DNA of 64,000 bases from the NCBI RefSeq assembly GCF_000153205.1, contig NZ_CH672427.1, positions 793,394-857,393 of the forward strand, given 5' to 3'. The stretch comes from Nitrococcus mobilis Nb-231 (GTDB taxonomy: Bacteria > Pseudomonadota > Gammaproteobacteria > Nitrococcales > Nitrococcaceae). The notes below the pieces were generated by a model. It had not been told where the DNA came from. It was given only the letters and a program-made list of their open reading frames with translations, and ran no database searches. Shown piece by piece: positions 1 to 64,000 of the stretch. Both the position numbers and the translations under genes were made by a program. Numbering within the stretch: position 1 is the first letter of the stretch; the number at the start of each line of letters is the position of its first letter.

Positions 1-116
1 CCAAACAAGATGTCTCATTGTGTGATCCGAGGGAAGACCGGTTTCGCTCACGAGCAGCAAGCGGCTCAGCGGTGGCACCCCGCCGCCCACCCATATGATG
101 TTTCAAGGAAGCCAAA

Positions 117-821
117 ATGCAACTAGGACCTGAGGAGATCCACATCTGGCAGGTGGACGCCACCCAGGACGTCGAGGCGGTGCTGCCCCTGAGCGGGGTT
201 GAGCTGCACAAAAGTGCGCAATTTCGCCTGCCGCATGACCGTCGACGCTACCGCACGACCCGGACCGCGCTGCGACGAATTCTGGCGCATTACCTCAAGA
301 TCCCGGCGGATCGGCTAGCGATCCGCGAAAGCAGTGCAGGGAAACCTCATCTGGCGGCGCCGGCGCCGCTGGAGTTCAATGTGTCCCACAGTGGGGGGCT
401 GGCTCTGATCGCCATCTCCCACCAACCAGTGGGCATCGACCTCGAAGTTATGGATTCGTCCTTGGACTGGGCTTTGCTCGCCGAGACCCACTGCCACCCA
501 CGCGAGCAGGCTTATATCGTCGGTGACGCATCGGCCGGCGCCCTGGATCGCTTTTATCGGATCTGGACCCGCAAGGAAGCGTATCTTAAGGGTATCGGAA
601 CCGGTCTCACGGTACCGCCGAGATCGTTCTGCACGCTACCTGAGTGGATCGACGCCTGGCACCTATACGACTGGCCCAAACCGCCCCCGGGCTACATCGC
701 AGCGCTGGCAACCCCACTGTCACGACCAACGTGGACGATATGCGAATTCGCCGGGTACATCGACCGTCACGAGCCAATGTCAAAACCCAACCAAAGGAGA
801 GCGCCATGGATGACTCGTTAA
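117..821 (+). CDS. 4'-phosphopantetheinyl transferase, Sfp/AcpT type
   Basis: This 234-residue protein should transfer the 4'-phosphopantetheine arm from coenzyme A to a carrier-protein serine. The family motifs are in order: GKPHL at 75-79, FNVSHSGG at 87-94, GIDLE at 106-110 (Mg-binding Asp108 and Glu110), and WTRKEAYLKG at 150-159 with the catalytic-region Lys153/Glu154. Length matches the Sfp/HetI class (about 220-240 residues) rather than short AcpS. AAGGAA lies about 7 bases before the ATG. Genes of this class often sit beside siderophore or polyketide clusters; here the next gene downstream is only a relic, so the cluster may have been lost and the carrier protein it serves is not visible in the window. 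Family assignment is firm; the substrate is unknown. Confidence 0.93.
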   Translation: MQLGPEEIHIWQVDATQDVEAVLPLSGVELHKSAQFRLPHDRRRYRTTRTALRRILAHYLKIPADRLAIRESSAGKPHLAAPAPLEFNVSHSGGLALIAISHQPVGIDLEVMDSSLDWALLAETHCHPREQAYIVGDASAGALDRFYRIWTRKEAYLKGIGTGLTVPPRSFCTLPEWIDAWHLYDWPKPPPGYIAALATPLSRPTWTICEFAGYIDRHEPMSKPNQRRAPWMTR

Positions 822-889
822 ACCTCGAGGCCTTCACACTCCTGGCACCGCTGCGCATCTCGACCATTTTGTTTTCGATTCTACCGTGA
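806..889 (+). pseudogene. Truncated start of a gene overlapping the transferase end
   Basis: An ATG at 806 has a near-ideal ribosome site (AAAGGAGA at 793-800) and overlaps the last 16 bases of the upstream gene, as a translationally coupled downstream gene would. The frame closes after 27 codons. I read it as the surviving 5' end of a gene whose body is deleted; the aminotransferase-like remnant at 951-1223 may belong to it or to another lost gene. A genuine 27-residue peptide gene is possible but less likely. Confidence 0.35.
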
Positions 890-950
890 CAACTGTCCGA
901 GTGAGCCTCAATTCTGCAGCCCTCCGGGCCAACCGCATCGAGCCGCACTG

Positions 951-1223
951 GAGCGGATGAAAACGACTAATGGCGACCGGCTCGGCCATATAATATTGAC
1001 TCTTGTTGTCCAAAGAGCATCTGGTCGGCTACGACGGCACCTCGTGGCGCTGCAGATGCTTAGGCGGATACGCGGTCTGGGCTTGATGCTCGGTATGGAA
1101 ATCGTCGATTCCCAATACGAGCCTGACAGGCACGGCCAGTTCCCGATCGACCTGGCGATGGTGCAACGCATTCAGCGGCACCGCTTTACGATAACTTATC
1201 ATGGGTTACATCTACCGTTTTAA
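951..1223 (+). pseudogene. Relic of a class III aminotransferase (diaminobutyrate-type)
   Basis: The translated stretch contains RIRGLGLMLGMEIVDS followed by a DRHGQFPIDLAMVQRIQRH segment. This closely resembles the part of class III PLP aminotransferases, especially diaminobutyrate-2-oxoglutarate transaminases, in which a VRGRGLMLG(I/V)E(I/V)VD motif precedes an LA-RIQ helix. The N-terminal two thirds, including the PLP lysine region, are absent, and the expected C-terminal part of the domain is replaced by a short unrelated tail and a stop at 1221. There is no clear ribosome site. Diaminobutyrate transaminases commonly sit in siderophore clusters, which agrees with the neighbouring Sfp-type transferase. 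Assigned from remembered family motifs, without a database search. Confidence 0.55.
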
Positions 1224-1279
1224 AAGCCTGTTGGTGCCGAGCCAAAATCGTTCTAAAGCACATAGACCCTGTCAATTGG

Positions 1280-2371
1280 ATGTACGGACCACCACGCAAA
1301 ATTGTTCACATCGACATGGATGCATACTATGCATCCGTCGAACAACGCGATGACCCGCGGCTGAATGGGAAGCCGGTTATCGTGGCTTGGGGGGGGACAC
1401 GCTCGGTTGTGTGCGCGGCAAGTTATGAGGCACGCAAGTTCGGGGTACGATCCGCGATGCCGGCCGCTCAAGCCGAGCGACTGTGCCCACAGGCCATTTT
1501 CGTCCCACCGGATTTTATTCGATACAAGGCCGTATCGAGGCAGATTCGAGCGATCTTCTCGCGCCACACCGACTTGATAGAACCCCTCTCGCTTGATGAG
1601 GCCTATCTGGACGTCACCGTTAACAAGCAGGGACTTGGAAGCGCCACGGAGGTGGCCAAGGCAATTCGAGCAAGCATCCGCAACGAGCTGTCCCTGACGG
1701 CTTCCGCTGGCGTGGCCGCCAACAAATTTTTGGCCAAAATCGCCTCGGATTGGCACAAGCCCAACGGTTTACTCGTCGTTCGGCCCCACCAGGCGGCGGC
1801 GTTCCTCACTTCCCTGCCTGTTACTCGTCTTCCCGGCGTCGGCAAAGTTACGGGCAAAAGGCTGGCGCAAATTGGGATCGCCACTGTTGGTGAGTTGCGC
1901 ACAGCACCGCTACCTGTCTTGGAATGTCGTTTTGGCCAATGGGGGCGCCGCCTCCATGAGTTATCTCTGGGTATCGACGAACGCCCAGTGGTCACGCAGC
2001 GTCCGGCGCTACAAGTATCGGCTGAAGATACGTTTGAGAGCGACCTCCGCCTGGATGAGCTCGAGCCGCATATTCGCCGACTCTCCGAAAAAACATGGCG
2101 TTCCTATCGGAAACAGCCCACACGGGTCGCACGCACGATTGTGCTCAAACTCAAGACGGCGCAGTTCAAAACGCTCACTCGAAGCCTTACCCTACCCACC
2201 CCGCCCGCCACGGCTACCGATGTTGCGGATATCGCCTGCGGACTGCGAGCGCGTGTCGATCTCTCTCCAGGAACACTCTACCGCCTAGTCGGTGTCGGCT
2301 TAGCCGGGCTAATCGATGCTGGGCAATTTACCGCCCAGGCCGATCTCTTCGCAGGAAATGAGTTGCTGTAG
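1280..2371 (+). CDS. dinB: DNA polymerase IV (Y-family translesion polymerase)
   Basis: This 363-residue protein is a Y-family polymerase that copies past damaged bases and makes errors on normal template. The catalytic carboxylates are Asp12 (HIDMDAYYASVEQ) and Asp106/Glu107 (PLSLDEAYLD). The helix-hairpin-helix segment LPGVGKVTGKRLAQIG follows, then the little-finger domain. The protein ends with QADLF, a clean beta-clamp binding motif, 6 residues from the C-terminus. Length agrees with E. coli DinB (351). No convincing Shine-Dalgarno precedes the ATG, so translation may be weak; no LexA box was found by eye in the short upstream region. Convergent with the arginine succinyltransferase gene, 71 bases away. 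Confidence 0.96.
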   Translation: MYGPPRKIVHIDMDAYYASVEQRDDPRLNGKPVIVAWGGTRSVVCAASYEARKFGVRSAMPAAQAERLCPQAIFVPPDFIRYKAVSRQIRAIFSRHTDLIEPLSLDEAYLDVTVNKQGLGSATEVAKAIRASIRNELSLTASAGVAANKFLAKIASDWHKPNGLLVVRPHQAAAFLTSLPVTRLPGVGKVTGKRLAQIGIATVGELRTAPLPVLECRFGQWGRRLHELSLGIDERPVVTQRPALQVSAEDTFESDLRLDELEPHIRRLSEKTWRSYRKQPTRVARTIVLKLKTAQFKTLTRSLTLPTPPATATDVADIACGLRARVDLSPGTLYRLVGVGLAGLIDAGQFTAQADLFAGNELL

Positions 2372-2442
2372 GAGAGAAAGCCCATCCTTTGTCGCAATTG
2401 AGATGGTCTCATCGACACCGTCCCCAGCGGGAACCCGGCAGA

Positions 2443-3468
2443 CTACTTGGGAGCCATCACTCGAACCGGCGCGCCGGAATCGATGCCAAGGGCACGGCCG
2501 GTCGCCGCATCGACCACCAACTCATTGCCGATTCGCCCGGCTGGCACCAGCACGCAGCGAAACTCGCCCCAACGCGTATTGCTGATCAGCCGGCGCGGAG
2601 CGCTCTCGACAACCGGGCCGATGCGCACATGCAAACGCTCGCTCTGCCGCACGGAACGGATCTGCTCTACCCGGGCCTCCATCGTGGGCCCGGCGTCAAA
2701 GATGTCCACATAACCCTCGTAGTGAAACCCCTCCTCCTGCAGAAAAGTCAAAGCCGCCCGTGTGTGGTCATGAACGCGGCCGATCACCGCCTGTGCTTCG
2801 GGTCTGAGCAAGGGTACGTAGATGGGATTGCGTGGCATCAGCTCGGCGATGAAGGTCTTGCCTCGCGTTCCCGTAAGATAATCAGCGCGCCGAAATTCCA
2901 TGGAAAAGAAATGCTGTCCCAGAGAGTCCCAAAATGGTGAACGCCCCCGCTCATCGCTGACCCCGCGCATCTCGGCCACTACCTTGGAGGGAAAGCGCGC
3001 GGCGAACTCGGCGAGAAAGAGGAACCGACACTTGGACAACAACCGGCCATTACCGCTGTGGCGGTAGTCGGAATGTAGATACAGTGAGCCGATCTCGGCA
3101 CAGCCTGTGTAATCGTTAGTTAGATAGAGCGTCGGCACTACTTTGTGGACGCCGAGCTCACGCGAGGCGTGCACGACGGTGCTGAGACGATAGCTGTAGT
3201 AAGGCTCACTCAGACCGATACCGGCCTTGATCGCGGTGGTTCCCACAATCCGAGCGGTAGTGCTGTCTTCAAGAACAAAGAAAAACAACCGCTCTGCTGC
3301 ACAATCGGCGCTGGCCGATGATTGTGCGAAGCTTTGCTGCGAATGCTCGATACGTTGGGCCAGGGCAGCGCGGTCGCGCGGCAACGATGTCAGCCCGACA
3401 CCGGTACTCTCGACCAACGCTTCCAACGCCTGCAGATCACCCGGCTCGATGGGTCGAATACTCATCAT
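2443..3468 (-). CDS. astA: Arginine N-succinyltransferase
   Basis: The 341-residue product matches AstA, which transfers succinyl from succinyl-CoA to the alpha-amino group of arginine, the first step of the AST catabolic pathway. It begins MSIRPIEPGDLQALEALVEST-GVGLTSLP and contains the family stretch SLYLHSDYRHSGNGRLLSKCRF-FLAEF, followed by FWDSLGQHFFSMEF and the TFIAELMPRNPIYVPLL region. The fold is GNAT-like. The first codons overlap the end of the upstream M20 hydrolase gene by 4 bases (ATGA), so the two are co-translated. The other AST enzymes (AstB, AstC, AstD, AstE) are not in the window, which makes the M20 partner noteworthy. Confidence 0.92.
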   Translation of the reverse strand: MMSIRPIEPGDLQALEALVESTGVGLTSLPRDRAALAQRIEHSQQSFAQSSASADCAAERLFFFVLEDSTTARIVGTTAIKAGIGLSEPYYSYRLSTVVHASRELGVHKVVPTLYLTNDYTGCAEIGSLYLHSDYRHSGNGRLLSKCRFLFLAEFAARFPSKVVAEMRGVSDERGRSPFWDSLGQHFFSMEFRRADYLTGTRGKTFIAELMPRNPIYVPLLRPEAQAVIGRVHDHTRAALTFLQEEGFHYEGYVDIFDAGPTMEARVEQIRSVRQSERLHVRIGPVVESAPRRLISNTRWGEFRCVLVPAGRIGNELVVDAATGRALGIDSGAPVRVMAPK

Positions 3469-4709
3469 GGTGCTTCACCCTTGAACGCCGCCCCGTCGCA
3501 CCGGCCACTGGCAAGGCCAAGCAGCAGCAGCGCGCTCAGCCGGCTGCGCTCGATTAGACTCGGAAGCTCTACATACTCATCGACGCTATGGAGGCCCCCG
3601 CCGATTACCCCCATCGTATCGATATTCGGCAGACCCGCGGCACTGAGATTATTGCCATCGCAGCAGCCTCCCGTATCGCGCCAGGTGATATTGAGGCCCA
3701 GCGTCCGCCCGCAACGGCGCACCCAATCGAAAAGCCGCCGATGCGCCGCATCGAGAACCTTCGGCTTACGGCCGAAATCGCCATGCAAGGCCAGCGTGAT
3801 GCCGTCGCGGGCGTTAATCACCTGATTGATCGCCGCTAGACGCTCCAACACCCACGCCTCGTCTACCGGATCGGAGAGCCGGATATTGAATCGAACGACA
3901 GCACGGTCGGGCACCACGTTGACCGGACCACCGCCGCGGATGAAGCCTGGGTTGACCGTCACCCCAGAACGGCGAGCGTTGAGCTCATCGACGGCGATCA
4001 GGAAATCAGCGGCGGCGCGCAGCGCATTGCGCCCGAGGTGATGCTCACGCCCGGCGTGCGCAGCCCGGCCACGCACGACGGCAGTGAAATTGCCGCTGCC
4101 CTTACGGGCGGCCGCAAGGGCGCCATTCGCCATAGCCGGCTCGTAGACCAGCCCCAAGTGGTTGCGTCCCGCCGCTGCGCGCAGATGAGCCGCCGAGCCC
4201 GGTGATCCCAGCTCCTCGTCCGGATTCAACACCACTTCCCAGCCGAGACGCCCCGCCCATGGGCTGCGCTCCAAGCATTCGAGCGCCTTGAGCATTACCA
4301 GCAGCCCACCCTTGAGATCGGCAACGCCCGGACCTTTGAGTTGTGTCGGACTGACGCGCTCCACCCGCTGAAACGCATGCTCGGTACCAAAGACCGTATC
4401 CATGTGGCCAACGAGCAGCACCCGCAACGGCGCACTCGGGTGTTTGTATACATTCAGCAATGGACCGAACTCGCAAACGCGTGGCTCTCCGTCGTCACCA
4501 ATCCGAACGGTGGGTTCGAGCGCAACCCTGTGCACCTGACCACCTAGGCCGCCGAACAAGTGGCTTAGCTCGGCAGCGATGCGCTCCAGACCGACGATGT
4601 TATAACTGCCCGAGTTGATGTTCGCCAAATACGCCAGATTGGCTACCATCTCATCATATTGAGCCTCGAGCCAATCGAGGTGGGATGTAAGAGTCTTGAG
4701 CTCAGCCAC
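3465..4709 (-). CDS. M20-family metallohydrolase (glutamate carboxypeptidase / ArgE-like)
   Basis: This is a dizinc amidohydrolase of the M20 family. Visible ligand motifs in order are GHMDTV, GVADLKGG, NPDEELGS (catalytic Glu and neighbour), VYEP, and LHSVDEYV near the C-terminus. A dimerisation domain (GRAAHAGREHHLGRNAL, then GGGPVNVVPD) lies between them. I place the start at a GTG (4709), giving 414 residues, close to carboxypeptidase G2-like enzymes; an open frame continues to a TTG at 4808, so the start is uncertain. It overlaps astA by 4 bases, suggesting a shared pathway. An N-acyl amino acid such as succinyl- or acetyl-arginine/glutamate is a reasonable guess for substrate, but this is inference. 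Confidence 0.85.
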   Translation of the reverse strand: MAELKTLTSHLDWLEAQYDEMVANLAYLANINSGSYNIVGLERIAAELSHLFGGLGGQVHRVALEPTVRIGDDGEPRVCEFGPLLNVYKHPSAPLRVLLVGHMDTVFGTEHAFQRVERVSPTQLKGPGVADLKGGLLVMLKALECLERSPWAGRLGWEVVLNPDEELGSPGSAAHLRAAAGRNHLGLVYEPAMANGALAAARKGSGNFTAVVRGRAAHAGREHHLGRNALRAAADFLIAVDELNARRSGVTVNPGFIRGGGPVNVVPDRAVVRFNIRLSDPVDEAWVLERLAAINQVINARDGITLALHGDFGRKPKVLDAAHRRLFDWVRRCGRTLGLNITWRDTGGCCDGNNLSAAGLPNIDTMGVIGGGLHSVDEYVELPSLIERSRLSALLLLGLASGRCDGAAFKGEAP

Positions 4710-4882
4710 GATAGTCCATTCCGCACCGGCCGTTCGCTTGACTGTGGTGTTCGGCAGCCTGACCGACAGTGCTCGACTTGCCTGGACCAGGCCACCCACC
4801 GAAATCAAAAAGTGTGCACAAATTCACATTTATCTTGCCTGCTGTGTCTATCATAAGCTGCGCGCCAGTTGGCATTTTTTTG

Positions 4883-4907
4883 CCCTCATCCTCTTTAGGA
4901 TGAAGGG
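4883..4907 (+). promoter_or_regulatory. Hairpin in the leader of the KaiC-like gene
   Basis: CCCTCATCCT and AGGATGAAGGG can pair into a ten-base stem with one bulged A and a CTTT loop. It lies about 70 bases before the ATG at 4976 and has no T-run, so it is not a standard terminator. It could shape the mRNA leader or be a protein site. A smaller hairpin, GGCA-T6-TGCC, lies just upstream. No clear promoter could be chosen in the 266-base divergent gap between the M20 gene and this operon. Confidence 0.3.
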
Positions 4908-4975
4908 AATTCTTGCTATTTCGAACAGCACCTTACGCGCACGACAGCGTCTTAGGGCTCGTCAAGGAGGCTTGG

Positions 4976-6412
4976 ATGGAGCGTCTATCTACAGGGGTCG
5001 ACGGGCTGGATGAAATTCTGCACGGAGGGCTCATCCCGCAACGCTCGTACCTGATACGGGGCGGGCCCGGCCGGGGCAAAACGACGCTCGGGTTGCACTT
5101 CCTCACCGCGGTCGATGACGGCGAATCCGCTTTGTTCATCGGTTTTCAGGAACCGGAAGCGCAACTGCACAGCAACGCGGCCTCGCTGGGAATCGACGTC
5201 TCGGCGATCAATTTCCTGAGCCTCGCTCCCGATGCGCAGTTCTTCACCGAGCAGCAAAGCTACGATGTCTTTGCCGCAGCAGATGTCGAACAACAACCGC
5301 TTGTCGAAGCGATTATACAGGCGGTAGAGCACCATCGCCCAACCCGCGTATTCGTCGATTCGCTATCCCAGCTGCGCTTTCTCGCCACGGATATTTTCCA
5401 GTATCGCAAGCAGGTGCTGTCATTTCTACGCTACCTTACCCAACAAGGCACGACCGTATTGTTCTCCTCCGAGAGCAGTCACGAATTGCCCGACGACGAC
5501 TTGCAATTCATCGCCGATGGCGTGATCAACCTGGAAGCGGGCGTTGCTGGACCGGTTATTCGAATATCGAAAATGCGCGGTTCGAGTTTCCGCTTCGGAA
5601 TGCATCACATGCGCGTCGCCGACGGCGGCTTGAAGGTCTTTCCGCGCATGATCCCGGCAAGCAGCCGGCAGGCCGGATTCCAGTTGCAGCGTTGGGGCAC
5701 AGGGGTAAAGAAAATCGATGAACTCCTACATGGCGGACTGGTGGCGAATACGGTTTCTTTGATTACCGGGCCATCCGGTACCGGCAAATCAACCTTGGCG
5801 GCTCTGTTCGTTGCCGAGGCGGCACGCCAGGGCCATCGGGCTTCGGTATTTCTGTTCGAGGAAGAAATTGCTTTCTTCCTACGCCGGGCGAAGGATCTCC
5901 ACCTGCCGCTGGAGGAGCCTTTTGCCGACGGCCGGATCTTGATCGAACAAATAGAGCCCATGCGTTATCTGGTCGACGAGTTCATCATGCGGGTGCGCGA
6001 ACAGATCGAGGAGGCTGGCGTCAAGATGGTGGTGCTCGACAGCGTGACCGGCTTCGAGGTCGCGCTGGGGGGAGAGTCCATTAGGGAGCGCTTGCACGCC
6101 TTCGCCAAAGGCTTGAGCCGCATGGGCATTACGATACTGTTGATCAATGAGATCGAGGCCACGACCGGAGCGTTCCGCGTCTCGGAGAAAAGCATCAGTT
6201 ATCTCTCGGACAACGTAATCTTCCTACGCTACATGGAGGTCGACGGTATGCTCAAAAAAGCGATTGGCGTTCTCAAGAAGCGGCTCAGCAGTTTCGACAA
6301 TCGACTGCACACATTCGAAATCGGCTCCCCTGGTGTGTTCAAAATCGGCGAGCCGATCCATGGCCTGCGTGGAGTATTAGGGGGAACCCCCATGCCGCAG
6401 GAAGAATCATAA
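4976..6412 (+). CDS. KaiC-like two-domain RecA-fold ATPase
   Basis: The 478-residue protein has two tandem KaiC domains. Domain 1 has Walker A GGPGRGKTT (29-37) and Walker B RVFVDSL (124-130). Domain 2 has Walker A GPSGTGKST (265-273) and Walker B VVLDS (352-356). The catalytic EE pair of KaiC is kept in domain 2 (FEEE, 294-297) but reads QEPE in domain 1. The KaiC autophosphorylation dyad Ser431/Thr432 aligns by eye with Ser408/Tyr409 (SISYLSD). The start at 4976 is chosen because AAGGAGG lies at 4964-4970; the open frame extends to 4913 without such a site. Its stop overlaps the ATG of the receiver gene by one base. No kaiA or kaiB is in the window. Likely a signalling ATPase; a clock role is not shown. 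Confidence 0.9.
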   Translation: MERLSTGVDGLDEILHGGLIPQRSYLIRGGPGRGKTTLGLHFLTAVDDGESALFIGFQEPEAQLHSNAASLGIDVSAINFLSLAPDAQFFTEQQSYDVFAAADVEQQPLVEAIIQAVEHHRPTRVFVDSLSQLRFLATDIFQYRKQVLSFLRYLTQQGTTVLFSSESSHELPDDDLQFIADGVINLEAGVAGPVIRISKMRGSSFRFGMHHMRVADGGLKVFPRMIPASSRQAGFQLQRWGTGVKKIDELLHGGLVANTVSLITGPSGTGKSTLAALFVAEAARQGHRASVFLFEEEIAFFLRRAKDLHLPLEEPFADGRILIEQIEPMRYLVDEFIMRVREQIEEAGVKMVVLDSVTGFEVALGGESIRERLHAFAKGLSRMGITILLINEIEATTGAFRVSEKSISYLSDNVIFLRYMEVDGMLKKAIGVLKKRLSSFDNRLHTFEIGSPGVFKIGEPIHGLRGVLGGTPMPQEES

Positions 6413-6771
6413 TGGCAGCGGCTATGATCCTGCTAATCATGAGAAAACCCGGCAACATACGGGTCATGCAGCATGCACTCGACCACCTCGGCCACTCGAG
6501 CAAAGGAATCTCCACTGAGGCGGAGTTGCAGGCGGCCTTGGCGGAGCCAATATCCCCGCGCCTGGGGGTGGTGGATGTGACTGATTTCAGCACCGATGTT
6601 TGGTCAATGTGTACCCGACTACAGAATCACAACATACCGTTCATCGTGCTCTCGGCACCGCAAACACTCAATCTCGACAACCACTCACTCGCTTATGGCG
6701 CCACCAGCGTTTTGCGCAAGCCGATTGCGAAGTCCGCATTGCTCCAGCTTATTCATGGCTTGGCGGCTTAG
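6412..6771 (+). CDS. Single-domain, degenerate response-regulator receiver
   Basis: This 119-residue protein has the length and alternating pattern of a CheY-type receiver. It keeps the phosphoacceptor-position Asp55 (LGVVDVTDF), a Ser81 at the Thr/Ser switch (FIVLSAP) and Lys103 (VLRKPI). The acidic pair that binds Mg near the first strand is missing: the strand end reads LLIMRKPGN. Phosphotransfer is therefore doubtful, and a phosphorylation-independent adaptor is possible. It overlaps the KaiC-like gene by one base (TAATG) and precedes the EAL gene by 126 bases, so it may bridge the ATPase and the phosphodiesterase. An in-frame ATG at 6424 is an alternative start. Assigned by pattern, not by a search. 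Confidence 0.72.
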   Translation: MAAAMILLIMRKPGNIRVMQHALDHLGHSSKGISTEAELQAALAEPISPRLGVVDVTDFSTDVWSMCTRLQNHNIPFIVLSAPQTLNLDNHSLAYGATSVLRKPIAKSALLQLIHGLAA

Positions 6772-6897
6772 GGCCGTTGATAAAAACCCGACTGATAAGA
6801 ACGCGGCCACACCACCTTGGCTAGGGGATATGCCGTAGTGACCAATACCGGCCTCTATTTCTCGAGATCTAGAGCCGGCCTGGAAAGGTGATCGACT

Positions 6898-8643
6898 ATG
6901 ATCCATCGCGATACTGCCCCCCGGGTTTGTTGGCGTGCCTCGAGCAGTAGCGTAATTTCAACCGAAGAGCTGACACCGTTGGATGAAAACGATTCCAAGC
7001 GAGTTCTGCTATTGGCGCGCTCGGGCGGCAATCGGGAGCAATTGTTGGCTCATCTGCAACGACGCTATGAGGTCATAGAGCCGGATGAGGCGGCGCTCTC
7101 CTTGGCACCGTTCGACCTCGCCGTCGTCGAGGCCACAAGTTTCTGGCAGTGGCGCCAACATCTCATGGAGGCCAAGCGGCGGGAAGAACCGGTCTTTCTG
7201 CCCGTGATGCTCGTCCTATCGCAGCGCGATGTCAGGCACAAACTCAATGCCTTTTGGGATGTGGTCGACGAGTTCGTCGTCGCTCCGATCAAGCGCCATG
7301 AATTCACGGAGCGCGCAGCCATGCTGCTGCGCACGCGCCAGCTGGCGCTGACCCAGCGGGCCCATCTGGCCTATTTGGCCAATCACGACCGCGCCACGGA
7401 TCTACCCAACAAACACCTGTTCATGGACCGGCTCATCAACGCGGTGCGCGATGCCGCCGTCCTCGATACACGGCTGTATCTAACGGTGATTCATATTCCA
7501 TTGACGCGGATTATGAAATCCTTGGGTCACCATGGGCTCGAGCGCGCTGCTATAGCATGCTCGGTACGCATCAAGGCGTTACTCGCAGAGGAACTCTCCC
7601 TAGCCAGGCTGACCACCGAGGAGTGGGGCCTGATCCCACGGCCGGGCACATCAATGGATGTGGTGCTCGAACTCTGCCGGCGCATTCAGGTGCTGGCCGA
7701 AGAGCCGATCACAGTGCTCGGCGAACACATCCACATCTCACCGCGAATCGGCATCGGAGTCTACCCGGACGACGCCGCCAATGCGGCAAACACGTTGGAT
7801 TGCGCCATCGCCGCATTGTCTCAGGCCAAAGCCGAGCAACCGGTTTTTTATTCGCGCACCGTCCAGCACCAAGCACTTCGGCACATCCGCACTGAGGCGC
7901 GTCTGTATCAGGCGCTCGATGAAGCACAATTCGAGCTCTGGTACCAACCTCAAGTGCATCTTAGTGACCGCCGCCCGGTCGGCGTCGAAGCGCTGATACG
8001 CTGGCGACTACCTAGCGGCGTGCTGGTGCCGCCGAAGGATTTCATGGCAGTGGCCGAAACCACCGGCCTGATCCGTGATATCGACCGCTGGGTGCTCGAT
8101 CGTGCTTGTGAAGCCATGCGCCGCTGGCGTAACACAGGTAATGCACCAGAGCGTATCTCGGTCAACGTCTCCGCCGAGGACATCAAGGCGGCCGACTTTA
8201 CCGAGATGATCGTACGCACCCTGGATCAACATCAGCTTCCACCACCCACGCTAGAACTCGAGCTAACGGAGACCACGCTGTTTGAAATAAGCGACAAGAA
8301 CTTAACCAAGCTCAATACCTTGCGAGAGTATGGAGTAAGTGTGGCGATCGACGATTTTGGAACCGGCTACTCCTCTTTGAGTTACCTGCATCGACTACCG
8401 ATCACCACTTTGAAAATCGACAAGGCTTTTGTCGACGATGTGACCCACAATCTGACCAATCAAGCCATTACTCGCACAATCGTCTGGCTGGCGAAGAACT
8501 TCAATTTGGAAGTCGTCGCCGAGGGTATCGAAACTGTAGAGCAGGCTCGTTACTTAAAATCGCTGGAGGTACACACTGGACAGGGTTTTTTGTATGGCCG
8601 CCCGGCTCCCGAAACGCTATTACGCCAGCGATTCTGCGAGTAG
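6898..8643 (+). CDS. Pseudo-receiver / degenerate GGDEF / EAL c-di-GMP phosphodiesterase
   Basis: The 581-residue protein has three parts. Residues 34-145 form a receiver-like domain with Glu78 where the phospho-Asp should be (DLAVVEA) and Ala129 in place of the conserved Lys (VVAPI). Residues 160-320 resemble GGDEF, but the signature reads TTEEW (239-243), so cyclase activity is unlikely. Residues 330-575 are an EAL domain with the expected catalytic residues: Glu364 (EALIRW), Asn423, Glu455, Asp485/Asp486 (IDDFGTGYSS), Lys506 (LKIDKAF), Glu542 (AEGIET) and Gln562. It should hydrolyse c-di-GMP to pGpG. GGAAAGG precedes the ATG. Same strand as the KaiC-like ATPase and receiver, so it is probably the output of that unit. 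It is convergent with the Nudix gene, only 6 bases away. Confidence 0.9.
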   Translation: MIHRDTAPRVCWRASSSSVISTEELTPLDENDSKRVLLLARSGGNREQLLAHLQRRYEVIEPDEAALSLAPFDLAVVEATSFWQWRQHLMEAKRREEPVFLPVMLVLSQRDVRHKLNAFWDVVDEFVVAPIKRHEFTERAAMLLRTRQLALTQRAHLAYLANHDRATDLPNKHLFMDRLINAVRDAAVLDTRLYLTVIHIPLTRIMKSLGHHGLERAAIACSVRIKALLAEELSLARLTTEEWGLIPRPGTSMDVVLELCRRIQVLAEEPITVLGEHIHISPRIGIGVYPDDAANAANTLDCAIAALSQAKAEQPVFYSRTVQHQALRHIRTEARLYQALDEAQFELWYQPQVHLSDRRPVGVEALIRWRLPSGVLVPPKDFMAVAETTGLIRDIDRWVLDRACEAMRRWRNTGNAPERISVNVSAEDIKAADFTEMIVRTLDQHQLPPPTLELELTETTLFEISDKNLTKLNTLREYGVSVAIDDFGTGYSSLSYLHRLPITTLKIDKAFVDDVTHNLTNQAITRTIVWLAKNFNLEVVAEGIETVEQARYLKSLEVHTGQGFLYGRPAPETLLRQRFCE

Positions 8644-8649
8644 GCGGCT

Positions 8650-9183
8650 TTAAGGGGGAGAATAGGACGACTCAGACAGACGATGATCTAGGTGGCCGCG
8701 CTGGGCCAACCAGTCCCGGAGCGCAACACCGGTCCCGTATGGCCACGGACGGAGTTGTCCCGGAGCCAGCCGGCGGATCTCCGCCAGTTCGGCGCTCAGC
8801 TTGGGCTCACCCTCGACACGCACATGGTAGACCAGTAGTAGCTGATTATTGCCGGGATTGGGATAGGTTCCAACGAACTCGGCGATAGTGCCTTGCAGGC
8901 CAAGCTCCTCCATCACTTCGCGCAGTATGCCCTGCTCAGCCGTCTCATCCGGCTCCAGGTAGCCGGCGAGCAAACCGAACTTGCCTTTAGGCCACCAAGC
9001 ATTACGTACGAGAACTACACGCTCTGCCAACTCGACGATCGCGGCCACCACCGGCACCGGATTATCCCAGAAGACGAAACCGCATTCCGCAACCGTACAA
9101 GCTAGACGGGGACGACCGCCCAGCTCTCTACTGATAAGTTCGCGGCGGCACTGGGGGCAATACCGCCGGGAGTCGGCTGTCAT
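8650..9183 (-). CDS. Nudix hydrolase with N-terminal zinc ribbon
   Basis: The 177-residue protein carries a complete Nudix box from Gly74 to Leu96 (G-x5-E-x7-REV-x-EE-x-GL), which binds Mg and cleaves nucleoside diphosphates linked to another group. Four cysteines (9, 12, 29, 34) preceding it resemble the zinc ribbon of NudC/ADP-ribose-type hydrolases. The NudC-specific C-terminal SQPWPFP-type signature is not seen (a weaker PGQLRPWPYG is present), so NAD or RNA-cap hydrolysis cannot be claimed. Its ATG lies 9 bases after the pnp stop on the same strand, so it probably rides on the rpsO-pnp transcript. Substrate unknown. Confidence 0.88.
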   Translation of the reverse strand: MTADSRRYCPQCRRELISRELGGRPRLACTVAECGFVFWDNPVPVVAAIVELAERVVLVRNAWWPKGKFGLLAGYLEPDETAEQGILREVMEELGLQGTIAEFVGTYPNPGNNQLLLVYHVRVEGEPKLSAELAEIRRLAPGQLRPWPYGTGVALRDWLAQRGHLDHRLSESSYSPP

Positions 9184-9192
9184 CGCTCGCCC

Positions 9193-11295
9193 TCAAGCAT
9201 TTGCTCCCTCGTTGATCGCCTTGATGCTCAGTCGGATGCGCCCCTGCCTATCCACTTCAAGAACCTTGACCCGGACCCGCTGTCCTTCGGCGAGTTCCTC
9301 GGACACACTCTCTACCCGACGATTCGAAATTTGCGAGATGTGGACCAGCCCATCCCGACCCGGCAGGATATTGACGAAAGCGCCGAAATCCATCAGTTTG
9401 GTCACACGGCCTTCATAGATACGCCCGACCTCGACATCAGCGGTCAACAGCTCGATGCGTCGTCGGGCTTCCTCGCCGGCCGCCTTGTCCACCGACGCAA
9501 TGGTTACTGTTCCATCATCGACGATGTCGATCGTGGTGCCGGTCTCTTCGGTGAGCTGGCGGATCGTGGCGCCTCCCTTGCCGATCACATCGCGGATTTT
9601 TTCCGGATCGATTTTCATGGTAAGCAAGCGCGGCGCATAGGCCGACATCTCCCCGCGAGGTTTGGCAATAACCGCATTCATCTTCGACAAGATATGCAGC
9701 CTGCCCGTGCGGGCCTGCTCCAACGCCACTTCCATGATTTGACGGGTAATTCCGTTGATCTTGATGTCCATCTGCAGGGCCGTCACGCCCTCCTCGGTAC
9801 CGGCCACCTTGAAATCCATATCGCCGAGATGGTCCTCGTCACCCAAGATGTCGGTCAGCACCGCGAACTCCGACTCCTCCTTGATCAAACCCATAGCAAT
9901 ACCGGCCACCGGCGCCTTGATTGGCACGCCGGCGTCCATAAGCGCAAGGCTCGTGCCGCAGACCGTCGCCATAGAGCTGGAGCCGTTCGACTCGGTAATC
10001 TCGGAGACCACGCGGATCACGTAAGGACACTCCTCCTGGCTCGGCATCACCGCCTGTATACCGCGCTTGGCTAAGCGCCCATGGCCAATCTCGCGCCGCT
10101 TGGGCACACCCATGAAGCCCGTCTCGCCAACGCTGTAAGGTGGAAAATTATAGTGAAGCATGAAGGGCTCTTTGCGCTCGCCCTCGATGGCGTCAATGAT
10201 CTGGGCATCACGGCCGGTACCCAAAGTGGTGACCACGATCGCTTGAGTCTCCCCCCGGGTAAAAATGGCCGAACCATGAGTGCGCGGCAAGGTGGCAACC
10301 TCGATGCTGATGGGACGCACCGTTTTGTTGTCACGACCGTCGATACGCGGTTCGCCGCGCAGGATGCTCCCCCGTACGATTTTCTTCTCCAGCCCTTTGA
10401 AGGCATTGCCGATCTCGCGCTCGCTCCAGCCTTCGGTGGGTTCCTCGCCGAGCGTTAACCGGGTCATCACCTCCTCGCGTACAGCGCTCACACGATCAAG
10501 GCGTTCCTGTTTCTCGGCAACACGATAGGCTTCGCCAAGCGGGCGCTCGGCAATTTCGGTAAGCGCTTGCGCCAGGCGTTGATCCTTCTCCACCGGTGCC
10601 CAATCCCAACGCGGCTTGCCAGCCTCCTGGGCCAACTCGTTGATGGCCGCGATGACCGTTTGCATCTGCTCGTGGCCGAAGATCACCGCATCCAGCATGG
10701 TTTGCTCGGACAAGCAATTCGCCTCGGACTCGACCATCAGAACGGCGTCGGCCGTTCCTGCCACGACCAAATCGAGATCGGAGCTCTCCAGCTGGCTGAA
10801 AGTCGGATTGAGAACAAACGCGCCCTTATGGTAGCCGACACGCCCGGCCCCGAGGGGGCTATCGAAGGGGATCCCGGAGACCGCCAGCGCAGCGGACGCT
10901 CCGATCATTGCCGGTATATCGGCATCCACTTCGTTGTTCATCGAGATGACCGTGGCGACGATCTGAACTTCGTTCGTAAAGCCCGCTGGAAACAGTGGCC
11001 GAACGGGTCGGTCGATGAGTCGTGAGACGAGCGTTTCCTTCTCCGAAGGGCGTCCCTCACGTTTGAAAAAACCGCCCGGGATTTTGCCGGCGGCATAAGT
11101 GCGTTCCTGATAGTTGACGGTCAACGGCAGAAAATCACGTGGCTCGCCCTGGTCTTTTTTGCCTACCACGGTAACTAGGACAACCGTATCGGACATATTG
11201 ACCATTACTGCGCCACTGGCCTGACGCGCGATCCGCCCCGTTTCGAGCGTTACCGTATGATCGCCGTACTGAAAAGCTTTCTTGACGGGAATCAC
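9193..11295 (-). CDS. pnp: Polynucleotide phosphorylase
   Basis: At 700 residues this is the phosphorolytic 3'-to-5' exoribonuclease of the RNA degradosome. The N-terminal RNase PH core has [22 protein letters not shown], and the second core has [12 protein letters not shown] and the [13 protein letters not shown] segment. A KH domain ([16 protein letters not shown]) and a C-terminal S1 domain ([23 protein letters not shown]) follow. The start is a GTG at 11295, preceded by AAGG-type bases. It follows rpsO by 34 bases, the usual gammaproteobacterial arrangement. In E. coli this gene is autoregulated through an RNase III-cut hairpin in the rpsO-pnp gap; the short gap here shows no long stem, so that control may differ. 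Confidence 0.98.
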
Positions 11296-11329
11296 AATCC
11301 TTTACACCTTCGATGTATGTATGTTTCGC

Positions 11330-11599
11330 CTACTTCCGCAGTCCGAGCCGCTCGATGATGCGCTGGTAGCGTTCCCGCTCCTTGCGCTTGAGGTAGTCCA
11401 ACAGCTTGCGGCGATGATTGACCAACTTGAGCAACCCCCGCCTGGAATGATGATCTTGTTTATGCACGCTGAAATGCTCGGTGAGATGCTGTATCCGCGC
11501 CGTGAGCAGCGCGATCTGCACCTCCGGGGAACCCGTATCGCCCTGCGTGCGTTGGAAACCCTCGACGATTTCCTGCTTCTGCTCGGCACTAAGAGACAT
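11330..11599 (-). CDS. rpsO: 30S ribosomal protein S15
   Basis: This is the 89-residue S15 protein, which binds 16S rRNA helix 22 and the three-way junction early in 30S assembly. It starts [15 protein letters not shown] and contains the invariant [14 protein letters not shown] and [20 protein letters not shown] segments. The frame is open eight codons further to 11623, but the family length and the GAGGAG-type site (GCGAGGAGCGATCG) immediately upstream favour 11599. A promoter-like pair lies about 45-70 bases upstream, so rpsO-pnp-nudix can be expressed apart from truB. Confidence 0.98.
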
Positions 11600-11642
11600 C
11601 GATCGCTCCTCGCATAGTTCCATTTCTTAAAATAAATGATGC

Positions 11643-11671
11643 ATTGTAGCCATGCCCCCATGGCCTCACAA
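11643..11671 (-). promoter_or_regulatory. Predicted sigma-70 promoter of rpsO-pnp
   Basis: On the minus strand TTGTGA (11671-11666) and TACAAT (11648-11643) are separated by exactly 17 bases. They would start transcription about 37 bases before the rpsO ATG. The -10 hexamer matches five of six consensus bases. E. coli also has an rpsO promoter between truB and rpsO, which supports the placement. Confidence 0.55.
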
Positions 11672-11720
11672 GCTAACTTGCCTTTCGAAAAGGAATTTTC
11701 CCGCCTGTCACGCGCCGCTC

Positions 11721-12632
11721 TCAGGTCTCGCTCACCAACCGCTTGGGGGCGACTCGGCCGTCCTGAAGAATAGCCCCCATTCCCAAAAAGCGATCCTTGC
11801 TCGAATAGAGCCGAACCCAGCCCTCAGCGGGTGCCTTGGGGATCCATACCGGCTGACCCTGCCGGATATAAAATGCGACCTCGTTCGATAGATGCAAAGC
11901 CGGCCAATGCACCAAGGCCGACTCCATAGGCAATAGTAAGGTATCCAACGCCTCATAGCCTTGTGCCGCAACGGTCTCGATGTCCTCCCAAGTGTGCATC
12001 CGCGGTGCTTCGTCATATGGCCCCAACCCAACACGCCGGAGCGCGGATACATGCGCGCCTGGTCCGAGGGCTTCGCCGATATCCGCCACCAGCGTGCGCA
12101 CATAGGTTCCTTTCGAGCACAAAACCTCGAGATCGGCCTCGACACCCCGCACAGCGAGCAAGCGCAGTCGGTCAATCCGGATCGTACGTGGCTTGCGCTC
12201 TACCTCGAGGCCTTGTCGGGCCAACTCGTACAAACGTTGCCCACGGTGTTTGAGTGCCGAAAACATTGGCGGAATTTGCTCAAGCACACCGGTATAGCGC
12301 GCGAGTACGGACTGCAAAGCCGCACCATCGAGGGTGTCAACCGCTCGTTCGGCCAGCCGAGTGCCGTCGGCATCGCCTGTATCCGTCACGACGCCGAAAC
12401 AGGCGGTAATGATATAATGCTTGTTGGCACCGAGTAGAAAATCGCAGACTTTGGTCGCCTCACCGAAGCAAATGGGTAACAGGCCGGTCGCCAAGGGATC
12501 CAGACTGCCGGTATGGCCGGCCTTGCGTGCGCCATAAATGCGCTTGACCCGTTGCAGGGCGGCATTGGAGGTCATCCCCTGCGGTTTGTCAAACAGCAGG
12601 ATACCATTTAGGCGGCGTCCCTTACGGGTCAT
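11721..12632 (-). CDS. truB: tRNA pseudouridine-55 synthase
   Basis: TruB makes pseudouridine at position 55 of the T-loop of almost all tRNAs. The 303-residue protein shows the N-terminal [14 protein letters not shown] motif, the catalytic loop [22 protein letters not shown] with the nucleophilic Asp, and the [14 protein letters not shown] segment. A C-terminal PUA-like region, ending in a [16 protein letters not shown] stretch, completes the family layout. It follows rbfA in the conserved nusA-infB-rbfA-truB order, separated by 134 bases. Confidence 0.97.
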
Positions 12633-12766
12633 AATTCCTCACATCGCTTAACTGCGCGGTATACGAGATCATCCCAGTTCCGCGCCCGCCGACAGGGACA
12701 ACGACGCCGACACATAACACCATTACAAAGGGATGCGCTGTTCGCCGCCAATGGACAGATAGGCAC

Positions 12767-13141
12767 TCAATCTCGGTGGCGCGCCTTATCCTCGGCAACA
12801 GCCGCGTCGATCAAATGCGAAACTCGAGCGCTGCGCTCGAAACTATCGTCATAATGAAACCGTAGGGCCGGTACTGCGCGCAGTCGCAAACTCTGCCCCA
12901 GTAGACCGCGCAGATGGCGTGCTGCGTGATTGAGCGCTGCCACCGCTTGTTGCGACTCCTCGCGTTGGGCCCCGAGACGGGTCACCAATACATCAGCATA
13001 GGCCATGTCGCGGCTAAGCCGCACTTCGCTAACAGTTGCCAGCGCGACCCGAGGGTCGCTGAGCTCTCTGCGTATGAGTTGAGCAAGCTCACGCTGGATT
13101 TGCTCGCTCACCCGCCGTCTTCTGGAAAATTCCCGCGGCAT
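12767..13141 (-). CDS. rbfA: Ribosome-binding factor A
   Basis: RbfA is a KH-fold protein needed for late 16S rRNA 5'-end maturation and growth in the cold. The 124-residue protein begins MPREFSRRRRVSEQIQRELAQLI and contains the VTVSEVR-like segment ATVSEVRLSRDMAYADVLV and the LRFHYDDSFER motif. The same frame is open for a further 80 codons upstream to 13381, but GAGGTG six bases before the ATG at 13141 and the family length decide the start. The 252-base gap to infB is long for this operon and is described under findings. Confidence 0.95.
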   Translation of the reverse strand: MPREFSRRRRVSEQIQRELAQLIRRELSDPRVALATVSEVRLSRDMAYADVLVTRLGAQREESQQAVAALNHAARHLRGLLGQSLRLRAVPALRFHYDDSFERSARVSHLIDAAVAEDKARHRD

Positions 13142-13393
13142 GGCGCACCTCATTGCTTTTCGCCCGTTTGCGGACCCTTCCCACCAATGTGTCAGAGCGC
13201 TACCCAGCTGCCGGCGCGTGAGCAGCAAGCTCATCGGTGGTAGCCGTACTCCGCATTCCGGCGCGGGCTGCGCCAAAAAAGCTTGAGTTCGCCGCGCGCA
13301 TCTCAACATGTCGTCTTCCCGAACCGCACAGCCAATACTCATCACCTGGATCGACCCGCTAGTGTGGCAATCCCTCGCCACAGAGCCTGCGGA

Positions 13394-15973
13394 CTAAAGC
13401 TCACGCTTGACTTCGATGCGTTGATAGCACTCGATGTGATCACCGACCCTGACGTCATTGTAGTTCTTTACACCAATACCGCATTCCGTGCCGGCGCGGA
13501 CCTCGTTGACGTCATCCTTAAACCGGCGCAGTGACTCCAGCTCGCCCTCGTAGATCACCACATTGTTGCGCAGCACACGGATCGGATTATGCCGCCGTAC
13601 CACCCCATCGACAACCAGACAACCGGCCACCGCTCCGAGTTTGGAGGAACGGAACACATCCTTCACTTCTGCCAGACCGATGATCTCTTCGCGTGTCTCC
13701 GGCTCCAGCATGCCACTGATCGCGTTGCGGAGCTGTTCTATGGCATCGTAGATGACACTGTAGTAGTGCAGCTCGACCTCGTTCTCCTGCGCCAGCTTGC
13801 GCGCCTGGGCATCCGCACGCACATTGAAACCGATCAATAGCGCCTCCGAGGCGAGCGTCAGATTGACATCGGATTCGTTAATCGCACCGACTCCGCTGGC
13901 AATCAATTTGATCCGAACATCCTCCGTAGAGAGGTTCAGCAGCGATTGTTGAAGCGCCTCCACGCTACCCTGAACATCGCCCTTAACGACCAGATTAACG
14001 CTCTTGGCCTCCTCTTTGCCCATCTGAGCGAAGAGTTCATCCATCTTGGCAGCTTTCTGCTGGAGCCGTTTATCGCGCGATTTCGTCTTGCGGTATTCGG
14101 CTACCTCGCGGGCTTTTTTCTCGTCACTGAGAACGACCATCTCGTCGCCGGCTTCCGGCAGTCCCGACAACCCGAGAACCACTACCGGTATTGATGCACC
14201 GGCCTCCTTCACACGGTTTCCCGCTTCGTCAAGCAACGCGCGAACGCGTCCGAACTCGGTGCCGGAGAGAACGATATCGCCGCGACGCAACACCCCGTGA
14301 CGCACCAGCACAGTGGCCACCGGTCCGCGTCCTTTGTCTAGACTGGACTCGATCACCACGCCGGTAGCTGGGCACCCCCCAACTGCCGTCAGCTCAAGGA
14401 GCTCGGCTTGCAGCAAAATCGCCTCCAGCAACTCATCAACGGCTTGCCCGGTCTTGGCCGAGACATTGATGAACTGTGTATCGCCGCCCCATTCTTCGGG
14501 GATTACCCCATGTTGGGTGAGTTCCTGCTTCACACGGTCCGGATCGGCATCCGGCTTGTCTATTTTGTTGACGGCGACGACGATCGGCACACCGGCGGCG
14601 CGGGCATGTTTGATCGCCTCTTCGGTCTGCGGCATAACGCCATCATCGGCGGCGACCACCAATATGACCACATCGGTGATCTGCGCACCGCGTGCCCGCA
14701 TAGCAGTAAAGGCCTCATGGCCGGGCGTATCCAAAAAGGTGATCATTCCCTGACCGGTCTGGACATGGTAGGCACCGATGTGCTGGGTAATACCGCCGGC
14801 CTCACCTGTGGCTACTTTGGTCCTGCGGATATAGTCCAGCAAGGACGTCTTACCATGATCCACATGCCCCATGATGGTTACCACCGGCGCCCGGGCAACC
14901 CGCTCTCCTTCCGGCTCTGCCGTGCCGGCTAAGGCTTCGTCTTCAACGGCACTTTCCTTGACGATTTTGGGCCGGTGCCCCATTTCTTCCACCAGCAACA
15001 CCGCCATACCCTGGTCGATGGTTTGGTTGATGGTGGCCATAATGCCCTGTTTCATCATCTCCTTAATGAGATCGGCGGCCTTGACGCTCATGCGCTGCGC
15101 CAGCTCGCCTACGGTGATCATTTCAGGAACGGCAACCTCCCGCACAACGGGTGCCGTCGGCTTCTCAAAGACCTGCTGAAGCTGCTCGCTGGCCGAACCT
15201 TTACGCACCCGCCTGATGCCGCGCAATACAGTGGGTTTGACTTCCTCGCGTGAACGCTTTTTACCCTTGCCTTTGCCACGTTCGGCCTTGCGTGCGGCGC
15301 GCTCCTCCGCTTCGCGCTCGCGGCGTGCCTCAGCCTCCAAGCGCTTGCGCTCGCGCTCCTCCTCTTTATCTTTCTTAACCCGGGCGGCCTCGGCTTCCGC
15401 TGCTTCTTCGGGCGTCAACGGCTGGGCGGTCGGCTCGAGCACCGCCTCGTCTTGCCCCACCACAGTTTCCTCGGCGACCGCTTCCTGCTCGGCTTGTTCG
15501 GCTTGTTCGGCTTGTTGCCGAGCTTCCTCCTCCGCGCGCCGATGGCGCTCCTCGACCACGCGGGCCTCCGCCTCCCGCAACTCATCCTGGAGGGCCTCCT
15601 CGAGCACTCGCGTCTCGCGCTCGTGCTGCTCGGCCTGGACTACGCTGCGCTTGACATAGGTCCGGCGCTTGCGCACTTCCACGTTGACCGTCCGGGAATG
15701 GCGCACGCCACGGCCGCGGTCGCCGGAGGAAGGCAGCGTAATCTGACTATGACTCTTGCGTTTGAGCGTGATCTGACGGGGTCCGGGACCGTCGTCCGCT
15801 TCCTTTTGACCATGGGCTTCGCGCAAATGACCCAGCAAAGCCGATTTATCCGCGTCCGACATAGGCGAATCGGGCTCCCTATCCGGCAGACCAGCATCAC
15901 TGAGCTGGCTCAGGAGGCGATCGACCGGGATACCGATCACCTCCGCAAATTCTCTTACCGTCGTATCCGCCAT
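13394..15973 (-). CDS. infB: Translation initiation factor IF-2
   Basis: This 859-residue GTPase places initiator tRNA on the 30S subunit. An N-terminal IF2N domain ([21 protein letters not shown]) is followed by a long charged linker, rich in Glu, Arg and Ala (residues about 105-245) and almost certainly helical, then a second IF2N domain ([21 protein letters not shown]). The GTPase core has [11 protein letters not shown] (G1), the GGITQHIGA switch, DTPGHEAF (G3) and NKIDKP (G4). C-terminal domains II-IV end near the stop. The ATG is 108 bases after nusA. A small in-frame 9-base tandem repeat lies in the linker. Confidence 0.98.
15491..15517 (-). repeat. Three tandem 9-base repeats inside infB
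   Basis: The plus-strand unit GGCTTGTTC occurs three times in a row, the last with one change. On the coding strand it adds repeated EQA triplets to the charged linker of IF-2. It keeps the frame, so copy-number slippage would only lengthen or shorten the linker. Confidence 0.75.
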
Positions 15974-16081
15974 AGATTCCTAACCTCCGGTCCCCGATTG
16001 GTCACGCTTCTCGCGCTGAGTCGGGACACTGTCTGCGCCGTCAGACGAGGACTACGCACCATATTTTCGCCCACGGCGACT

Positions 16082-17584
16082 TCAGATCGGATCGCCCAAA
16101 TCGGCAAACCACGGTTCGCGCGCCTTCATGATCAGCGCTGCGGCGCGTTGCTCGTCCATGCCCTCGATCTCCATAAGCTCATCCACGGACTGATCGGCGA
16201 GGTCCTCTACTGTGACCACCCCGCGAGCGGCGAACTGCCAGGCAAGCGCCTCGTCCATCCCTTCCAACGCCAGCAACTCTGGAGTGGGCTTTGCGGGCGA
16301 GTCTTGTTCGACTTCGGCAAGTTCGCGAGTGAGTAGCGCATCGCGGGCGCGGTTGCGCAGCAATTCCACGATGTCTTCATCGAATTCCTCGATCTCGAGA
16401 AACTCGGCGACCGGCACATAGGCGATCTCCTCCACACTGGAGAAGCCCTCCCGCGCGAGTATCTCGGCAACCTCTTCATCCACATCCAGGCTGCTAACAA
16501 ACAGTTCGATCAGCTCGTCGGCTTCAGCCTCGCTTTTGGCTTGCGCCTCCTCGGAGGTCATCACATTGAGCTCCCAGCCGGTCAACTCGCCGGCTAGCCG
16601 TACATTTTGCCCGCCACGGCCGATCGCCTGCGAGAGCTGCTCCTGCGAGACCGCGATGTCCATGCTGTGACGGTCTTCATCGACGATAATCGATTCCACC
16701 TCCGCCGGAGCCATAGCGTTGATTACATACTGCGCGGGATTTTCGTCCCAGAGAATGATATCGATGCGCTCTCCGGCCAATTCATTGGATACGGCCTGCA
16801 CCCGCGAGCCGCGCATTCCCACGCAAGCTCCGACCGGATCGATCCGAGCGTCCAGAGCACGCACGGCAATTTTCGCCCGCTGACCCGCATCTCGAGCCGC
16901 CCCCATGAGCTGCAGTAAGTCCTGCCCGACCTCCGGCACTTCCAGCTTGAACAGCTCTATCAGGAATTCCGGTGCCGTGCGGCTAACCACCAACTGCGGG
17001 CCGCGGGCTTCGGTGCATATCTCCCGTAACCAGCCGCGCAGCCGATCACCCGGGCGCACCGCCTCTCGGGGAATCATTTCTTCGCGCGCGATGAATGCCT
17101 CGGCGTTCCCCCCCAGATCCAGATACACATGGCCGCGCTCGACCCGCTTGACGATGCCCGTCATGAGTTCCCCCTGACGGTCCTTGTAAGCCGTGATCAC
17201 CTTCGCTCGCTCGGCTTCGCGCACCTTCTGCACGATGACTTGTTTTGCCGTCTGAGCGGCAATCCGACCGAACTCGACGGACTCCATGGGTTGCTCGATA
17301 TATTGGCCTGCCTCGATGGTCGGCTCTTGCGCGCGAGCCTCGGCGAGCGCTATTTCCCGCTGCGGCACTTGCACCGATTCTGCGTCATCCACCACTAACC
17401 AACGCCGAAAGGTTTCATACTCACCCGTGGTCCGGTTCACCGCCACGCGCGCGTCGATATCCTCCGGATGGCGTTTGCGTGTCGCCGAGGCGAGCGCCGC
17501 CTCGACAGCCTCGAAGATGACTTCTTTACTGACGCCTTTCTCGTTGGAGATGGCGTCAACAACCAACAGAACCTCTTTGCTCAT
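16082..17584 (-). CDS. nusA: Transcription termination/antitermination factor NusA
   Basis: The 500-residue protein binds RNA polymerase and nascent RNA and modulates pausing, termination and antitermination. It starts with [31 protein letters not shown], then an S1 domain ([23 protein letters not shown]), KH1 ([31 protein letters not shown]), KH2 ([17 protein letters not shown]), and two acidic C-terminal repeats with helix-hairpin-helix character ([17 protein letters not shown] and [14 protein letters not shown]), as in gammaproteobacterial NusA. It lies 27 bases after rimP. The two terminator-like hairpins upstream of rimP are natural targets for autocontrol by this protein. Confidence 0.98.
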
Positions 17585-17611
17585 GTTCGCCTCTCCAGCC
17601 TCGCAGGCGTA

Positions 17612-18064
17612 TCACGCTTCCAGCTCCAGATTGGCCTTGTCCACCCGGTTTAGCGGCACGCTAATTTCGATCCCGTTTTCAACGACGATGACACAATCCG
17701 CACGTAGGCCGCGCAAAAGCCCATGGATTCTACGCCGCCCATCCAAGGTACCCCGAATACGTATATGGACCAGCTCTCCGGCAAAACGCTCGTAATCCGA
17801 AGCCTTGAAAATGGGACGCCTCAGTCCCGGCGAAGACACCTCGAGGGTATAGCGTCCGCTGAGCGGATCCTCCACGTCGAGGACCCCACTGATCTGATTA
17901 CTGACCAATGCGCAATCCTCGACACTGATACCGTCTGCCTTGTCGATGTAAATCCGCAACAATGCCTGGCTTTTACTGGGGCGGTATTCGATGCCAACGA
18001 GTTCATAGCCCATGGCCGCGACCACCGGCTCCACCACCTTCGTCAATGTGTCGAGCGCCGTCAT
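17612..18064 (-). CDS. rimP: Ribosome maturation factor RimP
   Basis: RimP helps early 30S assembly by aiding S19/S12 binding. The 150-residue product has the family pattern EPVVAAMGYELVGIEY near the N-terminus, LRIYIDKADGISVEDCALVSNQI and VEDPLSGRYTLEVSSPGLRRPIF, then an SH3-like C-terminal domain. The ATG at 18064 gives the usual length; an in-frame TTG five codons earlier (18079) would place the initiation codon within the T-run of a terminator-like hairpin. GGAACC serves as a modest ribosome site. It is the first protein gene of the rimP-nusA-infB-rbfA-truB series. Confidence 0.95.
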   Translation of the reverse strand: MTALDTLTKVVEPVVAAMGYELVGIEYRPSKSQALLRIYIDKADGISVEDCALVSNQISGVLDVEDPLSGRYTLEVSSPGLRRPIFKASDYERFAGELVHIRIRGTLDGRRRIHGLLRGLRADCVIVVENGIEISVPLNRVDKANLELEA

Positions 18065-18077
18065 CGGTTCCAAAAAC

Positions 18078-18098
18078 AAAAAATGGGCCTATGGCCCA
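18078..18098 (-). terminator. Second terminator-like hairpin, just before rimP
   Basis: On the minus strand TGGGCC-ATA-GGCCCA (18098-18084) forms a six-pair stem followed directly by a six-T run. It ends 14 bases before the rimP ATG. Its position makes it a candidate attenuator rather than a simple end-of-operon signal. Confidence 0.6.
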
Positions 18099-18139
18099 CA
18101 CACCGTAATCTACGACTCCCCCGGGAGGGAGCCAACTAC

Positions 18140-18164
18140 AAAAAAAGGCCGCAAGCGGCCTTTT
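18140..18164 (-). terminator. Rho-independent terminator after initiator tRNA
   Basis: On the minus strand AAAAGGCCGC-TT-GCGGCCTTTTTTT gives a perfect ten-pair stem (including A-T pairs) followed by T-run bases. It begins about 8 bases after the CCA end of the tRNA gene. It is nearly symmetrical, so it could also act on the plus strand, though no plus-strand gene needs it. Confidence 0.85.
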
Positions 18165-18172
18165 AAAATGCC

Positions 18173-18249
18173 TGGTAGCGGGGGCAGGATTTGAACCTGC
18201 GACCTTCGGGTTATGAGCCCGACGAGCTGCCAGACTGCTCCACCCCGCA
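18173..18249 (-). tRNA. metY: Initiator tRNA-fMet (CAT anticodon)
   Basis: The 77-base gene has anticodon CAT in the loop CTCATAA and the three consecutive G-C pairs in the anticodon stem (GGG/CCC) that mark initiators. The T-loop is TTCAAAT and the CCA end is encoded. Position 1 is T and position 72 is T, so the 1-72 pair is absent as required for formylation; E. coli has C-A there instead. It lies upstream of rimP-nusA, as metY does in E. coli. Confidence 0.96.
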
Positions 18250-18263
18250 ACAATTCGAACAAC

Positions 18264-18292
18264 ATACTATTGCTGCCGCGCCGGTTACGCAA
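18264..18292 (-). promoter_or_regulatory. Predicted sigma-70 promoter of the initiator tRNA
   Basis: TTGCGT (18292-18287) and TAGTAT (18269-18264) on the minus strand are 17 bases apart and would start transcription a few bases before the tRNA 5' end. This places the promoter after nuoN, so the tRNA-rimP operon need not depend on nuo transcription. Confidence 0.5.
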
Positions 18293-18360
18293 GAGGTATC
18301 GGCAAATAATTACGCAATTACCACATGCGCAGGCACGGAATGTATGTGCCTTATCGATAA

Positions 18361-19797
18361 TCAACCGGCCAGCGCTACCTTACAGGCCATAATGAGAGAG
18401 TCTGGAAAAATCCCCAGTACCAACACCGCCAAACCGTTACCAGCCAATACGATACGTAGCCCGGTCGACGCTTCCAGCGGCTCGCCATCGCTACGCCGAT
18501 CGAAATAAACCATACGAACCACCCGCAGGTAGTAGAATGCGCCGATCACCGCAAATATCACGGCAACAACCGCTAACCACACCATATTGACGTCGATAAC
18601 CGCCTTAAGGACCAACCACTTCGCATAAAAACCCACTGTGCCCGGCACTCCGGTCAAAGAGAACATCAGAATCAACATCACTACAGCAAAGCCACTATGC
18701 CGATCGTTCAACCCCTTCATGTCCTCGATGAGGTCGGCTTCGAAGCCGCGGCGCGACAGTAAGATTACAACGCCAAAAGCGCCGGCGGCCATCAAACCGT
18801 AGGTGATGGCATAGAATAATGCGGCCGAGTAGCCCTCCTCGGTTCCAGCAATGAAACCAAGAAAGAGGAAGCCGACATGGGCGATGGTCGAATAGCCCAA
18901 CATGCGCTTGATGTTGGTCTGCACCAAAGCGAATAAATTCCCTACGGCAAGCGAACCCACGGCGATGATGGTTGCCATGACCTGCCACTGATCGTGCAGT
19001 GCTCCAAGACCGTCGACCAGTAGGCGGACGAACAGCGCCACCGCCGCAATCTTGGGTGCCGTACCGACATAGACAGTGACCGGCGTCAGGGCTCCTTGGT
19101 AGACGTCCGGGATCCACATATGGAATGGAACAGCACCGAATTTAAAGGCGACACCCACGAGGATGAAAGTGAGCCCGAAGGCGAGCAACAGCCCGCTCTC
19201 TCCGTTGGCCGCAATCGCGGCGATCTGCGCCAGATCCAGGCTTTGCGCCGCGCCGTACACCATGGACATACCGTAGAGCAGCATGCCGGAGGACAGCGCG
19301 GCGAGCACGAAGTACTTCATTGCCGCCTCGGAGCCCACGCGATTCTCACGATCGTAGGCCACCATAGCGAACAGGCACAGCTCGACCAGCTCCAAGCCCA
19401 GATAGACGGTGAGCAAGCTGTGGGCGGACGCCATAATCATCATTCCGAGCACGCCCAACAGGCCCAGCAGAAAGAAATCGCCGCTCAGCAGGTCGCGCTT
19501 GCGCAGATAATCCCGGCTGTAAGCGAAGACCAAAAAGGTCAGCAGGCAGATAGCGACCTTAAGCAGACAAGCAAACTTATCGGCGACGTAAGTGCCGCTA
19601 AAAGTGGTGGCCGTCACGCCCCATTGGGTCTCGATACTGAGCCAGGCCGCAGCCAGCAGCGTGAACTGTACAAGATGGAAGGCGAGCGCACTCTCGCGGC
19701 CCCTCGCGAATAGATCCACCACCAACACCAAGCACGCCATCGAGAGCACCCAGATCTCGGGCAGCGCAAGCAAGAAATCGGGCATCTCGAACGTCAT
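18361..19797 (-). CDS. nuoN: NADH-quinone oxidoreductase subunit N
   Basis: NuoN is one of three antiporter-like proton-pumping membrane subunits of complex I. The 478-residue protein is strongly hydrophobic, with about 14 predicted membrane segments and the conserved SNIKRMLGYSTIAHVGFLFLGF-type stretch (TNIKRMLGYSTIAHVGFLF) containing the key lysine. GVPFK-like AFKFGAVPFHMWIPDVYQGA is also present. It is the last gene of the nuo operon, 67 bases after nuoM and about 110 bases before the initiator tRNA gene. Confidence 0.97.
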   Translation of the reverse strand: MTFEMPDFLLALPEIWVLSMACLVLVVDLFARGRESALAFHLVQFTLLAAAWLSIETQWGVTATTFSGTYVADKFACLLKVAICLLTFLVFAYSRDYLRKRDLLSGDFFLLGLLGVLGMMIMASAHSLLTVYLGLELVELCLFAMVAYDRENRVGSEAAMKYFVLAALSSGMLLYGMSMVYGAAQSLDLAQIAAIAANGESGLLLAFGLTFILVGVAFKFGAVPFHMWIPDVYQGALTPVTVYVGTAPKIAAVALFVRLLVDGLGALHDQWQVMATIIAVGSLAVGNLFALVQTNIKRMLGYSTIAHVGFLFLGFIAGTEEGYSAALFYAITYGLMAAGAFGVVILLSRRGFEADLIEDMKGLNDRHSGFAVVMLILMFSLTGVPGTVGFYAKWLVLKAVIDVNMVWLAVVAVIFAVIGAFYYLRVVRMVYFDRRSDGEPLEASTGLRIVLAGNGLAVLVLGIFPDSLIMACKVALAG

Positions 19798-19864
19798 AGC
19801 TCTCCTCGGGTTCCATGAGTCGCTAATAAAGTGGGCAAGGCCTGGCTGATCTGCCGATAGGCCC

Positions 19865-21370
19865 TCATGGTGTTGCGGTCACTTGCTGCAGAAGATGTTG
19901 CAGCGAAGGCTCCATCACCTCGATCAATGGCGCCGGCCAGATCCCCAATAACAACACGGCGCCCGCGAGTACCCCGAGCACGATGAACTCGCGGGCATTG
20001 AGATCAGTGAGCGCCGCCACTTGAGCATTGGCCACTTCGCCATAAACGACCCGCTTGATCAGCCAAAGAGTATAAGCCGCTCCCAAAATCAAGGTGAGTG
20101 CGGCGAGTGCGGCATACCAGAAATTGGCCTGGAAGCTGGCGAGGATCACCATGAACTCGCCGACGAAACCAGACGTTCCCGGAAGGCCGACGTTGGCCAT
20201 GGCGAACAACACGAAAAAAGCCGCAAATATCGGCATCCGGTTGGCCACGCCCCCATAATCCTTGATCAATCGGGAATGAACCCGATCATAGAGAACGCCG
20301 ACACAGAGAAACAGGGCGCCCGAGACGAACCCATGGGAGATCATCTGTACCACGCCCCCTTCAAGCGCCATCACGGCACCACCGCTACCCTCGACTCCAC
20401 CCGTGTGCGCGAAAATATCGAAAATCGCGAAAAAGCCCAAAGTCACGAAACCCATATGGGCGACCGAAGAATAAGCGATCAGCTTTTTCATGTCCTCTTG
20501 CACGATCGCAACCAGCCCGATATAGACCACGGCTATCAGCGAAAGCGCGATGAGCAGCCACGCCAGCTCCATACTGGCCGCGGGTGTGATCGGCAAGCTG
20601 AATCGCAGAAAGCCGTACGCGCCGATCTTCAACATAATCGCCGCCAGTATTACCGAACCGCCGGTTGGTGCCTCCACGTGGGCATCCGGAAGCCAGGTAT
20701 GCACGGGCCACATGGGCACCTTCACGGCAAAGGCCACCAGGAAGGCCAGGAAGATCAGCACCTGCTGGCTCAGCGCCAATGCCGTGCCGTGAAAATCGAG
20801 GATGCCGAAGCTGTCGGTTTGATAACGTAAGTAGATGAGCGCAACCAGCATGAGCACCGAGCCCATGAAGGTGTAAAGGAAAAACTTTATGGTAGCGTAA
20901 ATTCGGTTCGGACCGCCCCAAATGCCGATGATCAGGAACATCGGCACCAACATCGCCTCCCAGAATACGTAAAATAGGATCGCATCCAAGGCGCTGAATA
21001 CGCCCACCATCAAGCCTTCCATGATCAGGAAAGCGGCCAAGTACTGAGTCTGTTTGTATTGAATAACCTCCCAGCCGGCGATGATGACCAAGACGGTTGC
21101 GAAGGTGGTGAGCAGAATCAACGGCATGGAGATCCCATCCACACCGAGGTGATAGTAGACCTCGAAGGCCGGAATCCAGGCCAGGCGCTCCACGAATTGC
21201 ATGGCCGGCGTGCCGATTTCGAACCCGAAATACAGCGCGGAACTCAGCAGAAAAACGACACCACCGGTGCCCAGCGCCAGCCAACGCGCCGTTGTGCCTT
21301 GGGAACGCTCACCGGCGGCTAACACCAGTATTCCACCGAGTATCGGTAGCCAAATCAGCAAGCTCAGCAA
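19865..21370 (-). CDS. nuoM: NADH-quinone oxidoreductase subunit M
   Basis: This 501-residue antiporter-like subunit of complex I has about 14 membrane helices. Recognisable segments are YHLGVDGISMPLILLTTF, a FWEAMLVPMFLIIGIWGG stretch containing the conserved Glu, PVHTWLPDAHVEAPTGGSVILA and MKKLIAYSSVAHMGFV. The family and length agree with NuoM (about 500 residues). It lies between nuoL and nuoN and is cotranscribed, with 80 and 67 base gaps. Confidence 0.98.
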   Translation of the reverse strand: MLSLLIWLPILGGILVLAAGERSQGTTARWLALGTGGVVFLLSSALYFGFEIGTPAMQFVERLAWIPAFEVYYHLGVDGISMPLILLTTFATVLVIIAGWEVIQYKQTQYLAAFLIMEGLMVGVFSALDAILFYVFWEAMLVPMFLIIGIWGGPNRIYATIKFFLYTFMGSVLMLVALIYLRYQTDSFGILDFHGTALALSQQVLIFLAFLVAFAVKVPMWPVHTWLPDAHVEAPTGGSVILAAIMLKIGAYGFLRFSLPITPAASMELAWLLIALSLIAVVYIGLVAIVQEDMKKLIAYSSVAHMGFVTLGFFAIFDIFAHTGGVEGSGGAVMALEGGVVQMISHGFVSGALFLCVGVLYDRVHSRLIKDYGGVANRMPIFAAFFVLFAMANVGLPGTSGFVGEFMVILASFQANFWYAALAALTLILGAAYTLWLIKRVVYGEVANAQVAALTDLNAREFIVLGVLAGAVLLLGIWPAPLIEVMEPSLQHLLQQVTATP

Positions 21371-21450
21371 GGGTCAACCTCCAGATATCCATCGCAGTGC
21401 CACCGCTGCCGGGTTATATAAAGCCCCACGTCAGCCCAGCGCGGTCGTGC

Positions 21451-23433
21451 TCAAACAAACCACCCGCGCCAATCGCCGATAAACCAGGTAAGCAGAACCA
21501 ACAGGCCGAGGATCATAACGAAGGCATAATGATATAAATACCCGGTCTGCAATCCTCGGATCATAGCGGCAAAGCGACCGATGGTCCTCGCTGTACCGTT
21601 GACCATCATTCCGTCGATGAGCCGAGCGTCTCCCACTTGCCATAGCAGCCGCGCAACCGACCTGGAGGAAGCGGCGATACCGTCGATATAAAGTTCGTCA
21701 AAGCCGTATTTACGGGCCAAAATGGTATAGAGCGTCGCGAAGCGATCGCGAATCGACGGCAACAGCCCAGGACGGACCATATAGAAAAACCAGGCGCTCA
21801 GAAACCCCGCGAGCGCAAGGTACAGCGCCGGGCCCGCGACTGCGTGCAGCGCGAAACTCCATGATCCATGGAAGCTCCGACCCATTTCATGGAGTACGTC
21901 GTGCGGCTCCGCTACGAACAGCGCTTGGCCGAAGAAGTCTCCGAACACGAGGGGTTCGACCGTGAGATAACCGATCACGACCGAAGGAATGGCCAGCAGG
22001 ATCAGCGGCCATTCCATGGCTCTGAGCACATAACGCGGCAGATGGGCCATATGCTCCTTGGCATGGGGATCGATACGCTCCTTGCCCCAGAAGACCAAGA
22101 AATAGAGTCGGAAGCTGTACAACGCCGTCACGTACACGCTCAGCAAAACGAGCCAATAGGCGAGTGTGGCACCACCACGGTGCGCCTCGTGCACCGCCTC
22201 GATAATGAGATCCTTCGAGTAGTAGCCGGAGAACAGCGGTGCGGCGACCAAAGCCAGCGTGCCCATCAGCATCGTGAGATGCGTAATCGGCAGGTAGCGC
22301 CGCAGATTGCCCATCTTGCGCATGTCCTGCTCATGGTGCAGCGCCACGATGACGGCCCCGGCGGCCAGAAACAACAGCGCCTTGAAAAAGGCGTGGGTCA
22401 TGAGGTGGAAGATGCCCACCGCATAGGCTGAAGCCCCCAGCGCGACGAACATGTAACCAAGCTGCGAGAGCGTCGAATAGGCGATGACACGTTTGATGTC
22501 GTTTTGCACGAGGCCCACCAAACCCATCAAGAACGCCGTCAGGGCGCCGAATATCAGCACCACCGACAGCGCCGTATCGGAGAGCTCGAACAGGGGCGAC
22601 ATGCGCGCCACCATGAAGATGCCAGCCGTCACCATCGTAGCGGCGTGAATCAGGGCGGATATAGGCGTGGGGCCTTCCATCGAGTCCGGCAACCAGACAT
22701 GCAACGGGATTTGCGCCGATTTACCCATCGCGCCGACGAAGAGCAAGATGCAGGCGAAGGTGATCACAGACCAGTTTAGTCCAGGCAGGACGGTAATCAT
22801 CTGAGCCGGCTGCGCCTGCGCGGCCGCGAAGACCTGCTGATAATCCAGGCTGCCGAAATAGGCCAGCAGCAGTGCGATCCCCAGCAAGAAGCCTATATCG
22901 CCGATTCGGTTGACTAAAAAAGCCTTCAGGCTGGCGAAAACGGCGCTCTCCCGCGTGAACCAAAACCCGATCAGCAGATACGAGACCAAGCCCACGGCTT
23001 CCCAACCGAAAAACAACTGCAAAAAGTTGTTCGCCATAACCAACATAAGCATGGCGAAGGTAAATAGATTAATGTAACTAAAGAAACGCTGATAACCGGC
23101 ATCGTCGTGCATGTAACCGATGGTATAAATGTGCACCATCAATGAGACGAAGGTGACGACCGCCATCATCAATGCGCTGAGCGGATCGATCAGGAAACCG
23201 ATCTCCATATGCAACCCGCCGGCAACCGCCCATGTATAGACAGTCTCGTTGTAGGGCTCAAGCTCTCCCCAGGCGAAGCGGCTTAGAACGAACAGGGACA
23301 GCAGGCAGGAGAGACTCACCGCGGCGATGGTCACCCGATGCGAGCGCTGCCGCCCGAGCCTGCGCCCGAACAGACCAACGGTGGCTGCACCGATCAACGG
23401 CGCCAGCGTTATGGCGAGGTATACGATTTCCAT
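21451..23433 (-). CDS. nuoL: NADH-quinone oxidoreductase subunit L
   Basis: NuoL is the distal proton pump of complex I and carries the long lateral helix. The 660-residue protein shows FLIDPLSALMMAVVTFVS, LFFGWEAVGLVSYLLIGFW with the conserved Glu, PLHVWLPDSMEGPTPISALIHAATMVTAG and KRVIAYSTLSQLGYM, followed by the C-terminal extension that distinguishes NuoL from NuoM. Its ATG lies 3 bases after the nuoK stop, suggesting coupled translation. Confidence 0.98.
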   Translation of the reverse strand: MEIVYLAITLAPLIGAATVGLFGRRLGRQRSHRVTIAAVSLSCLLSLFVLSRFAWGELEPYNETVYTWAVAGGLHMEIGFLIDPLSALMMAVVTFVSLMVHIYTIGYMHDDAGYQRFFSYINLFTFAMLMLVMANNFLQLFFGWEAVGLVSYLLIGFWFTRESAVFASLKAFLVNRIGDIGFLLGIALLLAYFGSLDYQQVFAAAQAQPAQMITVLPGLNWSVITFACILLFVGAMGKSAQIPLHVWLPDSMEGPTPISALIHAATMVTAGIFMVARMSPLFELSDTALSVVLIFGALTAFLMGLVGLVQNDIKRVIAYSTLSQLGYMFVALGASAYAVGIFHLMTHAFFKALLFLAAGAVIVALHHEQDMRKMGNLRRYLPITHLTMLMGTLALVAAPLFSGYYSKDLIIEAVHEAHRGGATLAYWLVLLSVYVTALYSFRLYFLVFWGKERIDPHAKEHMAHLPRYVLRAMEWPLILLAIPSVVIGYLTVEPLVFGDFFGQALFVAEPHDVLHEMGRSFHGSWSFALHAVAGPALYLALAGFLSAWFFYMVRPGLLPSIRDRFATLYTILARKYGFDELYIDGIAASSRSVARLLWQVGDARLIDGMMVNGTARTIGRFAAMIRGLQTGYLYHYAFVMILGLLVLLTWFIGDWRGWFV

Positions 23434-23436
23434 GCA

Positions 23437-23742
23437 TCAACCCTTCATGCTGTCCAGATCGCCCACGTTGATGGTATTGGTGTTACGGAACAAGACGACC
23501 AAGATAGCCAGGCCAATGGCCGATTCGGCGGCTGCGACTGTCAGAATGAAAAACACGAATACTTGACCCTGGATATCCGCCAAATAGTGCGAGAAGGCGA
23601 TGAAGTTGAAATTCACTGCCAGCAACATAAGCTCGATAGACATCAGCAGGATGATGACGTTTTTCCGATTTAGAAAAATGCCGGCCATCCCGAGGCTGAA
23701 CAGAATCGCCCCGAGCACGAGATAATTGGATAGCTCCACCAT
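23437..23742 (-). CDS. nuoK: NADH-quinone oxidoreductase subunit K
   Basis: The 101-residue protein has three membrane helices, like MrpC/NuoK. The stretch [27 protein letters not shown] carries the conserved Glu in the second helix that belongs to the central hydrophilic axis of complex I, and [19 protein letters not shown] carries the second conserved Glu. Length is typical. It lies 47 bases after nuoJ and 3 bases before nuoL. Confidence 0.97.
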
Positions 23743-23789
23743 AGTGTGATCCTAACTGTCCGAGTCGGCTGCTGATGCGCTGGGGTTGG

Positions 23790-24398
23790 TTACTTGCGCT
23801 TCTCCGGCGCCATCGTGACAATCCGCAATCGCTGTTCTTTGCGTACCCGAACCTGGCGATCGATATTCTGCTGCTTGGTCCCCGGCCGCCGGCGATGCGT
23901 CAGCATGATGGCGGCGACGATGGCCACCAGAAGCACGACTGAGGCGATTTCGAAAGGATAGGCATAGACTGTGTACAGCACACTACCGAGCGCCTTGGTA
24001 TTACTCATACCCACACCCTCGGCCGCGCTCGTAACGGGCCCACCGTGGATCAGGTTCACGTCTTTCGAACCCACCACCAGCGCCATCTCCACGACCATTA
24101 CGCATCCCACCAAAGCACCGATGGGAAGGTAACGCGCAAAGCCCTCGCGCATCGGGGCGAGATTGATATCGAGCATCATTACCACGAACAAGAACAGCAC
24201 CATGACGGCGCCGACATAAACCAACACGAGCGCAATCCCCAAGAATTCGGCTTCCGCCATCAGCCACAAAGCAGCGCTGTTGAAAAAAGCCAACACCAAG
24301 AACAAGGCGGAGTGCACTGGGTTCTTGGCCGTGATGACCATGGTTGCAGCGAATAACAGAACCGCTGCGAATACGTAGAAAAGCAAAAGCTCGATCAC
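23790..24398 (-). CDS. nuoJ: NADH-quinone oxidoreductase subunit J
   Basis: NuoJ is a five-helix membrane subunit of complex I. The 202-residue protein contains KNPVHSALFLVLAFFNSAALWL and EFLGIALVLVYVGAVMVLFLFVVMML, whose pi-bulge-bearing third helix is the family hallmark. A charged, arginine- and lysine-rich C-terminal tail of about 35 residues follows the last helix and should be cytoplasmic. It sits between nuoI and nuoK in the standard order. Confidence 0.96.
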   Translation of the reverse strand: MIELLLFYVFAAVLLFAATMVITAKNPVHSALFLVLAFFNSAALWLMAEAEFLGIALVLVYVGAVMVLFLFVVMMLDINLAPMREGFARYLPIGALVGCVMVVEMALVVGSKDVNLIHGGPVTSAAEGVGMSNTKALGSVLYTVYAYPFEIASVVLLVAIVAAIMLTHRRRPGTKQQNIDRQVRVRKEQRLRIVTMAPEKRK

Positions 24399-24459
24399 CT
24401 GCCTAACGCTCCCAGTCGTTTGTCCGTATTCATGCCGTGGGCCTTTTGGGTCCGATTTC

Positions 24460-24948
24460 TCAACGATAGGGTGCGTCCGCCGCGCGGTCCTTGGCGAGTT
24501 GCTGTTCGTACTGATCGCCGAGTGCGAGCAACTCCTGTTTATGGATGATGTTCTCGCCGCGACGCTCGAAGTGGTACTCGTAGATTCGGGTCTCTACGAT
24601 CGAGTCCACGGGGCAGGACTCTTCACAGAAACCGCAGTAGATGCATTTGAACAGATCGATATCATAGCGGGTCGTACGGCGCGTGCCATCGGCGCGGGGT
24701 TCGGCCTCGATGGTGATTGCCAGCGCCGGGCAAACTGCTTCACAGAGCTTGCAGGCAATGCAGCGCTCCTCACCATTGGGATAGCGGCGCAGCGCGTGCA
24801 AGCCACGAAAACGCGGCGACTGCGGCGCCCGCTCCTCCGGATATTCGACCGTGTACTTGCGGGTAAAAAGATGCCGGCCAGTAAGGCGCAACCCCTGGAG
24901 CAACTCGATCAGCAAGAAGCTATTGAATAAATCCCGAATTGCCTGCAT
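24460..24948 (-). CDS. nuoI: NADH-quinone oxidoreductase subunit I
   Basis: NuoI carries clusters N6a and N6b that pass electrons towards N2. The 162-residue protein has two four-cysteine motifs, [12 protein letters not shown] and [12 protein letters not shown], separated by about 40 residues, each followed by a second-cluster cysteine-proline as in 8Fe ferredoxins. An N-terminal amphipathic segment ([18 protein letters not shown]) would sit against the membrane. It lies 13 bases after nuoH. Confidence 0.98.
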
Positions 24949-24961
24949 ACCGCACCTCCGA

Positions 24962-25981
24962 TCAGAACCAGGGCCCGAAGCCGGTCAAGATAAACACCGA
25001 TTCCACTACCAGCCAGACTACCGTCACCGGAATCAGCACTTTCCATCCCAGGCGCATGATCTGATCGTAGCGATAGCGCGGGAATGTGCCGCGAAACCAA
25101 AAATAGCCGAACAGAAAGAAGCCCGCCTTGAGGCAAAACCATAGCGTCCCGGGAACGAGATCGAATATCGGCCCGAGGTAGCCAATCCCATGGAATGGGG
25201 AATACCAGCCACCAAGGAATAGAATGGTCGCCAAGCCCGCAATCAAGATCATGTTGGCGTATTCGGCGAGAAAGAAGATGGCGAAGGCCATCCCCGAGTA
25301 CTCCACATGGAAGCCGGCAACGATCTCGGATTCTCCTTCGGCCACGTCAAAAGGCAGCCGGTTGGTCTCTGCCACGCCCGAGACCCAATAGACGATGAAC
25401 AACGGCAGCAACGGCAGCCAGAACCAGTTCCAAAACGGACCTTGCTGAGCGTGCACGATCTCGCTCATATTGAGGCTGCCCGCCGCCATGAGAACCCCCA
25501 CGAGCGCAAAGCCCATGGCAATCTCATAGGAGACCACTTGGGCGCCGGCGCGCATTGCCCCAATCAGCGCGTACTTGGAGTTCGATGCCCAACCGGCCAC
25601 TATGACCCCGTAGACGCCCATGGAGGTCATAGCCAATACATACAGCAACCCCGCATCTATATCGGCCACCACCAAACCATCACCCAGCGGCAGCACAGCC
25701 CAGGCCGCCAGCGCCGGAATGATAGAGAATAACGGCGCCAAAAGGAACAGGAAGCGATTGGCGTTCTGTGGAATCACCACTTCCTTCATCAGCAGCTTGC
25801 AAGCATCGGCAATGGGTTGTAGTAACCCATAGATGCCTACCCGGTTAGGTCCCTTGCGCCATTGGATCCAGCCGATCACTCTGCGCTCGGCATAGGTCAT
25901 ATAGGCCACCGCTATGAACAGCGGCACCACCAGCGCAACGATCTTCGCTACGATCCAGACGAGGTTTGCAAATTCCGCCAT
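24962..25981 (-). CDS. nuoH: NADH-quinone oxidoreductase subunit H
   Basis: NuoH forms the quinone-binding chamber with NuoB and NuoD. The 339-residue membrane protein has about eight helices and the family segments [29 protein letters not shown] and [24 protein letters not shown], with the acidic loop residues near the quinone tunnel. [21 protein letters not shown] near the C-terminus is also diagnostic. It is 36 bases downstream of nuoG. Confidence 0.98.
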
Positions 25982-26017
25982 AATTATTCTCGTCGCTTTA
26001 TCCGTGCTGCGATCGCC

Positions 26018-28414
26018 TTAGAGGCACTCTACAGTCAACTGACCGATCATCGGCCCCAGCGCCGCAGTGGCGGATAGCCCAGCCGAAATCCAGACTGTGT
26101 CCGCTGGCAAATCCGGGTCTAAGTGGGCCCTTAGCTGTACGGCTTGACTGCGCTGGCAAACGCGTACCTGGGCGCCCCCCTCAATCCCTAGCCGTGCCGC
26201 CGTCTGCGGAGCCAGATAGGCCAGGGCATCATCGGCCTGTACCGTGCGCTGCAGCGCAGCGGCTCGGCGTACCAGCGGGTCAAGTGCATAGATCCCAGTC
26301 GTACCCACACGCAGCAATCCATCCAACTTCACCGGCTCCAGTCCCGCGGGCTGCCACTTCGGCAGCGCCGGTGGCGTGCCATGATCGATGAGCTCGCGAA
26401 TCTCGCTATAAATCTCGTTGGGGGCGTTATATTCAAACCCTTCGAGTCCGAGCTGATTGCCCAGTACACGCAAGATGCGCCAAGCCGGTCGTGCCTCGCC
26501 AGGCGGCTTGGTCAGACCGGAGAAGCTCTGCCAGAGGCCCTCTGCGTTGACGAACGTACCCGCCGTTTCAGTAAACGTCGCCATCGGCAGAATCACATCG
26601 GCATAGGCACGCATGGCTTCGGTCACATAAGGCGAAAACACCAGCACAAACTCGGCCGCCGCCACCGCTTGCTGGGCCGCAGCACTGTCCCAGCAATCAA
26701 ACTCCGGCTCGACATTGAACAGGATCAAGCCGCGGCGCGGCTCCTCGATCATCTGGCGCAGATTCAGGCCCGACTTGCCCGCGTGCCCCGGCTGGCGCTG
26801 CGGAATGGCGCCCACCTGCCAAGCCCCAGCACTGTTAGCGCCCTGAGAGAGCACGCCGTAGCCGCTGCCAGAGAGCTCGGCCAACAACGCCGCCAAAGCC
26901 CGAAGTTCGGCGCCCGCCGGGTGCGCTTCAACAAGCGCGCCTACGAACACGCCACTGCGCTCGCCCTGCGCTAAGCGCTCGGCAATACGCCGGTGCACGG
27001 CAGTTGGCGCACGTCGCGCCAGCCAGGTATCCAGCCGTTCGGGACGCGCAACAGCCTTGTACTCGGCCAATGCCGCCACAATCAACGCAAGCTCCACGGC
27101 GAAGTCTCGGACCGACACGACGTATTCATCGGCAAGCGGAAAGTTCCAGTCGAACGCCCGCGGGTTCAAAAACATCACCTTACCGCCCGCGAGCGCGGCC
27201 TTGCGTAAGCGATGATTGAAAAGCGGCAAATCCCACCGTGTATAAGAACCGATCACCAGAGCAGCATCGAGCCGTTCAACATCCACGAGCGGCAAGCCCA
27301 AATAAGGGAAGGCGGGCGCAACCGTATCATCGCGGAAATCGGCTTGACGCAGCCGATGGTCGATGTTGTGGCAGCCAAGCCCGCGCAACAGCCGCCCGAG
27401 CAGATACATCTCCTCGAGCGTAGCGCTCGGTGATACCCAAGCGCCAAGTTGCTCGGTCCCATACTCCCCGACCGTCCGCTGCAGCCCCATTACCGTAGCT
27501 TGCAAGGCATCTTGCCACTTGACCTCCTCCCATGTATCGCCTCGTCGCAGTAACGGACGCTGCAGACGATCCGGGCTGTAAACCCCCTCGTAGCTGAAAC
27601 GGTCGCGATCGGCGATCCAACTCTCATTGATCTTCTCATTATCCCGCGGCACCACGCGTTTGACCGTCCCTTGCACCTGGTGGATATAGAGATTCGAGCC
27701 GATGGCATCGTGCGGTGCGATACCCGGATGACTCAGCATCTCCCAAGCCCGCGCCCGGAACCGGAAAGGCTTGGAGGTGAGTGCTCCGACGGGACAAAGA
27801 TCGATGATGTTGCCCGAGAGCTCCGAGCGCACGCCCCGTCCGGAAAAGGTACTAATCTCCATATGCTCTCCGCGGTACATGCCACCGAGCTCATATTGAC
27901 CGGCAATCTCGTCCAAGAAACGGACACAGCGCGTGCAGTGGATACAGCGGGTCATCTCCGTGGCGACCAGCGGGCCGAGATCCTCGTCCTTGACCACTCG
28001 CTTGCGCTCGCTAAACCGGGACAGGCTGCGCCCAAAACCCATAGAGAGGTCTTGCAGCTCGCACTCGCCGCCTTGGTCGCAGATGGGGCAGTCCAACGGG
28101 TGATTGATCAGCAGGAACTCCATGACGCCGCGTTGCGCGGCCACCGCGCCCTTGGACCGGGTCCATACTTTCATGCCCTCGGCCACGGGCGTCGCGCAGG
28201 CTGGCAACGGTTTGGGTGCGCGCTCCACTTCTACCAGGCACATACGGCAGTTGGCGGCGATGGAGAGCTTGCGATGGTAGCAAAAACGCGGGATATCGAT
28301 GCCGGCCGGGTCGGTGGCCTGGATCAGCATCGAACCCTTCGGAGCCTGCAACTCCACGCCGTCGACCTCGAGGGTCACCATCTCCGGCTCGCTCCGATCG
28401 ACTCGCGCATTCAT
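26018..28414 (-). CDS. nuoG: NADH-quinone oxidoreductase subunit G
   Basis: NuoG is the large peripheral iron-sulfur subunit. Its N-terminal 2Fe-2S domain has cysteines in [23 protein letters not shown] and CATPVAEG (N1b). [19 protein letters not shown] gives the His/Cys ligands of N5, and [10 protein letters not shown] with CPVGAL gives N4. The rest is a molybdopterin-oxidoreductase-like fold without the cofactor site. The extra N7 cluster motif of the E. coli type is not seen after the N4 region. At 798 residues it is shorter than E. coli NuoG (about 908). It overlaps nuoF by 4 bases. Confidence 0.97.
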
Positions 28415-29694
28415 GCGGCACGCTCCTCGACGACCGAGCGCTTATGCTCGATGTAGTGCACGAACTCGTTACGCCAGTGCTTGAGCACGCTTTGCACCGG
28501 CCAGGCCGCCGCCTCGCCGAAGGCGCAAATCGTATGCCCGGCAATCTGCCCCGCCGCCGATTCAAGCAGCTCCAGATCCGCCATGCGCCCTTTGCCTTCG
28601 TAGATTCGCTTGATCACTCGATACATCCAACCACAGCCTTCGCGACAAGGGGTGCATTGGCCGCAGGACTCAGCATAATAAAAACGGGATATCCGCAAGA
28701 TAACTTTGATCATATCGGTGGTCTCGTCCATGACCACCACCCCGCCGGAACCTAGGCCGGAGCCGGCCTTCACAAGGCTGTCGTAATCCATGTCGAGTTC
28801 GAGCATCTGATCTCCCGGCACCATCGGCATCGACGAACCACCGGGGATCACGGCTTTGAGCTTGTGTTCATCACGAACCCCGCCCGCCATCTTCAGCAGC
28901 TCACGGAATGGGGTTCCTAGAGGAACCTCGTAATTACCCGGCTTGACCACGTGGCCCGAGACGGAGAAGCACTTGACACCGCCGTTGTTCGGCCTGCCGA
29001 GCTCGAGAAACCACTCGGCGCCGTTGCGGATGATCGAGGGCACCGAGGCGAAAGTCTCCGTGTTGTTCACTGTCGTCGGCCGCCCGTAGAGACCGAACTG
29101 CGCCGGAAACGGTGGTTTGTAGCGCGGCATGCCCTTTTTGCCTTCCAAAGACTCGAGCAACCCGCTCTCCTCGCCGCAAATATAGGCGCCGGCTCCATAG
29201 ACATTGTGCAATTGGAAGCCGAAACCACGACCCTGGATGTTCTCACCGATATAGCCGGCCGCCCGTGCCTCGTCCAACGCCTGCTCCATCCGTTGAAAAG
29301 GCTCACGCATGAACTCTCCACGCAGGTAGTTGTACCCGACGCTAACACCCATGGCGTAACCGGCGATGACCATGCCCTCGATGAGGGCATGCGGGTTATA
29401 GCGCAGGATGTCGCGATCTTTACAGGTTCCCGGTTCCGACTCATCGGAGTTGCAAACGATGTATTTTTGCCCCGGCGCGTTGCGGGGCATGAAACTCCAC
29501 TTGATGCCGGTCGGAAAGCCAGCCCCCCCCCGTCCCCGCAGGGCGGAGCGCTTGATTTCCTCAATCACCTCCTCCGGCTTGACCTTTTGCTCGAAGAGCT
29601 TCTGTAGCGCTTGATAGCCGCCTACTTTACGGTAGTTATCGAGCGTCCAAGGCCGGTCGAATCGGAGTGTCGCGAAGCAGACCTCGTTTGTCAT
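28411..29694 (-). CDS. nuoF: NADH-quinone oxidoreductase subunit F
   Basis: NuoF binds NADH and FMN and holds cluster N3. The 427-residue protein shows [20 protein letters not shown] (FMN/NADH glycine-rich loop), [34 protein letters not shown] and the N3 ligands [15 protein letters not shown] with a further cysteine in HTICAFG. All catalytic residues expected for an active NADH dehydrogenase module are visible. The start overlaps nothing upstream; nuoE ends 2 bases earlier. Confidence 0.98.
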
Positions 29695-29696
29695 GG

Positions 29697-30200
29697 CTAC
29701 TCCAACTTGTCCAGAATCTCGTCCACTTTCTCCGGGGTAAGATCAACGTGATACTCCTCATCCACCAACATCATCGGTGCGGCGGCGCAGGCGGCCAGAC
29801 ACTCCTCTTCCCCTTTGAGAGTTATGCGGCCGTCGGCGGTCGTCTCCCCCACCGAAATACCAAGCTTATTCTCAACGTGCTCGACAATGCGCTCGGCACC
29901 ACGTAACAGACAGGAGATGTTGGTGCAAATATTGACCTTGTGGCGCCCGGTGGGCTTGAGATCGAACATCGAGTAGAAAGTTCCCACTTCATAGACGGCT
30001 ACCGGAGGCAGCTCGAGATACTCGGCAACGGCCTCCATCAGCTCTCGGCTGAGCCAACCGCCATTACCTTCCTGGGCAATGTGCAAGGCGGGAATCACGG
30101 CCGAACGCTTACCTTCGCCGGGAAACTTAGCAAGCCAATGATCGATTTCGCTGCGCTGTTCGGCGCTGAGGTGTTTCTCTGACAAAGACTCGCGCTTCAC
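29697..30200 (-). CDS. nuoE: NADH-quinone oxidoreductase subunit E
   Basis: NuoE carries the thioredoxin-like 2Fe-2S cluster N1a. The 167-residue protein contains the ligand pairs CTNISC and CLAAC in the typical spacing, preceded by the helical region [44 protein letters not shown]. It forms the NADH-oxidising module with NuoF and NuoG. The ATG overlaps the nuoD stop by 4 bases. Confidence 0.98.
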
Positions 30201-31450
30201 CGATCGATCTCCCCGAAAACGACATCCAGCGTGCCGATGATGGTGACCACATCAGCCAGCATATGACCACGACTCATCTCGTCCATGGCCGCCAGATGCG
30301 CGAAACCCGGAGCACGCAATTTGAGTCGATAGGGCTTGTTGGCGCCATCGGAAACGATATAAGCGCCAAACTCGCCCTTAGGTGCTTCCACGGCTGCATA
30401 GGCTTCGCCTTCCGGCACGCAATAGCCCTCTGTGAAAAGCTTGAAGTGATGAATGAGCGATTCCATATCGTCCTTCATCTCCTCGCGGGAAGGCGGTGCA
30501 ACCTTGTGGTCGGCAACCATTACGGGGCCGGGGTTGGCGCGTAACCAATCGACGCACTGCGTGATAAGGCGCACGCTCTGGCGCATTTCCTCGACTCGGA
30601 CCAAGTAGCGATCATAGCAATCACCGTTGGTTCCCACGGGGATATCGAAGGCCAGTTGATCATAAACCGCGTAGGGCTGTTTCTTGCGCAGGTCCCATTC
30701 AACGCCGGAGCCGCGCAGCATGGGGCCGGTGAAGCCAAGCTGTAGGGCTCGCTCCGGGTCTACCACGGCCACGTCCACCAAGCGCTGCTTCCAGATGCGA
30801 TTGTCGGTCAGCAGGGTCTCGTACTCATCGATGCAGTGCGGGAACTCCGCCGCGAAGTGCTCGATATAGTCCAGCATCGAACCTTGGCGGGCGCGATTGA
30901 GACGCTCCAAATCCTTCTGCGAGCGCTTCGGCGAGGGCTGGTAATGCGGCATCCGCATTGGCAAATCCCGGTATACTCCACCCGGGCGATAATAGGTCGC
31001 GTGCATTCGGGTGCCAGAAACGGCCTCATAGCAGTCCATGAGGTCCTCACGTTTAGCGAAACAATACAGAAACACCGTCATGGCACCCACATCGAGCGCG
31101 TGCGCTCCCAGCCAGAGCAGGTGGTTCAGGATTCGCGTGAGCTCGTCGAAGAGCACCCGAATGTACTGCGCTCGCAGCGGCGGTTCGAGGCCCAGCAGCT
31201 TTTCGATGGCGAGCACATAGGCGTGCTCGTTGCACATCATGGATACGTAGTCCAGTCGATCCATGTAGCCGATGCTCTGATTGAACGGCTTGGTCTCAGC
31301 GAGCTTTTCCGTTGCGCGATGCAACAGACCGATGTGCGGATCGACCCGCCGAACCACCTCCCCATCCATCTCCAGAACCAACCGCAGCACGCCATGCGCC
31401 GCAGGATGCTGAGGCCCAAAATTGACGGTGTAACTGCTGATCTCAGGCAT
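30197..31450 (-). CDS. nuoD: NADH-quinone oxidoreductase subunit D
   Basis: NuoD contributes the quinone head-group site. The 417-residue product begins [31 protein letters not shown] and has [14 protein letters not shown], the quinone-pocket His/Tyr region ([11 protein letters not shown] and [12 protein letters not shown]) and the C-terminal [42 protein letters not shown]. The frame is open to 31531, but the family start and length choose 31450. NuoC and NuoD are separate genes here, as in most bacteria, not fused as in E. coli. Overlaps nuoC by 8 bases. Confidence 0.98.
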
Positions 31451-32177
31451 CGTCGCGGTTTTCCTCCGATACCCAATCGGCATAGCGGTTATCTTTACGA
31501 ATGACCCGCGGCACAAGCACGCGCGGGGCAATGCTCACCGGCTCGTAGACCACACGCTGACGATCCTCGTCATAGCGGACCTCCACATTGCCGATCAACG
31601 GAAAATCTTTACGGAAGGGGTGGCCAACAAAGCCGTAGTCGGTGAGAATTCGCCGCAAATCCGGATGACCATCAAAAATAATGCCAAACAAATCGAATGC
31701 CTCGCGCTCGAACCAGTCGGCACAACTCCAGATCGAGGTAATGGAGTCAAGCATGGGGAAATTATCATCCTCACAAAAAGCACGTACGCGCACTCGCTGA
31801 TTCAAAGCAACCGAGAGCAAATGGTAAACGGCCGCGAAACGGCGGCCCGTATTAGACTTGATCTCGTGCACGCCATAGATCCCGGTGAGCCCCAAGCGTC
31901 CGGTCGTAAAACCATCGACGCCTCGGCTAAACCCGGTCGCACTGGCTTGCTCGGTAATCCATTCATCCTGGCCATAGGCCGCATAATCCACGCCGGTGAT
32001 ATCAATGAGCTGATCGAAGCGGAAGGCTTCGTTATCACGCAACACCCGCATCACCGGCATCAGCTCGGCTGGCTTGACCACGAGCGTGAGCTCGCCGCAA
32101 TGAATTTGCGATTCGCTGACCCGGCCGTCTAATGCCTGCTCGATGTGGCCGGCTAATTGTTCCACTGCAACAGCCAT
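31443..32177 (-). CDS. nuoC: NADH-quinone oxidoreductase subunit C
   Basis: NuoC is a peripheral-arm structural subunit homologous to the 30-kDa mitochondrial subunit. The 244-residue protein contains the signature [50 protein letters not shown], split here into its two halves ERE-FDLFGI-F and [15 protein letters not shown]. It has a longer N-terminal part than short NuoC forms. It overlaps the start of nuoD by 8 bases, and its ATG is 12 bases after nuoB. Confidence 0.97.
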
Positions 32178-32189
32178 GAGGTATCCCTC

Positions 32190-32666
32190 TCAGCGGGCGA
32201 TCGTATTGGTACGGCGGATCTTTTTCTGCAATTGAATGATGCCGAACAGGAGCGCCTCGGCCGTCGGCGGGCAGCCGGGTACGTACACATCCACTGGCAC
32301 GATTCGATCACACCCGCGCACCACCGCATAAGAGTAGTGATAGTAGCCACCACCATTGGCACAAGAACCCATGGAGATTACCCATTTCGGATCGGCCATC
32401 TGGTCGTAGACCCGACGCAAAGCCGGCGCCATTTTATTCACTAGCGTGCCGGCCACGATCATCACGTCCGACTGCCGCGGCGACGGTCGGAACACGATAC
32501 CGAACCGATCCAAGTCGTAGCGCGAGGCGCCGGCATGCATCATCTCCACGGCACAGCAGGCCAGGCCAAAAGTCATCGGCCACAACGACCCCGTCCGCGC
32601 CCAATTGATCAGCTTGTCCGCCGAGGTTGTGACAACGCCTCGCTCGAGAACGCCTTCTATTCCCAT
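32190..32666 (-). CDS. nuoB: NADH-quinone oxidoreductase subunit B
   Basis: NuoB carries the terminal cluster N2 beside the quinone pocket. The 158-residue protein begins [24 protein letters not shown]. It has the tandem cysteines in [11 protein letters not shown] plus two later cysteines ([11 protein letters not shown] and [13 protein letters not shown]), the four N2 ligands. The open frame runs to 32777, but this would overlap most of the front of nuoA; the chosen start overlaps nuoA by 10 bases and matches the family length. Confidence 0.98.
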
Positions 32667-33013
32667 TCCAGCGCCCCTTTTTTCCACTCGTAGAGAAACC
32701 CGATTAAAAGGATGCCCACGAAAATCGCCATGGCCACGAAACCGAACAGACCCACCTGGTCCAGTACGACAGCCCACGGGAAAAGAAAAGCGATTTCCAG
32801 GTCAAAAATGATGAACAGGATAGCGACGAGGTAATAGCGCACATCAAATTTCATTCGAGAGTCTTCAAACGCCTCGAATCCGCATTCGTAAGGCGAGAGC
32901 TTGTTCTCGTCCGGACGCCGTGGTGCAAGGACTAGCCCGGCCACAAGCGGTGCCAAGCCGGCAAAGCCGGCAATCACGAGAAAGACGAGAATTGGCAAAT
33001 AACTCTCAAGCAT
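32657..33013 (-). CDS. nuoA: NADH-quinone oxidoreductase subunit A
   Basis: NuoA is a three-helix membrane subunit near the quinone tunnel. The 118-residue protein contains [42 protein letters not shown], split by eye into the YECGFE loop and the FDLE-containing second helix, both hallmarks. It is the first gene of the 14-gene nuo operon. The upstream neighbour is tRNA-Leu(GAG), 75 bases away. Confidence 0.98.
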
Positions 33014-33088
33014 GAAGAACTATTCCTCGTAACCGAGCGCAACAGGCCCAGTGATTCGGGTTACATGCCGGTAAAACGGATTGATGTA

Positions 33089-33173
33089 TGGTGCGGATGG
33101 CCGGACTCGAACCGGCACGGCTTGCGCCACTGCCCCCTCAAGACAGCGTGTCTACCAGTTCCACCACATCCGC
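33089..33173 (-). tRNA. leuU: tRNA-Leu (GAG anticodon)
   Basis: The 85-base gene has the long variable arm of class II tRNAs, anticodon loop TTGAGGG (anticodon GAG), a perfect seven-pair acceptor stem GCGGATG/CATCCGC, T-loop TTCGAGT and an encoded CCA. It sits between secG and nuoA, matching the conserved secG-leuU order in gammaproteobacteria. Confidence 0.96.
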
Positions 33174-33334
33174 GTGATCGTCAACAAGCTATTTTGCCAG
33201 ACCTTTTCAATCAAAATATGCCACCGGAACAAGGCCTTGCTCACCAAATATCGACGGCCAAAGTCTAGGCGCAAACTGTAGCCAAAGCGCATCATTTTAT
33301 CAGCCGAGTCCGCACTCGGCAATTGTCGAGACCA

Positions 33335-33724
33335 CTACGGGCTGTTCGGGGGAGGCGGCGGCGCGGGCGTCGTATCAGGCGCAGGCCCGGGCAACGCTTC
33401 AGATGTGGTCTGAGCTGGAGATGGCCGCTCTTGCTGCGGCGCTGGCGGCTCGCTTTGCTCCGCACCGCGATCGACAACACTGTGCGGCTGGCGATAGCTA
33501 CCCGCGAGCATGGCTAGCACTAGGCTGGTGCAAAAAAAACCAGCCGCAAAGAGCGCCGTTATTTTACTTAGGAAAGAAGTAGAACCGCGGGCTCCGAACA
33601 CGGTAGCCGATGCGCCGCTACCGAAAGCGGCACCAGCATCTGCTCCTTTCCCGTGCTGAAGCAGCACGAGGCCGATAAGCGTAACGGCAATGACAAGATG
33701 GGCGATTAAAATAGCGGTGTACAT
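33335..33724 (-). CDS. secG: Protein translocase subunit SecG
   Basis: SecG assists SecYEG-dependent export. The 129-residue protein has two membrane helices (AHLVIAVTLIGLVLLQ and FAAGFFCTSLVLAML) flanking the family motif QHGKGADAGAAFGSGASATVFGARGS-SFLSK. Beyond the second helix is a tail of about 50 residues dominated by Pro, Ala, Ser and Gln, ending in a PAPPPPPNSP run. E. coli SecG has 110 residues; such tails vary between species. A hairpin GCCGAG-TCCGCA-CTCGGC lies 14 bases past the stop, without a T-run. Confidence 0.95.
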   Translation of the reverse strand: MYTAILIAHLVIAVTLIGLVLLQHGKGADAGAAFGSGASATVFGARGSTSFLSKITALFAAGFFCTSLVLAMLAGSYRQPHSVVDRGAEQSEPPAPQQERPSPAQTTSEALPGPAPDTTPAPPPPPNSP

Positions 33725-33763
33725 AAATCCCGCGTTCCTAACATTGGATGAGGCGTGCCCTCG

Positions 33764-34519
33764 TTAACAATTGCCGGCTTGGCAGATAGCCAGAAAATCT
33801 TCCGCCTGGAGCGAGGCCCCGCCAATAAGCCCACCGTCGACATCCGGCTGTTCAAATAGAGTCTGGGCATTCTCCGGCTTTACACTGCCACCGTAGAGAA
33901 TTCGCAGCTCGGCCGCTGTGCCGGCATCATGCTCCGCTACTCGACTACGAATATAGGCGTGGACTCCTTGCGCCTGTTCCGGGGTGGCGGTACGCCCCGT
34001 TCCAATAGCCCAAACCGGTTCGTAGGCAATAATTGCGGAGCGAAACGCCTGGGCGCCCTGATGGTCGAACACGGCACGCAGCTGCTCGTCGAGGACCGCC
34101 TCCGTTGCCCCCGCTTCGCGCTCCTCAAGCGTTTCGCCGACACAGAAAATCGGCGTCAAACGGTGGCGCTGCGCGGCAGCAAAGCGGCTGGCCACCAACG
34201 CATTAGTCTCGCCATAGAGTTGCCGTCGCTCGGAGTGCCCCACGATGGCCCAACGACAGCCGAGCTCAGCCAGCATATCTCCAGCCACCTCTCCAGTGTA
34301 GGCCCCCTGGTCCTGGTCACAGACGTTTTGAGCGCCCAAGCCGACACAGCTGGCCGCCAGCGTTTCTGCTGCATCAGGGAGAAAAACGAAGCTTGGACAG
34401 ATGACGATCTCGTAATTCGGATTTGGCTGGAGCCCCGCAACGATGGCTCGTATCAACTCTCGGGTACGCTCGCGCGACCCGTTCATCTTCCAATTCCCGG
34501 CAATTAACGTTGTACGCAT
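33764..34519 (-). CDS. tpiA: Triosephosphate isomerase
   Basis: TpiA interconverts dihydroxyacetone phosphate and glyceraldehyde 3-phosphate. The 251-residue TIM barrel has the N-terminal AGNWKMNG with the catalytic Lys, the His in IVGHSERRQLYGE, the catalytic Glu in IIAYEPVWAIGTG and the phosphate loops LYGGSVKPEN and GGLIGGASL. The frame is open 13 codons upstream to 34558, but homology starts at MRTTLIAGNWKM. Order glmM-tpiA-secG; 41 bases separate it from glmM. Confidence 0.98.
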   Translation of the reverse strand: MRTTLIAGNWKMNGSRERTRELIRAIVAGLQPNPNYEIVICPSFVFLPDAAETLAASCVGLGAQNVCDQDQGAYTGEVAGDMLAELGCRWAIVGHSERRQLYGETNALVASRFAAAQRHRLTPIFCVGETLEEREAGATEAVLDEQLRAVFDHQGAQAFRSAIIAYEPVWAIGTGRTATPEQAQGVHAYIRSRVAEHDAGTAAELRILYGGSVKPENAQTLFEQPDVDGGLIGGASLQAEDFLAICQAGNC

Positions 34520-34560
34520 CAGACTCGGCGGACCCCGTTCCTGTGAAAGTGGCGGCAAGG

Positions 34561-35943
34561 TTACCCTTCGCTTAGCTCGAAATCAATCGGCGGTGGCCGG
34601 TAGGCAGGCAAGGCTTCGGCTACCCGGGCCGCCAACTGCTCCGTCAGTCGCTGCACGCGCTGGCGATCCTGGCCTTCGATCATTACCCGAACAACCGGCT
34701 CAGTGCCCGAAGAGCGCAACAATACTCGGCCATGCTTGCCGAGCTCGGTCTCGATCTCCCGCACCGCAGTAACAATAGCGGGCACTTCGAACGGATCCAA
34801 GCGCCGCGCCACAGGAACACTCACCATGTGCTGCGGTAGTTTGGTCATTCCTTCACGCAATCGACTGAGCGGCTGTCTCGATGCACTCATGCAGTGAAGC
34901 ACCTGCAGGGCGGAAACGATGCCATCGCCAGTGCTCGTGCGATCCAGACAGATAATATGGCCGGATGACTCACCCCCCACAGCGCCGTGGTGCTCAAGCA
35001 ACATTTCCAATACATAACGATCACCGACCTTGGCGCGGAGCAACGCTACGCCTAACGCGCCGAGCGCCTGCTCCAGACCCAGATTGGTCATGACAGTGCC
35101 AACCACCGGTCCACGCAGCGTTCCCTGTCGCTGTCGATCGCGCGCGATAACCCAAAGCAATTCGTCACCGTCGAGCACGGCTCCGGACTCGTCCACCATA
35201 ATGACCCGATCGCCGTCACCGTCCAAGGCGATTCCCGCATCCGCACCGCTGTTCACAACCGCCTGCTGCAAGCGGCCGAGGTGCAACGAGCCACAATCAA
35301 CATTGATATTGAGCCCATCCGGCGCCACTCCGAGGCAATCCACTTTCGCTCCGAGTTCGCGAAACACGGCCGGGGCCACTTGATAACCGGCACCGTTTGC
35401 ACAATCGACGACCAGCTTAAAGTCATCCAGGCGGGTGCCGAAAGGCACGGAATGCTTGCAAAACTCAATATAGCGGCCCGGAGCGTCCACCATCCGATAG
35501 GCCTTTCCGAGTCGCCTCGAGGCGACGGTAGTAAGCGGCTCCTCGATAGCCGCCTCGATGGCCAACTCTGTCTCATCGTCGAGCTTGCGTCCCGCGGTGG
35601 AGAAGAATTTGATACCGTTGTCGTAGTGGGGATTATGAGAAGCGCTGATTACAATGCCTGCATTGGCCTGCAACGCCCGAGTAAGGTAAGCGATGGCTGG
35701 GGTCGGCATGGGACCCAGCAGTTGTATGTTTATTCCCGCCGCAGATAAACCGGCCTGAAGTGCCGACTCGAACATATAGTTCGAGATCCGCGTATCTTTG
35801 CCGATGAGCACTTGCTTACTGGCGCTACAATCGGAGAGAACGCGGCCGGCGGACCACCCCAGCCTGAGCATGAAATCCGGCGTTATCGGGAATTCACCGA
35901 CTCGCCCCCTGATACCGTCCGTTCCAAAATAGCGCTTGTCCAT
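34561..35943 (-). CDS. glmM: Phosphoglucosamine mutase
   Basis: GlmM converts glucosamine 6-phosphate to glucosamine 1-phosphate for UDP-GlcNAc, peptidoglycan and LPS. The protein is 460 residues. It begins KRYFGTDGIRGRVGEFPITPDF and has the phosphoserine loop ISASHNPHYDNGIKFF, the metal loop ALDGDGDRVIMVDE, the sugar-binding GGESSGHI and the C-terminal RSSGTEPVVRVMIEG. All four functional loops are intact. Confidence 0.98.
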   Translation of the reverse strand: MDKRYFGTDGIRGRVGEFPITPDFMLRLGWSAGRVLSDCSASKQVLIGKDTRISNYMFESALQAGLSAAGINIQLLGPMPTPAIAYLTRALQANAGIVISASHNPHYDNGIKFFSTAGRKLDDETELAIEAAIEEPLTTVASRRLGKAYRMVDAPGRYIEFCKHSVPFGTRLDDFKLVVDCANGAGYQVAPAVFRELGAKVDCLGVAPDGLNINVDCGSLHLGRLQQAVVNSGADAGIALDGDGDRVIMVDESGAVLDGDELLWVIARDRQRQGTLRGPVVGTVMTNLGLEQALGALGVALLRAKVGDRYVLEMLLEHHGAVGGESSGHIICLDRTSTGDGIVSALQVLHCMSASRQPLSRLREGMTKLPQHMVSVPVARRLDPFEVPAIVTAVREIETELGKHGRVLLRSSGTEPVVRVMIEGQDRQRVQRLTEQLAARVAEALPAYRPPPIDFELSEG

Positions 35944-36057
35944 GGAAGAATCCCTAATTTCCGCGCGATTGTTTAAAAGGTTGGTGCTTTCAACTCATCA
36001 TGGCTCGTAACTCATCCGCAGATCGCGAACCGAACCCTCAATAGCACCTACCCGTTC

Positions 36058-36921
36058 TCAGCTTTGGTAGTATACCTGCTCGACGATTTGCAACGCCTCG
36101 ACCGTCGCTGCAACGTCGTGGGTACGGATAATCCGCGCGCCTTTGAGCACGGCGAGCACACCCGCTACCAAACCGCTTGCCAACCGCTCGGAAACCGGTC
36201 GCTTGGTAAGATCGCCCAGAAAAGATTTACGGGAAAATCCCACCAGCACTGGCAATCCCAGATCACAAAAACGATTGAGCGCTCTCAGCAAGTGCAGGTT
36301 ATCCAGCATCCTTTTGCCAAAACCAAAGCCCGGATCAATGAGCAGCCGTCCAGCGGGTATCCCAGCCACTTCACAGGCCAGGATTCGCGTCACGAAAAAA
36401 CGGTGAATGTCCTCTACTGCGTCATCGTAATGCGGATTCACCTGCATGGTTCGGGGAGTGCCTTGCATGTGAACCAGGCAAATCGGCAAACCCGTTTCCA
36501 CAGCGGCAGCCAGCGCCCCCGGACGCTGCAGCGCCATGATATCGTTAATTAGCCCGGCACCGGCACAGGCAGCCGCACGCATCACTTCCGGCTTGGTGGA
36601 ATCCAACGAAACAGGCACCGGCAGTTCTCGTGCCAATGCCTCGATCACCGGTAGTACGCGTCGCAGTTCCTCGGCGACCGTTATCTCTGCGGCACCTGGA
36701 CGGCTGGATTCGCCACCCACATCGATAATTGCCGCGCCTTCCTCCACCATGCTCCACGCCCGAGCGATAGCGGTTTTCTGGGAAAAAAAATCACCCCCGT
36801 CCGAGAAGGAATCGGGGGTGACATTCAATACACCCATCACGCGAGGCGATGATAGATCAAGCAGTTTGCCGGCACAATCGAGCACCATCGTTGTGGCCGC
36901 CCGCATGAGCTCCTCGGTCAA
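36058..36921 (-). CDS. folP: Dihydropteroate synthase
   Basis: FolP condenses 6-hydroxymethyl-dihydropterin diphosphate with p-aminobenzoate, the sulfonamide-sensitive step of folate synthesis. The 287-residue TIM barrel has the two family signatures [19 protein letters not shown] and [19 protein letters not shown], then [12 protein letters not shown] and [12 protein letters not shown], and [11 protein letters not shown]. The ATG overlaps the ftsH stop by 4 bases. Order ftsH-folP-glmM is the common gammaproteobacterial one. Confidence 0.98.
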
Positions 36922-38858
36922 TGCTCACTGGCTGGCCTGCCGCCGATCTTGCCTCCGGGCTTGTCATCCGGTGCCTTCTCGCCAGGCCGCTTATCGATGT
37001 CAACACCACCGGCGCCCGATGGTGAGGTCGGACCACCTTCCCAGTCCTTAGGCGGCCGCGGCGGACGCCCATTCATGATGTCATCGATCTGCTCACGATC
37101 CAGCGTTTCGTATTTAATTAGTCCGTCCGCCATGTTCGTCAGCTTGTCGATATTCTCCTCGAGAATCTGCTTGGCTCGACGGTAGTTCTCGTCAATGATG
37201 CGCCTGACCTCCTCATCGATAGCATGGGCAGTCTCATCGGAGATCTGCTTGTGCTGGGTCACGGTGTGGCCCAAGAACACCTCGCCTTCATCCTCGCCAT
37301 AGGCAAGCGGACCCATACGATCGGACAGCCCCCATTTCGTAACCATGTTGCGGGCTATCTCGGTGGCATTCTGAATATCGTTCTGAGCTCCCGTAGTGAC
37401 GCGATCCCGGCCAAAGATCATCTCCTCGGCGAGGCGTCCGCCAAAAAGACTGGCCAATCGGCTGTTGAGCCGCTGCTTAGTGTAGCTATACCGGTCCTCT
37501 TCGGGCAGGAACATGGTCACGCCCAGTGCTCGGCCGCGCGGTATGATGGTCACCTTATGGACCGGGTCATGCTCGGGCGATAGCAACCCGACCACGGTAT
37601 GGCCCGCCTCATGATAAGCCGTCAAGCGTTTCTCGTCTTCGCTCATGACCATGGACTTGCGCTCGGCGCCCATCATGATCTTGTCCTTGGCATCCTCGAA
37701 ATCATGCTGGTCGACCAGACGCTTATTCCGGCGGGCAGCAAACAAAGCAGCCTCGTTCACGAGATTCGCTAGATCCGCGCCCGAGAACCCCGGTGTGCCG
37801 CGGGCAATGGTCCGGATATCAACATCCTCCAAGAAGGGCACCTTGGCCATATGCACTTTGAGGATCTGTTCACGGCCCCGAACGTCGGGCAACGGCACCA
37901 CTACCTGTCGGTCTAAACGGCCCGGGCGAAGCAACGCCGGGTCCAGCACATCCGGGCGGTTGGTCGCCGCGATGACGATGATTCCCTCGCTGCCCTCGAA
38001 GCCGTCCATCTCCACCAGCATCTGGTTCAGCGTCTGCTCGCGCTCATCATGACCACCGCCCAGCCCGGCACCGCGCTGGCGGCCTACCGCATCGAGCTCA
38101 TCGATAAAGATGATGCACGGCGCATGCTTTTTGGCTTGCGCGAACATGTCACGCACACGGGCGGCACCAACGCCGACGAACATCTCTACGAAATCCGATC
38201 CGGAAATCGTGAAAAAGGGCACCCTTGCCTCGCCTGCAATCGCCTTGGCGAGCAGCGTCTTACCGGTCCCTGGGGGACCCACCAGCAATACACCCTTGGG
38301 AATGCGCCCGCCCAAACGCTGGAACTTGGCTGGGTCGCGGAGGAATTCAACCAGCTCGACAACATCCTGCTTTGCTTCCTCGACCCCAGCCACATCGGCG
38401 AATGTGACCTTGATCTGCTCCTCGGACATCATTCGGGCACGGCTTTTACCGAAGGACATAGCCCCGCGGCCACCACCACCCCCTTGCATTTGCCGCATGA
38501 AGTAGATCCAGACGCCGATCAGCAGCAGAAACGGAAACCACGAGATCAGAATCTGCAGGAGCATGCTCCGACCTTCCGGCTGCTCCGCTCGAATCTGCAC
38601 CCCGTGGTCCAGGAGCGTGCCGATCATCGCCTCGTTGTCCGTCTCCGGACTGTATGTACTAAACGTTTCCCCGGTCGCGGTCCGACCCCGGATGGTTTGC
38701 CCCTTGATGGTGACCTGCTCTACTTTGCCCTGCTTCACCTCGTCGAGAAACTGGGAATAGGCGAGCTCGGGGGATGTCATCGTCTGATCCTGAAAGTTAC
38801 TGAAAACGGACATCAGCACGATGGCGATGACCACCCAGAGGATCAGATTCTTCGCCAT
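36918..38858 (-). CDS. ftsH: ATP-dependent zinc metalloprotease FtsH
   Basis: FtsH is the membrane-bound AAA+ protease that removes misassembled membrane proteins and some regulators. In the 646-residue form starting at [10 protein letters not shown], membrane helices lie at about 4-20 and 102-121. Walker A is GPPGTGKT (194-201), Walker [10 protein letters not shown] (249-257), the second region of homology ends in RPGRLDRQ and the zinc site is HEAGH (416-420). The C-terminal tail is Pro/Gly-rich. The frame opens 16 codons earlier (38906), but the chosen start begins at the family N-terminus. Confidence 0.98.
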
Positions 38859-38930
38859 ATCATTCAAGGCTAAGCACCTCGATCGATTAGTCGCCGGCTG
38901 CACCACCGGCCGTGTGGGTGGAACCCTAAA

Positions 38931-39560
38931 TCAGACCTTACTACAGACGGCATGGCGGGCCAACAAATAGACTTCCCGCGAACGCTCGCGCGAAGCCTTG
39001 GGCTTACGGATGACAACCTTACGGAAGCACTCGCGCAGCCTTTGTAGATAATCATCGAAGCCCTCACCTTGAAACCCCTTGATCAGGAAGCTGCCATTGC
39101 CAACGAGCACTTGGCATGCCAATTCCAACGCCTCCTCGGCGAGCCGCATAGCGCGGGGCTGATCAATAGCCGTCACGCCTGAAATATTGGGCGCCATATC
39201 CGACAAAACAAGGTGCACTGGCCGCCCTTCCACGCGATTTATCAGTTCAGTCAACGTCTTGGCGTCGCGAAAATCAGCCTGAAGCACCTCCACACCAGGC
39301 AACGGCTGCATGGGCAAGATATCCAGCGCAATCACCCGACCCGTCGCCCCGAGGCGCTCAACGCAGTACTGACTCCAGCTTCCGGGCGCGGCGCCCAGGT
39401 CGATCACCGTCATACCCCGGTGCAATAGCCGATCCCGTTGATCGATTTCAAGGAGCTTATACACGGCTCGCGAACGATAGCCCTGCTTATGCGCCGCCCG
39501 CACACATGCGTCGTTAAAATGCGCCTTCAACCATCGGCTGCTGGTTCGGCTACGGGTCAT
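38931..39560 (-). CDS. rlmE: 23S rRNA (uridine-2552-2'-O)-methyltransferase
   Basis: RlmE (FtsJ/RrmJ) methylates U2552 in the A-loop of 23S rRNA. The 209-residue protein starts MTRSRTSSRWLKAHFND and shows GYRSRAVYKLLEID (catalytic Lys), the SAM site VIDLGAAPGSWSQY, LSDMAPNISG with the catalytic Asp, and FLIKGFQGEGFDDYL with the second Lys. It is upstream of ftsH, as in E. coli. The YhbY RNA-binding protein that usually neighbours it is absent; instead a small membrane protein gene overlaps its start by 11 bases. Confidence 0.97.
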   Translation of the reverse strand: MTRSRTSSRWLKAHFNDACVRAAHKQGYRSRAVYKLLEIDQRDRLLHRGMTVIDLGAAPGSWSQYCVERLGATGRVIALDILPMQPLPGVEVLQADFRDAKTLTELINRVEGRPVHLVLSDMAPNISGVTAIDQPRAMRLAEEALELACQVLVGNGSFLIKGFQGEGFDDYLQRLRECFRKVVIRKPKASRERSREVYLLARHAVCSKV

Positions 39561-39822
39561 CATCCCGCCCCGGTCTCTCATGCATGGGTTCTAGCGCTTG
39601 GGCCTCGGCGGCGCGCACGACTCGGCGTGTGTGCAGCGCAAGCCACCCGCCGCTACCCAGCCCAACCGCCGCCACAATCAGGAATTCAAGCCAATGCGGA
39701 GCATCGAGCCGAACAATCACGAACGTTGTGCCCAAGGCAACCAAAAGCACTACCGCCAGATCGAGCTTAACCGGATCGAAATGCGCCATCCAACTGTTGT
39801 TATCGGCTGCAATGGGCCTCAT
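39550..39822 (-). CDS. Small two-helix membrane protein of unknown function
   Basis: I do not recognise this protein. The 90-residue form starting at the ATG at 39822 has GGAGAGG seven bases upstream, which is the reason for this start; the frame is open to 39945. Two hydrophobic segments, DLAVVLLVALGTTFVIVRL and LEFLIVAAVGLGSGGWLAL, are joined by a short loop with Asp-Ala-Pro-His, and a charged C-terminal tail ends in RPGRDDDP. It overlaps the rlmE start by 11 bases and so is probably cotranslated with it. An inner-membrane location follows from the helices only. Confidence 0.55.
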   Translation of the reverse strand: MRPIAADNNSWMAHFDPVKLDLAVVLLVALGTTFVIVRLDAPHWLEFLIVAAVGLGSGGWLALHTRRVVRAAEAQALEPMHERPGRDDDP

Positions 39823-39984
39823 ACGCGACCTCTCCATGCGTTTGTGGCCCCTTCTGTTGCTGTTGCAAAGGCTCGCCAACGCAGCCCTGCGAGATGGTGT
39901 TACGAGCCCGCCCGAGCCCTGCATGTGCTGCGCAAGCACGCGCACGGATATTATCTCAATACCTTATATTATCGGCTTGGCTTC

Positions 39985-40461
39985 TTACTCGTAGCGAACC
40001 TCGACGATTTCATAGCTGCGATTCCCTGCCGGTGCTCGCACTTCTACGATCTCGCCTTCCTCCTTGCCGATCAGAGCACGCGCGATGGGCGAGTGGATCG
40101 AGACCTTACCGTGCTTGATATCCGCCTCGTCCTCGCCGACGATCTGGTAAGTCATTTCATCACCGCTGCTCTCCTCAGCCAACACGACCGTCACACCGAA
40201 GACCACCTTACCATCGGCCGAAAGGCTGCGCACATCGATAATCTGAGCATTAGCGAGTTTCTCTTCAAGCTCGGCAATACGTCCCTCGAGCAAACTCTGC
40301 TGTTCGCGGGCCGCATGGTATTCCGCGTTCTCTTTGAGGTCACCGTGGGCCCGCGCCTCGGCAATCGCCCGGACAATTTTAGGTCTCTCCCGGGTTTTGA
40401 GCCGCGCCAACTCCTCTTTGAGCATCTGCGCACCCCGCACGGTCAGTGGCCTCCTGCTCAT
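39985..40461 (-). CDS. greA: Transcription elongation factor GreA
   Basis: GreA stimulates RNA polymerase to cleave back-tracked transcripts. The 158-residue protein has the N-terminal coiled-coil hairpin ([17 protein letters not shown] through [16 protein letters not shown]) with acidic tip residues in [21 protein letters not shown], and a C-terminal FKBP-like domain ([31 protein letters not shown] in parts). The ATG overlaps the carB stop by 4 bases. Order carA-carB-greA is widespread in gammaproteobacteria. The open frame upstream inside carB is not used. Confidence 0.98.
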
Positions 40462-43400
40462 GCCGTCGCCTCCCGATAAAGCTCCTGGAGCGAGATCACG
40501 GCACCCGAATCCAAGTAATCCAACGCTAGTACGGTTGCCCGTGCGCCGGCGATGGTCGTCGTGTAACACACCTTGCCTTGCAGCGCCTCGCGCCGGATAG
40601 AGAAGGAATCGGCAATAGCCTGCCTGCCCTCGGTTGTATTGATTATCAAATCGACGCTATCGTTCTTTATAGCATCCACTATATGCGGACGCCCTTCGGC
40701 AACCTTATTGATCAGCTCGCAGTCAATCCCTGCCGCATGCAGTGCCCGTCCCGTCCCACCGGTGGCAAGCAAGCTAAATCCGCGCTGAACGAGCTCGCGT
40801 GCCACCGCAATGATGGACGGTTTGTCGGTATCGCGCACGCTCACAAAGGCGCGGCCTCGGCGCGGCAATTCCACGCCGGCGGCGGACTGCGATTTGGCGT
40901 ACGCTTCACCGAACGAACGGCCGATACCCATCACTTCGCCGGTGGACTTCATCTCCGGGCCCAAAATCGGATCCACCCCCGGAAACTTGACAAACGGGAA
41001 TACAGCTTCTTTGACCGAATAGTAGGCCGGGATCACTTCTTGGGTACAGCCCTGCTCTGCAAGGCTGCGGCCTGCCATACAGCGGGCGGCGATCTTCGCC
41101 AAGGCGAGCCCGGTGGCCTTGGCAACGAAGGGCACGGTACGGGATGCCCTAGGGTTGACTTCGAGAAGGTAGATTTCATCGTCCTTGATGGCAAACTGAG
41201 TGTTCATCAGGCCGATTACGCCCAACTTGATCGCAAGCAGCCGCACCTGCTCGCGCAGCCGTTCACCGATTGTCGCTGAGAGCGTGTAAGCCGGTAGGGA
41301 GCAGGCTGAATCGCCCGAGTGCACGCCCGCCTGCTCGATGTGTTCCATTATGCCGCCAATGAGGACATCGTGCCCGTCGCAGACGGCATCCACGTCCACT
41401 TCGACGGCATCGTCGAGAAATCGATCCAGCAGCACAGGCGCCTCCGGAGAGACCTTCACCGCTTCCCGCATGTATTGCAGCAAGTCCGCATCCTCGTAGA
41501 CGATCTCCATGGCCCGACCACCGAGCACATAGGACGGACGCACCACCAGTGGATAACCGATCTGGCGCGCCAGATCCAGCGCTTGCTCGACCGCAACAGC
41601 CGAGCGATTCGGCGGCTGTTGCAAGCCAAGTTGGCTGATCAAATGCTGGAAACGCTCCCGATCCTCCGCCAGATCGATGGATTCGGGCGATGTACCGATG
41701 ATGGGTGCGCCGTAGGCTTCCAGAGCGCGGGCCAGTTTCAACGGGGTCTGACCACCGTATTGGACGATCACTCCGCTGGGTTGCTCTTTCTCCACGATCT
41801 CGAGCACATCTTCCAAGGTCAACGGCTCGAAGTAGAGCCGGTCCGATGTGTCATAGTCGGTGGAGACCGTCTCCGGATTGCAGTTGACGATAATACTCTC
41901 ATAACCATCCTCGCGCATGGCAAGGGCAGCATGCACACAGCAGTAATCGAACTCGATCCCCTGACCGATCCGATTGGGGCCCCCGCCTAACACGATGATC
42001 TTCTTGCGTTGGGTGGGCTTGGCCTCGCACTCCTCCTCATAGGTGGAATACAAATAAGCGGTGCTGCTCGCGAACTCCGCGGCGCAGGAATCCACCCGTT
42101 TGTAGACCGGGCGAATGGCGAGCGCATGGCGGCGACGACGCACCTCGGCCTCGGTGAGACCAAGCAGCTTTGCGAGCCGACCATCAGAGAAGCCGCGCTG
42201 CTTGAGCGCGAACAGACTCGTCCGCTCCAGGGCCTGCTCGCCCAGCTGCCGCACGGTATTCTCCACCTCGATCAGTTCTTGAATCTGCGCCAAAAACCAA
42301 GGATCGATGGCGGTGAGCTCATAAACGCGTTCCACCGAATAACCGGCCCGCAGGGCATCACCGATCCAAAGAATGCGCTCCGGCCCGGGAACCCGCAGCT
42401 CGTGGATGATTCGAGCATGAGCCTCCTCGGACTCGAAATCCGTCCGCTCATCCAGACCGTCCAGGTCATTCTCCAACCCTCGCAGCGCCTTCTGGAAGGA
42501 TTCCTGGAAGGTGCGCCCGATGGCCATGATCTCCCCCACCGACTTCATTTGGGTGGTGAGCACGGGTTGCGCATTCTGGAACTTCTCGAAGGTGAAGCGG
42601 GGAATCTTGGTCACAACATAGTCGATGGTGGGTTCGAAGGAAGTCGGCGTGGCACCACCGGTGATTTCATTGCGCAATTCATCGAGCGTGTACCCAACCG
42701 CGAGCTTGGCCGCCACTCTAGCGATCGGAAAACCGGTCGCTTTGGATGCCAAGGCCGAGGAGCGGGAGACCCGTGGATTCATCTCGATGACGACCATCTG
42801 ACCGTTAGCCGGGTTGACCGCGAACTGCACGTTGGAGCCCCCGGTTTCGACCCCGATCTCGCGCAACACCGCGATGGCGGCATCGCGCATGAGCTGGTAT
42901 TCCTTGTCGGTCAAGGTCTGCGCCGGCGCCACGGTAATGGAATCACCCGTGTGGATACCCATCGAATCCACGTTCTCGATCGAACAGATGATGATGCAGT
43001 TATCACTATGATCCCGCACCACCTCCAGCTCGTATTCTTTCCAGCCGAGCACCGACTCCTCCAACAGCACCTCGTTGGTGGGCGAGAGGTCCAGGCCACA
43101 CTCGACGATCTCGACAAATTCCTCGCGATTGTAGGCAATGCCGCCGCCGCTGCCGCCAAGAGTAAACGACGGCCGGATGATGGTCGGGAAGCCGATCTGG
43201 GCCTGGACCTGCAGCGCCTCCTCCCGACTATGCGCAATACGGGCCCGCGGGGTGAGCAGCCCGATGTCGGCCATTGCGGTGCGAAACGCTTCACGGTCTT
43301 CGGCCTTATCGATAGCCGCTTGCCGCGCGCCGATCATCTCCACGCGGTACTCATCCAGAACACCGTGCTTAGCGAGATCCAAAGCACAGTTCAGAGCCGT

Positions 43401-43679
43401 CTGTCCGCCCATCGTAGGCAACAAGGCGTCGGGTCGCTCCCGGGCGATCACACTGGCAACGGTCCGCCAGTTAATCGGCTCGATATAGACCCGATCGGCG
43501 GTCTGCGGATCGGTCATGATCGTTGCCGGATTCGAATTAACCAGCACGACCCGATAGCCTTCCTCCCGCAAGGCTTTACAAGCTTGGGCACCCGAATAGT
43601 CGAACTCGCAGGCCTGACCAATCACGATCGGGCCCGCACCGATGATGAGAATACTGCTTATATCGGTCCGTTTTGGCAT
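40458..43679 (-). CDS. carB: Carbamoyl-phosphate synthase large subunit
   Basis: CarB makes carbamoyl phosphate from bicarbonate, ammonia and two ATP for pyrimidine and arginine synthesis. The protein is 1073 residues. It has two homologous ATP-grasp halves, each with a glycine-rich [10 protein letters not shown] or [10 protein letters not shown] opening, an NPR metal site (MNPRVSRSS and VNPRASRTV) and an ATP-grasp loop. The C-terminal MGS-like allosteric domain ([18 protein letters not shown]) binds UMP or ornithine in E. coli. It lies 21 bases after carA. Confidence 0.98.
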
Positions 43680-43700
43680 CGTCTTGCTCGTGTCGGCGGT

Positions 43701-44873
43701 TCAGCGGCGTTCGATCCGCCGTGTGGCTAGCCCGTGTGACCCTGACGCCATCAAATCCACGAAGTTCTGGAACAGCGGTACGAGGTCATGCGGCCCTGGG
43801 CTGGCCTCGGGGTGCCCCTGAAACCCGAACGCCGGATGATCGCGCAGATGGATGCCCTGCAATGAGCCGTCGAAAAGCGAGCGATAGCTGGCCTGCACGT
43901 TTGCCGGCAATGTCTGCTCATCCACGGCAAAGCCATGGTTCTGTGTGGAAATCATGACTCGCCCCGTGGCTACTTCCATAACGGGGTGGTTGGCTCCGTG
44001 ATGCCCAAATTTCATCTTTACCGTTCGGGCCCCGCATGCGAGCCCGAGCAACTGATGGCCAAGGCATATGCCAAAGAGCGGGAGCCTGGCCGCCAGCAAC
44101 TCGCGAATGGCCTCAAGAGCGTAACCGCAAGGTTGCGGATCCCCGGGTCCGTTGGAGAGAACGACCCCATGGGGACGTAGCGAGAGCACTTCAGCCACAG
44201 GCGTTTGGGCTGGTACCACAGTGACCCGGCAGCCATGATCGACCAGCCTGCGAAGTATATTGCGCTTAATGCCATAATCGTAGGCCACCACGTGCCAGGG
44301 CAAATCCTCGTCGGCACACGCCGGAGGCTCGCTGTCGGCGCACGCCAGCGACCAACTGCCAAGGCGCCATTCATAAGGCTTCCGGGTCGTAACCACGGCA
44401 GCGAGATCCATACCCTGCAGCCCAGGAAAGGAGCGCGCTGCCTCAACCGCGCTCCGCGCATCACTTGTACCGGTCATGATGCAGCCGTTGCGAGCGCCCT
44501 GCTCACGAAGATGGCGTGTGAGCCGCCGTGTATCGATGCCGGCAATAGCTACTACGTTGTTTCGCTCGAGATAAGCCTGCAGAGGTTCTCGAGCGCGCCA
44601 ATTGCTCATCCGTGGTGGCACGTCCCGAACCACGAGACCGGCGAGTTTTACGCTATCCGACTCATCATCGAGTGGGTTGGCACCGACATTGCCAATGTGC
44701 GGGTAGGTAAGCGTCACAAGTTGGCGGGCGTAGGAAGGATCTGTGCAGATTTCCTGGTAACCGCTCATCGCCGTGTTGAAGCAGACCTCTCCGACGACCT
44801 GCCCGTCAATGCCGACGGCTCGACCCTGGAACACGGTACCGTCATCGAGCGCGAGAACTGCGGGCCTGTCCAA
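43701..44873 (-). CDS. carA: Carbamoyl-phosphate synthase small subunit
   Basis: CarA hydrolyses glutamine and channels ammonia to CarB. The 390-residue protein begins [21 protein letters not shown] and has the class I glutaminase nucleophile in [16 protein letters not shown] and the His-Glu of [11 protein letters not shown]. The start codon is TTG at 44873, supported by GGAGGAG a few bases upstream and by alignment with the family N-terminus. A terminator-like hairpin ends just before that ribosome site. The TTG start and the leader suggest that expression is limited and controlled. Confidence 0.97.
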
Positions 44874-44892
44874 TACTCCTCCGACTGCTCAC

Positions 44893-44926
44893 AAAAACGG
44901 GAGGGATCGATTAGATACCCTCCCGT
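44893..44926 (-). terminator. Terminator-like hairpin (possible attenuator) before carA
   Basis: On the minus strand ACGGGAGGG and CCCTCCCGT form a perfect nine-pair stem, extended by ATC/GAT pairing inside the loop, followed by four more T residues. It lies after the predicted carA promoter and ends about 20 bases before the TTG start. A terminator in this position would cut off carA transcription unless it is prevented from forming, so I read it as a candidate attenuator. Confidence 0.65.
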
Positions 44927-44944
44927 TGCATTTGATTCCAGGAA

Positions 44945-44975
44945 TTCGAACACCCAGTGTTTTTTCGAACACCCA
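44945..44975 (-). repeat. 12-base direct repeat in the carA leader
   Basis: TTCGAACACCCA occurs at 44945-44956 and again at 44964-44975, a 19-base offset, or close to two helical turns. Each copy contains the palindrome TTCGAA. Both lie within the predicted transcript leader, just downstream of the likely start point. It could be an operator for a repressor or part of an RNA switch. Confidence 0.5.
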
Positions 44976-44995
44976 ATTTGGAAAACAATTTAGCG

Positions 44996-45025
44996 ATTGT
45001 ACGTCGGCACTGGTGTGAGTGTCTA
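44996..45025 (-). promoter_or_regulatory. Predicted sigma-70 promoter of carAB-greA
   Basis: On the minus strand TAGACA (45025-45020) and TACAAT (45001-44996) are 18 bases apart; each matches five of six consensus bases. Transcription would begin near 44988, giving a leader of about 115 bases that contains the direct repeat and the hairpin. Confidence 0.6.
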
Positions 45026-45079
45026 TCCTCTTCCCAAGTGCCGAACCTCGCAGCACTCCGCAGCTGCGGGGGCGGCAGC

Positions 45080-45108
45080 TTGTCGCAGGTAAACCCTATC
45101 GCTAGTAT
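45080..45108 (+). promoter_or_regulatory. Predicted promoter of the ABC exporter operon
   Basis: TTGTCG (45080-45085) and TAGTAT (45103-45108) are separated by 17 bases on the plus strand, each matching four of six consensus bases. The start point would fall near 45115, about 55 bases before the ATG chosen for the ATPase gene. Moderate support only. Confidence 0.35.
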
Positions 45109-45171
45109 TAGCGGCTCTTGCAGCAACTAACCGCCAACCCCCTACCCACCCATGATGAATGTTTAAGCCCC

Positions 45172-46125
45172 ATGGAAGCCCTTTCCCTTAGCAAACTGAA
45201 CAAGATTTATGCGGGCGGTGTCCAGGCATTGCGCGATGTGGATCTGGTGGTCGACGAGGGGGAGTTCTTCGGCCTACTTGGGCCCAACGGCGCCGGCAAA
45301 TCCACGATCATCGGCATCATCAGCTCGTTGGTACGCAAAACCTGCGGCCGCGTGGAGGTTTTCGGCCACCCCATCGACCGTGAACCGTGGCAAGCCAAAT
45401 CATTGCTGGGGCTCGTGCCACAGGAGTTTAATTTTAATACCTTCGAGACGGTCAGCCAGATCATTCTGAACCAGGCGGGGTTCTATGGCATCAACCGGCG
45501 CACCGCGCACCAGCGCGCCGAGCGGTATCTCACCGAGCTCGGTTTGTGGAGCCGGCGCAATAGTGTATCGCGCACGCTCTCCGGCGGAATGAAACGTCGC
45601 TTGATGATTGCCCGGGCACTGATCCATCACCCGCGCTTGCTCATTTTGGACGAACCCACGGCTGGGGTCGATATCGAGGTACGCCGCTCGATGTGGGATT
45701 TTTTGCGCCGGATCAATGCAGAGGGCACTACCATTATCTTTAGTACGCACTACCTAGAGGAAGCCGAATCGCTTTGCCGCAATATCGCTATCATCGACCA
45801 AGGACAAATCATTGAAAATACCGATGTGCGCTCTCTACTGCGTAAACTCACCGCGCAAAGCTTTCTCCTCGACATCGACGGATGTCTCGCCGACGTACCG
45901 AAGCTCGAGGATTTTCACGTCGTTCCGGTGGATGAATCCTGCCTGGAAGTCGAAGTCCGCTCGGATCAAAGCTTGAACGAGCTGTTCGCTCGGCTAGCCG
46001 AGCGAAACGTACAGGTCGTAAGCATGAAGAATAAATCCAACCGGCTGGAGGAACTGTTCGTCCGCATGCTCGAACGCCCCCCCGAGGCGCATCGAGAATC
46101 CGCCCAGGTCGAGAAAACCGTATGA
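45172..46125 (+). CDS. ABC-2 exporter ATP-binding protein (YadG-like)
   Basis: The 317-residue ATPase powers the permease encoded next to it. It has Walker A GPNGAGKST, the Q-loop LVPQEFNF, the signature RTLSGGMKRRLMIARAL, Walker B LLILDEPTAGVD and the switch His in IIFSTHYLEEAE. A C-terminal domain of about 90 residues resembles the YadG/DrrA extension. The ATG at 45172 begins just before the conserved N-terminal strand; an in-frame start at 45118 is also possible and no strong ribosome site decides. It overlaps the permease gene by 4 bases. YadG/YadH substrates are not established. Confidence 0.9.
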   Translation: MEALSLSKLNKIYAGGVQALRDVDLVVDEGEFFGLLGPNGAGKSTIIGIISSLVRKTCGRVEVFGHPIDREPWQAKSLLGLVPQEFNFNTFETVSQIILNQAGFYGINRRTAHQRAERYLTELGLWSRRNSVSRTLSGGMKRRLMIARALIHHPRLLILDEPTAGVDIEVRRSMWDFLRRINAEGTTIIFSTHYLEEAESLCRNIAIIDQGQIIENTDVRSLLRKLTAQSFLLDIDGCLADVPKLEDFHVVPVDESCLEVEVRSDQSLNELFARLAERNVQVVSMKNKSNRLEELFVRMLERPPEAHRESAQVEKTV

Positions 46126-46919
46126 GGAACTCCGCCGTACACCCCAAGTACGCGCGCCAAACTCTGATCGCCCTGCGCACGATCGCCTGGAAGGAAACTC
46201 ACCGTTATCTGCGCATCTGGCTCCAGACACTGCTGCCGCCGGCGATTACCATGACCCTGTATTTCGTAATTTTCGGCAACCTCATAGGGCCGCGCATCGG
46301 CCCCATGTCCGGCCACACGTATATAGAGTTCATCGTTCCGGGCGTCATTATGATGTCCGTCATCACCAACGCCTACATGAATGTCGTCTCTTCGTTTTTC
46401 GGGGCAAAGTTTCAGCGCCACATCGAGGAGATTCTGGTCTCGCCCACTCCCAATTACACGATCCTCGTCGGATATCTCGCCGGCGGTGTAGGCCGGGGGC
46501 TGCTTACCGGGCTAATCGTTACCTTGATTTCCATGGCCTTTACCCAAGTCCCGATCCAGCACCCGGCCATCACGATCAGTGTCGCATTCCTAACCGCATT
46601 ACTATTTTCCCTTGGCGGATTCATTAACGGCATTTTCGCTCGCAAGTTCGACGACATCGCCATCGTGCCGACGTTCATATTGACGCCCCTGACCTACCTC
46701 GGAGGGGTGTTCTACTCAATTGAGTTGCTTCCTGGTGTCTGGCGCGAACTCTCTCTAGCAAACCCGATTCTCTACATGGTAAACGCCTTCCGCTATGGCT
46801 TTCTCGGTGAATCCGATATTCCGATTCAAACCGCTTATTCGATCATCATCGTGTTTATCATCATTTCGGTGTGTTTCAGCTTGTATCTGCTACGCCGCGG
46901 GGTGGGCTTGCGGACCTGA
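46122..46919 (+). CDS. ABC-2 type permease (YadH-like)
   Basis: The 265-residue protein is an ABC-2 family inner-membrane permease with about six helices. YadH-like features are the amino-terminal WKETHRYLRIWLQTLLPPAITMTLYFVIFG segment, then IEFIVPGVIMMSVITNAYMNVVSSFFGAKFQRHIEEILVSP and PLTYLGGVFYSI-LLPG near the end. It is translated from an ATG overlapping the ATPase stop. Together the pair should form a small exporter; the cargo cannot be read from sequence. Confidence 0.92.
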   Translation: MRNSAVHPKYARQTLIALRTIAWKETHRYLRIWLQTLLPPAITMTLYFVIFGNLIGPRIGPMSGHTYIEFIVPGVIMMSVITNAYMNVVSSFFGAKFQRHIEEILVSPTPNYTILVGYLAGGVGRGLLTGLIVTLISMAFTQVPIQHPAITISVAFLTALLFSLGGFINGIFARKFDDIAIVPTFILTPLTYLGGVFYSIELLPGVWRELSLANPILYMVNAFRYGFLGESDIPIQTAYSIIIVFIIISVCFSLYLLRRGVGLRT

Positions 46920-47015
46920 GGGTGAGTTGGGCTTGCCAACGCGATGATGGCCCCCGAGTTCTGGGTTTATGATAGAGAATCGCCCCGTATAAATCGATGG
47001 GAGAGCCCTGTGGCG

Positions 47016-48365
47016 ATGTTAGAGCTGAGCCGAACGCCCTTGCTGACCGATCTCTACGAACTCACCATGCTGCAAACCTACTATGAGCACGGAATGACAG
47101 GAAATGCCGTGTTCGAATTCTTCGTCCGCTCGGGTAAGAATCCCGGCCGCCGGGGATTCTATGTCAGCGCGGGTCTGGAGCAGGCTCTCGAGTGGCTGGA
47201 GAGGCTACGCTTTCAGCCGGCGGAGCTGGACTGGGTGGCCAACTGCGGGGTTTTCCGCCCCGAGTTCGTCGATCGCCTCGCCGCCTTGCGTTTTACCGGG
47301 GACGTCTACGCGATGGCGGAAGGCAGTGTATTCTTCCCTGAGGAGCCGAGCCTGCGGGTCAGCGCGCCGTTGCCCGAGGCCCAACTGATCGAGAGCCGGT
47401 TGATGAATATCCTTCATTACCAAACTCTGATCGCAACCAAAGCCGCACGCTGTCGACTCGCGGCCCAGCAGCGTAACCTGGTGGACTTCGGCTTGCGCCG
47501 CGCGCACGGCGGTGAAGCCGGCCTGTGGGCGGCGCGGGCCACCTACATTGGCGGCTTTAGTGGCTCGGCTACCTGTTTGGCCAATGCCTATTACGGTGTC
47601 CCCGTAGCGGGCACGATGGCCCACTCCTTCATCCTTGCACACCCGAGTGAAACGGAAGCCTTTTTGCGCTTTGCCCGATCGCACCCCACCAACGTCATCC
47701 TGCTCATCGATACCTACGACACCGAGGCCGCAGCTCGTAAAGTGGTGGAATTAGCACCCGGACTCAGCCGGCAGGGTATTCAAATCCAAGGCGTGCGCAT
47801 CGACAGCGGTAATCTTGCCGAGCACGCGCGGCGGGTGCGCGCGATTCTCGATGAGGGCAACCTGCGTGAGACCGCAATATTGGTCAGCGGTGGCCTGGAT
47901 GAGCACCAAATTCACGACCTGGTGGCAAGCGGCGCACCCATCGACGGCTTCGGGGTCGGCTCCAAGGTAAATTCATCGGCCGATTTACCCTTCCTCGATT
48001 CCGCCTACAAACTCCACCAATTTGATGGCAAGGCTTGCGGCAAGCTCTCCGAGGGTAAGTCCGATCTGCCGGGAACCAAACAAATTTACCGCCAGCTCGA
48101 TACAAATCATATGATGATGGGCGATGTCATCGGCCTGGAGGGCGAGCTCATCGAGGGCCAACCACTCCTGCAGCCCGTAATGCAAGAGGGCCAGCGCACT
48201 AGCGCACCCGAGACTTTACAGATACTCCGCGATCGTCTCGCTGCGAATGTGGCGGCTCTACCCGAGCCTTATCTCCGGCTGCAGGATGCCCCGCCCTTCC
48301 CGGTCGTTTTATCCGAAAAGCTGCGCACTCTTAACCGAAAGTTACAGACGCACACAGGGCGATGA
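47016..48365 (+). CDS. pncB: Nicotinate phosphoribosyltransferase
   Basis: This enzyme joins nicotinate and PRPP to form nicotinate mononucleotide in the NAD salvage pathway. The 449-residue protein begins MLELSRTPLLTDLYELTMLQTYYEHGM and has VFEFFVRS, the substrate-site region GLRRAHGGEAGLWAARATYIGGFSGSATCLAN and AGTMAHSFI with the catalytic His, and GVRIDSGNL. It is of the longer NAPRT type. A GTG at 47010 fits the GGGAGAG site (46999-47005) with closer spacing than the ATG at 47016; either is possible. It lies about 100 bases after the exporter operon. Confidence 0.95.
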   Translation: MLELSRTPLLTDLYELTMLQTYYEHGMTGNAVFEFFVRSGKNPGRRGFYVSAGLEQALEWLERLRFQPAELDWVANCGVFRPEFVDRLAALRFTGDVYAMAEGSVFFPEEPSLRVSAPLPEAQLIESRLMNILHYQTLIATKAARCRLAAQQRNLVDFGLRRAHGGEAGLWAARATYIGGFSGSATCLANAYYGVPVAGTMAHSFILAHPSETEAFLRFARSHPTNVILLIDTYDTEAAARKVVELAPGLSRQGIQIQGVRIDSGNLAEHARRVRAILDEGNLRETAILVSGGLDEHQIHDLVASGAPIDGFGVGSKVNSSADLPFLDSAYKLHQFDGKACGKLSEGKSDLPGTKQIYRQLDTNHMMMGDVIGLEGELIEGQPLLQPVMQEGQRTSAPETLQILRDRLAANVAALPEPYLRLQDAPPFPVVLSEKLRTLNRKLQTHTGR

Positions 48366-48590
48366 GTGCAAACGCGAAGCTCAAAACCGCCAGCAATTCC
48401 CGGTCAACGCTTAACAAGCTGATTTAGAAATATATTTTCCTGGTGCTTTTTGCAAACCTGTCAACATTAAATACATATATTTCAATTAGTTAGCGAAATA
48501 TTGGCCAGGGTCGCTGCAAAACCGCCTTGGCTAGGCCGCCTCGAAATCGCGGCGATCGGCAACCGGTTATCCACGCCCACAGGAGTCATT

Positions 48591-48905
48591 TTATTCGACT
48601 CGCAGCTCATTCAAAGAGTGACCACTGGCTTCCCATTCCTTGATCCAAACGGGCTTGCGGCCTCGGCCAGACCAGATTTTATTCATATCTTCGGGATGAC
48701 GAAAGCGCACATCCGTCTTGGCTACCGCCAGCTTCTCCGCCTGACCGGAAATCAGCTCATTCAAGGTAAAGCCATAACGCTCCGCCACTGATTTCAGCTC
48801 CTGCTGTGCCTTTTTAGCATCCAGCTTGCGGCGGGATGCGAGCTCCTTGCCGATATCTTTTTTAAGCCACTCAAGCTCATCGGAGGTATACTTAGAAAGG
48901 TCCAT
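48591..48905 (-). CDS. H-NS-family nucleoid-associated protein
   Basis: The 104-residue protein has the layout of H-NS-like silencers. A charged N-terminal helix (LEWLKKDIGKELASRRKLDAKKAQQELKS in parts) should make a coiled-coil oligomerisation unit. The C-terminal DNA-binding domain has FRHPEDMNKIWSGRGRKPVWI (69-89) with the AT-hook-like GRGRKP that reads the minor groove. It is shorter than E. coli H-NS (137). GGAGAG precedes the ATG. AT-rich DNA lies on both sides, which suggests self-silencing, a common behaviour in this family. Confidence 0.9.
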   Translation of the reverse strand: MDLSKYTSDELEWLKKDIGKELASRRKLDAKKAQQELKSVAERYGFTLNELISGQAEKLAVAKTDVRFRHPEDMNKIWSGRGRKPVWIKEWEASGHSLNELRVE

Positions 48906-49327
48906 GTTCTCTCCTGCACTTATTCTCGTTCAACCCAGCCAGTAAACGACGTGTCCAATAAATTTTTCGCCGTTCACGTTACCTCAACGCGGTTCACTCG
49001 ATCGAACAAGATGTAGGGTTATTTTGAATTCTCACGGGAGACGCAACAAAGGCACTGCATTTACTATGCAGAAGATCAATGTAACCGCTTTACCGAATGA
49101 TTTCCATATGCGGCGGCGCACCTAGAAAATTATTATAATGGTCGTTGTGCCAACCTTTACACTAGAGTAACAAAACACTTTTTTCGAAATCCCCATCCGA
49201 GCAGGTAATTATTTCTTTACCAGCCCTTGCCCAATGACAAGGAATAACCGCGGACATCGCTCATGAATTACGGCACAACATCGGCTTGCTAGCGCAACTG
49301 ATAGATGCCGCCTATCGGCAACCTCGC
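48906..49327. other. AT-richer gap between recR and the H-NS-like gene
   Basis: No gene can be supported here. The stretch is visibly AT-richer than its surroundings, with runs such as AATAAATTTTT, AAAATTATTATAAT and ACACTTTTTT. A hairpin CTGCAT-TTACT-ATGCAG lies at 49055-49071. The regulatory region of the H-NS-like gene must lie at the left end; curved AT-rich tracts would be natural binding sites for its product. No standard promoter could be chosen with confidence. Confidence 0.5.
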
Positions 49328-49930
49328 CTAGCGATACTCCCGGCGGCCTGCAAACGCATGGGACAGCGTCCCACTGTCCACATATTCCAGCTCGCCGCCC
49401 ACAGGAACACCGTAAGCGATTCGGCTGACGTGAATCGCGTTGTTATAGGCCATCTCGGCTATGAACTGAGCGGTCGCTTCGCCTTCTACGGTCGAGTTGG
49501 TGGCAAGGACAATTTCACGAATTTCGCCCTCGCAAAACCGTTTCTCCAAGCAGTCCAGTCCGAGCTCAGCCGGCCCGATACCGTCCAACGGCGACAGCCG
49601 ACCTTTGAGCACGAAATAAAGTCCGCTGTAGTCGGTGGCCTGATCCAACGCATAGACATCGGCCGGGTTCTCTACGATGCACAAGGTGCTGCGGTCGCGC
49701 TTACCGCTGCTGCAGATCGTGCACAGCGCCTGCTCGGTCAGGATCCGACAATACCGGCATTCACCAACCTTCGCTACGGCCTCTGCAAGAACGCGAGCGA
49801 GCCGCATCCCGCCCTCACGGTCCCGCTGCAAGATATGGAAAGCCATGCGCTGGGCCGATTTCGGACCGACTCCAGGCAAACAACGCAGCGCCTCGATCAG
49901 TTCGCTGACCAGTGGCGAGAATTCCGCCAT
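49328..49930 (-). CDS. recR: Recombination protein RecR
   Basis: RecR works with RecO (and RecF) to load RecA on gapped DNA. The 200-residue protein has an N-terminal helix-hairpin-helix ([24 protein letters not shown]), a four-cysteine zinc motif ([19 protein letters not shown]), and a Toprim domain with [13 protein letters not shown]-type VENPADV and the [17 protein letters not shown] and [12 protein letters not shown] segments. It lies 4 bases after ybaB, completing dnaX-ybaB-recR. Confidence 0.98.
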
Positions 49931-49934
49931 CGGC

Positions 49935-50264
49935 TTAAAACGGCAGCTTCATACCGGGCGGCAATCCCATGCCCTGAGCCAGCCCGGACATCCTCTCCTG
50001 GGTGACCTTCTCCAGCTTTTGAACCGCATCGTTAAAGGCCGCGGCCACGAGATCCTCGACCATCTCTCGATCGTCATAAACGCTCTCATCGATGTTTATG
50101 CGCCGGACTTCATGGCGCCCCGTCATTACCACATTCACCAGCCCGCCCCCGGCCTGCCCGCTCACCTCCAGGTTGGCGATCTCCTCCTGCGCTCGCTGCA
50201 GATTCTCCTGCATCTTTTGCGCCTGCTTCATCAGATTTCCAATACCGCCGCCCTTCATGCTCAT
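49935..50264 (-). CDS. ybaB: YbaB/EbfC-family nucleoid-associated protein
   Basis: This 109-residue DNA-binding protein forms dimers with a tweezer-like shape. It begins [43 protein letters not shown] and has [37 protein letters not shown], both typical, and a C-terminal Gly/Met-rich end ([11 protein letters not shown]). GGGAG precedes the ATG. Its invariable place between dnaX and recR supports the call. Confidence 0.97.
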
Positions 50265-50315
50265 GCCATTTTCTCCCGTCTATGCAGCCTTTTGAATAAC
50301 CGTCTCCAGCCTACT

Positions 50316-51977
50316 TCAATCCTCGCTAGGCTGAATTGAATCAGGGACAACCCGAGCATCGAAAGCCTCCCGGAAGGCTGCGATGTTGGGATCATTTTCG
50401 ATGGCGAGTTCAGCCGCCTTCTGGCGTCGCCGGAGCTCGCCAAGCTCCCGCTCAGTAACCGTTTCACCCTCAACCCGACCTACCTCGATGTGCAACCGTA
50501 GCTGCTCCCCCGCCCGATCCGACAATAGCTTGCACAATCGCTTCTCTATATTGGAATTGAGCAGATGCGCATGGCTCGAATCGATGCGCAAGCGCACCAA
50601 ATCACCCTCCCGGCCAAGCCACAGGCAATGGCCGGCCAGTGCTCGCACCATCCCAGCGCGCGCGAGCGATCCGACTACCGCATGCCACTCATCGAGCGAT
50701 CGAGGTGATTGGCTCGGCCCGATAGATAATTCCTCGTTACGCTCATTCGGCGCACGCGCGGTATTTCGAGGCCCGCCCTCATCCCCTTGCCCAGGGCTCG
50801 AACCACTCGACGCCTCAGTCCAAGGCTTTTCCCGCACCGAGGATGATTGCGGCTGCGGTATTTGCGCTGCAGGCGGACTTGGCGCCATAGTCGCAGGGCG
50901 AAACGCGAGCATGCGCAACAGCAACATCTCAAATCCCGTCCGTGGATCCGGCGCCAGCGGCAAGTCCCTACGTCCCGTAAGCCCGATCTGGTAGAACAGC
51001 TGCACCTCCTCCGGAGTCAATCTTTGCCCTAGATCGAGTAATCGGTCACGCTCGGGCAGATCCTCTGGTAATGCATCGGCAACGCTCTGAACCAGAGCCA
51101 GTCGATGCAGGATAAGCAGCAGTTCGGCGATGGCGGCGCTGAAATCCGGCGTGCGCTCGGCCATTCGAGCCGCTACTTCCAGCAGTGCCCTGCCATCCTG
51201 AGTCGCCAGCGCTTCCAAAAGCTCGAACAAGAAATCACTCTCGATACCGCCGAGCATCTCGCGGACATCCTCGTCGCGCACGGCGCCGGCCCCATAAGCA
51301 ATGGCTTGGTCCAGCAGACTGAGCGCATCCCGCATACTGCCATCTGCCGCATGACCCAGGCGACGCAGGGCCGCGGGCTCGGCCCCGACACCCTCCCGGG
51401 CCAAGATTTCGGTCAGGTAGTCGGCGATTCGACCGGCCGGCAACCGCTTGAGATTGAACTGCAGGCATCTGGATAAAACAGTGGCTGGCAGCTTCTGCGG
51501 ATCCGTGGTGGCGAGCAGGAATTTCACGTGAGGCGGCGGCTCTTCCAACGTCTTCAACAAAGCATTGAAGCTATGCTGGGAGAGCATATGGACCTCATCG
51601 ACAAGATAGATTTTGAAACGGCCTCGCGCGGGCGCATATTGGACATTGTCCAGCAACTCGCGCGTATCCTCCACCCGTGTACGCGAAGCTGCATCCACCT
51701 CGATCAAATCGACGAAGCGTCCCTGATCGATCTCCCGGCAGGCTGTGCACTCGCCGCATGGCTCTGCCGTAATACCCGACCGCTCGCAATTGAGGCATTT
51801 GGCCAATACGCGAGCGATCGTTGTTTTTCCGACGCCCCGCGTACCTGCAAAAAGGTAGGCATGATGACAACGACCGTTCGCAAGCCCGTTGCATAGCGCT
51901 CGAAGCACGTGCTCCTGGCCCGCCATCTCGGAGAAGGTTCGGGGCCGCCATTTGCGGGCGAGAACCTGGTAGTTCAT
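50316..51977 (-). CDS. dnaX: DNA polymerase III subunits gamma and tau
   Basis: DnaX is the clamp-loader ATPase that bridges polymerases and helicase. The 553-residue tau-like protein begins MNYQVLARKWRPRTFSEMAGQEHV, with Walker A GTRGVGKTT, a four-cysteine zinc site (CLNCERSGITAEPCGECTAC in parts), the DEVHMLS Walker B and sensor 1 LATTDPQKLPATVLSRC. A Pro/Ser-rich linker leads to domain V. I found no A-rich slippery heptamer like the one that makes gamma by frameshifting in E. coli. The start at 51977 is by family homology; the frame opens 7 codons earlier. Confidence 0.97.
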   Translation of the reverse strand: MNYQVLARKWRPRTFSEMAGQEHVLRALCNGLANGRCHHAYLFAGTRGVGKTTIARVLAKCLNCERSGITAEPCGECTACREIDQGRFVDLIEVDAASRTRVEDTRELLDNVQYAPARGRFKIYLVDEVHMLSQHSFNALLKTLEEPPPHVKFLLATTDPQKLPATVLSRCLQFNLKRLPAGRIADYLTEILAREGVGAEPAALRRLGHAADGSMRDALSLLDQAIAYGAGAVRDEDVREMLGGIESDFLFELLEALATQDGRALLEVAARMAERTPDFSAAIAELLLILHRLALVQSVADALPEDLPERDRLLDLGQRLTPEEVQLFYQIGLTGRRDLPLAPDPRTGFEMLLLRMLAFRPATMAPSPPAAQIPQPQSSSVREKPWTEASSGSSPGQGDEGGPRNTARAPNERNEELSIGPSQSPRSLDEWHAVVGSLARAGMVRALAGHCLWLGREGDLVRLRIDSSHAHLLNSNIEKRLCKLLSDRAGEQLRLHIEVGRVEGETVTERELGELRRRQKAAELAIENDPNIAAFREAFDARVVPDSIQPSED

Positions 51978-52062
51978 CAAAGGTCCATGACCCATCACGT
52001 GCGCGGTATTTGAACCATTACCGCTATTGAGCAGCGCTGCCTAGGCCGCAGCAAGGATTGGA

Positions 52063-52173
52063 GGCAGCGGCGCCAACCACATCCCGGCACCCGAATCCGC
52101 TGCTACCGCTGCTCCCTTCCGGGCCTGACGGGGTTTACAACGTATCGTCGCGGGAGGACCGACGCCACCACCA
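52063..52173 (-). ncRNA. ffs: Signal recognition particle 4.5S RNA
   Basis: On the minus strand the conserved apical core GTCAGGCCCGGAAGGGAGCAGC is clear: it contains the GGAA tetraloop and the Ffh-binding internal loop. The flanks pair into a long hairpin, for example GTGGCG near the 5' end with CGCCGC near the 3' end, and TCCTCCCG with CCGGGA further in. Length is about 110 bases, close to the 114-base E. coli RNA. Ends are approximate. It is upstream of dnaX, as in many gammaproteobacteria. TATACA at 52181-52176 is a plausible -10 element; the -35 is weak. Confidence 0.92.
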
Positions 52174-52491
52174 CTGTATACAAACCACTCGACAAAGCGA
52201 GATGCAATGTAACAGGAACCCTAAGGCCTGACAAACCGCAGCCAGCGGCGATACCGGATAATCGGCACCCCACATTACACGGCGCTGAACGACTAATTAT
52301 ATCGGGGACTAAAAAGCATTCACCCCTGCAAAACAGGCACGGTAGCAATAATATTTACTATGATGTCGCTTACCCCTTTATCAAAGAGGACCCGCACTCA
52401 TCCCCAGTCACTCAGAACAGTTAGCTACAACCGTACCGCCACGGCATGCGATTGCATCGCTGTACAGTAAAAACCCAGGGCACGAGAAGGT
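52174..52491. other. Gap between the 4.5S RNA gene and the acidic protein gene
   Basis: No gene is supported. The right part of the ffs promoter lies at its left end. The rest is mixed AT-rich sequence (for example ATTATATCGGGGACTAAAAAGC and AATAATATTTACTATGATG) with no clear terminator or repeat. It must contain the 3' end of the acidic protein mRNA and ffs upstream control DNA. Confidence 0.4.
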
Positions 52492-52944
52492 CTATTGTTT
52501 AGCGTCGTCGACTTGCTGCTCCAGGTAGCTGCGGTAGTCCTCCCAAAGCTGTCCCGGTTTGTGCTGGCGCAGGAAGCCTCGCAGCCAGGAAACGAACCCA
52601 CTCACCTCCTCTCCCTCTTGTCCCCATTCACGCCACGCCTGTAGCACCATGGGTCCGTAAGGGTTGCTCTCCAACCACGTATCGTCTTCATCCGCGGCCG
52701 GATCGGAATCGAGATCCCAACCTTGCCACGTCCTGGTAAGCAGGTCGAACAACGAATCATGCGCCGGCAATGCTCGGATAGCCTCGATTACCTCTTGTAG
52801 CTCCTGGGCGAGCTTGTCAACATTCGTTGCCTCTAGCTCCGGATCTCCAGTGGCATCGACACTGTTGAGTTCGGCATGCTCGGCCTCTAGAGTGAAAAGC
52901 ACGGCATCCTTTACTGTCTTATCTTCTGCTGGCGTCTCGGCCAT
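52492..52944 (-). CDS. Acidic protein of unknown function
   Basis: I do not recognise this 150-residue protein. It is strongly acidic, with a DLDSDPAADEDDTWLESNPYG segment (about 77-97), several tryptophans, and a helical C-terminal half (MVLQAWREWGQEGEEVSGFVSWLRGFL and LWEDYRSYLEQQV). There is no signal peptide, membrane segment or cysteine, so a soluble cytoplasmic protein is likely. GAGG lies seven bases before the ATG. It stands alone between ffs and tRNA-Thr with long gaps on both sides, so context gives no clue. Confidence 0.6.
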   Translation of the reverse strand: MAETPAEDKTVKDAVLFTLEAEHAELNSVDATGDPELEATNVDKLAQELQEVIEAIRALPAHDSLFDLLTRTWQGWDLDSDPAADEDDTWLESNPYGPMVLQAWREWGQEGEEVSGFVSWLRGFLRQHKPGQLWEDYRSYLEQQVDDAKQ

Positions 52945-53493
52945 ATCAAATCCTCATTTGCTAGTGCAGGCGGCTGTATATCAGGAAGGCTCGGCGGCGT
53001 TCGTCACCCGGACGAAATCGATCCGGCCACCGTCCACAACCCAGCATTCAGCTTCCTTATGTCTGAGATTTACGGGCACCATTCTCGGTGGGTGGCCTCC
53101 GGGACTGTTTTCGCCCGCTCACAAAGCTACCGGGACACGTTTTGAGCGTCCTTGCGAAGATCACACGTCTGCGCAATAGCCTGCATAACGGCAGCAACAA
53201 GGCGGCCACATATAAACCCCGTTTCTACGGATTTGCGCGGCTTCCCCCGAAATGCCAAAAAATGATTAATTCGGATGTTCCCTGGGGACCTTTCGCTAAT
53301 TGCCTTTCTATCATCCCGACATCCCGAAGAAAACCAGAAGTCATAAAAATCAAAAACATGAACATCGATCTTCACCGATATGACGAATAAATTAGAGCTT
53401 GCCTAACTGTATCGCCAGATGGGAATTCTCACGCAATTGCTCCGACCATGGATCGGATCGAGCGGCCGCCTAGGCACCCGAACGGTGCGTAAA
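52945..53493. other. Gap before tRNA-Thr, with one possible tiny frame
   Basis: No gene is firmly supported in these 549 bases. A 33-codon minus-strand frame (52981-53082) begins MVPVNLRHKEAECWVV and ends 36 bases before the acidic protein gene. GGAGG lies 13 bases before its ATG, further than usual. Its amino-acid mix looks protein-like, so it may be a small gene or a remnant. The right half (53230-53400) is AT-rich and shows nothing recognisable. Confidence 0.35.
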
Positions 53494-53569
53494 TGGTGCC
53501 GGGACTCGGACTCGAACCGAGGACCTATCGCTTACGAGGCGATTGCTCTACCGACTGAGCTATCCCGGC
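53494..53569 (-). tRNA. tRNA-Thr (CGT anticodon)
   Basis: The 76-base cloverleaf has acceptor stem GCCGGGA/TCCCGGC, D-loop AGCTCAGTCGGTAGAGCA, anticodon loop CTCGTAA (anticodon CGT), T-loop TTCGAGT and an encoded CCA. All stems pair fully. It is a single gene with its own promoter. tRNA-Thr genes can serve as integration sites, but no integrase or attachment duplication is visible nearby. Confidence 0.96.
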
Positions 53570-53586
53570 CTATGCGCAGACGAGGC

Positions 53587-53615
53587 AGTATATAAAACAA
53601 GCAACTTACGCACAA
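53587..53615 (-). promoter_or_regulatory. Predicted sigma-70 promoter of tRNA-Thr
   Basis: TTGTGC (53615-53610) and TATACT (53592-53587) on the minus strand are 17 bases apart. The start point would fall near 53580, about 10 bases before the tRNA. The -10 matches five of six consensus bases. Confidence 0.55.
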
Positions 53616-53644
53616 TCCATAGCCTTTTCCATCGACCGAGCCGC

Positions 53645-53658
53645 CGGCCGCGCGGCCG
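53645..53658. repeat. 14-base perfect GC palindrome upstream of the pilin operon
   Basis: CGGCCGCGCGGCCG is a perfect palindrome made only of G and C. It lies between the divergent tRNA-Thr promoter and the first pilin gene, about 115 bases before the latter. It could be a protein site or a strong hairpin; there is no T-run. Confidence 0.4.
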
Positions 53659-53772
53659 ATTTATCTGAATGACGGAACCGACCGCCCGGTTATTTTACCG
53701 TTTATCGGGCTGATTGTGCAGCTCATCACATAGCACGTGCTTGACGGATTTACAGCCTTTATAAGAAGGCTC

Positions 53773-54276
53773 ATGAAAGATTCAAAAGGATTTACGCTCA
53801 TCGAGCTCATGCTCACCTTGGCGATAGTGGCCATGCTGCTCGCCGTGGCTGTGCCGTCCTATCGCAGCTTTGTGCAGGGCAATCGCGCGGCCGCTCAGGC
53901 CAATACCCTGCTGCGGGCCTTGGCGTATACCCGCAGTGAAGCGGTCAAGCGCGCAACGGTAATCACGATCTGCCGGAGCAGCAATCAAAGCAGCTGCGGC
54001 AGCGCCTGGGCGGACGGCTGGATCGTTTTCAACGATGTCGATCAAGACGGCGTCCTGGATGCGGGCACGGATACCCTGCTGCAGGCCGGCGACGGACTCT
54101 CCGGGGGCTCGACCCTGACGGCCGGAGCGGGATTTGTCCGCTACACCGCCTCGGGCGCCGCGCTGGATACCACTCAGTTCACGCTTACCCCGGCCGACTG
54201 CCAAGGGGATATGCGCCGTCTCATCCAAGTAACCGGCAGTGGCCAGGCCACCGTTCAGAAAGCAACCTGTCCCTGA
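53773..54276 (+). CDS. Type IV pilus minor pilin, FimT/FimU family (first copy)
   Basis: The 167-residue protein is a GspH/FimT-domain minor pilin. It has a short positive leader (MKDSKG) cut before FTLIELMLTLAIVAMLLAVAVPSY, with Glu5 of the mature protein present, so PilD should process and methylate it. The C-terminal domain contains two cysteines (ICRSSNQSSCG) and a later pair (ADCQGD and ATCP-end). The ATG at 53773 follows AAGAAGG closely; a GTG at 53737 is a less likely start. It heads the fimT/pilV/pilW/pilX/pilY1 operon that builds the priming complex at the pilus tip. Confidence 0.93.
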   Translation: MKDSKGFTLIELMLTLAIVAMLLAVAVPSYRSFVQGNRAAAQANTLLRALAYTRSEAVKRATVITICRSSNQSSCGSAWADGWIVFNDVDQDGVLDAGTDTLLQAGDGLSGGSTLTAGAGFVRYTASGAALDTTQFTLTPADCQGDMRRLIQVTGSGQATVQKATCP

Positions 54277-54285
54277 GGAGCGCCG

Positions 54286-54789
54286 ATGAAAACGACTCCG
54301 ACCCAAATCGCTCGATCCTTGGGCGCTTGCCGCCCCAGCGGCGGTTTCACGCTGCTCGAGGTGCTGATCGCCCTGCTCATTCTCTCGGTCGGCTTGCTCG
54401 GCGTCGCCGGCCTACAGCTCACGGGCCTGCGCAGCAACCACAGCGCCTATCTGCGCTCGCAGGCCACGATCCTGGCTTACGATCTTCTGGATCGCCTGCG
54501 CGCCAACCGCGCACAAGCGCAAGCAGGCGGCTACAACATCACGATCACAGGGGCCAGCGATTTACCGTCGATCAGCGGCAGCCCCACCCAGGCGGCAACG
54601 GATCTCAACGCGTGGGGCTCCGATTTGTTGGCACGGCTGCCCGCGGCGCAGGCGAGCGTGGCCGTGGCGGCCGACAATACGGTAAACGTCAGCGTCAGCT
54701 GGGACGACTCCCGCGCCGATCGGGCATCCGATCGCAGCGGCACCCCGGTCACCGACCCAACCCAGTTTCAGTTCCAAACGGAGCTCTGA
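54286..54789 (+). CDS. pilV: Type IV pilus minor pilin PilV
   Basis: The 167-residue minor pilin has the prepilin site CRPSGG then FTLLEVLIALLILSVGLLGVAGLQ, with Glu5, followed by the PilV pattern LTGLRSNHSAYLRSQATILAYDLLDRLRANR. The leader of about 19 residues is longer than in major pilins, as is usual for PilV. It lies 9 bases after the first FimT-like gene and 5 bases before pilW. Minor pilins V, W, X and the FimU type prime pilus assembly and carry PilY1. Confidence 0.93.
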   Translation: MKTTPTQIARSLGACRPSGGFTLLEVLIALLILSVGLLGVAGLQLTGLRSNHSAYLRSQATILAYDLLDRLRANRAQAQAGGYNITITGASDLPSISGSPTQAATDLNAWGSDLLARLPAAQASVAVAADNTVNVSVSWDDSRADRASDRSGTPVTDPTQFQFQTEL

Positions 54790-54794
54790 GCATC

Positions 54795-55832
54795 ATGGCG
54801 CACGTGCGGCGATCTTTTCCCAGCTACGCAGCCGGCTTCTCGTTGGTCGAGATCATGGTGGCGCTCACTCTGAGCCTGCTGCTGTTGGGCGCGGTATTCC
54901 AGATCTTCATCAGCGCCAAGACATCCTACCGCATGAACGAGGGGCTGGCGCGGCTGCAGGAAACGGGGCGCTTTGCCGCCGACATCCTCGCCGGCGATAT
55001 CCGGATGGCGGGCTATCAAGGCTGTATGACGCTCGATCAGCTCACACCGAATGTGATCGTCAAAAATCCACCGAGCGAACTGCTGCTCTACGATCCCGCC
55101 AATCTCCTGCGGGGCCAGAACAATCTGGCCTCCGGCAACGCCCTGGGAGCCGTCGTCGGCAGCGACAGCCTGAGCATCCGCAAAGCGTCTACCACCGCCG
55201 CGCATCTAACCGGCAACATGACGGCTGTCAACGCTAACATCCAGATCGACGGCAATCCGTCCGGCTTCAAAAAAAACGATATCCTTATGATCACCGACTG
55301 CGCCAACGCGGATATCTTCCAGGCAAGCAGCGTCTCCAACGGTAGCGGCACCGTCACCATCGCTCACGCCAGCAACGTCAACACGACCAACAATCTATCG
55401 AAAGCCTACCAAAGCGACGCACGGCTGATGGCGTTCGAGTCCAGCACCTATTATGTCGCCGACACCACGCGTACCAACGAGGCCGGCGAACCCATCTACG
55501 CCCTCTACGTGCGACGCCTCGGCGGCACGCCGGTGGAGTTGGTCGCAGGCGTCGAGGACATGCAGGTACTCTACGGCGAAGACGGCAACGCCGACGGCTC
55601 GGTCGACAGCTACGCCAACGCCGGCGCAGTCGCCGACTTCGCCAACGTGCTCAGCGTCCGGGTCGCCTTGCTGGTCGACTCGGTGTCGCCGGCCAGCACG
55701 CAGCCGGACAGCGCAACCTACACGCTGTTGGACGAGACCGTGAACCCGCCGAACGGGCGCTATCTACGCAAGGTGTTCACCTTGACGGCCACAACACGCA
55801 GCCGCGAGCTGCGCAGCACGACGTTTAACTGA
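54795..55832 (+). CDS. pilW: Type IV pilus assembly protein PilW
   Basis: The 345-residue minor pilin has a leader ending SYAAG, then FSLVEIMVALTLSLLLLGAVFQIF, and the PilW pattern LQETGRFAADILAGDIRMAGYQGC. A C-terminal region ends with YLRKVFTLTATTRSRELR, as in the family. The start at 54795 is five bases after the pilV stop; the frame is open far upstream through pilV, but that part is only an out-of-frame reading of pilV. Its large domain should cap the minor-pilin complex. Confidence 0.92.
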   Translation: MAHVRRSFPSYAAGFSLVEIMVALTLSLLLLGAVFQIFISAKTSYRMNEGLARLQETGRFAADILAGDIRMAGYQGCMTLDQLTPNVIVKNPPSELLLYDPANLLRGQNNLASGNALGAVVGSDSLSIRKASTTAAHLTGNMTAVNANIQIDGNPSGFKKNDILMITDCANADIFQASSVSNGSGTVTIAHASNVNTTNNLSKAYQSDARLMAFESSTYYVADTTRTNEAGEPIYALYVRRLGGTPVELVAGVEDMQVLYGEDGNADGSVDSYANAGAVADFANVLSVRVALLVDSVSPASTQPDSATYTLLDETVNPPNGRYLRKVFTLTATTRSRELRSTTFN

Positions 55833-55887
55833 TCGATGGATGCAACCGGTACGCTCAATGCCTGGGCCTATAGGAGGGAACCGCGCG

Positions 55888-56436
55888 ATGCACCAGCGAC
55901 AACCGCAAAGCGGCTCGGTGCTGATCGTCAGCCTGCTCTTTCTGCTCGTGCTGACCTTGATCGGCATCACTTCGATGCAGGGTGTCTCGCTCGAGGAGAA
56001 GATGGCCGGTAATGCGCGCGGCGGTACGCTCGCCTTTCAGGCGGCGGAAGCCGCCCTGCGCGATGGCGAGACCTGGGTCATGGGCATCGATCTGTACGAT
56101 CCACCCACACCGGTAGACACCTGCTCCACCGCCCCTTGCGCGCTGTGGGAGACCGGTAAGCCCGAAAGCTACCCGGAGACGAAAACCATGGCCTGGTGGC
56201 AGAGCAATGGGCGGGAATACGGTGTTGCGGGCACCCAAGAGCTCACGACCTCGGCGGGCGATCCGCGCTTCCTGGTCGAGTATCTGGGCTATGACCCGGC
56301 CAACAGTGTCCTGAACAGCAACGAGCGGGCGCGGCGCATCGGACCGCACTTCTACCGGGCGACGGCGGCGGGTTTTGGTCCCCAAGCCAGCGCGCAACGG
56401 GTGCTCCAGTCCACGGTGCGGACCTGGAAGAACTGA
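55888..56436 (+). CDS. pilX: Type IV pilus assembly protein PilX
   Basis: The 182-residue protein has a short hydrophilic leader and the PilX pattern QSGSVLIVSLLFLLVLTLIGITSMQGVSLEEKMAGN, in which the usual Glu5 of pilins is absent, a known feature of PilX and of GspK-type pilins. A PilX C-terminal domain with AFQAAEAALRDGE follows. AGGAGGG is upstream of the ATG at 55888 with 10-base spacing; an ATG at 55840 is an alternative. It joins PilV, PilW and PilY1 in the tip complex. Confidence 0.9.
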   Translation: MHQRQPQSGSVLIVSLLFLLVLTLIGITSMQGVSLEEKMAGNARGGTLAFQAAEAALRDGETWVMGIDLYDPPTPVDTCSTAPCALWETGKPESYPETKTMAWWQSNGREYGVAGTQELTTSAGDPRFLVEYLGYDPANSVLNSNERARRIGPHFYRATAAGFGPQASAQRVLQSTVRTWKN

Positions 56437-56498
56437 GTGAACCGGCGCAGTGATGAGCCTGAGTCCGGCGCAATCCAAGCAGATCGAGGGAACGACTC

Positions 56499-59400
56499 AT
56501 GAGACGCTTACAGGGTGTAAAGCGACTGGGGATGACGGGACTCACCGCCGTAGCGCTGCTGCTAGGAGCCCAGGGCGCACTACACGCCGCGCCACTGGCG
56601 CTGAGCACCAAGCCCCTGTTCCTGAAAACCGGCGTCGCACCCAACCTCATCATCACCCTGGATGACTCCGGCAGTATGAGGCGAGACTATATGCCGGATA
56701 ATCGAAGCGGGAATCGCAACGAACGTTTCTATTCGTCGGACTACAACGGGGTGGCCTACAACCCGGAGGTCGCCTATGACCCGCCGCTGCATGCCGACGG
56801 CACGCCGTTTAGCACCACATTCCATAATGCCTACACAAGCCCGTTCACCAATACCTGCAGCGACGGCCGCCGCGGCTGCGGCCCCGCCAAGGATCTGAGC
56901 GTTGACTATATAACCAGGGATCTTTGGGGAAGTAATCAAACCTGGCCGGCATTCTATGCGAAATTCACTTCGAGCAATCTACTCTCTCTTGTTCCGCTCA
57001 CCGTGCTGTGTGACATCCTCACCGACCTAGATCAAAATGTCTGCTACAACCGTGTGACCGTCTCAGCCACTTCCGGTCCGAGCGGCAGCGACGAGCGGCA
57101 AAACTTCGCCAACTGGTACAGTTTCTATCGCGATCGCAACCTCACCACCATCACCGGCGCCTCACGCGCTTTCTACCCGCTCGGCAACGACATTCGGGTG
57201 GGCTGGCAGCGGCTGAACACCAGCACCACCATCAAACCGGTACGCTTTTTCACCAGCACCCACCGCACGGCTTTCTATAATTGGCTGTTTGACCTACCCC
57301 ATAGCGGCGGCACCCCGCTGCGCCGGGCGCTACAGCGCGCCGGGGTGTACTTCAAAACGAATCAGCCTTACTACAATAACGCCGTGGATAGCGGCGATGG
57401 CTCCGCCAGCTGCCGCCAGAACTACCAGGTGCTGATGACCGACGGCCTATGGAACGGCGGCCTATCAAATGGACCCGGCAACTACGATAATTCGGAGCAA
57501 ACGCTACCGGATGGCACCAGCTACAACCCTCAGGCACCGTTCCAAGACGACAACAGCAATGTGCTGGCTGATCTGGCCTTCAAGTACTGGGCGGAAGACC
57601 TCAGCACACTGGCCAACGACGTGCCACCCTACATGCTGCAGCAAGGGGCGTCGGCCAGTGCGAATTACTGGAACGCCCAGAACGACCCCGCCAACTGGCA
57701 GCACCTGGTCAACTTCACGGTCGGCCTCGGTCTTGGCGCTTCTCTGACCGATCCAGTCTGGGGCGGTAGCACCTTTACCGGCGACTACCCTAATCTCGCC
57801 GACGGCAGTAAGAACTGGCCCGCGATCACCAGCAATACCCCCAGCACCGTCTCCGACCTTTGGCACGCCGCCATCAACAGCCGCGGCCAGTTCTTCAGCG
57901 CCGATGATCCCAAGGCTTTGGCCGCTGCTTTCAAGACCATCCTCAACCGCGTCGCCGATCGCACCTCTTCGGGCACCTCGGTGGCCATCGAGTCCGGCGC
58001 CATCACCCACTCGGACAACGTCTACATCGCCCGTTTCAACAGCCGCGATTGGACCGGTCAGGTGGTGGCCCACGCCCTGAGCCACGACCCAGTGACTCTG
58101 GGCGATATCGGCGCCGCGGTCTGGGATGCCGCCTGCGCGTTGACCGGTGGCGCTTGCACGACCGACGGCAACACCTATACCGGGCGCACGGCCGCCAATC
58201 GCCAGATCGTCACCTACAACCCGGCCACCGGCACCGGGGTACCGTTTCAGTGGGCCGACCTGAATTCAAGCCAAACGACCTTCCTGAATCGGGCCAGCGA
58301 CGGCACCGTGGACAGCGAGGGCGAAGCACGCCTGCACTATCTGCGCGGCGATCGCAGTCAGGAGCAAAGTAACGGTGGCGGCTTCCGCGATCGCAAAGGG
58401 CTGCTGGGCGACGTGGTAGACGCCACGCCCATCTATGTCGGCCCCCCGGATCGGTTCTACCCCGATGACTGGGACGACGCGCGCACCACTGGCAACGACA
58501 ATACCGCCGAAGACCAAGTAACCGGAACCTACGCCGACTTCAAGGCCGCCCACGATAGCCGCGCGGGCGTGGTCTACGTAGGTGCCAACGACGGTATGCT
58601 GCACGCCTTCGCCGCCGCAACCGGCGCGGAGCTGTTCGCCTACGTGCCGAGCGCAGTCTATGACCATCTAAGCGATCTCACTGACCCCGCCTACGGCCAC
58701 CGCTTCTATGTAGACGCCACCCCCACCGAGGGGGATGCCTTTTTCGGCGGCGCTTGGCACACGATTCTCGTCGGTGGTCTGCGCGCCGGTGGCCAGGGCG
58801 TCTATGCACTCGATATCACCACCGTGCCAGGCGCCAGTGCCGGCGAGGCCAGCGTCGCCGCCAAGGTGCTATGGGAGTTCACCGACGCCGATGACGCCGA
58901 CCTTGGCGCCACTTACGGCCAGCCGCAGATCGTGCGCCTGCACAACGGTCACTGGGCAGCGGTGTTCGGCAACGGCTACAACAATACCGACAATGACGGC
59001 AAAGCCAGCAGCACCGGCAATGCCGTGCTGTTCATCCGCGATCTCGAAAGCGGCACCGTCATCAAACTCGACACCCACCGGGGCACGGCCGACGATCCCA
59101 CCGGTAACGCTCGCCCCAACGGGCTCGCCACGGTAACCTCGGCCGATGTCGACGGCGACAGCATCGTCGATTATTTGTACGCCGGTGACTTGTTCGGCAA
59201 TCTGTGGAAGTTCGACGTCAAGGCCGGCAACACCAGCAATTGGAAGATCGCTTACGGAAGCAGCAGCAATCCGACACCACTGTTCACGGCGGTGGATGCA
59301 AATGGCACACACGAGCCCATCACCACGGCGCCCAGCATCCGCCGCCACCCCACGGGCGAAGGCTTCTTGTTGATGTTCGGCACCGGTAAATACTTAGAGA

Positions 59401-60071
59401 ATCAAGACTCCGCCCTCTCCACCAAAATGCAAAGCGCCTACGGCATCTGGGATCGGGACGGGAGCTCGCTCAAGGCGTTCACCCGCAGCAACCTCCTGGA
59501 ACAGACCATCGAGCAGGCGACGACCGTCAACGGCACCGATTTCCGAATCATGAGCGATCATTCGCTCACTTGGGCGGACTCGGATCCAACAACCTTGCCG
59601 AGCTCCAGCTCGGATGGGTATCTGGGCTGGTACATGGATCTCCTCGCCGGCGAAATGCAGGTGACCGATTCGCTGGTGCGCGGCAACCGGCTGATCTTCA
59701 CCACCCTGATCCCGAACGACGACCCCTGTTCACTCGGCGGCGACAGTTGGTTGATGGTATTGGATTACCGCGACGGCGGCCGCTTCAACTTGCCGGTCTT
59801 CGATACCGACAACAATGGCGTGTTCGCGCTCGCCGATTTGGTCGAGGTCGATGTCGACGGGGACGGCAACAAGGAGAAGATCAGCGTAGGCGGCCAAAAG
59901 TCCAAGAGTGGCATCCTGCAAACCCCCACCTTGGGTTCGATGGCCGATGCCGATCGGGCCTATTTGGGCGGCTCCGATGGCAAAGGCACGGATTGCGCCG
60001 GTCAGGACTGCACCGACATCGGCCGCGATCCAGCCACCCGCAACCGCCAGTCTTGGCTGCAACTGCGCTAG
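56499..60071 (+). CDS. pilY1: Type IV pilus tip adhesin PilY1
   Basis: The 1190-residue protein is the large, calcium-binding tip protein of type IV pili. Residues 1-31 form a signal peptide (GMTGLTAVALLLGAQGALHAA). A von Willebrand A-like region begins with the MIDAS-type DDSGSM (55-60) and continues through SGGTPLRRALQ and LMTDGLWNG. The C-terminal half is a PilY1 beta-propeller (VVYVGANDGMLHAFAAATGAELFAYVPSAV), with a calcium loop near residue 881-893 (DVDGDSIVDYLYAGD) and another acidic repeat, DTDNNGVFALADL. GAGGGAAC precedes the ATG. In related bacteria PilY1 mediates adhesion and surface sensing linked to c-di-GMP. Confidence 0.95.
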   Translation: MRRLQGVKRLGMTGLTAVALLLGAQGALHAAPLALSTKPLFLKTGVAPNLIITLDDSGSMRRDYMPDNRSGNRNERFYSSDYNGVAYNPEVAYDPPLHADGTPFSTTFHNAYTSPFTNTCSDGRRGCGPAKDLSVDYITRDLWGSNQTWPAFYAKFTSSNLLSLVPLTVLCDILTDLDQNVCYNRVTVSATSGPSGSDERQNFANWYSFYRDRNLTTITGASRAFYPLGNDIRVGWQRLNTSTTIKPVRFFTSTHRTAFYNWLFDLPHSGGTPLRRALQRAGVYFKTNQPYYNNAVDSGDGSASCRQNYQVLMTDGLWNGGLSNGPGNYDNSEQTLPDGTSYNPQAPFQDDNSNVLADLAFKYWAEDLSTLANDVPPYMLQQGASASANYWNAQNDPANWQHLVNFTVGLGLGASLTDPVWGGSTFTGDYPNLADGSKNWPAITSNTPSTVSDLWHAAINSRGQFFSADDPKALAAAFKTILNRVADRTSSGTSVAIESGAITHSDNVYIARFNSRDWTGQVVAHALSHDPVTLGDIGAAVWDAACALTGGACTTDGNTYTGRTAANRQIVTYNPATGTGVPFQWADLNSSQTTFLNRASDGTVDSEGEARLHYLRGDRSQEQSNGGGFRDRKGLLGDVVDATPIYVGPPDRFYPDDWDDARTTGNDNTAEDQVTGTYADFKAAHDSRAGVVYVGANDGMLHAFAAATGAELFAYVPSAVYDHLSDLTDPAYGHRFYVDATPTEGDAFFGGAWHTILVGGLRAGGQGVYALDITTVPGASAGEASVAAKVLWEFTDADDADLGATYGQPQIVRLHNGHWAAVFGNGYNNTDNDGKASSTGNAVLFIRDLESGTVIKLDTHRGTADDPTGNARPNGLATVTSADVDGDSIVDYLYAGDLFGNLWKFDVKAGNTSNWKIAYGSSSNPTPLFTAVDANGTHEPITTAPSIRRHPTGEGFLLMFGTGKYLENQDSALSTKMQSAYGIWDRDGSSLKAFTRSNLLEQTIEQATTVNGTDFRIMSDHSLTWADSDPTTLPSSSSDGYLGWYMDLLAGEMQVTDSLVRGNRLIFTTLIPNDDPCSLGGDSWLMVLDYRDGGRFNLPVFDTDNNGVFALADLVEVDVDGDGNKEKISVGGQKSKSGILQTPTLGSMADADRAYLGGSDGKGTDCAGQDCTDIGRDPATRNRQSWLQLR

Positions 60072-60208
60072 GGGTGGATCCGTCACACCGGCGAAGCCTG
60101 CCCCGATCCGGGGTCGGTGTCCATCCGGATTCCGGCGTCCGGATTGCGGTCGGAGAGCCGGAATGGCAAGAAAGCAATCATCAAGGGTTGCCCAGGGAGT
60201 TACCGATT

Positions 60209-60529
60209 ATGGCAATGAATCACACGTGGCGCTTTCTGCTCCGAGCGCTGGCCGCCGGCCTGCTGGCCTGGGGGCTCGGCACCGCCGCTCAGGAGGTGCA
60301 TACCTTCGAGGACAACGGCGTCATCCAGCAACTCGATCCCGTCGGTGAGCAAATCATCATCGACGGCCAGCACTATGCCCTACCCACCGCCGTAGCCCAG
60401 CAGGCCACCGATCAGCGCGGAGCGAAGATAACGCTGCAGCAGGGAATGTGGGTGAGCTTCTACGGCTCGGTCTCGAGCCACACCCCCCAGATCCAGGGCA
60501 TCACCTTTTTACGCTGGAGCGATAAATGA
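60209..60529 (+). CDS. PilY2-like small secreted protein
   Basis: The 106-residue product begins with a likely signal peptide (WRFLLRALAAGLLAWGLGTAA) and continues with a domain whose pattern, NGVIQQLDPVGEQIIIDGQHYALPTAV, resembles the small fimbrial biogenesis protein PilY2 that follows PilY1 in Pseudomonas. TLQQGMWVSFYGSV near the end fits the same fold. The ATG at 60209 is chosen by the signal peptide. The frame is open 210 codons upstream inside pilY1, which is not used. The family call rests on position and remembered patterns. Confidence 0.65.
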   Translation: MAMNHTWRFLLRALAAGLLAWGLGTAAQEVHTFEDNGVIQQLDPVGEQIIIDGQHYALPTAVAQQATDQRGAKITLQQGMWVSFYGSVSSHTPQIQGITFLRWSDK

Positions 60530-60540
60530 GCACGGTCGAC

Positions 60541-60580
60541 ACAAGGAAAACCTCAATAGTCCCCAGATTTTGTCATTCCG
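60541..60580. repeat. Dispersed intergenic repeat, copy 1
   Basis: The 40-base stretch beginning ACAAGGAAA matches the start of the repeat at 61292-61331 at about two thirds of positions. A short hairpin-forming stretch (GTCATTCCGACAAAATCCGAAATGAC) overlaps its end. It lies between the PilY2-like gene and pilE. Confidence 0.5.
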
Positions 60581-60651
60581 ACAAAATCCGAAATGACAGC
60601 CCGAAACGGTCTTTCGAGACCTAGGTGACTTACAAAGCCGCATTTCGCATC

Positions 60652-60727
60652 GTCATCCCAGCGTAGGCCGGGATCCATCTTGCTATTGTTCAAAAGAGAA
60701 ATGGGTTCCGGCCTACGCCGGAATGAC
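60652..60727. repeat. Long inverted repeat upstream of pilE
   Basis: Arms at 60652-60678 and 60701-60727 (27 bases each) are reverse complements at 23 positions and flank a 22-base loop. The arms begin GTCATcCC and end GGaATGAC, the type of GTCATTCC...GGAATGAC element scattered between genes in many proteobacteria. The stem would form a strong hairpin in RNA and may act as a terminator or mRNA stabiliser before pilE. Confidence 0.75.
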
Positions 60728-60765
60728 GGAACTCGGAGTTACTCGGGCCCCATAGGAGGATAGGC

Positions 60766-61206
60766 ATGAGGGAAAAGACGAGCCGGCGGCATACCAATGG
60801 GTTCACGCTCATTGAACTGATGATCACCGTGGCGATCGTGGCGATCATTGCCGCTATCGCCTACCCATCGTACACACGCCACGTCATAAAATCCCATCGC
60901 AGCACCGGCCAGGGCAAGCTATTGGAGATCATGCAGGCGCAGGAGCGCTACTTCACGATCAATAACTCCTACACCGCCGATCTCACCGACCTCGGCTACG
61001 GCGCAGCGAGTGCCGTTCCCGCTGATGGCGGTTGGTATACGGTGGCAGCGGCCGCCTGTACCGCAAGCACCATCAACCAATGTGTGCTACTGACCGCGAC
61101 CCCCCAGAACTCGCAAACCGCAGATTCCACCTGCGGCAATCTGACCTTGTCCTCGCGTGGACAAAAAGGCATCAGCGGAACAGGCAGTGTCGGGGAATGC
61201 TGGTAA
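60766..61206 (+). CDS. pilE: Type IV pilin PilE family (minor pilin)
   Basis: The 146-residue protein is a type IV pilin-like protein with a leader MREKTSRRHTNG before FTLIELMITVAIVAIIAAIAYPSY and Glu5 present. The SHRSTGQGKLLEIMQAQERYF-INNSYTADLTDLGY pattern is that of Pseudomonas PilE, whose C-terminal cysteines (CTASTINQC and CGNL-ECW) form loops. AGGAGG lies six or seven bases before the ATG. The repeat at 60652-60727 lies between it and the rest of the operon, so it may have its own expression level. Confidence 0.93.
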   Translation: MREKTSRRHTNGFTLIELMITVAIVAIIAAIAYPSYTRHVIKSHRSTGQGKLLEIMQAQERYFTINNSYTADLTDLGYGAASAVPADGGWYTVAAAACTASTINQCVLLTATPQNSQTADSTCGNLTLSSRGQKGISGTGSVGECW

Positions 61207-61291
61207 TGTGGGCCAGACCCGGATAGACTGTGATACAGTTCCGAATTCTGGTCAAACGGACAGCTTCGGCGCCGACATCCGAGCACCCGAG

Positions 61292-61408
61292 ACAAGGAAA
61301 TCTCGAATAACTACCAAGTTTCGTCACCCCGGCTCGCGCGAAGCGCGGCCTATCCTGAACCCTTCGGCAAGCTCAGGAGAATCTTCTCGAAGGACCGGGA
61401 TGACGAAA
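61292..61408. repeat. Dispersed intergenic repeat, copy 2
   Basis: This repeat begins ACAAGGAAA like copy 1. It has terminal arms TTTCGTCACCCCGG (61319-61332) and CCGGGATGACGAAA (61395-61408), reverse complements at 13 of 14 positions, and an inner hairpin TCCTGA...TCAGGA (61353-61378) around CCTTCGGCAAGC. The inner part resembles a widespread proteobacterial intergenic element. It separates pilE from the second FimT-like gene. Confidence 0.65.
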
Positions 61409-61455
61409 AAGCAATTCCCAAGGCCCACAGGCATGATCGTCAAGGAGGACTCATC

Positions 61456-62013
61456 ATGCGCGTCAACCGGGGCGTTACGCTCATCGAACTGCTTGTCACC
61501 ATTACCATTCTCGCGTTACTGACCATCGCCGCTACGCCCGCGCTGACTCAGTGGAGCCGCAGCAACCACCTCACTGCTGGCATCAATCGCTTTCATCGCA
61601 CTTTGGCGCTGACGCGCAGCCAAGCCATCGAACACGGTGGCCATGCAGTGGTGTGCAAGAGCACCGACGGGCACGGCTGCACGGCAACTGGAGGTTGGGA
61701 GCAAGGCTGGCTGATCTTCCTCGACCCAGCCGAGGACAGGCAGTGTCAAGATGGCGATTCCGATGGACGCTGCGATCTCGACGGTGGCTTGATCATCCGT
61801 ATCGAGCAGGGGTTTACCTCCGGTATAACCTTGCGTGGCAGCGGCAACACTGCCACCGCCATAGCCTTCAAAGGCAGCGGTTTTTCGGAAGGTTATCCGG
61901 GAACGCTCACGCTTTGCGATGCCTCCGGCACCGCGCGCGGCCTGGTGCTCTCGATGCAGGGCCGGATCCGACTCGCTCGCCCAGGCGAAGACAACCTACA
62001 CTGCCCGCCTTGA
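61456..62013 (+). CDS. Type IV pilus minor pilin, FimT/FimU family (second copy)
   Basis: The 185-residue protein is a second GspH/FimT-domain minor pilin. Its leader MRVNRG is cut before VTLIELLVTITILALLTIAATPALTQW, with Glu5 present. Pairs of cysteines occur in VVCKSTDGHGCTATG and at QCQDGDSDGRCDLDGG. AAGGAGG precedes the ATG. It is the last gene of the pilus cluster; its stop is only 6 bases from the ispH stop on the other strand. With the first copy it brackets the cluster, and one may act as FimU and the other as FimT. Confidence 0.9.
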   Translation: MRVNRGVTLIELLVTITILALLTIAATPALTQWSRSNHLTAGINRFHRTLALTRSQAIEHGGHAVVCKSTDGHGCTATGGWEQGWLIFLDPAEDRQCQDGDSDGRCDLDGGLIIRIEQGFTSGITLRGSGNTATAIAFKGSGFSEGYPGTLTLCDASGTARGLVLSMQGRIRLARPGEDNLHCPP

Positions 62014-62019
62014 CGCCGG

Positions 62020-62997
62020 TTAGCCGACCCGCAATGGGCGTTTTTGGATCGCGCGTTGCAAATCGCGTGGCAGAGAGAACACGACGTCCTCGGCGTGATG
62101 CCCGCCCTGTTTTTCGGGACGCTCCACGCCCCACTCGATCAACCGATCGACCACCCCTTGCACCAGGATTTCTGGAGCGGAAGCTCCAGCCGTAATGCCG
62201 ATCACTTCTCGACCTTCAAGCCAGCGCCGATCCAAATCCGCGGCCGTGTCGATCTGATAGGCCGGCACACCGATGCGCTCGGCCAACTCACGGAGCCGCC
62301 GAGTATTAGAGCTATTGCCCGAACCGACCACGATCATCACGTCCACCTGTCGCGCTAGACCCATGACGGCGTCCTGGCGATTTTGAGTCGCGTAGCAGAT
62401 ATCATCCCGAGTCGGCCCATGTATATCGGGGAAGCGCTGGCGCAGTGCGGCGATAACCTGTGCAGCATCGTCCATCGAGAGCGTGGTCTGACTCACATAG
62501 GCCAGGTCATCGGCATTTCGCACCGTAAGCGACTCGACATCCTCGGGTCCCTGCACCAGATAGATTGCGCCGCGCTCGGCCCCCTTTCCCTCGTACTGAC
62601 CGATGGTACCCGCCACTTCGGGATGTCCGTCATGCCCGATAAGAATCACTTCCCGGCCCTCACGCGCATGCTTTTGCACTTCGATGTGCACCTTGGTAAC
62701 GAGCGGACAGGTCGCATCGAATACCCGCAATCCGCGTTGGGCAGCCTCCGCACGAACGGCTTTCGAGACACCATGGGCGCTGAAGATCACCGTGCTGCCA
62801 TCGGGCACCTCGCTAAGTTCCTCGACGAATCGGGCGCCCTTGCGGCGCAGATCATCGACGACGCTACGATTATGCACGACTTCATGGCGTACGTAGATCG
62901 GCGCGCCAAACGCTTCCAACGCCTTTTCCACGATGCTGATCGCCCGTTCGACCCCCGCGCAAAAACCACGCGGATTGGCAAGAAGAATTCTGGGCAT
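62020..62997 (-). CDS. ispH: 4-hydroxy-3-methylbut-2-enyl diphosphate reductase
   Basis: IspH (LytB) is the 4Fe-4S enzyme that performs the last step of the MEP isoprenoid pathway. The 325-residue protein begins [20 protein letters not shown] and has the three cluster cysteines in [19 protein letters not shown] and [11 protein letters not shown], together with the substrate residues in [10 protein letters not shown] and [15 protein letters not shown]. The frame opens 8 codons upstream to 63021. It follows lspA without an intervening fkpB, unlike E. coli and Pseudomonas. Confidence 0.98.
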
Positions 62998-63105
62998 TGC
63001 AAAACCCAATATTGTAAACAAGAGCGCGCCAGTATCTCATGCCTGCTGGCCAGACCCAAGCCGTAATCTTGCCCGAGCCCCAAGCGCTGGCCAGACATCA
63101 GCTTC

Positions 63106-63579
63106 TTAACTTCGCCGGCGCTCGAACCACAGTTGCAGGAGCAATCCAATCAGACCCAGCGTGATGGCACTGTCGGCAACATTAAATGCCGGCCAATGCC
63201 AGCGCCCATAATGCACATCGATAAAGTCGACCACATGGCCATAGCGCAACCGATCGATGACGTTGCCGAGCGCACCGCCAAGGATAAGCCCAAGCGCAAC
63301 GGCCAACCAACGCTCGCGCCGCTGCAGTTGGGCGAGCCAGCGCAACAAAAAAAGGCACACGCCAATCGCCACGGTGATGAACAACCAGCGCTGCCAGCCC
63401 CCTTGATCACTCAAAAAGCTGAACGCCGCTCCCCGATTGTAGCTCAACGTCAAATTGAGCAACGCAGCGAGCGGCACCGGCTGGTACGCCGCCAGCCATG
63501 TTTGGGCTAGGAATTTGGTTGCCTGATCGGCAATGATGATCAGGACGGCTAACAAGACCCCCAAGCGCAGCATCGGCAT
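63106..63579 (-). CDS. lspA: Lipoprotein signal peptidase
   Basis: LspA cleaves the signal peptide of prolipoproteins after lipid modification. The 157-residue protein has four membrane helices and the conserved blocks ADQATKFLAQ, LSYNRGAAFSFL, GGALGNVIDRLRYGHVVDFIDVH and FNVADSAIT; the last two carry the catalytic aspartates. It lies 9 bases after ileS and 108 bases before ispH, in the usual ileS-lspA-ispH order. Confidence 0.98.
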   Translation of the reverse strand: MPMLRLGVLLAVLIIIADQATKFLAQTWLAAYQPVPLAALLNLTLSYNRGAAFSFLSDQGGWQRWLFITVAIGVCLFLLRWLAQLQRRERWLAVALGLILGGALGNVIDRLRYGHVVDFIDVHYGRWHWPAFNVADSAITLGLIGLLLQLWFERRRS

Positions 63580-63588
63580 TTTCTCTAC

Positions 63589-64000
63589 TCAGGCAAAGCG
63601 GCGTATTTCGCCCGGTCCCGCCACGTTGCTTACGCATCGGCTGCAAAGCTCCGGGTGCTCGCGGTTCATGCCGACATCCGCGCGCCGCTGCCAACAGCGC
63701 ACACACTTGGCGTGCATTGACGGCCCCACTGCCAAGGCAAATTCGGTGCCGTCATTTAGCGTCGCCGCGACCGCCTCCACGGGAAGCGTGGTGAAATCGT
63801 GAACCTGAGCCTCTGAGGTGATTAGCAAGAAACGTAGCTCCTCGCCCAGGGTCTCCCACTGCCGCTTGAGCGATGCAGGGCAATAAATCTCAACCACGGC
63901 TTCCAGGCTCGCACCGAGCACGTTGGCGTTGCGCAGCTCCTCGATGCGCTTGTTCACAGCTTCGCGTAGTGCCAGGATTCCGGCCCAGAAGGGTCGGTCA
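63589..64000 (-). CDS. ileS: Isoleucyl-tRNA synthetase, C-terminal part (cut by window edge)
   Basis: The frame runs off the right end of the window; only the last 137 codons are visible. The C-terminal zinc-finger region is clear: KCVRCWQRRADVG and PELCSRCVSNVAG hold the four cysteines that bind zinc in bacterial IleRS. The upstream DRPFWAGILALREAVNKRIEELRNANVLGASLEA pattern matches the region before it. Neighbour order with lspA supports the call. The catalytic domain lies outside the window. Confidence 0.95.
   Translation of the reverse strand, partial: DRPFWAGILALREAVNKRIEELRNANVLGASLEAVVEIYCPASLKRQWETLGEELRFLLITSEAQVHDFTTLPVEAVAATLNDGTEFALAVGPSMHAKCVRCWQRRADVGMNREHPELCSRCVSNVAGPGEIRRFA

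Follow-up and report, generated by a model that had tools for sequence, protein, structure and literature searches.

Within the 64-kb stretch of DNA analysed here (the window), the genome of Nitrococcus mobilis Nb-231 (NZ_CH672427.1) carries a run of three plus-strand genes (4976-8643) in which a KaiC-like ATPase is followed by two altered receivers and an EAL domain. The question raised by this locus is how such an ATPase might be coupled to a c-di-GMP enzyme. The trio represents, for gammaproteobacteria, a more broadly distributed conserved cassette, KaiC + REC1 (optional) + REC2-X, where REC1 is a stand-alone receiver and REC2 is a pseudo-receiver joined to an output domain (X). On balance, we favour a reading in which REC2 is an adaptor through which the ATP state of KaiC controls the enzyme joined to it, in this genome a predicted phosphodiesterase; we infer both the contact and its direction.

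RESULTS

Organization of the locus

The features of the locus are collected in Table 1. The kaiC-like gene runs from an ATG at 4976 to a TAA at 6410-6412 and the rec1 ATG is at 6412, giving a one-base overlap. The original prediction had the coordinates, strand and overlap of the three adjacent genes right. A scan for promoters and terminators gave no signal above shuffled sequences.

Table 1. Features of the kaiC-like/rec1/EAL locus (window positions)
Feature	Positions	Strand	Basis
Likely ribosome-binding site of kaiC-like gene, AAGGAGG	4964..4970	+	Sequence reading
Two-domain KaiC-like ATPase, 478 aa	4976..6412	+	Pfam PF06745, PDB match, conserved ATP-site residues
S408-Y409 codons, pair aligned with KaiC phosphosites	6197..6202	+	Alignment to solved KaiC
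REC1, stand-alone degenerate receiver, 119 aa	6412..6771	+	Pfam PF00072 below cut-off, residue alignment
Imperfect 13-nt palindrome, interval between rec1 and EAL gene	6853..6874	.	
REC2-GGDEF*-EAL protein, 581 aa	6898..8643	+	Pfam, receiver-type strand/helix order
REC2 pseudo-receiver domain, common to the family's different outputs	6997..7356	+	Fold order, profile, residue alignment
Degenerate GGDEF domain, TTEEW replacing GGDEF	7378..7836	+	Pfam, alignment
EAL phosphodiesterase domain (predicted), catalytic residues intact	7900..8604	+	Pfam, alignment

Conservation of the cassette

To follow the genes across genomes, we used the 80 best-scoring of 523 public loci, picked by similarity to the gammaproteobacterial KaiC. 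REC2 followed kaiC in the same orientation in 75/80 and REC1 was found in 47/80, using HMMs that were trained on sequences from those same loci. An independent first detection, by tblastn with the window's own proteins, placed REC2 at ≤1.2 kb in 70/80 loci and REC1 at ≤300 bp in 44/80. Since further genera and phyla show the same gene order, the trio arrangement is not a matter of chance. When 276 class-level genomes were searched separately, the five top REC2 matches (at least 72 bits, next 59) adjoined the five top KaiC matches (E ≤2.3e-180, next 2e-116), 61-587 bp apart and on one strand; two of these genomes (G000 and G001) were in the models and three (G160, G257 and G275) were not.

There were exceptions. 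The genomes of L055, L079 and L081 gave no REC2-like match above generic receivers (best 49, 39 and 47.5 bits, respectively), and neither did the assembly of a Nitrococcus MAG (L043; 34 bits), its kaiC contig ending 185 bases downstream. In the L045 genome, in which REC2 is not behind kaiC, a different contig carries a REC2-EAL gene. Fifteen of the 23 genomes of the host's family have only distant KaiC matches or none. Candidate KaiC-REC2 fusions in L088 and L116 were rejected, the long open reading frames lying in frames other than that of KaiC. On one Acaryochloris plasmid, the neighbour of a related kaiC is an opposite-strand gene for a receiver-kinase, the receiver of which looks ordinary.

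Two degenerate receivers

REC1 has the receiver fold and scores 21.3 bits against PF00072, below the curated cut-off of 30.2. As had been claimed, it is a single receiver without the acidic pair, these positions being occupied by M10-R11; Asp55 and Lys103 are kept. We aligned 50 REC1 rows, comprising all 47 REC1 loci and three of the genus (a first table held 42 of the 47, and the three). The Asp and the Lys are each present in 50/50, and a Ser/Thr in 44/50; both acidic residues occur in 0/50 and one of them in 15/50. An Asp and a Lys kept in every row would be strange if the domain never underwent phosphorylation.

The third protein has no Pfam receiver match, and its residues 35-152 have the predicted strand/helix order of a receiver with alpha-2 missing. 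The REC2 profile matches solved receivers (PleD at 2.7e-16, among the 60 of 82 matches listed), and REC1 and REC2 are related (hhalign 97%). In the window's REC2 the beta-3 Asp is replaced by Glu78 and the Lys is absent. Across 80 REC2 rows the Asp is found in 67, whilst the Lys is absent in 73 and found in six (L067, L072, L076, L086, L089 and L094), all kinase-type. One row set omitted L073, L088, L103, L107 and L120 for REC2 and L120 for REC1. Assignment of REC2 as a KaiB/SasA-like domain was rejected, as the predicted order and the profile matches are of receiver type.

It is common for a single receiver to be served by a distant kinase, and an orphan histidine kinase elsewhere could phosphorylate Asp55 of REC1, with phospho-REC1 then acting on KaiC or on the REC2-EAL protein. 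The Asp, Lys and Ser/Thr of REC1 and the REC2 counts (Asp 67/80, Lys 6/80) speak for such a two-component input. However, no REC1 row has both acidic residues, and REC2 in the window carries Glu78 and lacks the Lys. Moreover, rec1 had no match in two Nitrococcus relatives that retain kaiC, and of the 75 loci with REC2, 30 gave no REC1 (in one of the 30 the contig ends early). We judge this input unlikely. A histidine-kinase ATPase domain was also sought in the 64-kb window with an HMM made from six proteins, and gave no match of ≥25 bits. The statement that no histidine kinase is nearby is borne out for this branch but fails for the family, where a kinase is the commonest output (47/75). The degenerate receivers fit the proposal of protein contact in place of normal phosphorelay, but the Asp/Lys set of REC1 is complete and six REC2 rows have the Lys.

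Because the single receiver is absent from a close relative, the core of the cassette is a pair, KaiC and REC2, rather than a trio. Overall, the original observation is confirmed and its interpretation is partly supported.

The KaiC-like ATPase

The predicted two-domain KaiC-like architecture is seen as two PF06745 stretches (4.1e-70), with both Walker A/B sets intact and KaiC 8zn5 as the best PDB match (4.5e-54). The ATP-site residues are conserved in relatives, with the Walker A Lys of both domains present in 86/86 aligned KaiC rows. The pair S408-Y409 presumably corresponds to S431/T432 in Synechococcus numbering; S408 is kept, and the second position is Tyr409 in place of the clock-type Thr. 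The relatives are alike, with Ser at the first site in 84/86 rows and Tyr at the second in 84/86. In accord with the claim that kaiB is not nearby, PF07689 had no match in the whole host genome (G000), in a search whose controls were over cut-off in 1/14 genomes and ringing in six, S. elongatus among them.

These features bear on whether the KaiC homologue is a timer, i.e. whether autophosphorylation of S408 (possibly Y409) drives a slow hourglass or oscillator, such that the EAL output makes c-di-GMP vary with time of day. The conserved Ser and the two invariant Walker A Lys residues would suit this, and the accessible text of a 2011 paper proposes an hourglass for a kaiC-histidine-kinase pair (PMC3164672). 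Nevertheless, with Tyr rather than Thr at the second site in nearly all rows and KaiB without a match in the genome, a timer appears decidedly unlikely.

Exchange of the output enzyme

Pfam identified in the third protein an EAL domain (2.6e-72) and a weak GGDEF domain (1.4e-12). E364, N423, E458, D485/D486, K506, E542 and Q562, which we take to be the catalytic residues of the EAL domain, are present in the window and the catalytic set is intact in 10/10 aligned proteins. The GGDEF motif is degenerate in 10/10 aligned proteins and reads TTEEW in the window. The description of this protein as pseudo-receiver, dead GGDEF and intact EAL was thus accurate. From its sequence, the EAL domain should be a c-di-GMP phosphodiesterase.

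Elsewhere X differs. The 75 REC2 loci have a histidine kinase (47), GGDEF (10), dead-GGDEF/EAL (7), HD-GYP (3), PAS/GAF only (4) or one of three others once each, and one is cut off; five kinds of catalytic domain are represented, one a SpoIIE phosphatase. KaiC and its receiver partners also turn up in remote bacterial lineages and on certain haloarchaeal plasmids, joined to other enzymes. The suggested check, co-occurrence in relatives, did not go against the prediction: apart from the exceptions given above, REC2 remains beside KaiC in loci that have another domain in place of the EAL half.

On a KaiC tree of 90 rows, built by a quick method, with a long row (L050) and ten compositionally odd rows among them, the EAL group and the GGDEF-EAL group each had an SH-aLRT of 100, as did each of two GGDEF groups that stand apart from one another. 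On this tree the output changed 11 times or more. The tree omits L043 and L044 (contigs of L033/L034) and L101 and L122 (kaiC in two frames), and Arhodomonas is represented by L046 in place of L035. KaiC distances track those of REC2 (r 0.66) more closely than those of the kinase ATPase domain (r 0.47) across 45 loci, with a bootstrap interval of the difference that spans zero; these are 45 of the 47 kinase loci, without L077 (REC2 match split) and L102 (contig end).

The information could also flow in the reverse direction, with REC2-X as a sensor (a PAS/GAF kinase or a c-di-GMP-binding EAL protein) that reports to KaiC as the effector. PAS or GAF domains are present in 18 of the 31 REC2 proteins run through Pfam, four of which have no enzyme domain, and EAL domains can bind without cutting. 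Yet the EAL catalytic residues are always kept in the aligned proteins, and the exchange of X among five catalytic-domain kinds looks like output exchange. We consider this direction very improbable. That the genes are neighbours for operon convenience only, with no joint function, has next to no probability given the adjacency across many lineages and the coincidence of the strongest REC2 and KaiC matches in the 276 genomes.

DISCUSSION

In the favoured reading, with REC2 as adaptor, KaiC would be an ATP-driven ring whose nucleotide state, and perhaps phosphorylation state, follows the condition of the cell. Enzymes of the histidine-kinase, GGDEF, EAL and HD-GYP types are in general active as dimers, and docking of REC2 on KaiC may pair or re-orient the enzyme behind it. 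In the host the EAL domain would deliver the output by hydrolysing c-di-GMP, and the dead GGDEF domain would serve as a linker or relay. REC1, a similar receiver that forms a protein of its own, probably helps REC2 at KaiC or competes with it there.

The recurring KaiC-plus-receiver set points to a widespread putative signalling route of clock-like ATPases. More tentatively, and with rather more doubt than belief, we suggest that, beyond the classical clock, degenerate receivers could serve in general to read KaiC-family ATPases, the pseudo-receiver sensing the state of KaiC without phosphotransfer and the enzymes being pluggable. If so, the KaiC-pseudo-receiver link would connect the energy state of the cell, or time, with signalling by histidine kinases, with the making or breakdown of c-di-GMP, or with the activity of protein phosphatases, in both bacteria and haloarchaea. 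The role of these KaiC proteins would become open to binding and enzyme assays with swappable outputs, and c-di-GMP networks would gain an ATPase-based input of a kind that we did not find described in open-licence PMC papers.

Comparison with known systems

We found no description of the KaiC + (REC1) + REC2-X cassette in open-licence PMC papers, in keeping with the view that this exact gene set was undescribed; the accessible parts of the Ferrovum, Leptolyngbya Dgc2 and 'minimal tool set' papers contain no account of it. Closest are the kaiC/Nt_HK pairs ('dark-blue group') of Ramlibacter and relatives, which, according to the available portions of PMC3164672, share an SY/TY/SF-type KaiC, no kaiB and, directly behind, a signalling protein distinguished by its N-terminal domain (Nt). 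Cotranscription was shown there by RT-PCR, and the Nt domain was proposed to bind KaiC and suggested to be KaiB/SasA-like. For a third, heterogeneous group, the same portions mention kaiC in the neighbourhood of a receiver, of HK proteins or of GGDEF/EAL proteins, and not as a module. The partner in the pairs is a histidine kinase, whereas that in the window is GGDEF*-EAL. We took four plasmid kaiCs as Nt_HK type (Cupriavidus TY, Agrobacterium TY, Sphingobium SY and Azospirillum SF). Their presumed Nt domains are receiver-like by profile and distantly similar to REC2 (hhalign 80%) and REC1 (94.5%), although the REC2 HMM did not match these four. Those KaiCs are 32-37% identical to the window's KaiC.

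In PleD (REC-REC*-GGDEF), a receiver and an adaptor receiver control a dimeric c-di-GMP enzyme. Both PleD receivers are matched by the REC2 profile about equally (29 and 31 bits), so identity of REC2 with the second was rejected and only likeness of layout is claimed. Unlike PleD, the window has its two receivers on separate proteins, both degenerate, and a KaiC ATPase as partner. RocR shares a receiver ahead of EAL, but its receiver is phosphorylatable and it has neither a GGDEF domain nor a KaiC partner. RocR matches (Foldseek, VIA-align) span REC2 to EAL (model 32-581), with the REC2 part barely tested by VIA-align.

The KaiABC clock, with SasA, CikA and RpaA, also makes its output via a partner protein that reads the state of KaiC, and shares a two-domain KaiC with intact ATP sites. 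It differs from the host genome, which is without a KaiB match, and from the window's KaiC, where the second phosphosite is Tyr. The SasA reader is a KaiB-like domain, from which REC2, the presumed reader here, is set apart by its receiver-type features; the available text of a 2017 survey reports the KaiB-like domain to be missing from SasA homologues outside cyanobacteria (PMC5520375).

BcsE, as presented in the accessible text of PMC7439463, has similar worn-down domains in the same order (KaiC-like + REC* + GGDEF*) on one chain, with a degenerate ATP site, and binds c-di-GMP for cellulose secretion. Descent of BcsE from the cassette by fusion was rejected (no HMM match above chance and hhalign <1%, for the single sequence of E. 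coli BcsE). Finally, the available part of PMC5847659 reports fusions of KaiC with REC from six genera of archaea, so that coupling of KaiC to a receiver has precedent.

The gene trio and its close relatives

The kaiC-like gene of the window is followed by rec, which encodes a stand-alone degenerate receiver (REC1), and by a receiver-GGDEF-EAL gene whose product begins with a pseudo-receiver domain (REC2). The one-base overlap originally noted between kaiC and rec is borne out (position 6412), and rec is separated from the receiver-GGDEF-EAL gene by a 126-base gap. An imperfect palindrome, CTCTATTTCTCGAGATCTAGAG, lies in this interval. The source genome (3.6 Mb) has a single match to the window's KaiC. 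As originally noted, there is no kaiB nearby, with no KaiB match anywhere in the source genome, and no neighbouring histidine kinase: a kinase-ATPase HMM built in this analysis gave no match of at least 25 bits in the window.

Features of the trio and of the loci compared
Feature	Stretch	Position	Strand	Annotation
kaiC-like gene	window	4976-6412	+	good ribosome-binding site; Pfam: two KaiC domains
rec (REC1)	window	6412-6771	+	Pfam receiver match, sub-threshold
receiver-GGDEF-EAL gene	window	6898-8643	+	Pfam: GGDEF plus EAL
imperfect palindrome	window	6853-6874
G005 kaiC/receiver-EAL junction	L034	1-400
G006 contig end	L033	6740-6936
Modicisalibacter trio, copy one	L047	2657-6254
Modicisalibacter trio, copy two	L048	8001-11628
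KaiC with PAS-GGDEF-EAL gene	L040	6719-11733
KaiC with PAS-GGDEF-EAL gene	L041	4494-8387
REC2-SpoIIE-type fusion	L091	9610-10695
REC2-PAS and HD-GYP ORFs	L063	3594-5908
haloarchaeal kaiC-REC1	L154	5442-5810
haloarchaeal kaiC-REC1	L160	4951-5313
haloarchaeal kaiC-REC2-kinase	L155	5482-6555

Co-occurrence of the three genes, the check originally proposed, is seen within the family: the trio is complete and in order in 4 of 23 genomes (the source genome, G001, G003 and G004). Two MAGs with Nitrococcus in their titles, G005 (contig of L044) and G006 (contig of L043), are assigned to the genus of the source genome. In G005, kaiC abuts the receiver-EAL gene, with no intervening rec, and the contig stops inside the latter gene; in G006, the contig stops 185 bases past kaiC, where one frame resembles, by eye, the end or a stump of rec. 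Neither genome gave a match to rec, and the G006 assembly has no strong REC2 (top score 34 bits). Apparently, rec1 was lost recently within the genus, with kaiC kept, in these two MAGs. In G022 and G007, kaiC is followed by a pseudo-receiver-GAF-GGDEF-EAL protein with an intact GGDEF motif. The remaining 15 genomes have no KaiC match or distant ones (identity of at most 30% over long matches, higher over short stretches). In two family members (L040 and L041), a KaiC 24-27% identical to the window's adjoins a PAS-GGDEF-EAL gene with no REC2 match, possibly a second, independent KaiC/c-di-GMP pairing.

Linkage of kaiC and REC2

REC2 and KaiC were searched separately in 276 class-level genomes of at least 90% completeness. 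REC2 matches of at least 72 bits (next, 59) occurred in five genomes (the source genome G000, G001, G160, G257 and G275), and the same five held the KaiC matches with E ≤2.3e-180 (next, 2e-116); at E 1e-30, 29 of the 276 had a KaiC match. In all five, kaiC lies 61-587 bases upstream of REC2 on the same strand. The model sequences included G000 and G001 and not G160, G257 or G275, where the output is GGDEF-EAL.

We also scanned public genomes with the KaiC alignment (at least 595 pattern matches) and analysed the best 80 of at least 523 related stretches, using REC1 and REC2 HMMs built here from sequences partly drawn from the same loci. Among these best 80, REC2 lay downstream of kaiC, on the same strand and within 2.5 kb, at 75, two of the calls being weak (L077, split; L110, 30 bits); REC1 was likewise placed at 47, and both were present at 45. 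With the window's proteins alone, tblastn placed REC2 at 70 of the 80 loci and REC1 at 44. Five loci lacked a downstream REC2: L043 meets a contig end; L045's genome carries a REC2-EAL gene, scoring 109 bits, near the beginning of a separate contig; and the genomes of L055, L079 and L081 gave nothing beyond generic receivers. Record titles, many of them of MAGs, include gammaproteobacteria, cyanobacteria, Chloroflexota, delta-type lineages, Thermodesulfobacterium, Thermodesulfovibrio and Actinoplanes. Modicisalibacter luteus carries the entire trio in two closely similar copies on separate scaffolds.

Outputs behind REC2

At the 75 REC2 loci (from the best 80 of at least 523), REC2 precedes a histidine kinase (47), GGDEF (10), dead-GGDEF/EAL (7), HD-GYP (3) or PAS/GAF only (4), with single cases of GGDEF-EAL, GGDEF-HD-GYP, a SpoIIE phosphatase and an output cut by a contig end. 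Pfam annotation of 31 of the 75 proteins (17 kinases) agreed with these calls, for the cut L102 through its HisKA alone. The SpoIIE-type fusion, the sole such output among the 75, adjoins kaiC in a Chthoniobacteraceae MAG (by title). At L063, REC2 is followed by PAS only and the next, overlapping ORF carries an HD-GYP domain; the output may be divided between two proteins.

On a KaiC tree (90 rows; quick IQ-TREE run, SH-aLRT support only), the 11 EAL rows plus two unlabelled rows form one group, the five GGDEF-EAL rows another, and GGDEF outputs two separate groups (SH-aLRT 100 for each), which requires at least 11 output changes across the labelled rows. The dead-GGDEF/EAL version (L046-L050, L058, L109, L162) occurs in Arhodomonas, Modicisalibacter, Vreelandella, Saccharospirillum, Marinobacter and Ectothiorhodospiraceae MAGs. 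These hosts are for the most part marine or salt-loving, and habitat may be relevant to this version.

Residues, structure and a possible mechanism

Across 86 aligned KaiC rows, the Walker A Lys is invariant in both domains (86/86), the Walker B Asp is kept in 85 and 86, and the phosphosite Ser and the Tyr after it in 84 each. REC1 has indeed lost its acidic pair, with both acidic residues in 0 of 50 rows and one in 15; Asp55 and Lys103 are present in all 50 and Ser/Thr in 44. The beta-3 position of REC2 (80 rows) is Asp in 67, Glu in the four Nitrococcus rows, Gly in 7, Cys in 1 and Ser in 1; the receiver-Lys position is Lys in 6, Arg in 1, a gap in one and other letters in 72. The six that keep Lys are all of kinase type (L067, L072, L076, L086, L089, L094). 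The ten dead-GGDEF/EAL proteins all keep the EAL residues and have all lost the GGDEF motif, in agreement with the intact EAL and dead GGDEF originally proposed.

The REC1 model (pLDDT 87) has the receiver pattern, with Spo0F as its top VIA-align match (Z 17.7, 115 residues, 1.9 Å). In the EAL protein model (pLDDT 88.7, pTM 0.66), residues 35-152 are receiver-like with alpha-2 missing, and the GGDEF-EAL part matches MorA (Z 41.9, 416 residues, 3.5 Å). Profile-profile comparison of REC1 with REC2 gives a match probability of 97%; in the PDB, the REC2 profile scores best against receivers, among them the two in PleD (29 and 31 bits).

Because REC2 is constant while the enzyme behind it changes, it is likely to be an adaptor linking KaiC to the attached enzyme. 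Dimers are the working form of most of these output enzymes, and thus the simplest common mechanism would be control by KaiC of the pairing or re-orientation of the attached enzyme. We infer the contact with KaiC, the direction of signalling and the signal that KaiC senses. Judged by residues, the Asp and Lys that REC1 keeps, like the Asp kept by most REC2 domains, would allow for phosphorylation at some step; the REC2 of the window itself, with Glu78 and no Lys, is less suited to it.

Comparison with known systems

Plasmid tblastn gave a KaiC-like match in 235 records, eight of which were examined. kaiC is followed by REC1 on two Haladaptatus plasmids (90 and 96 bits) and by a REC2-kinase on one from Haloferax larsenii (101 bits); on an Acaryochloris plasmid, a receiver-kinase with an ordinary-looking receiver adjoins kaiC on the opposite strand. 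On four alpha/beta-proteobacterial plasmids, kaiC precedes a kinase with an N-terminal region that the REC2 HMM does not recognise and that is receiver-like by profile; we take these to be of the 'dark-blue' kind, the kaiC and specific-kinase pair described in the 2011 Ramlibacter paper (PMC3164672).

In our searches of open-licence papers, we found no description of the cassette of KaiC, optional REC1 and REC2 with its output, or of its c-di-GMP outputs. KaiC-REC fusions are reported from six archaeal genera (PMC5847659). The Ramlibacter paper also noted other kaiC genes with receivers and GGDEF/EAL proteins nearby, and its SY-type outliers NOC_1328, Caur_0239 and rrnAC0131 are, from their names and site type as given there, probably members of the KaiC/REC2 family.
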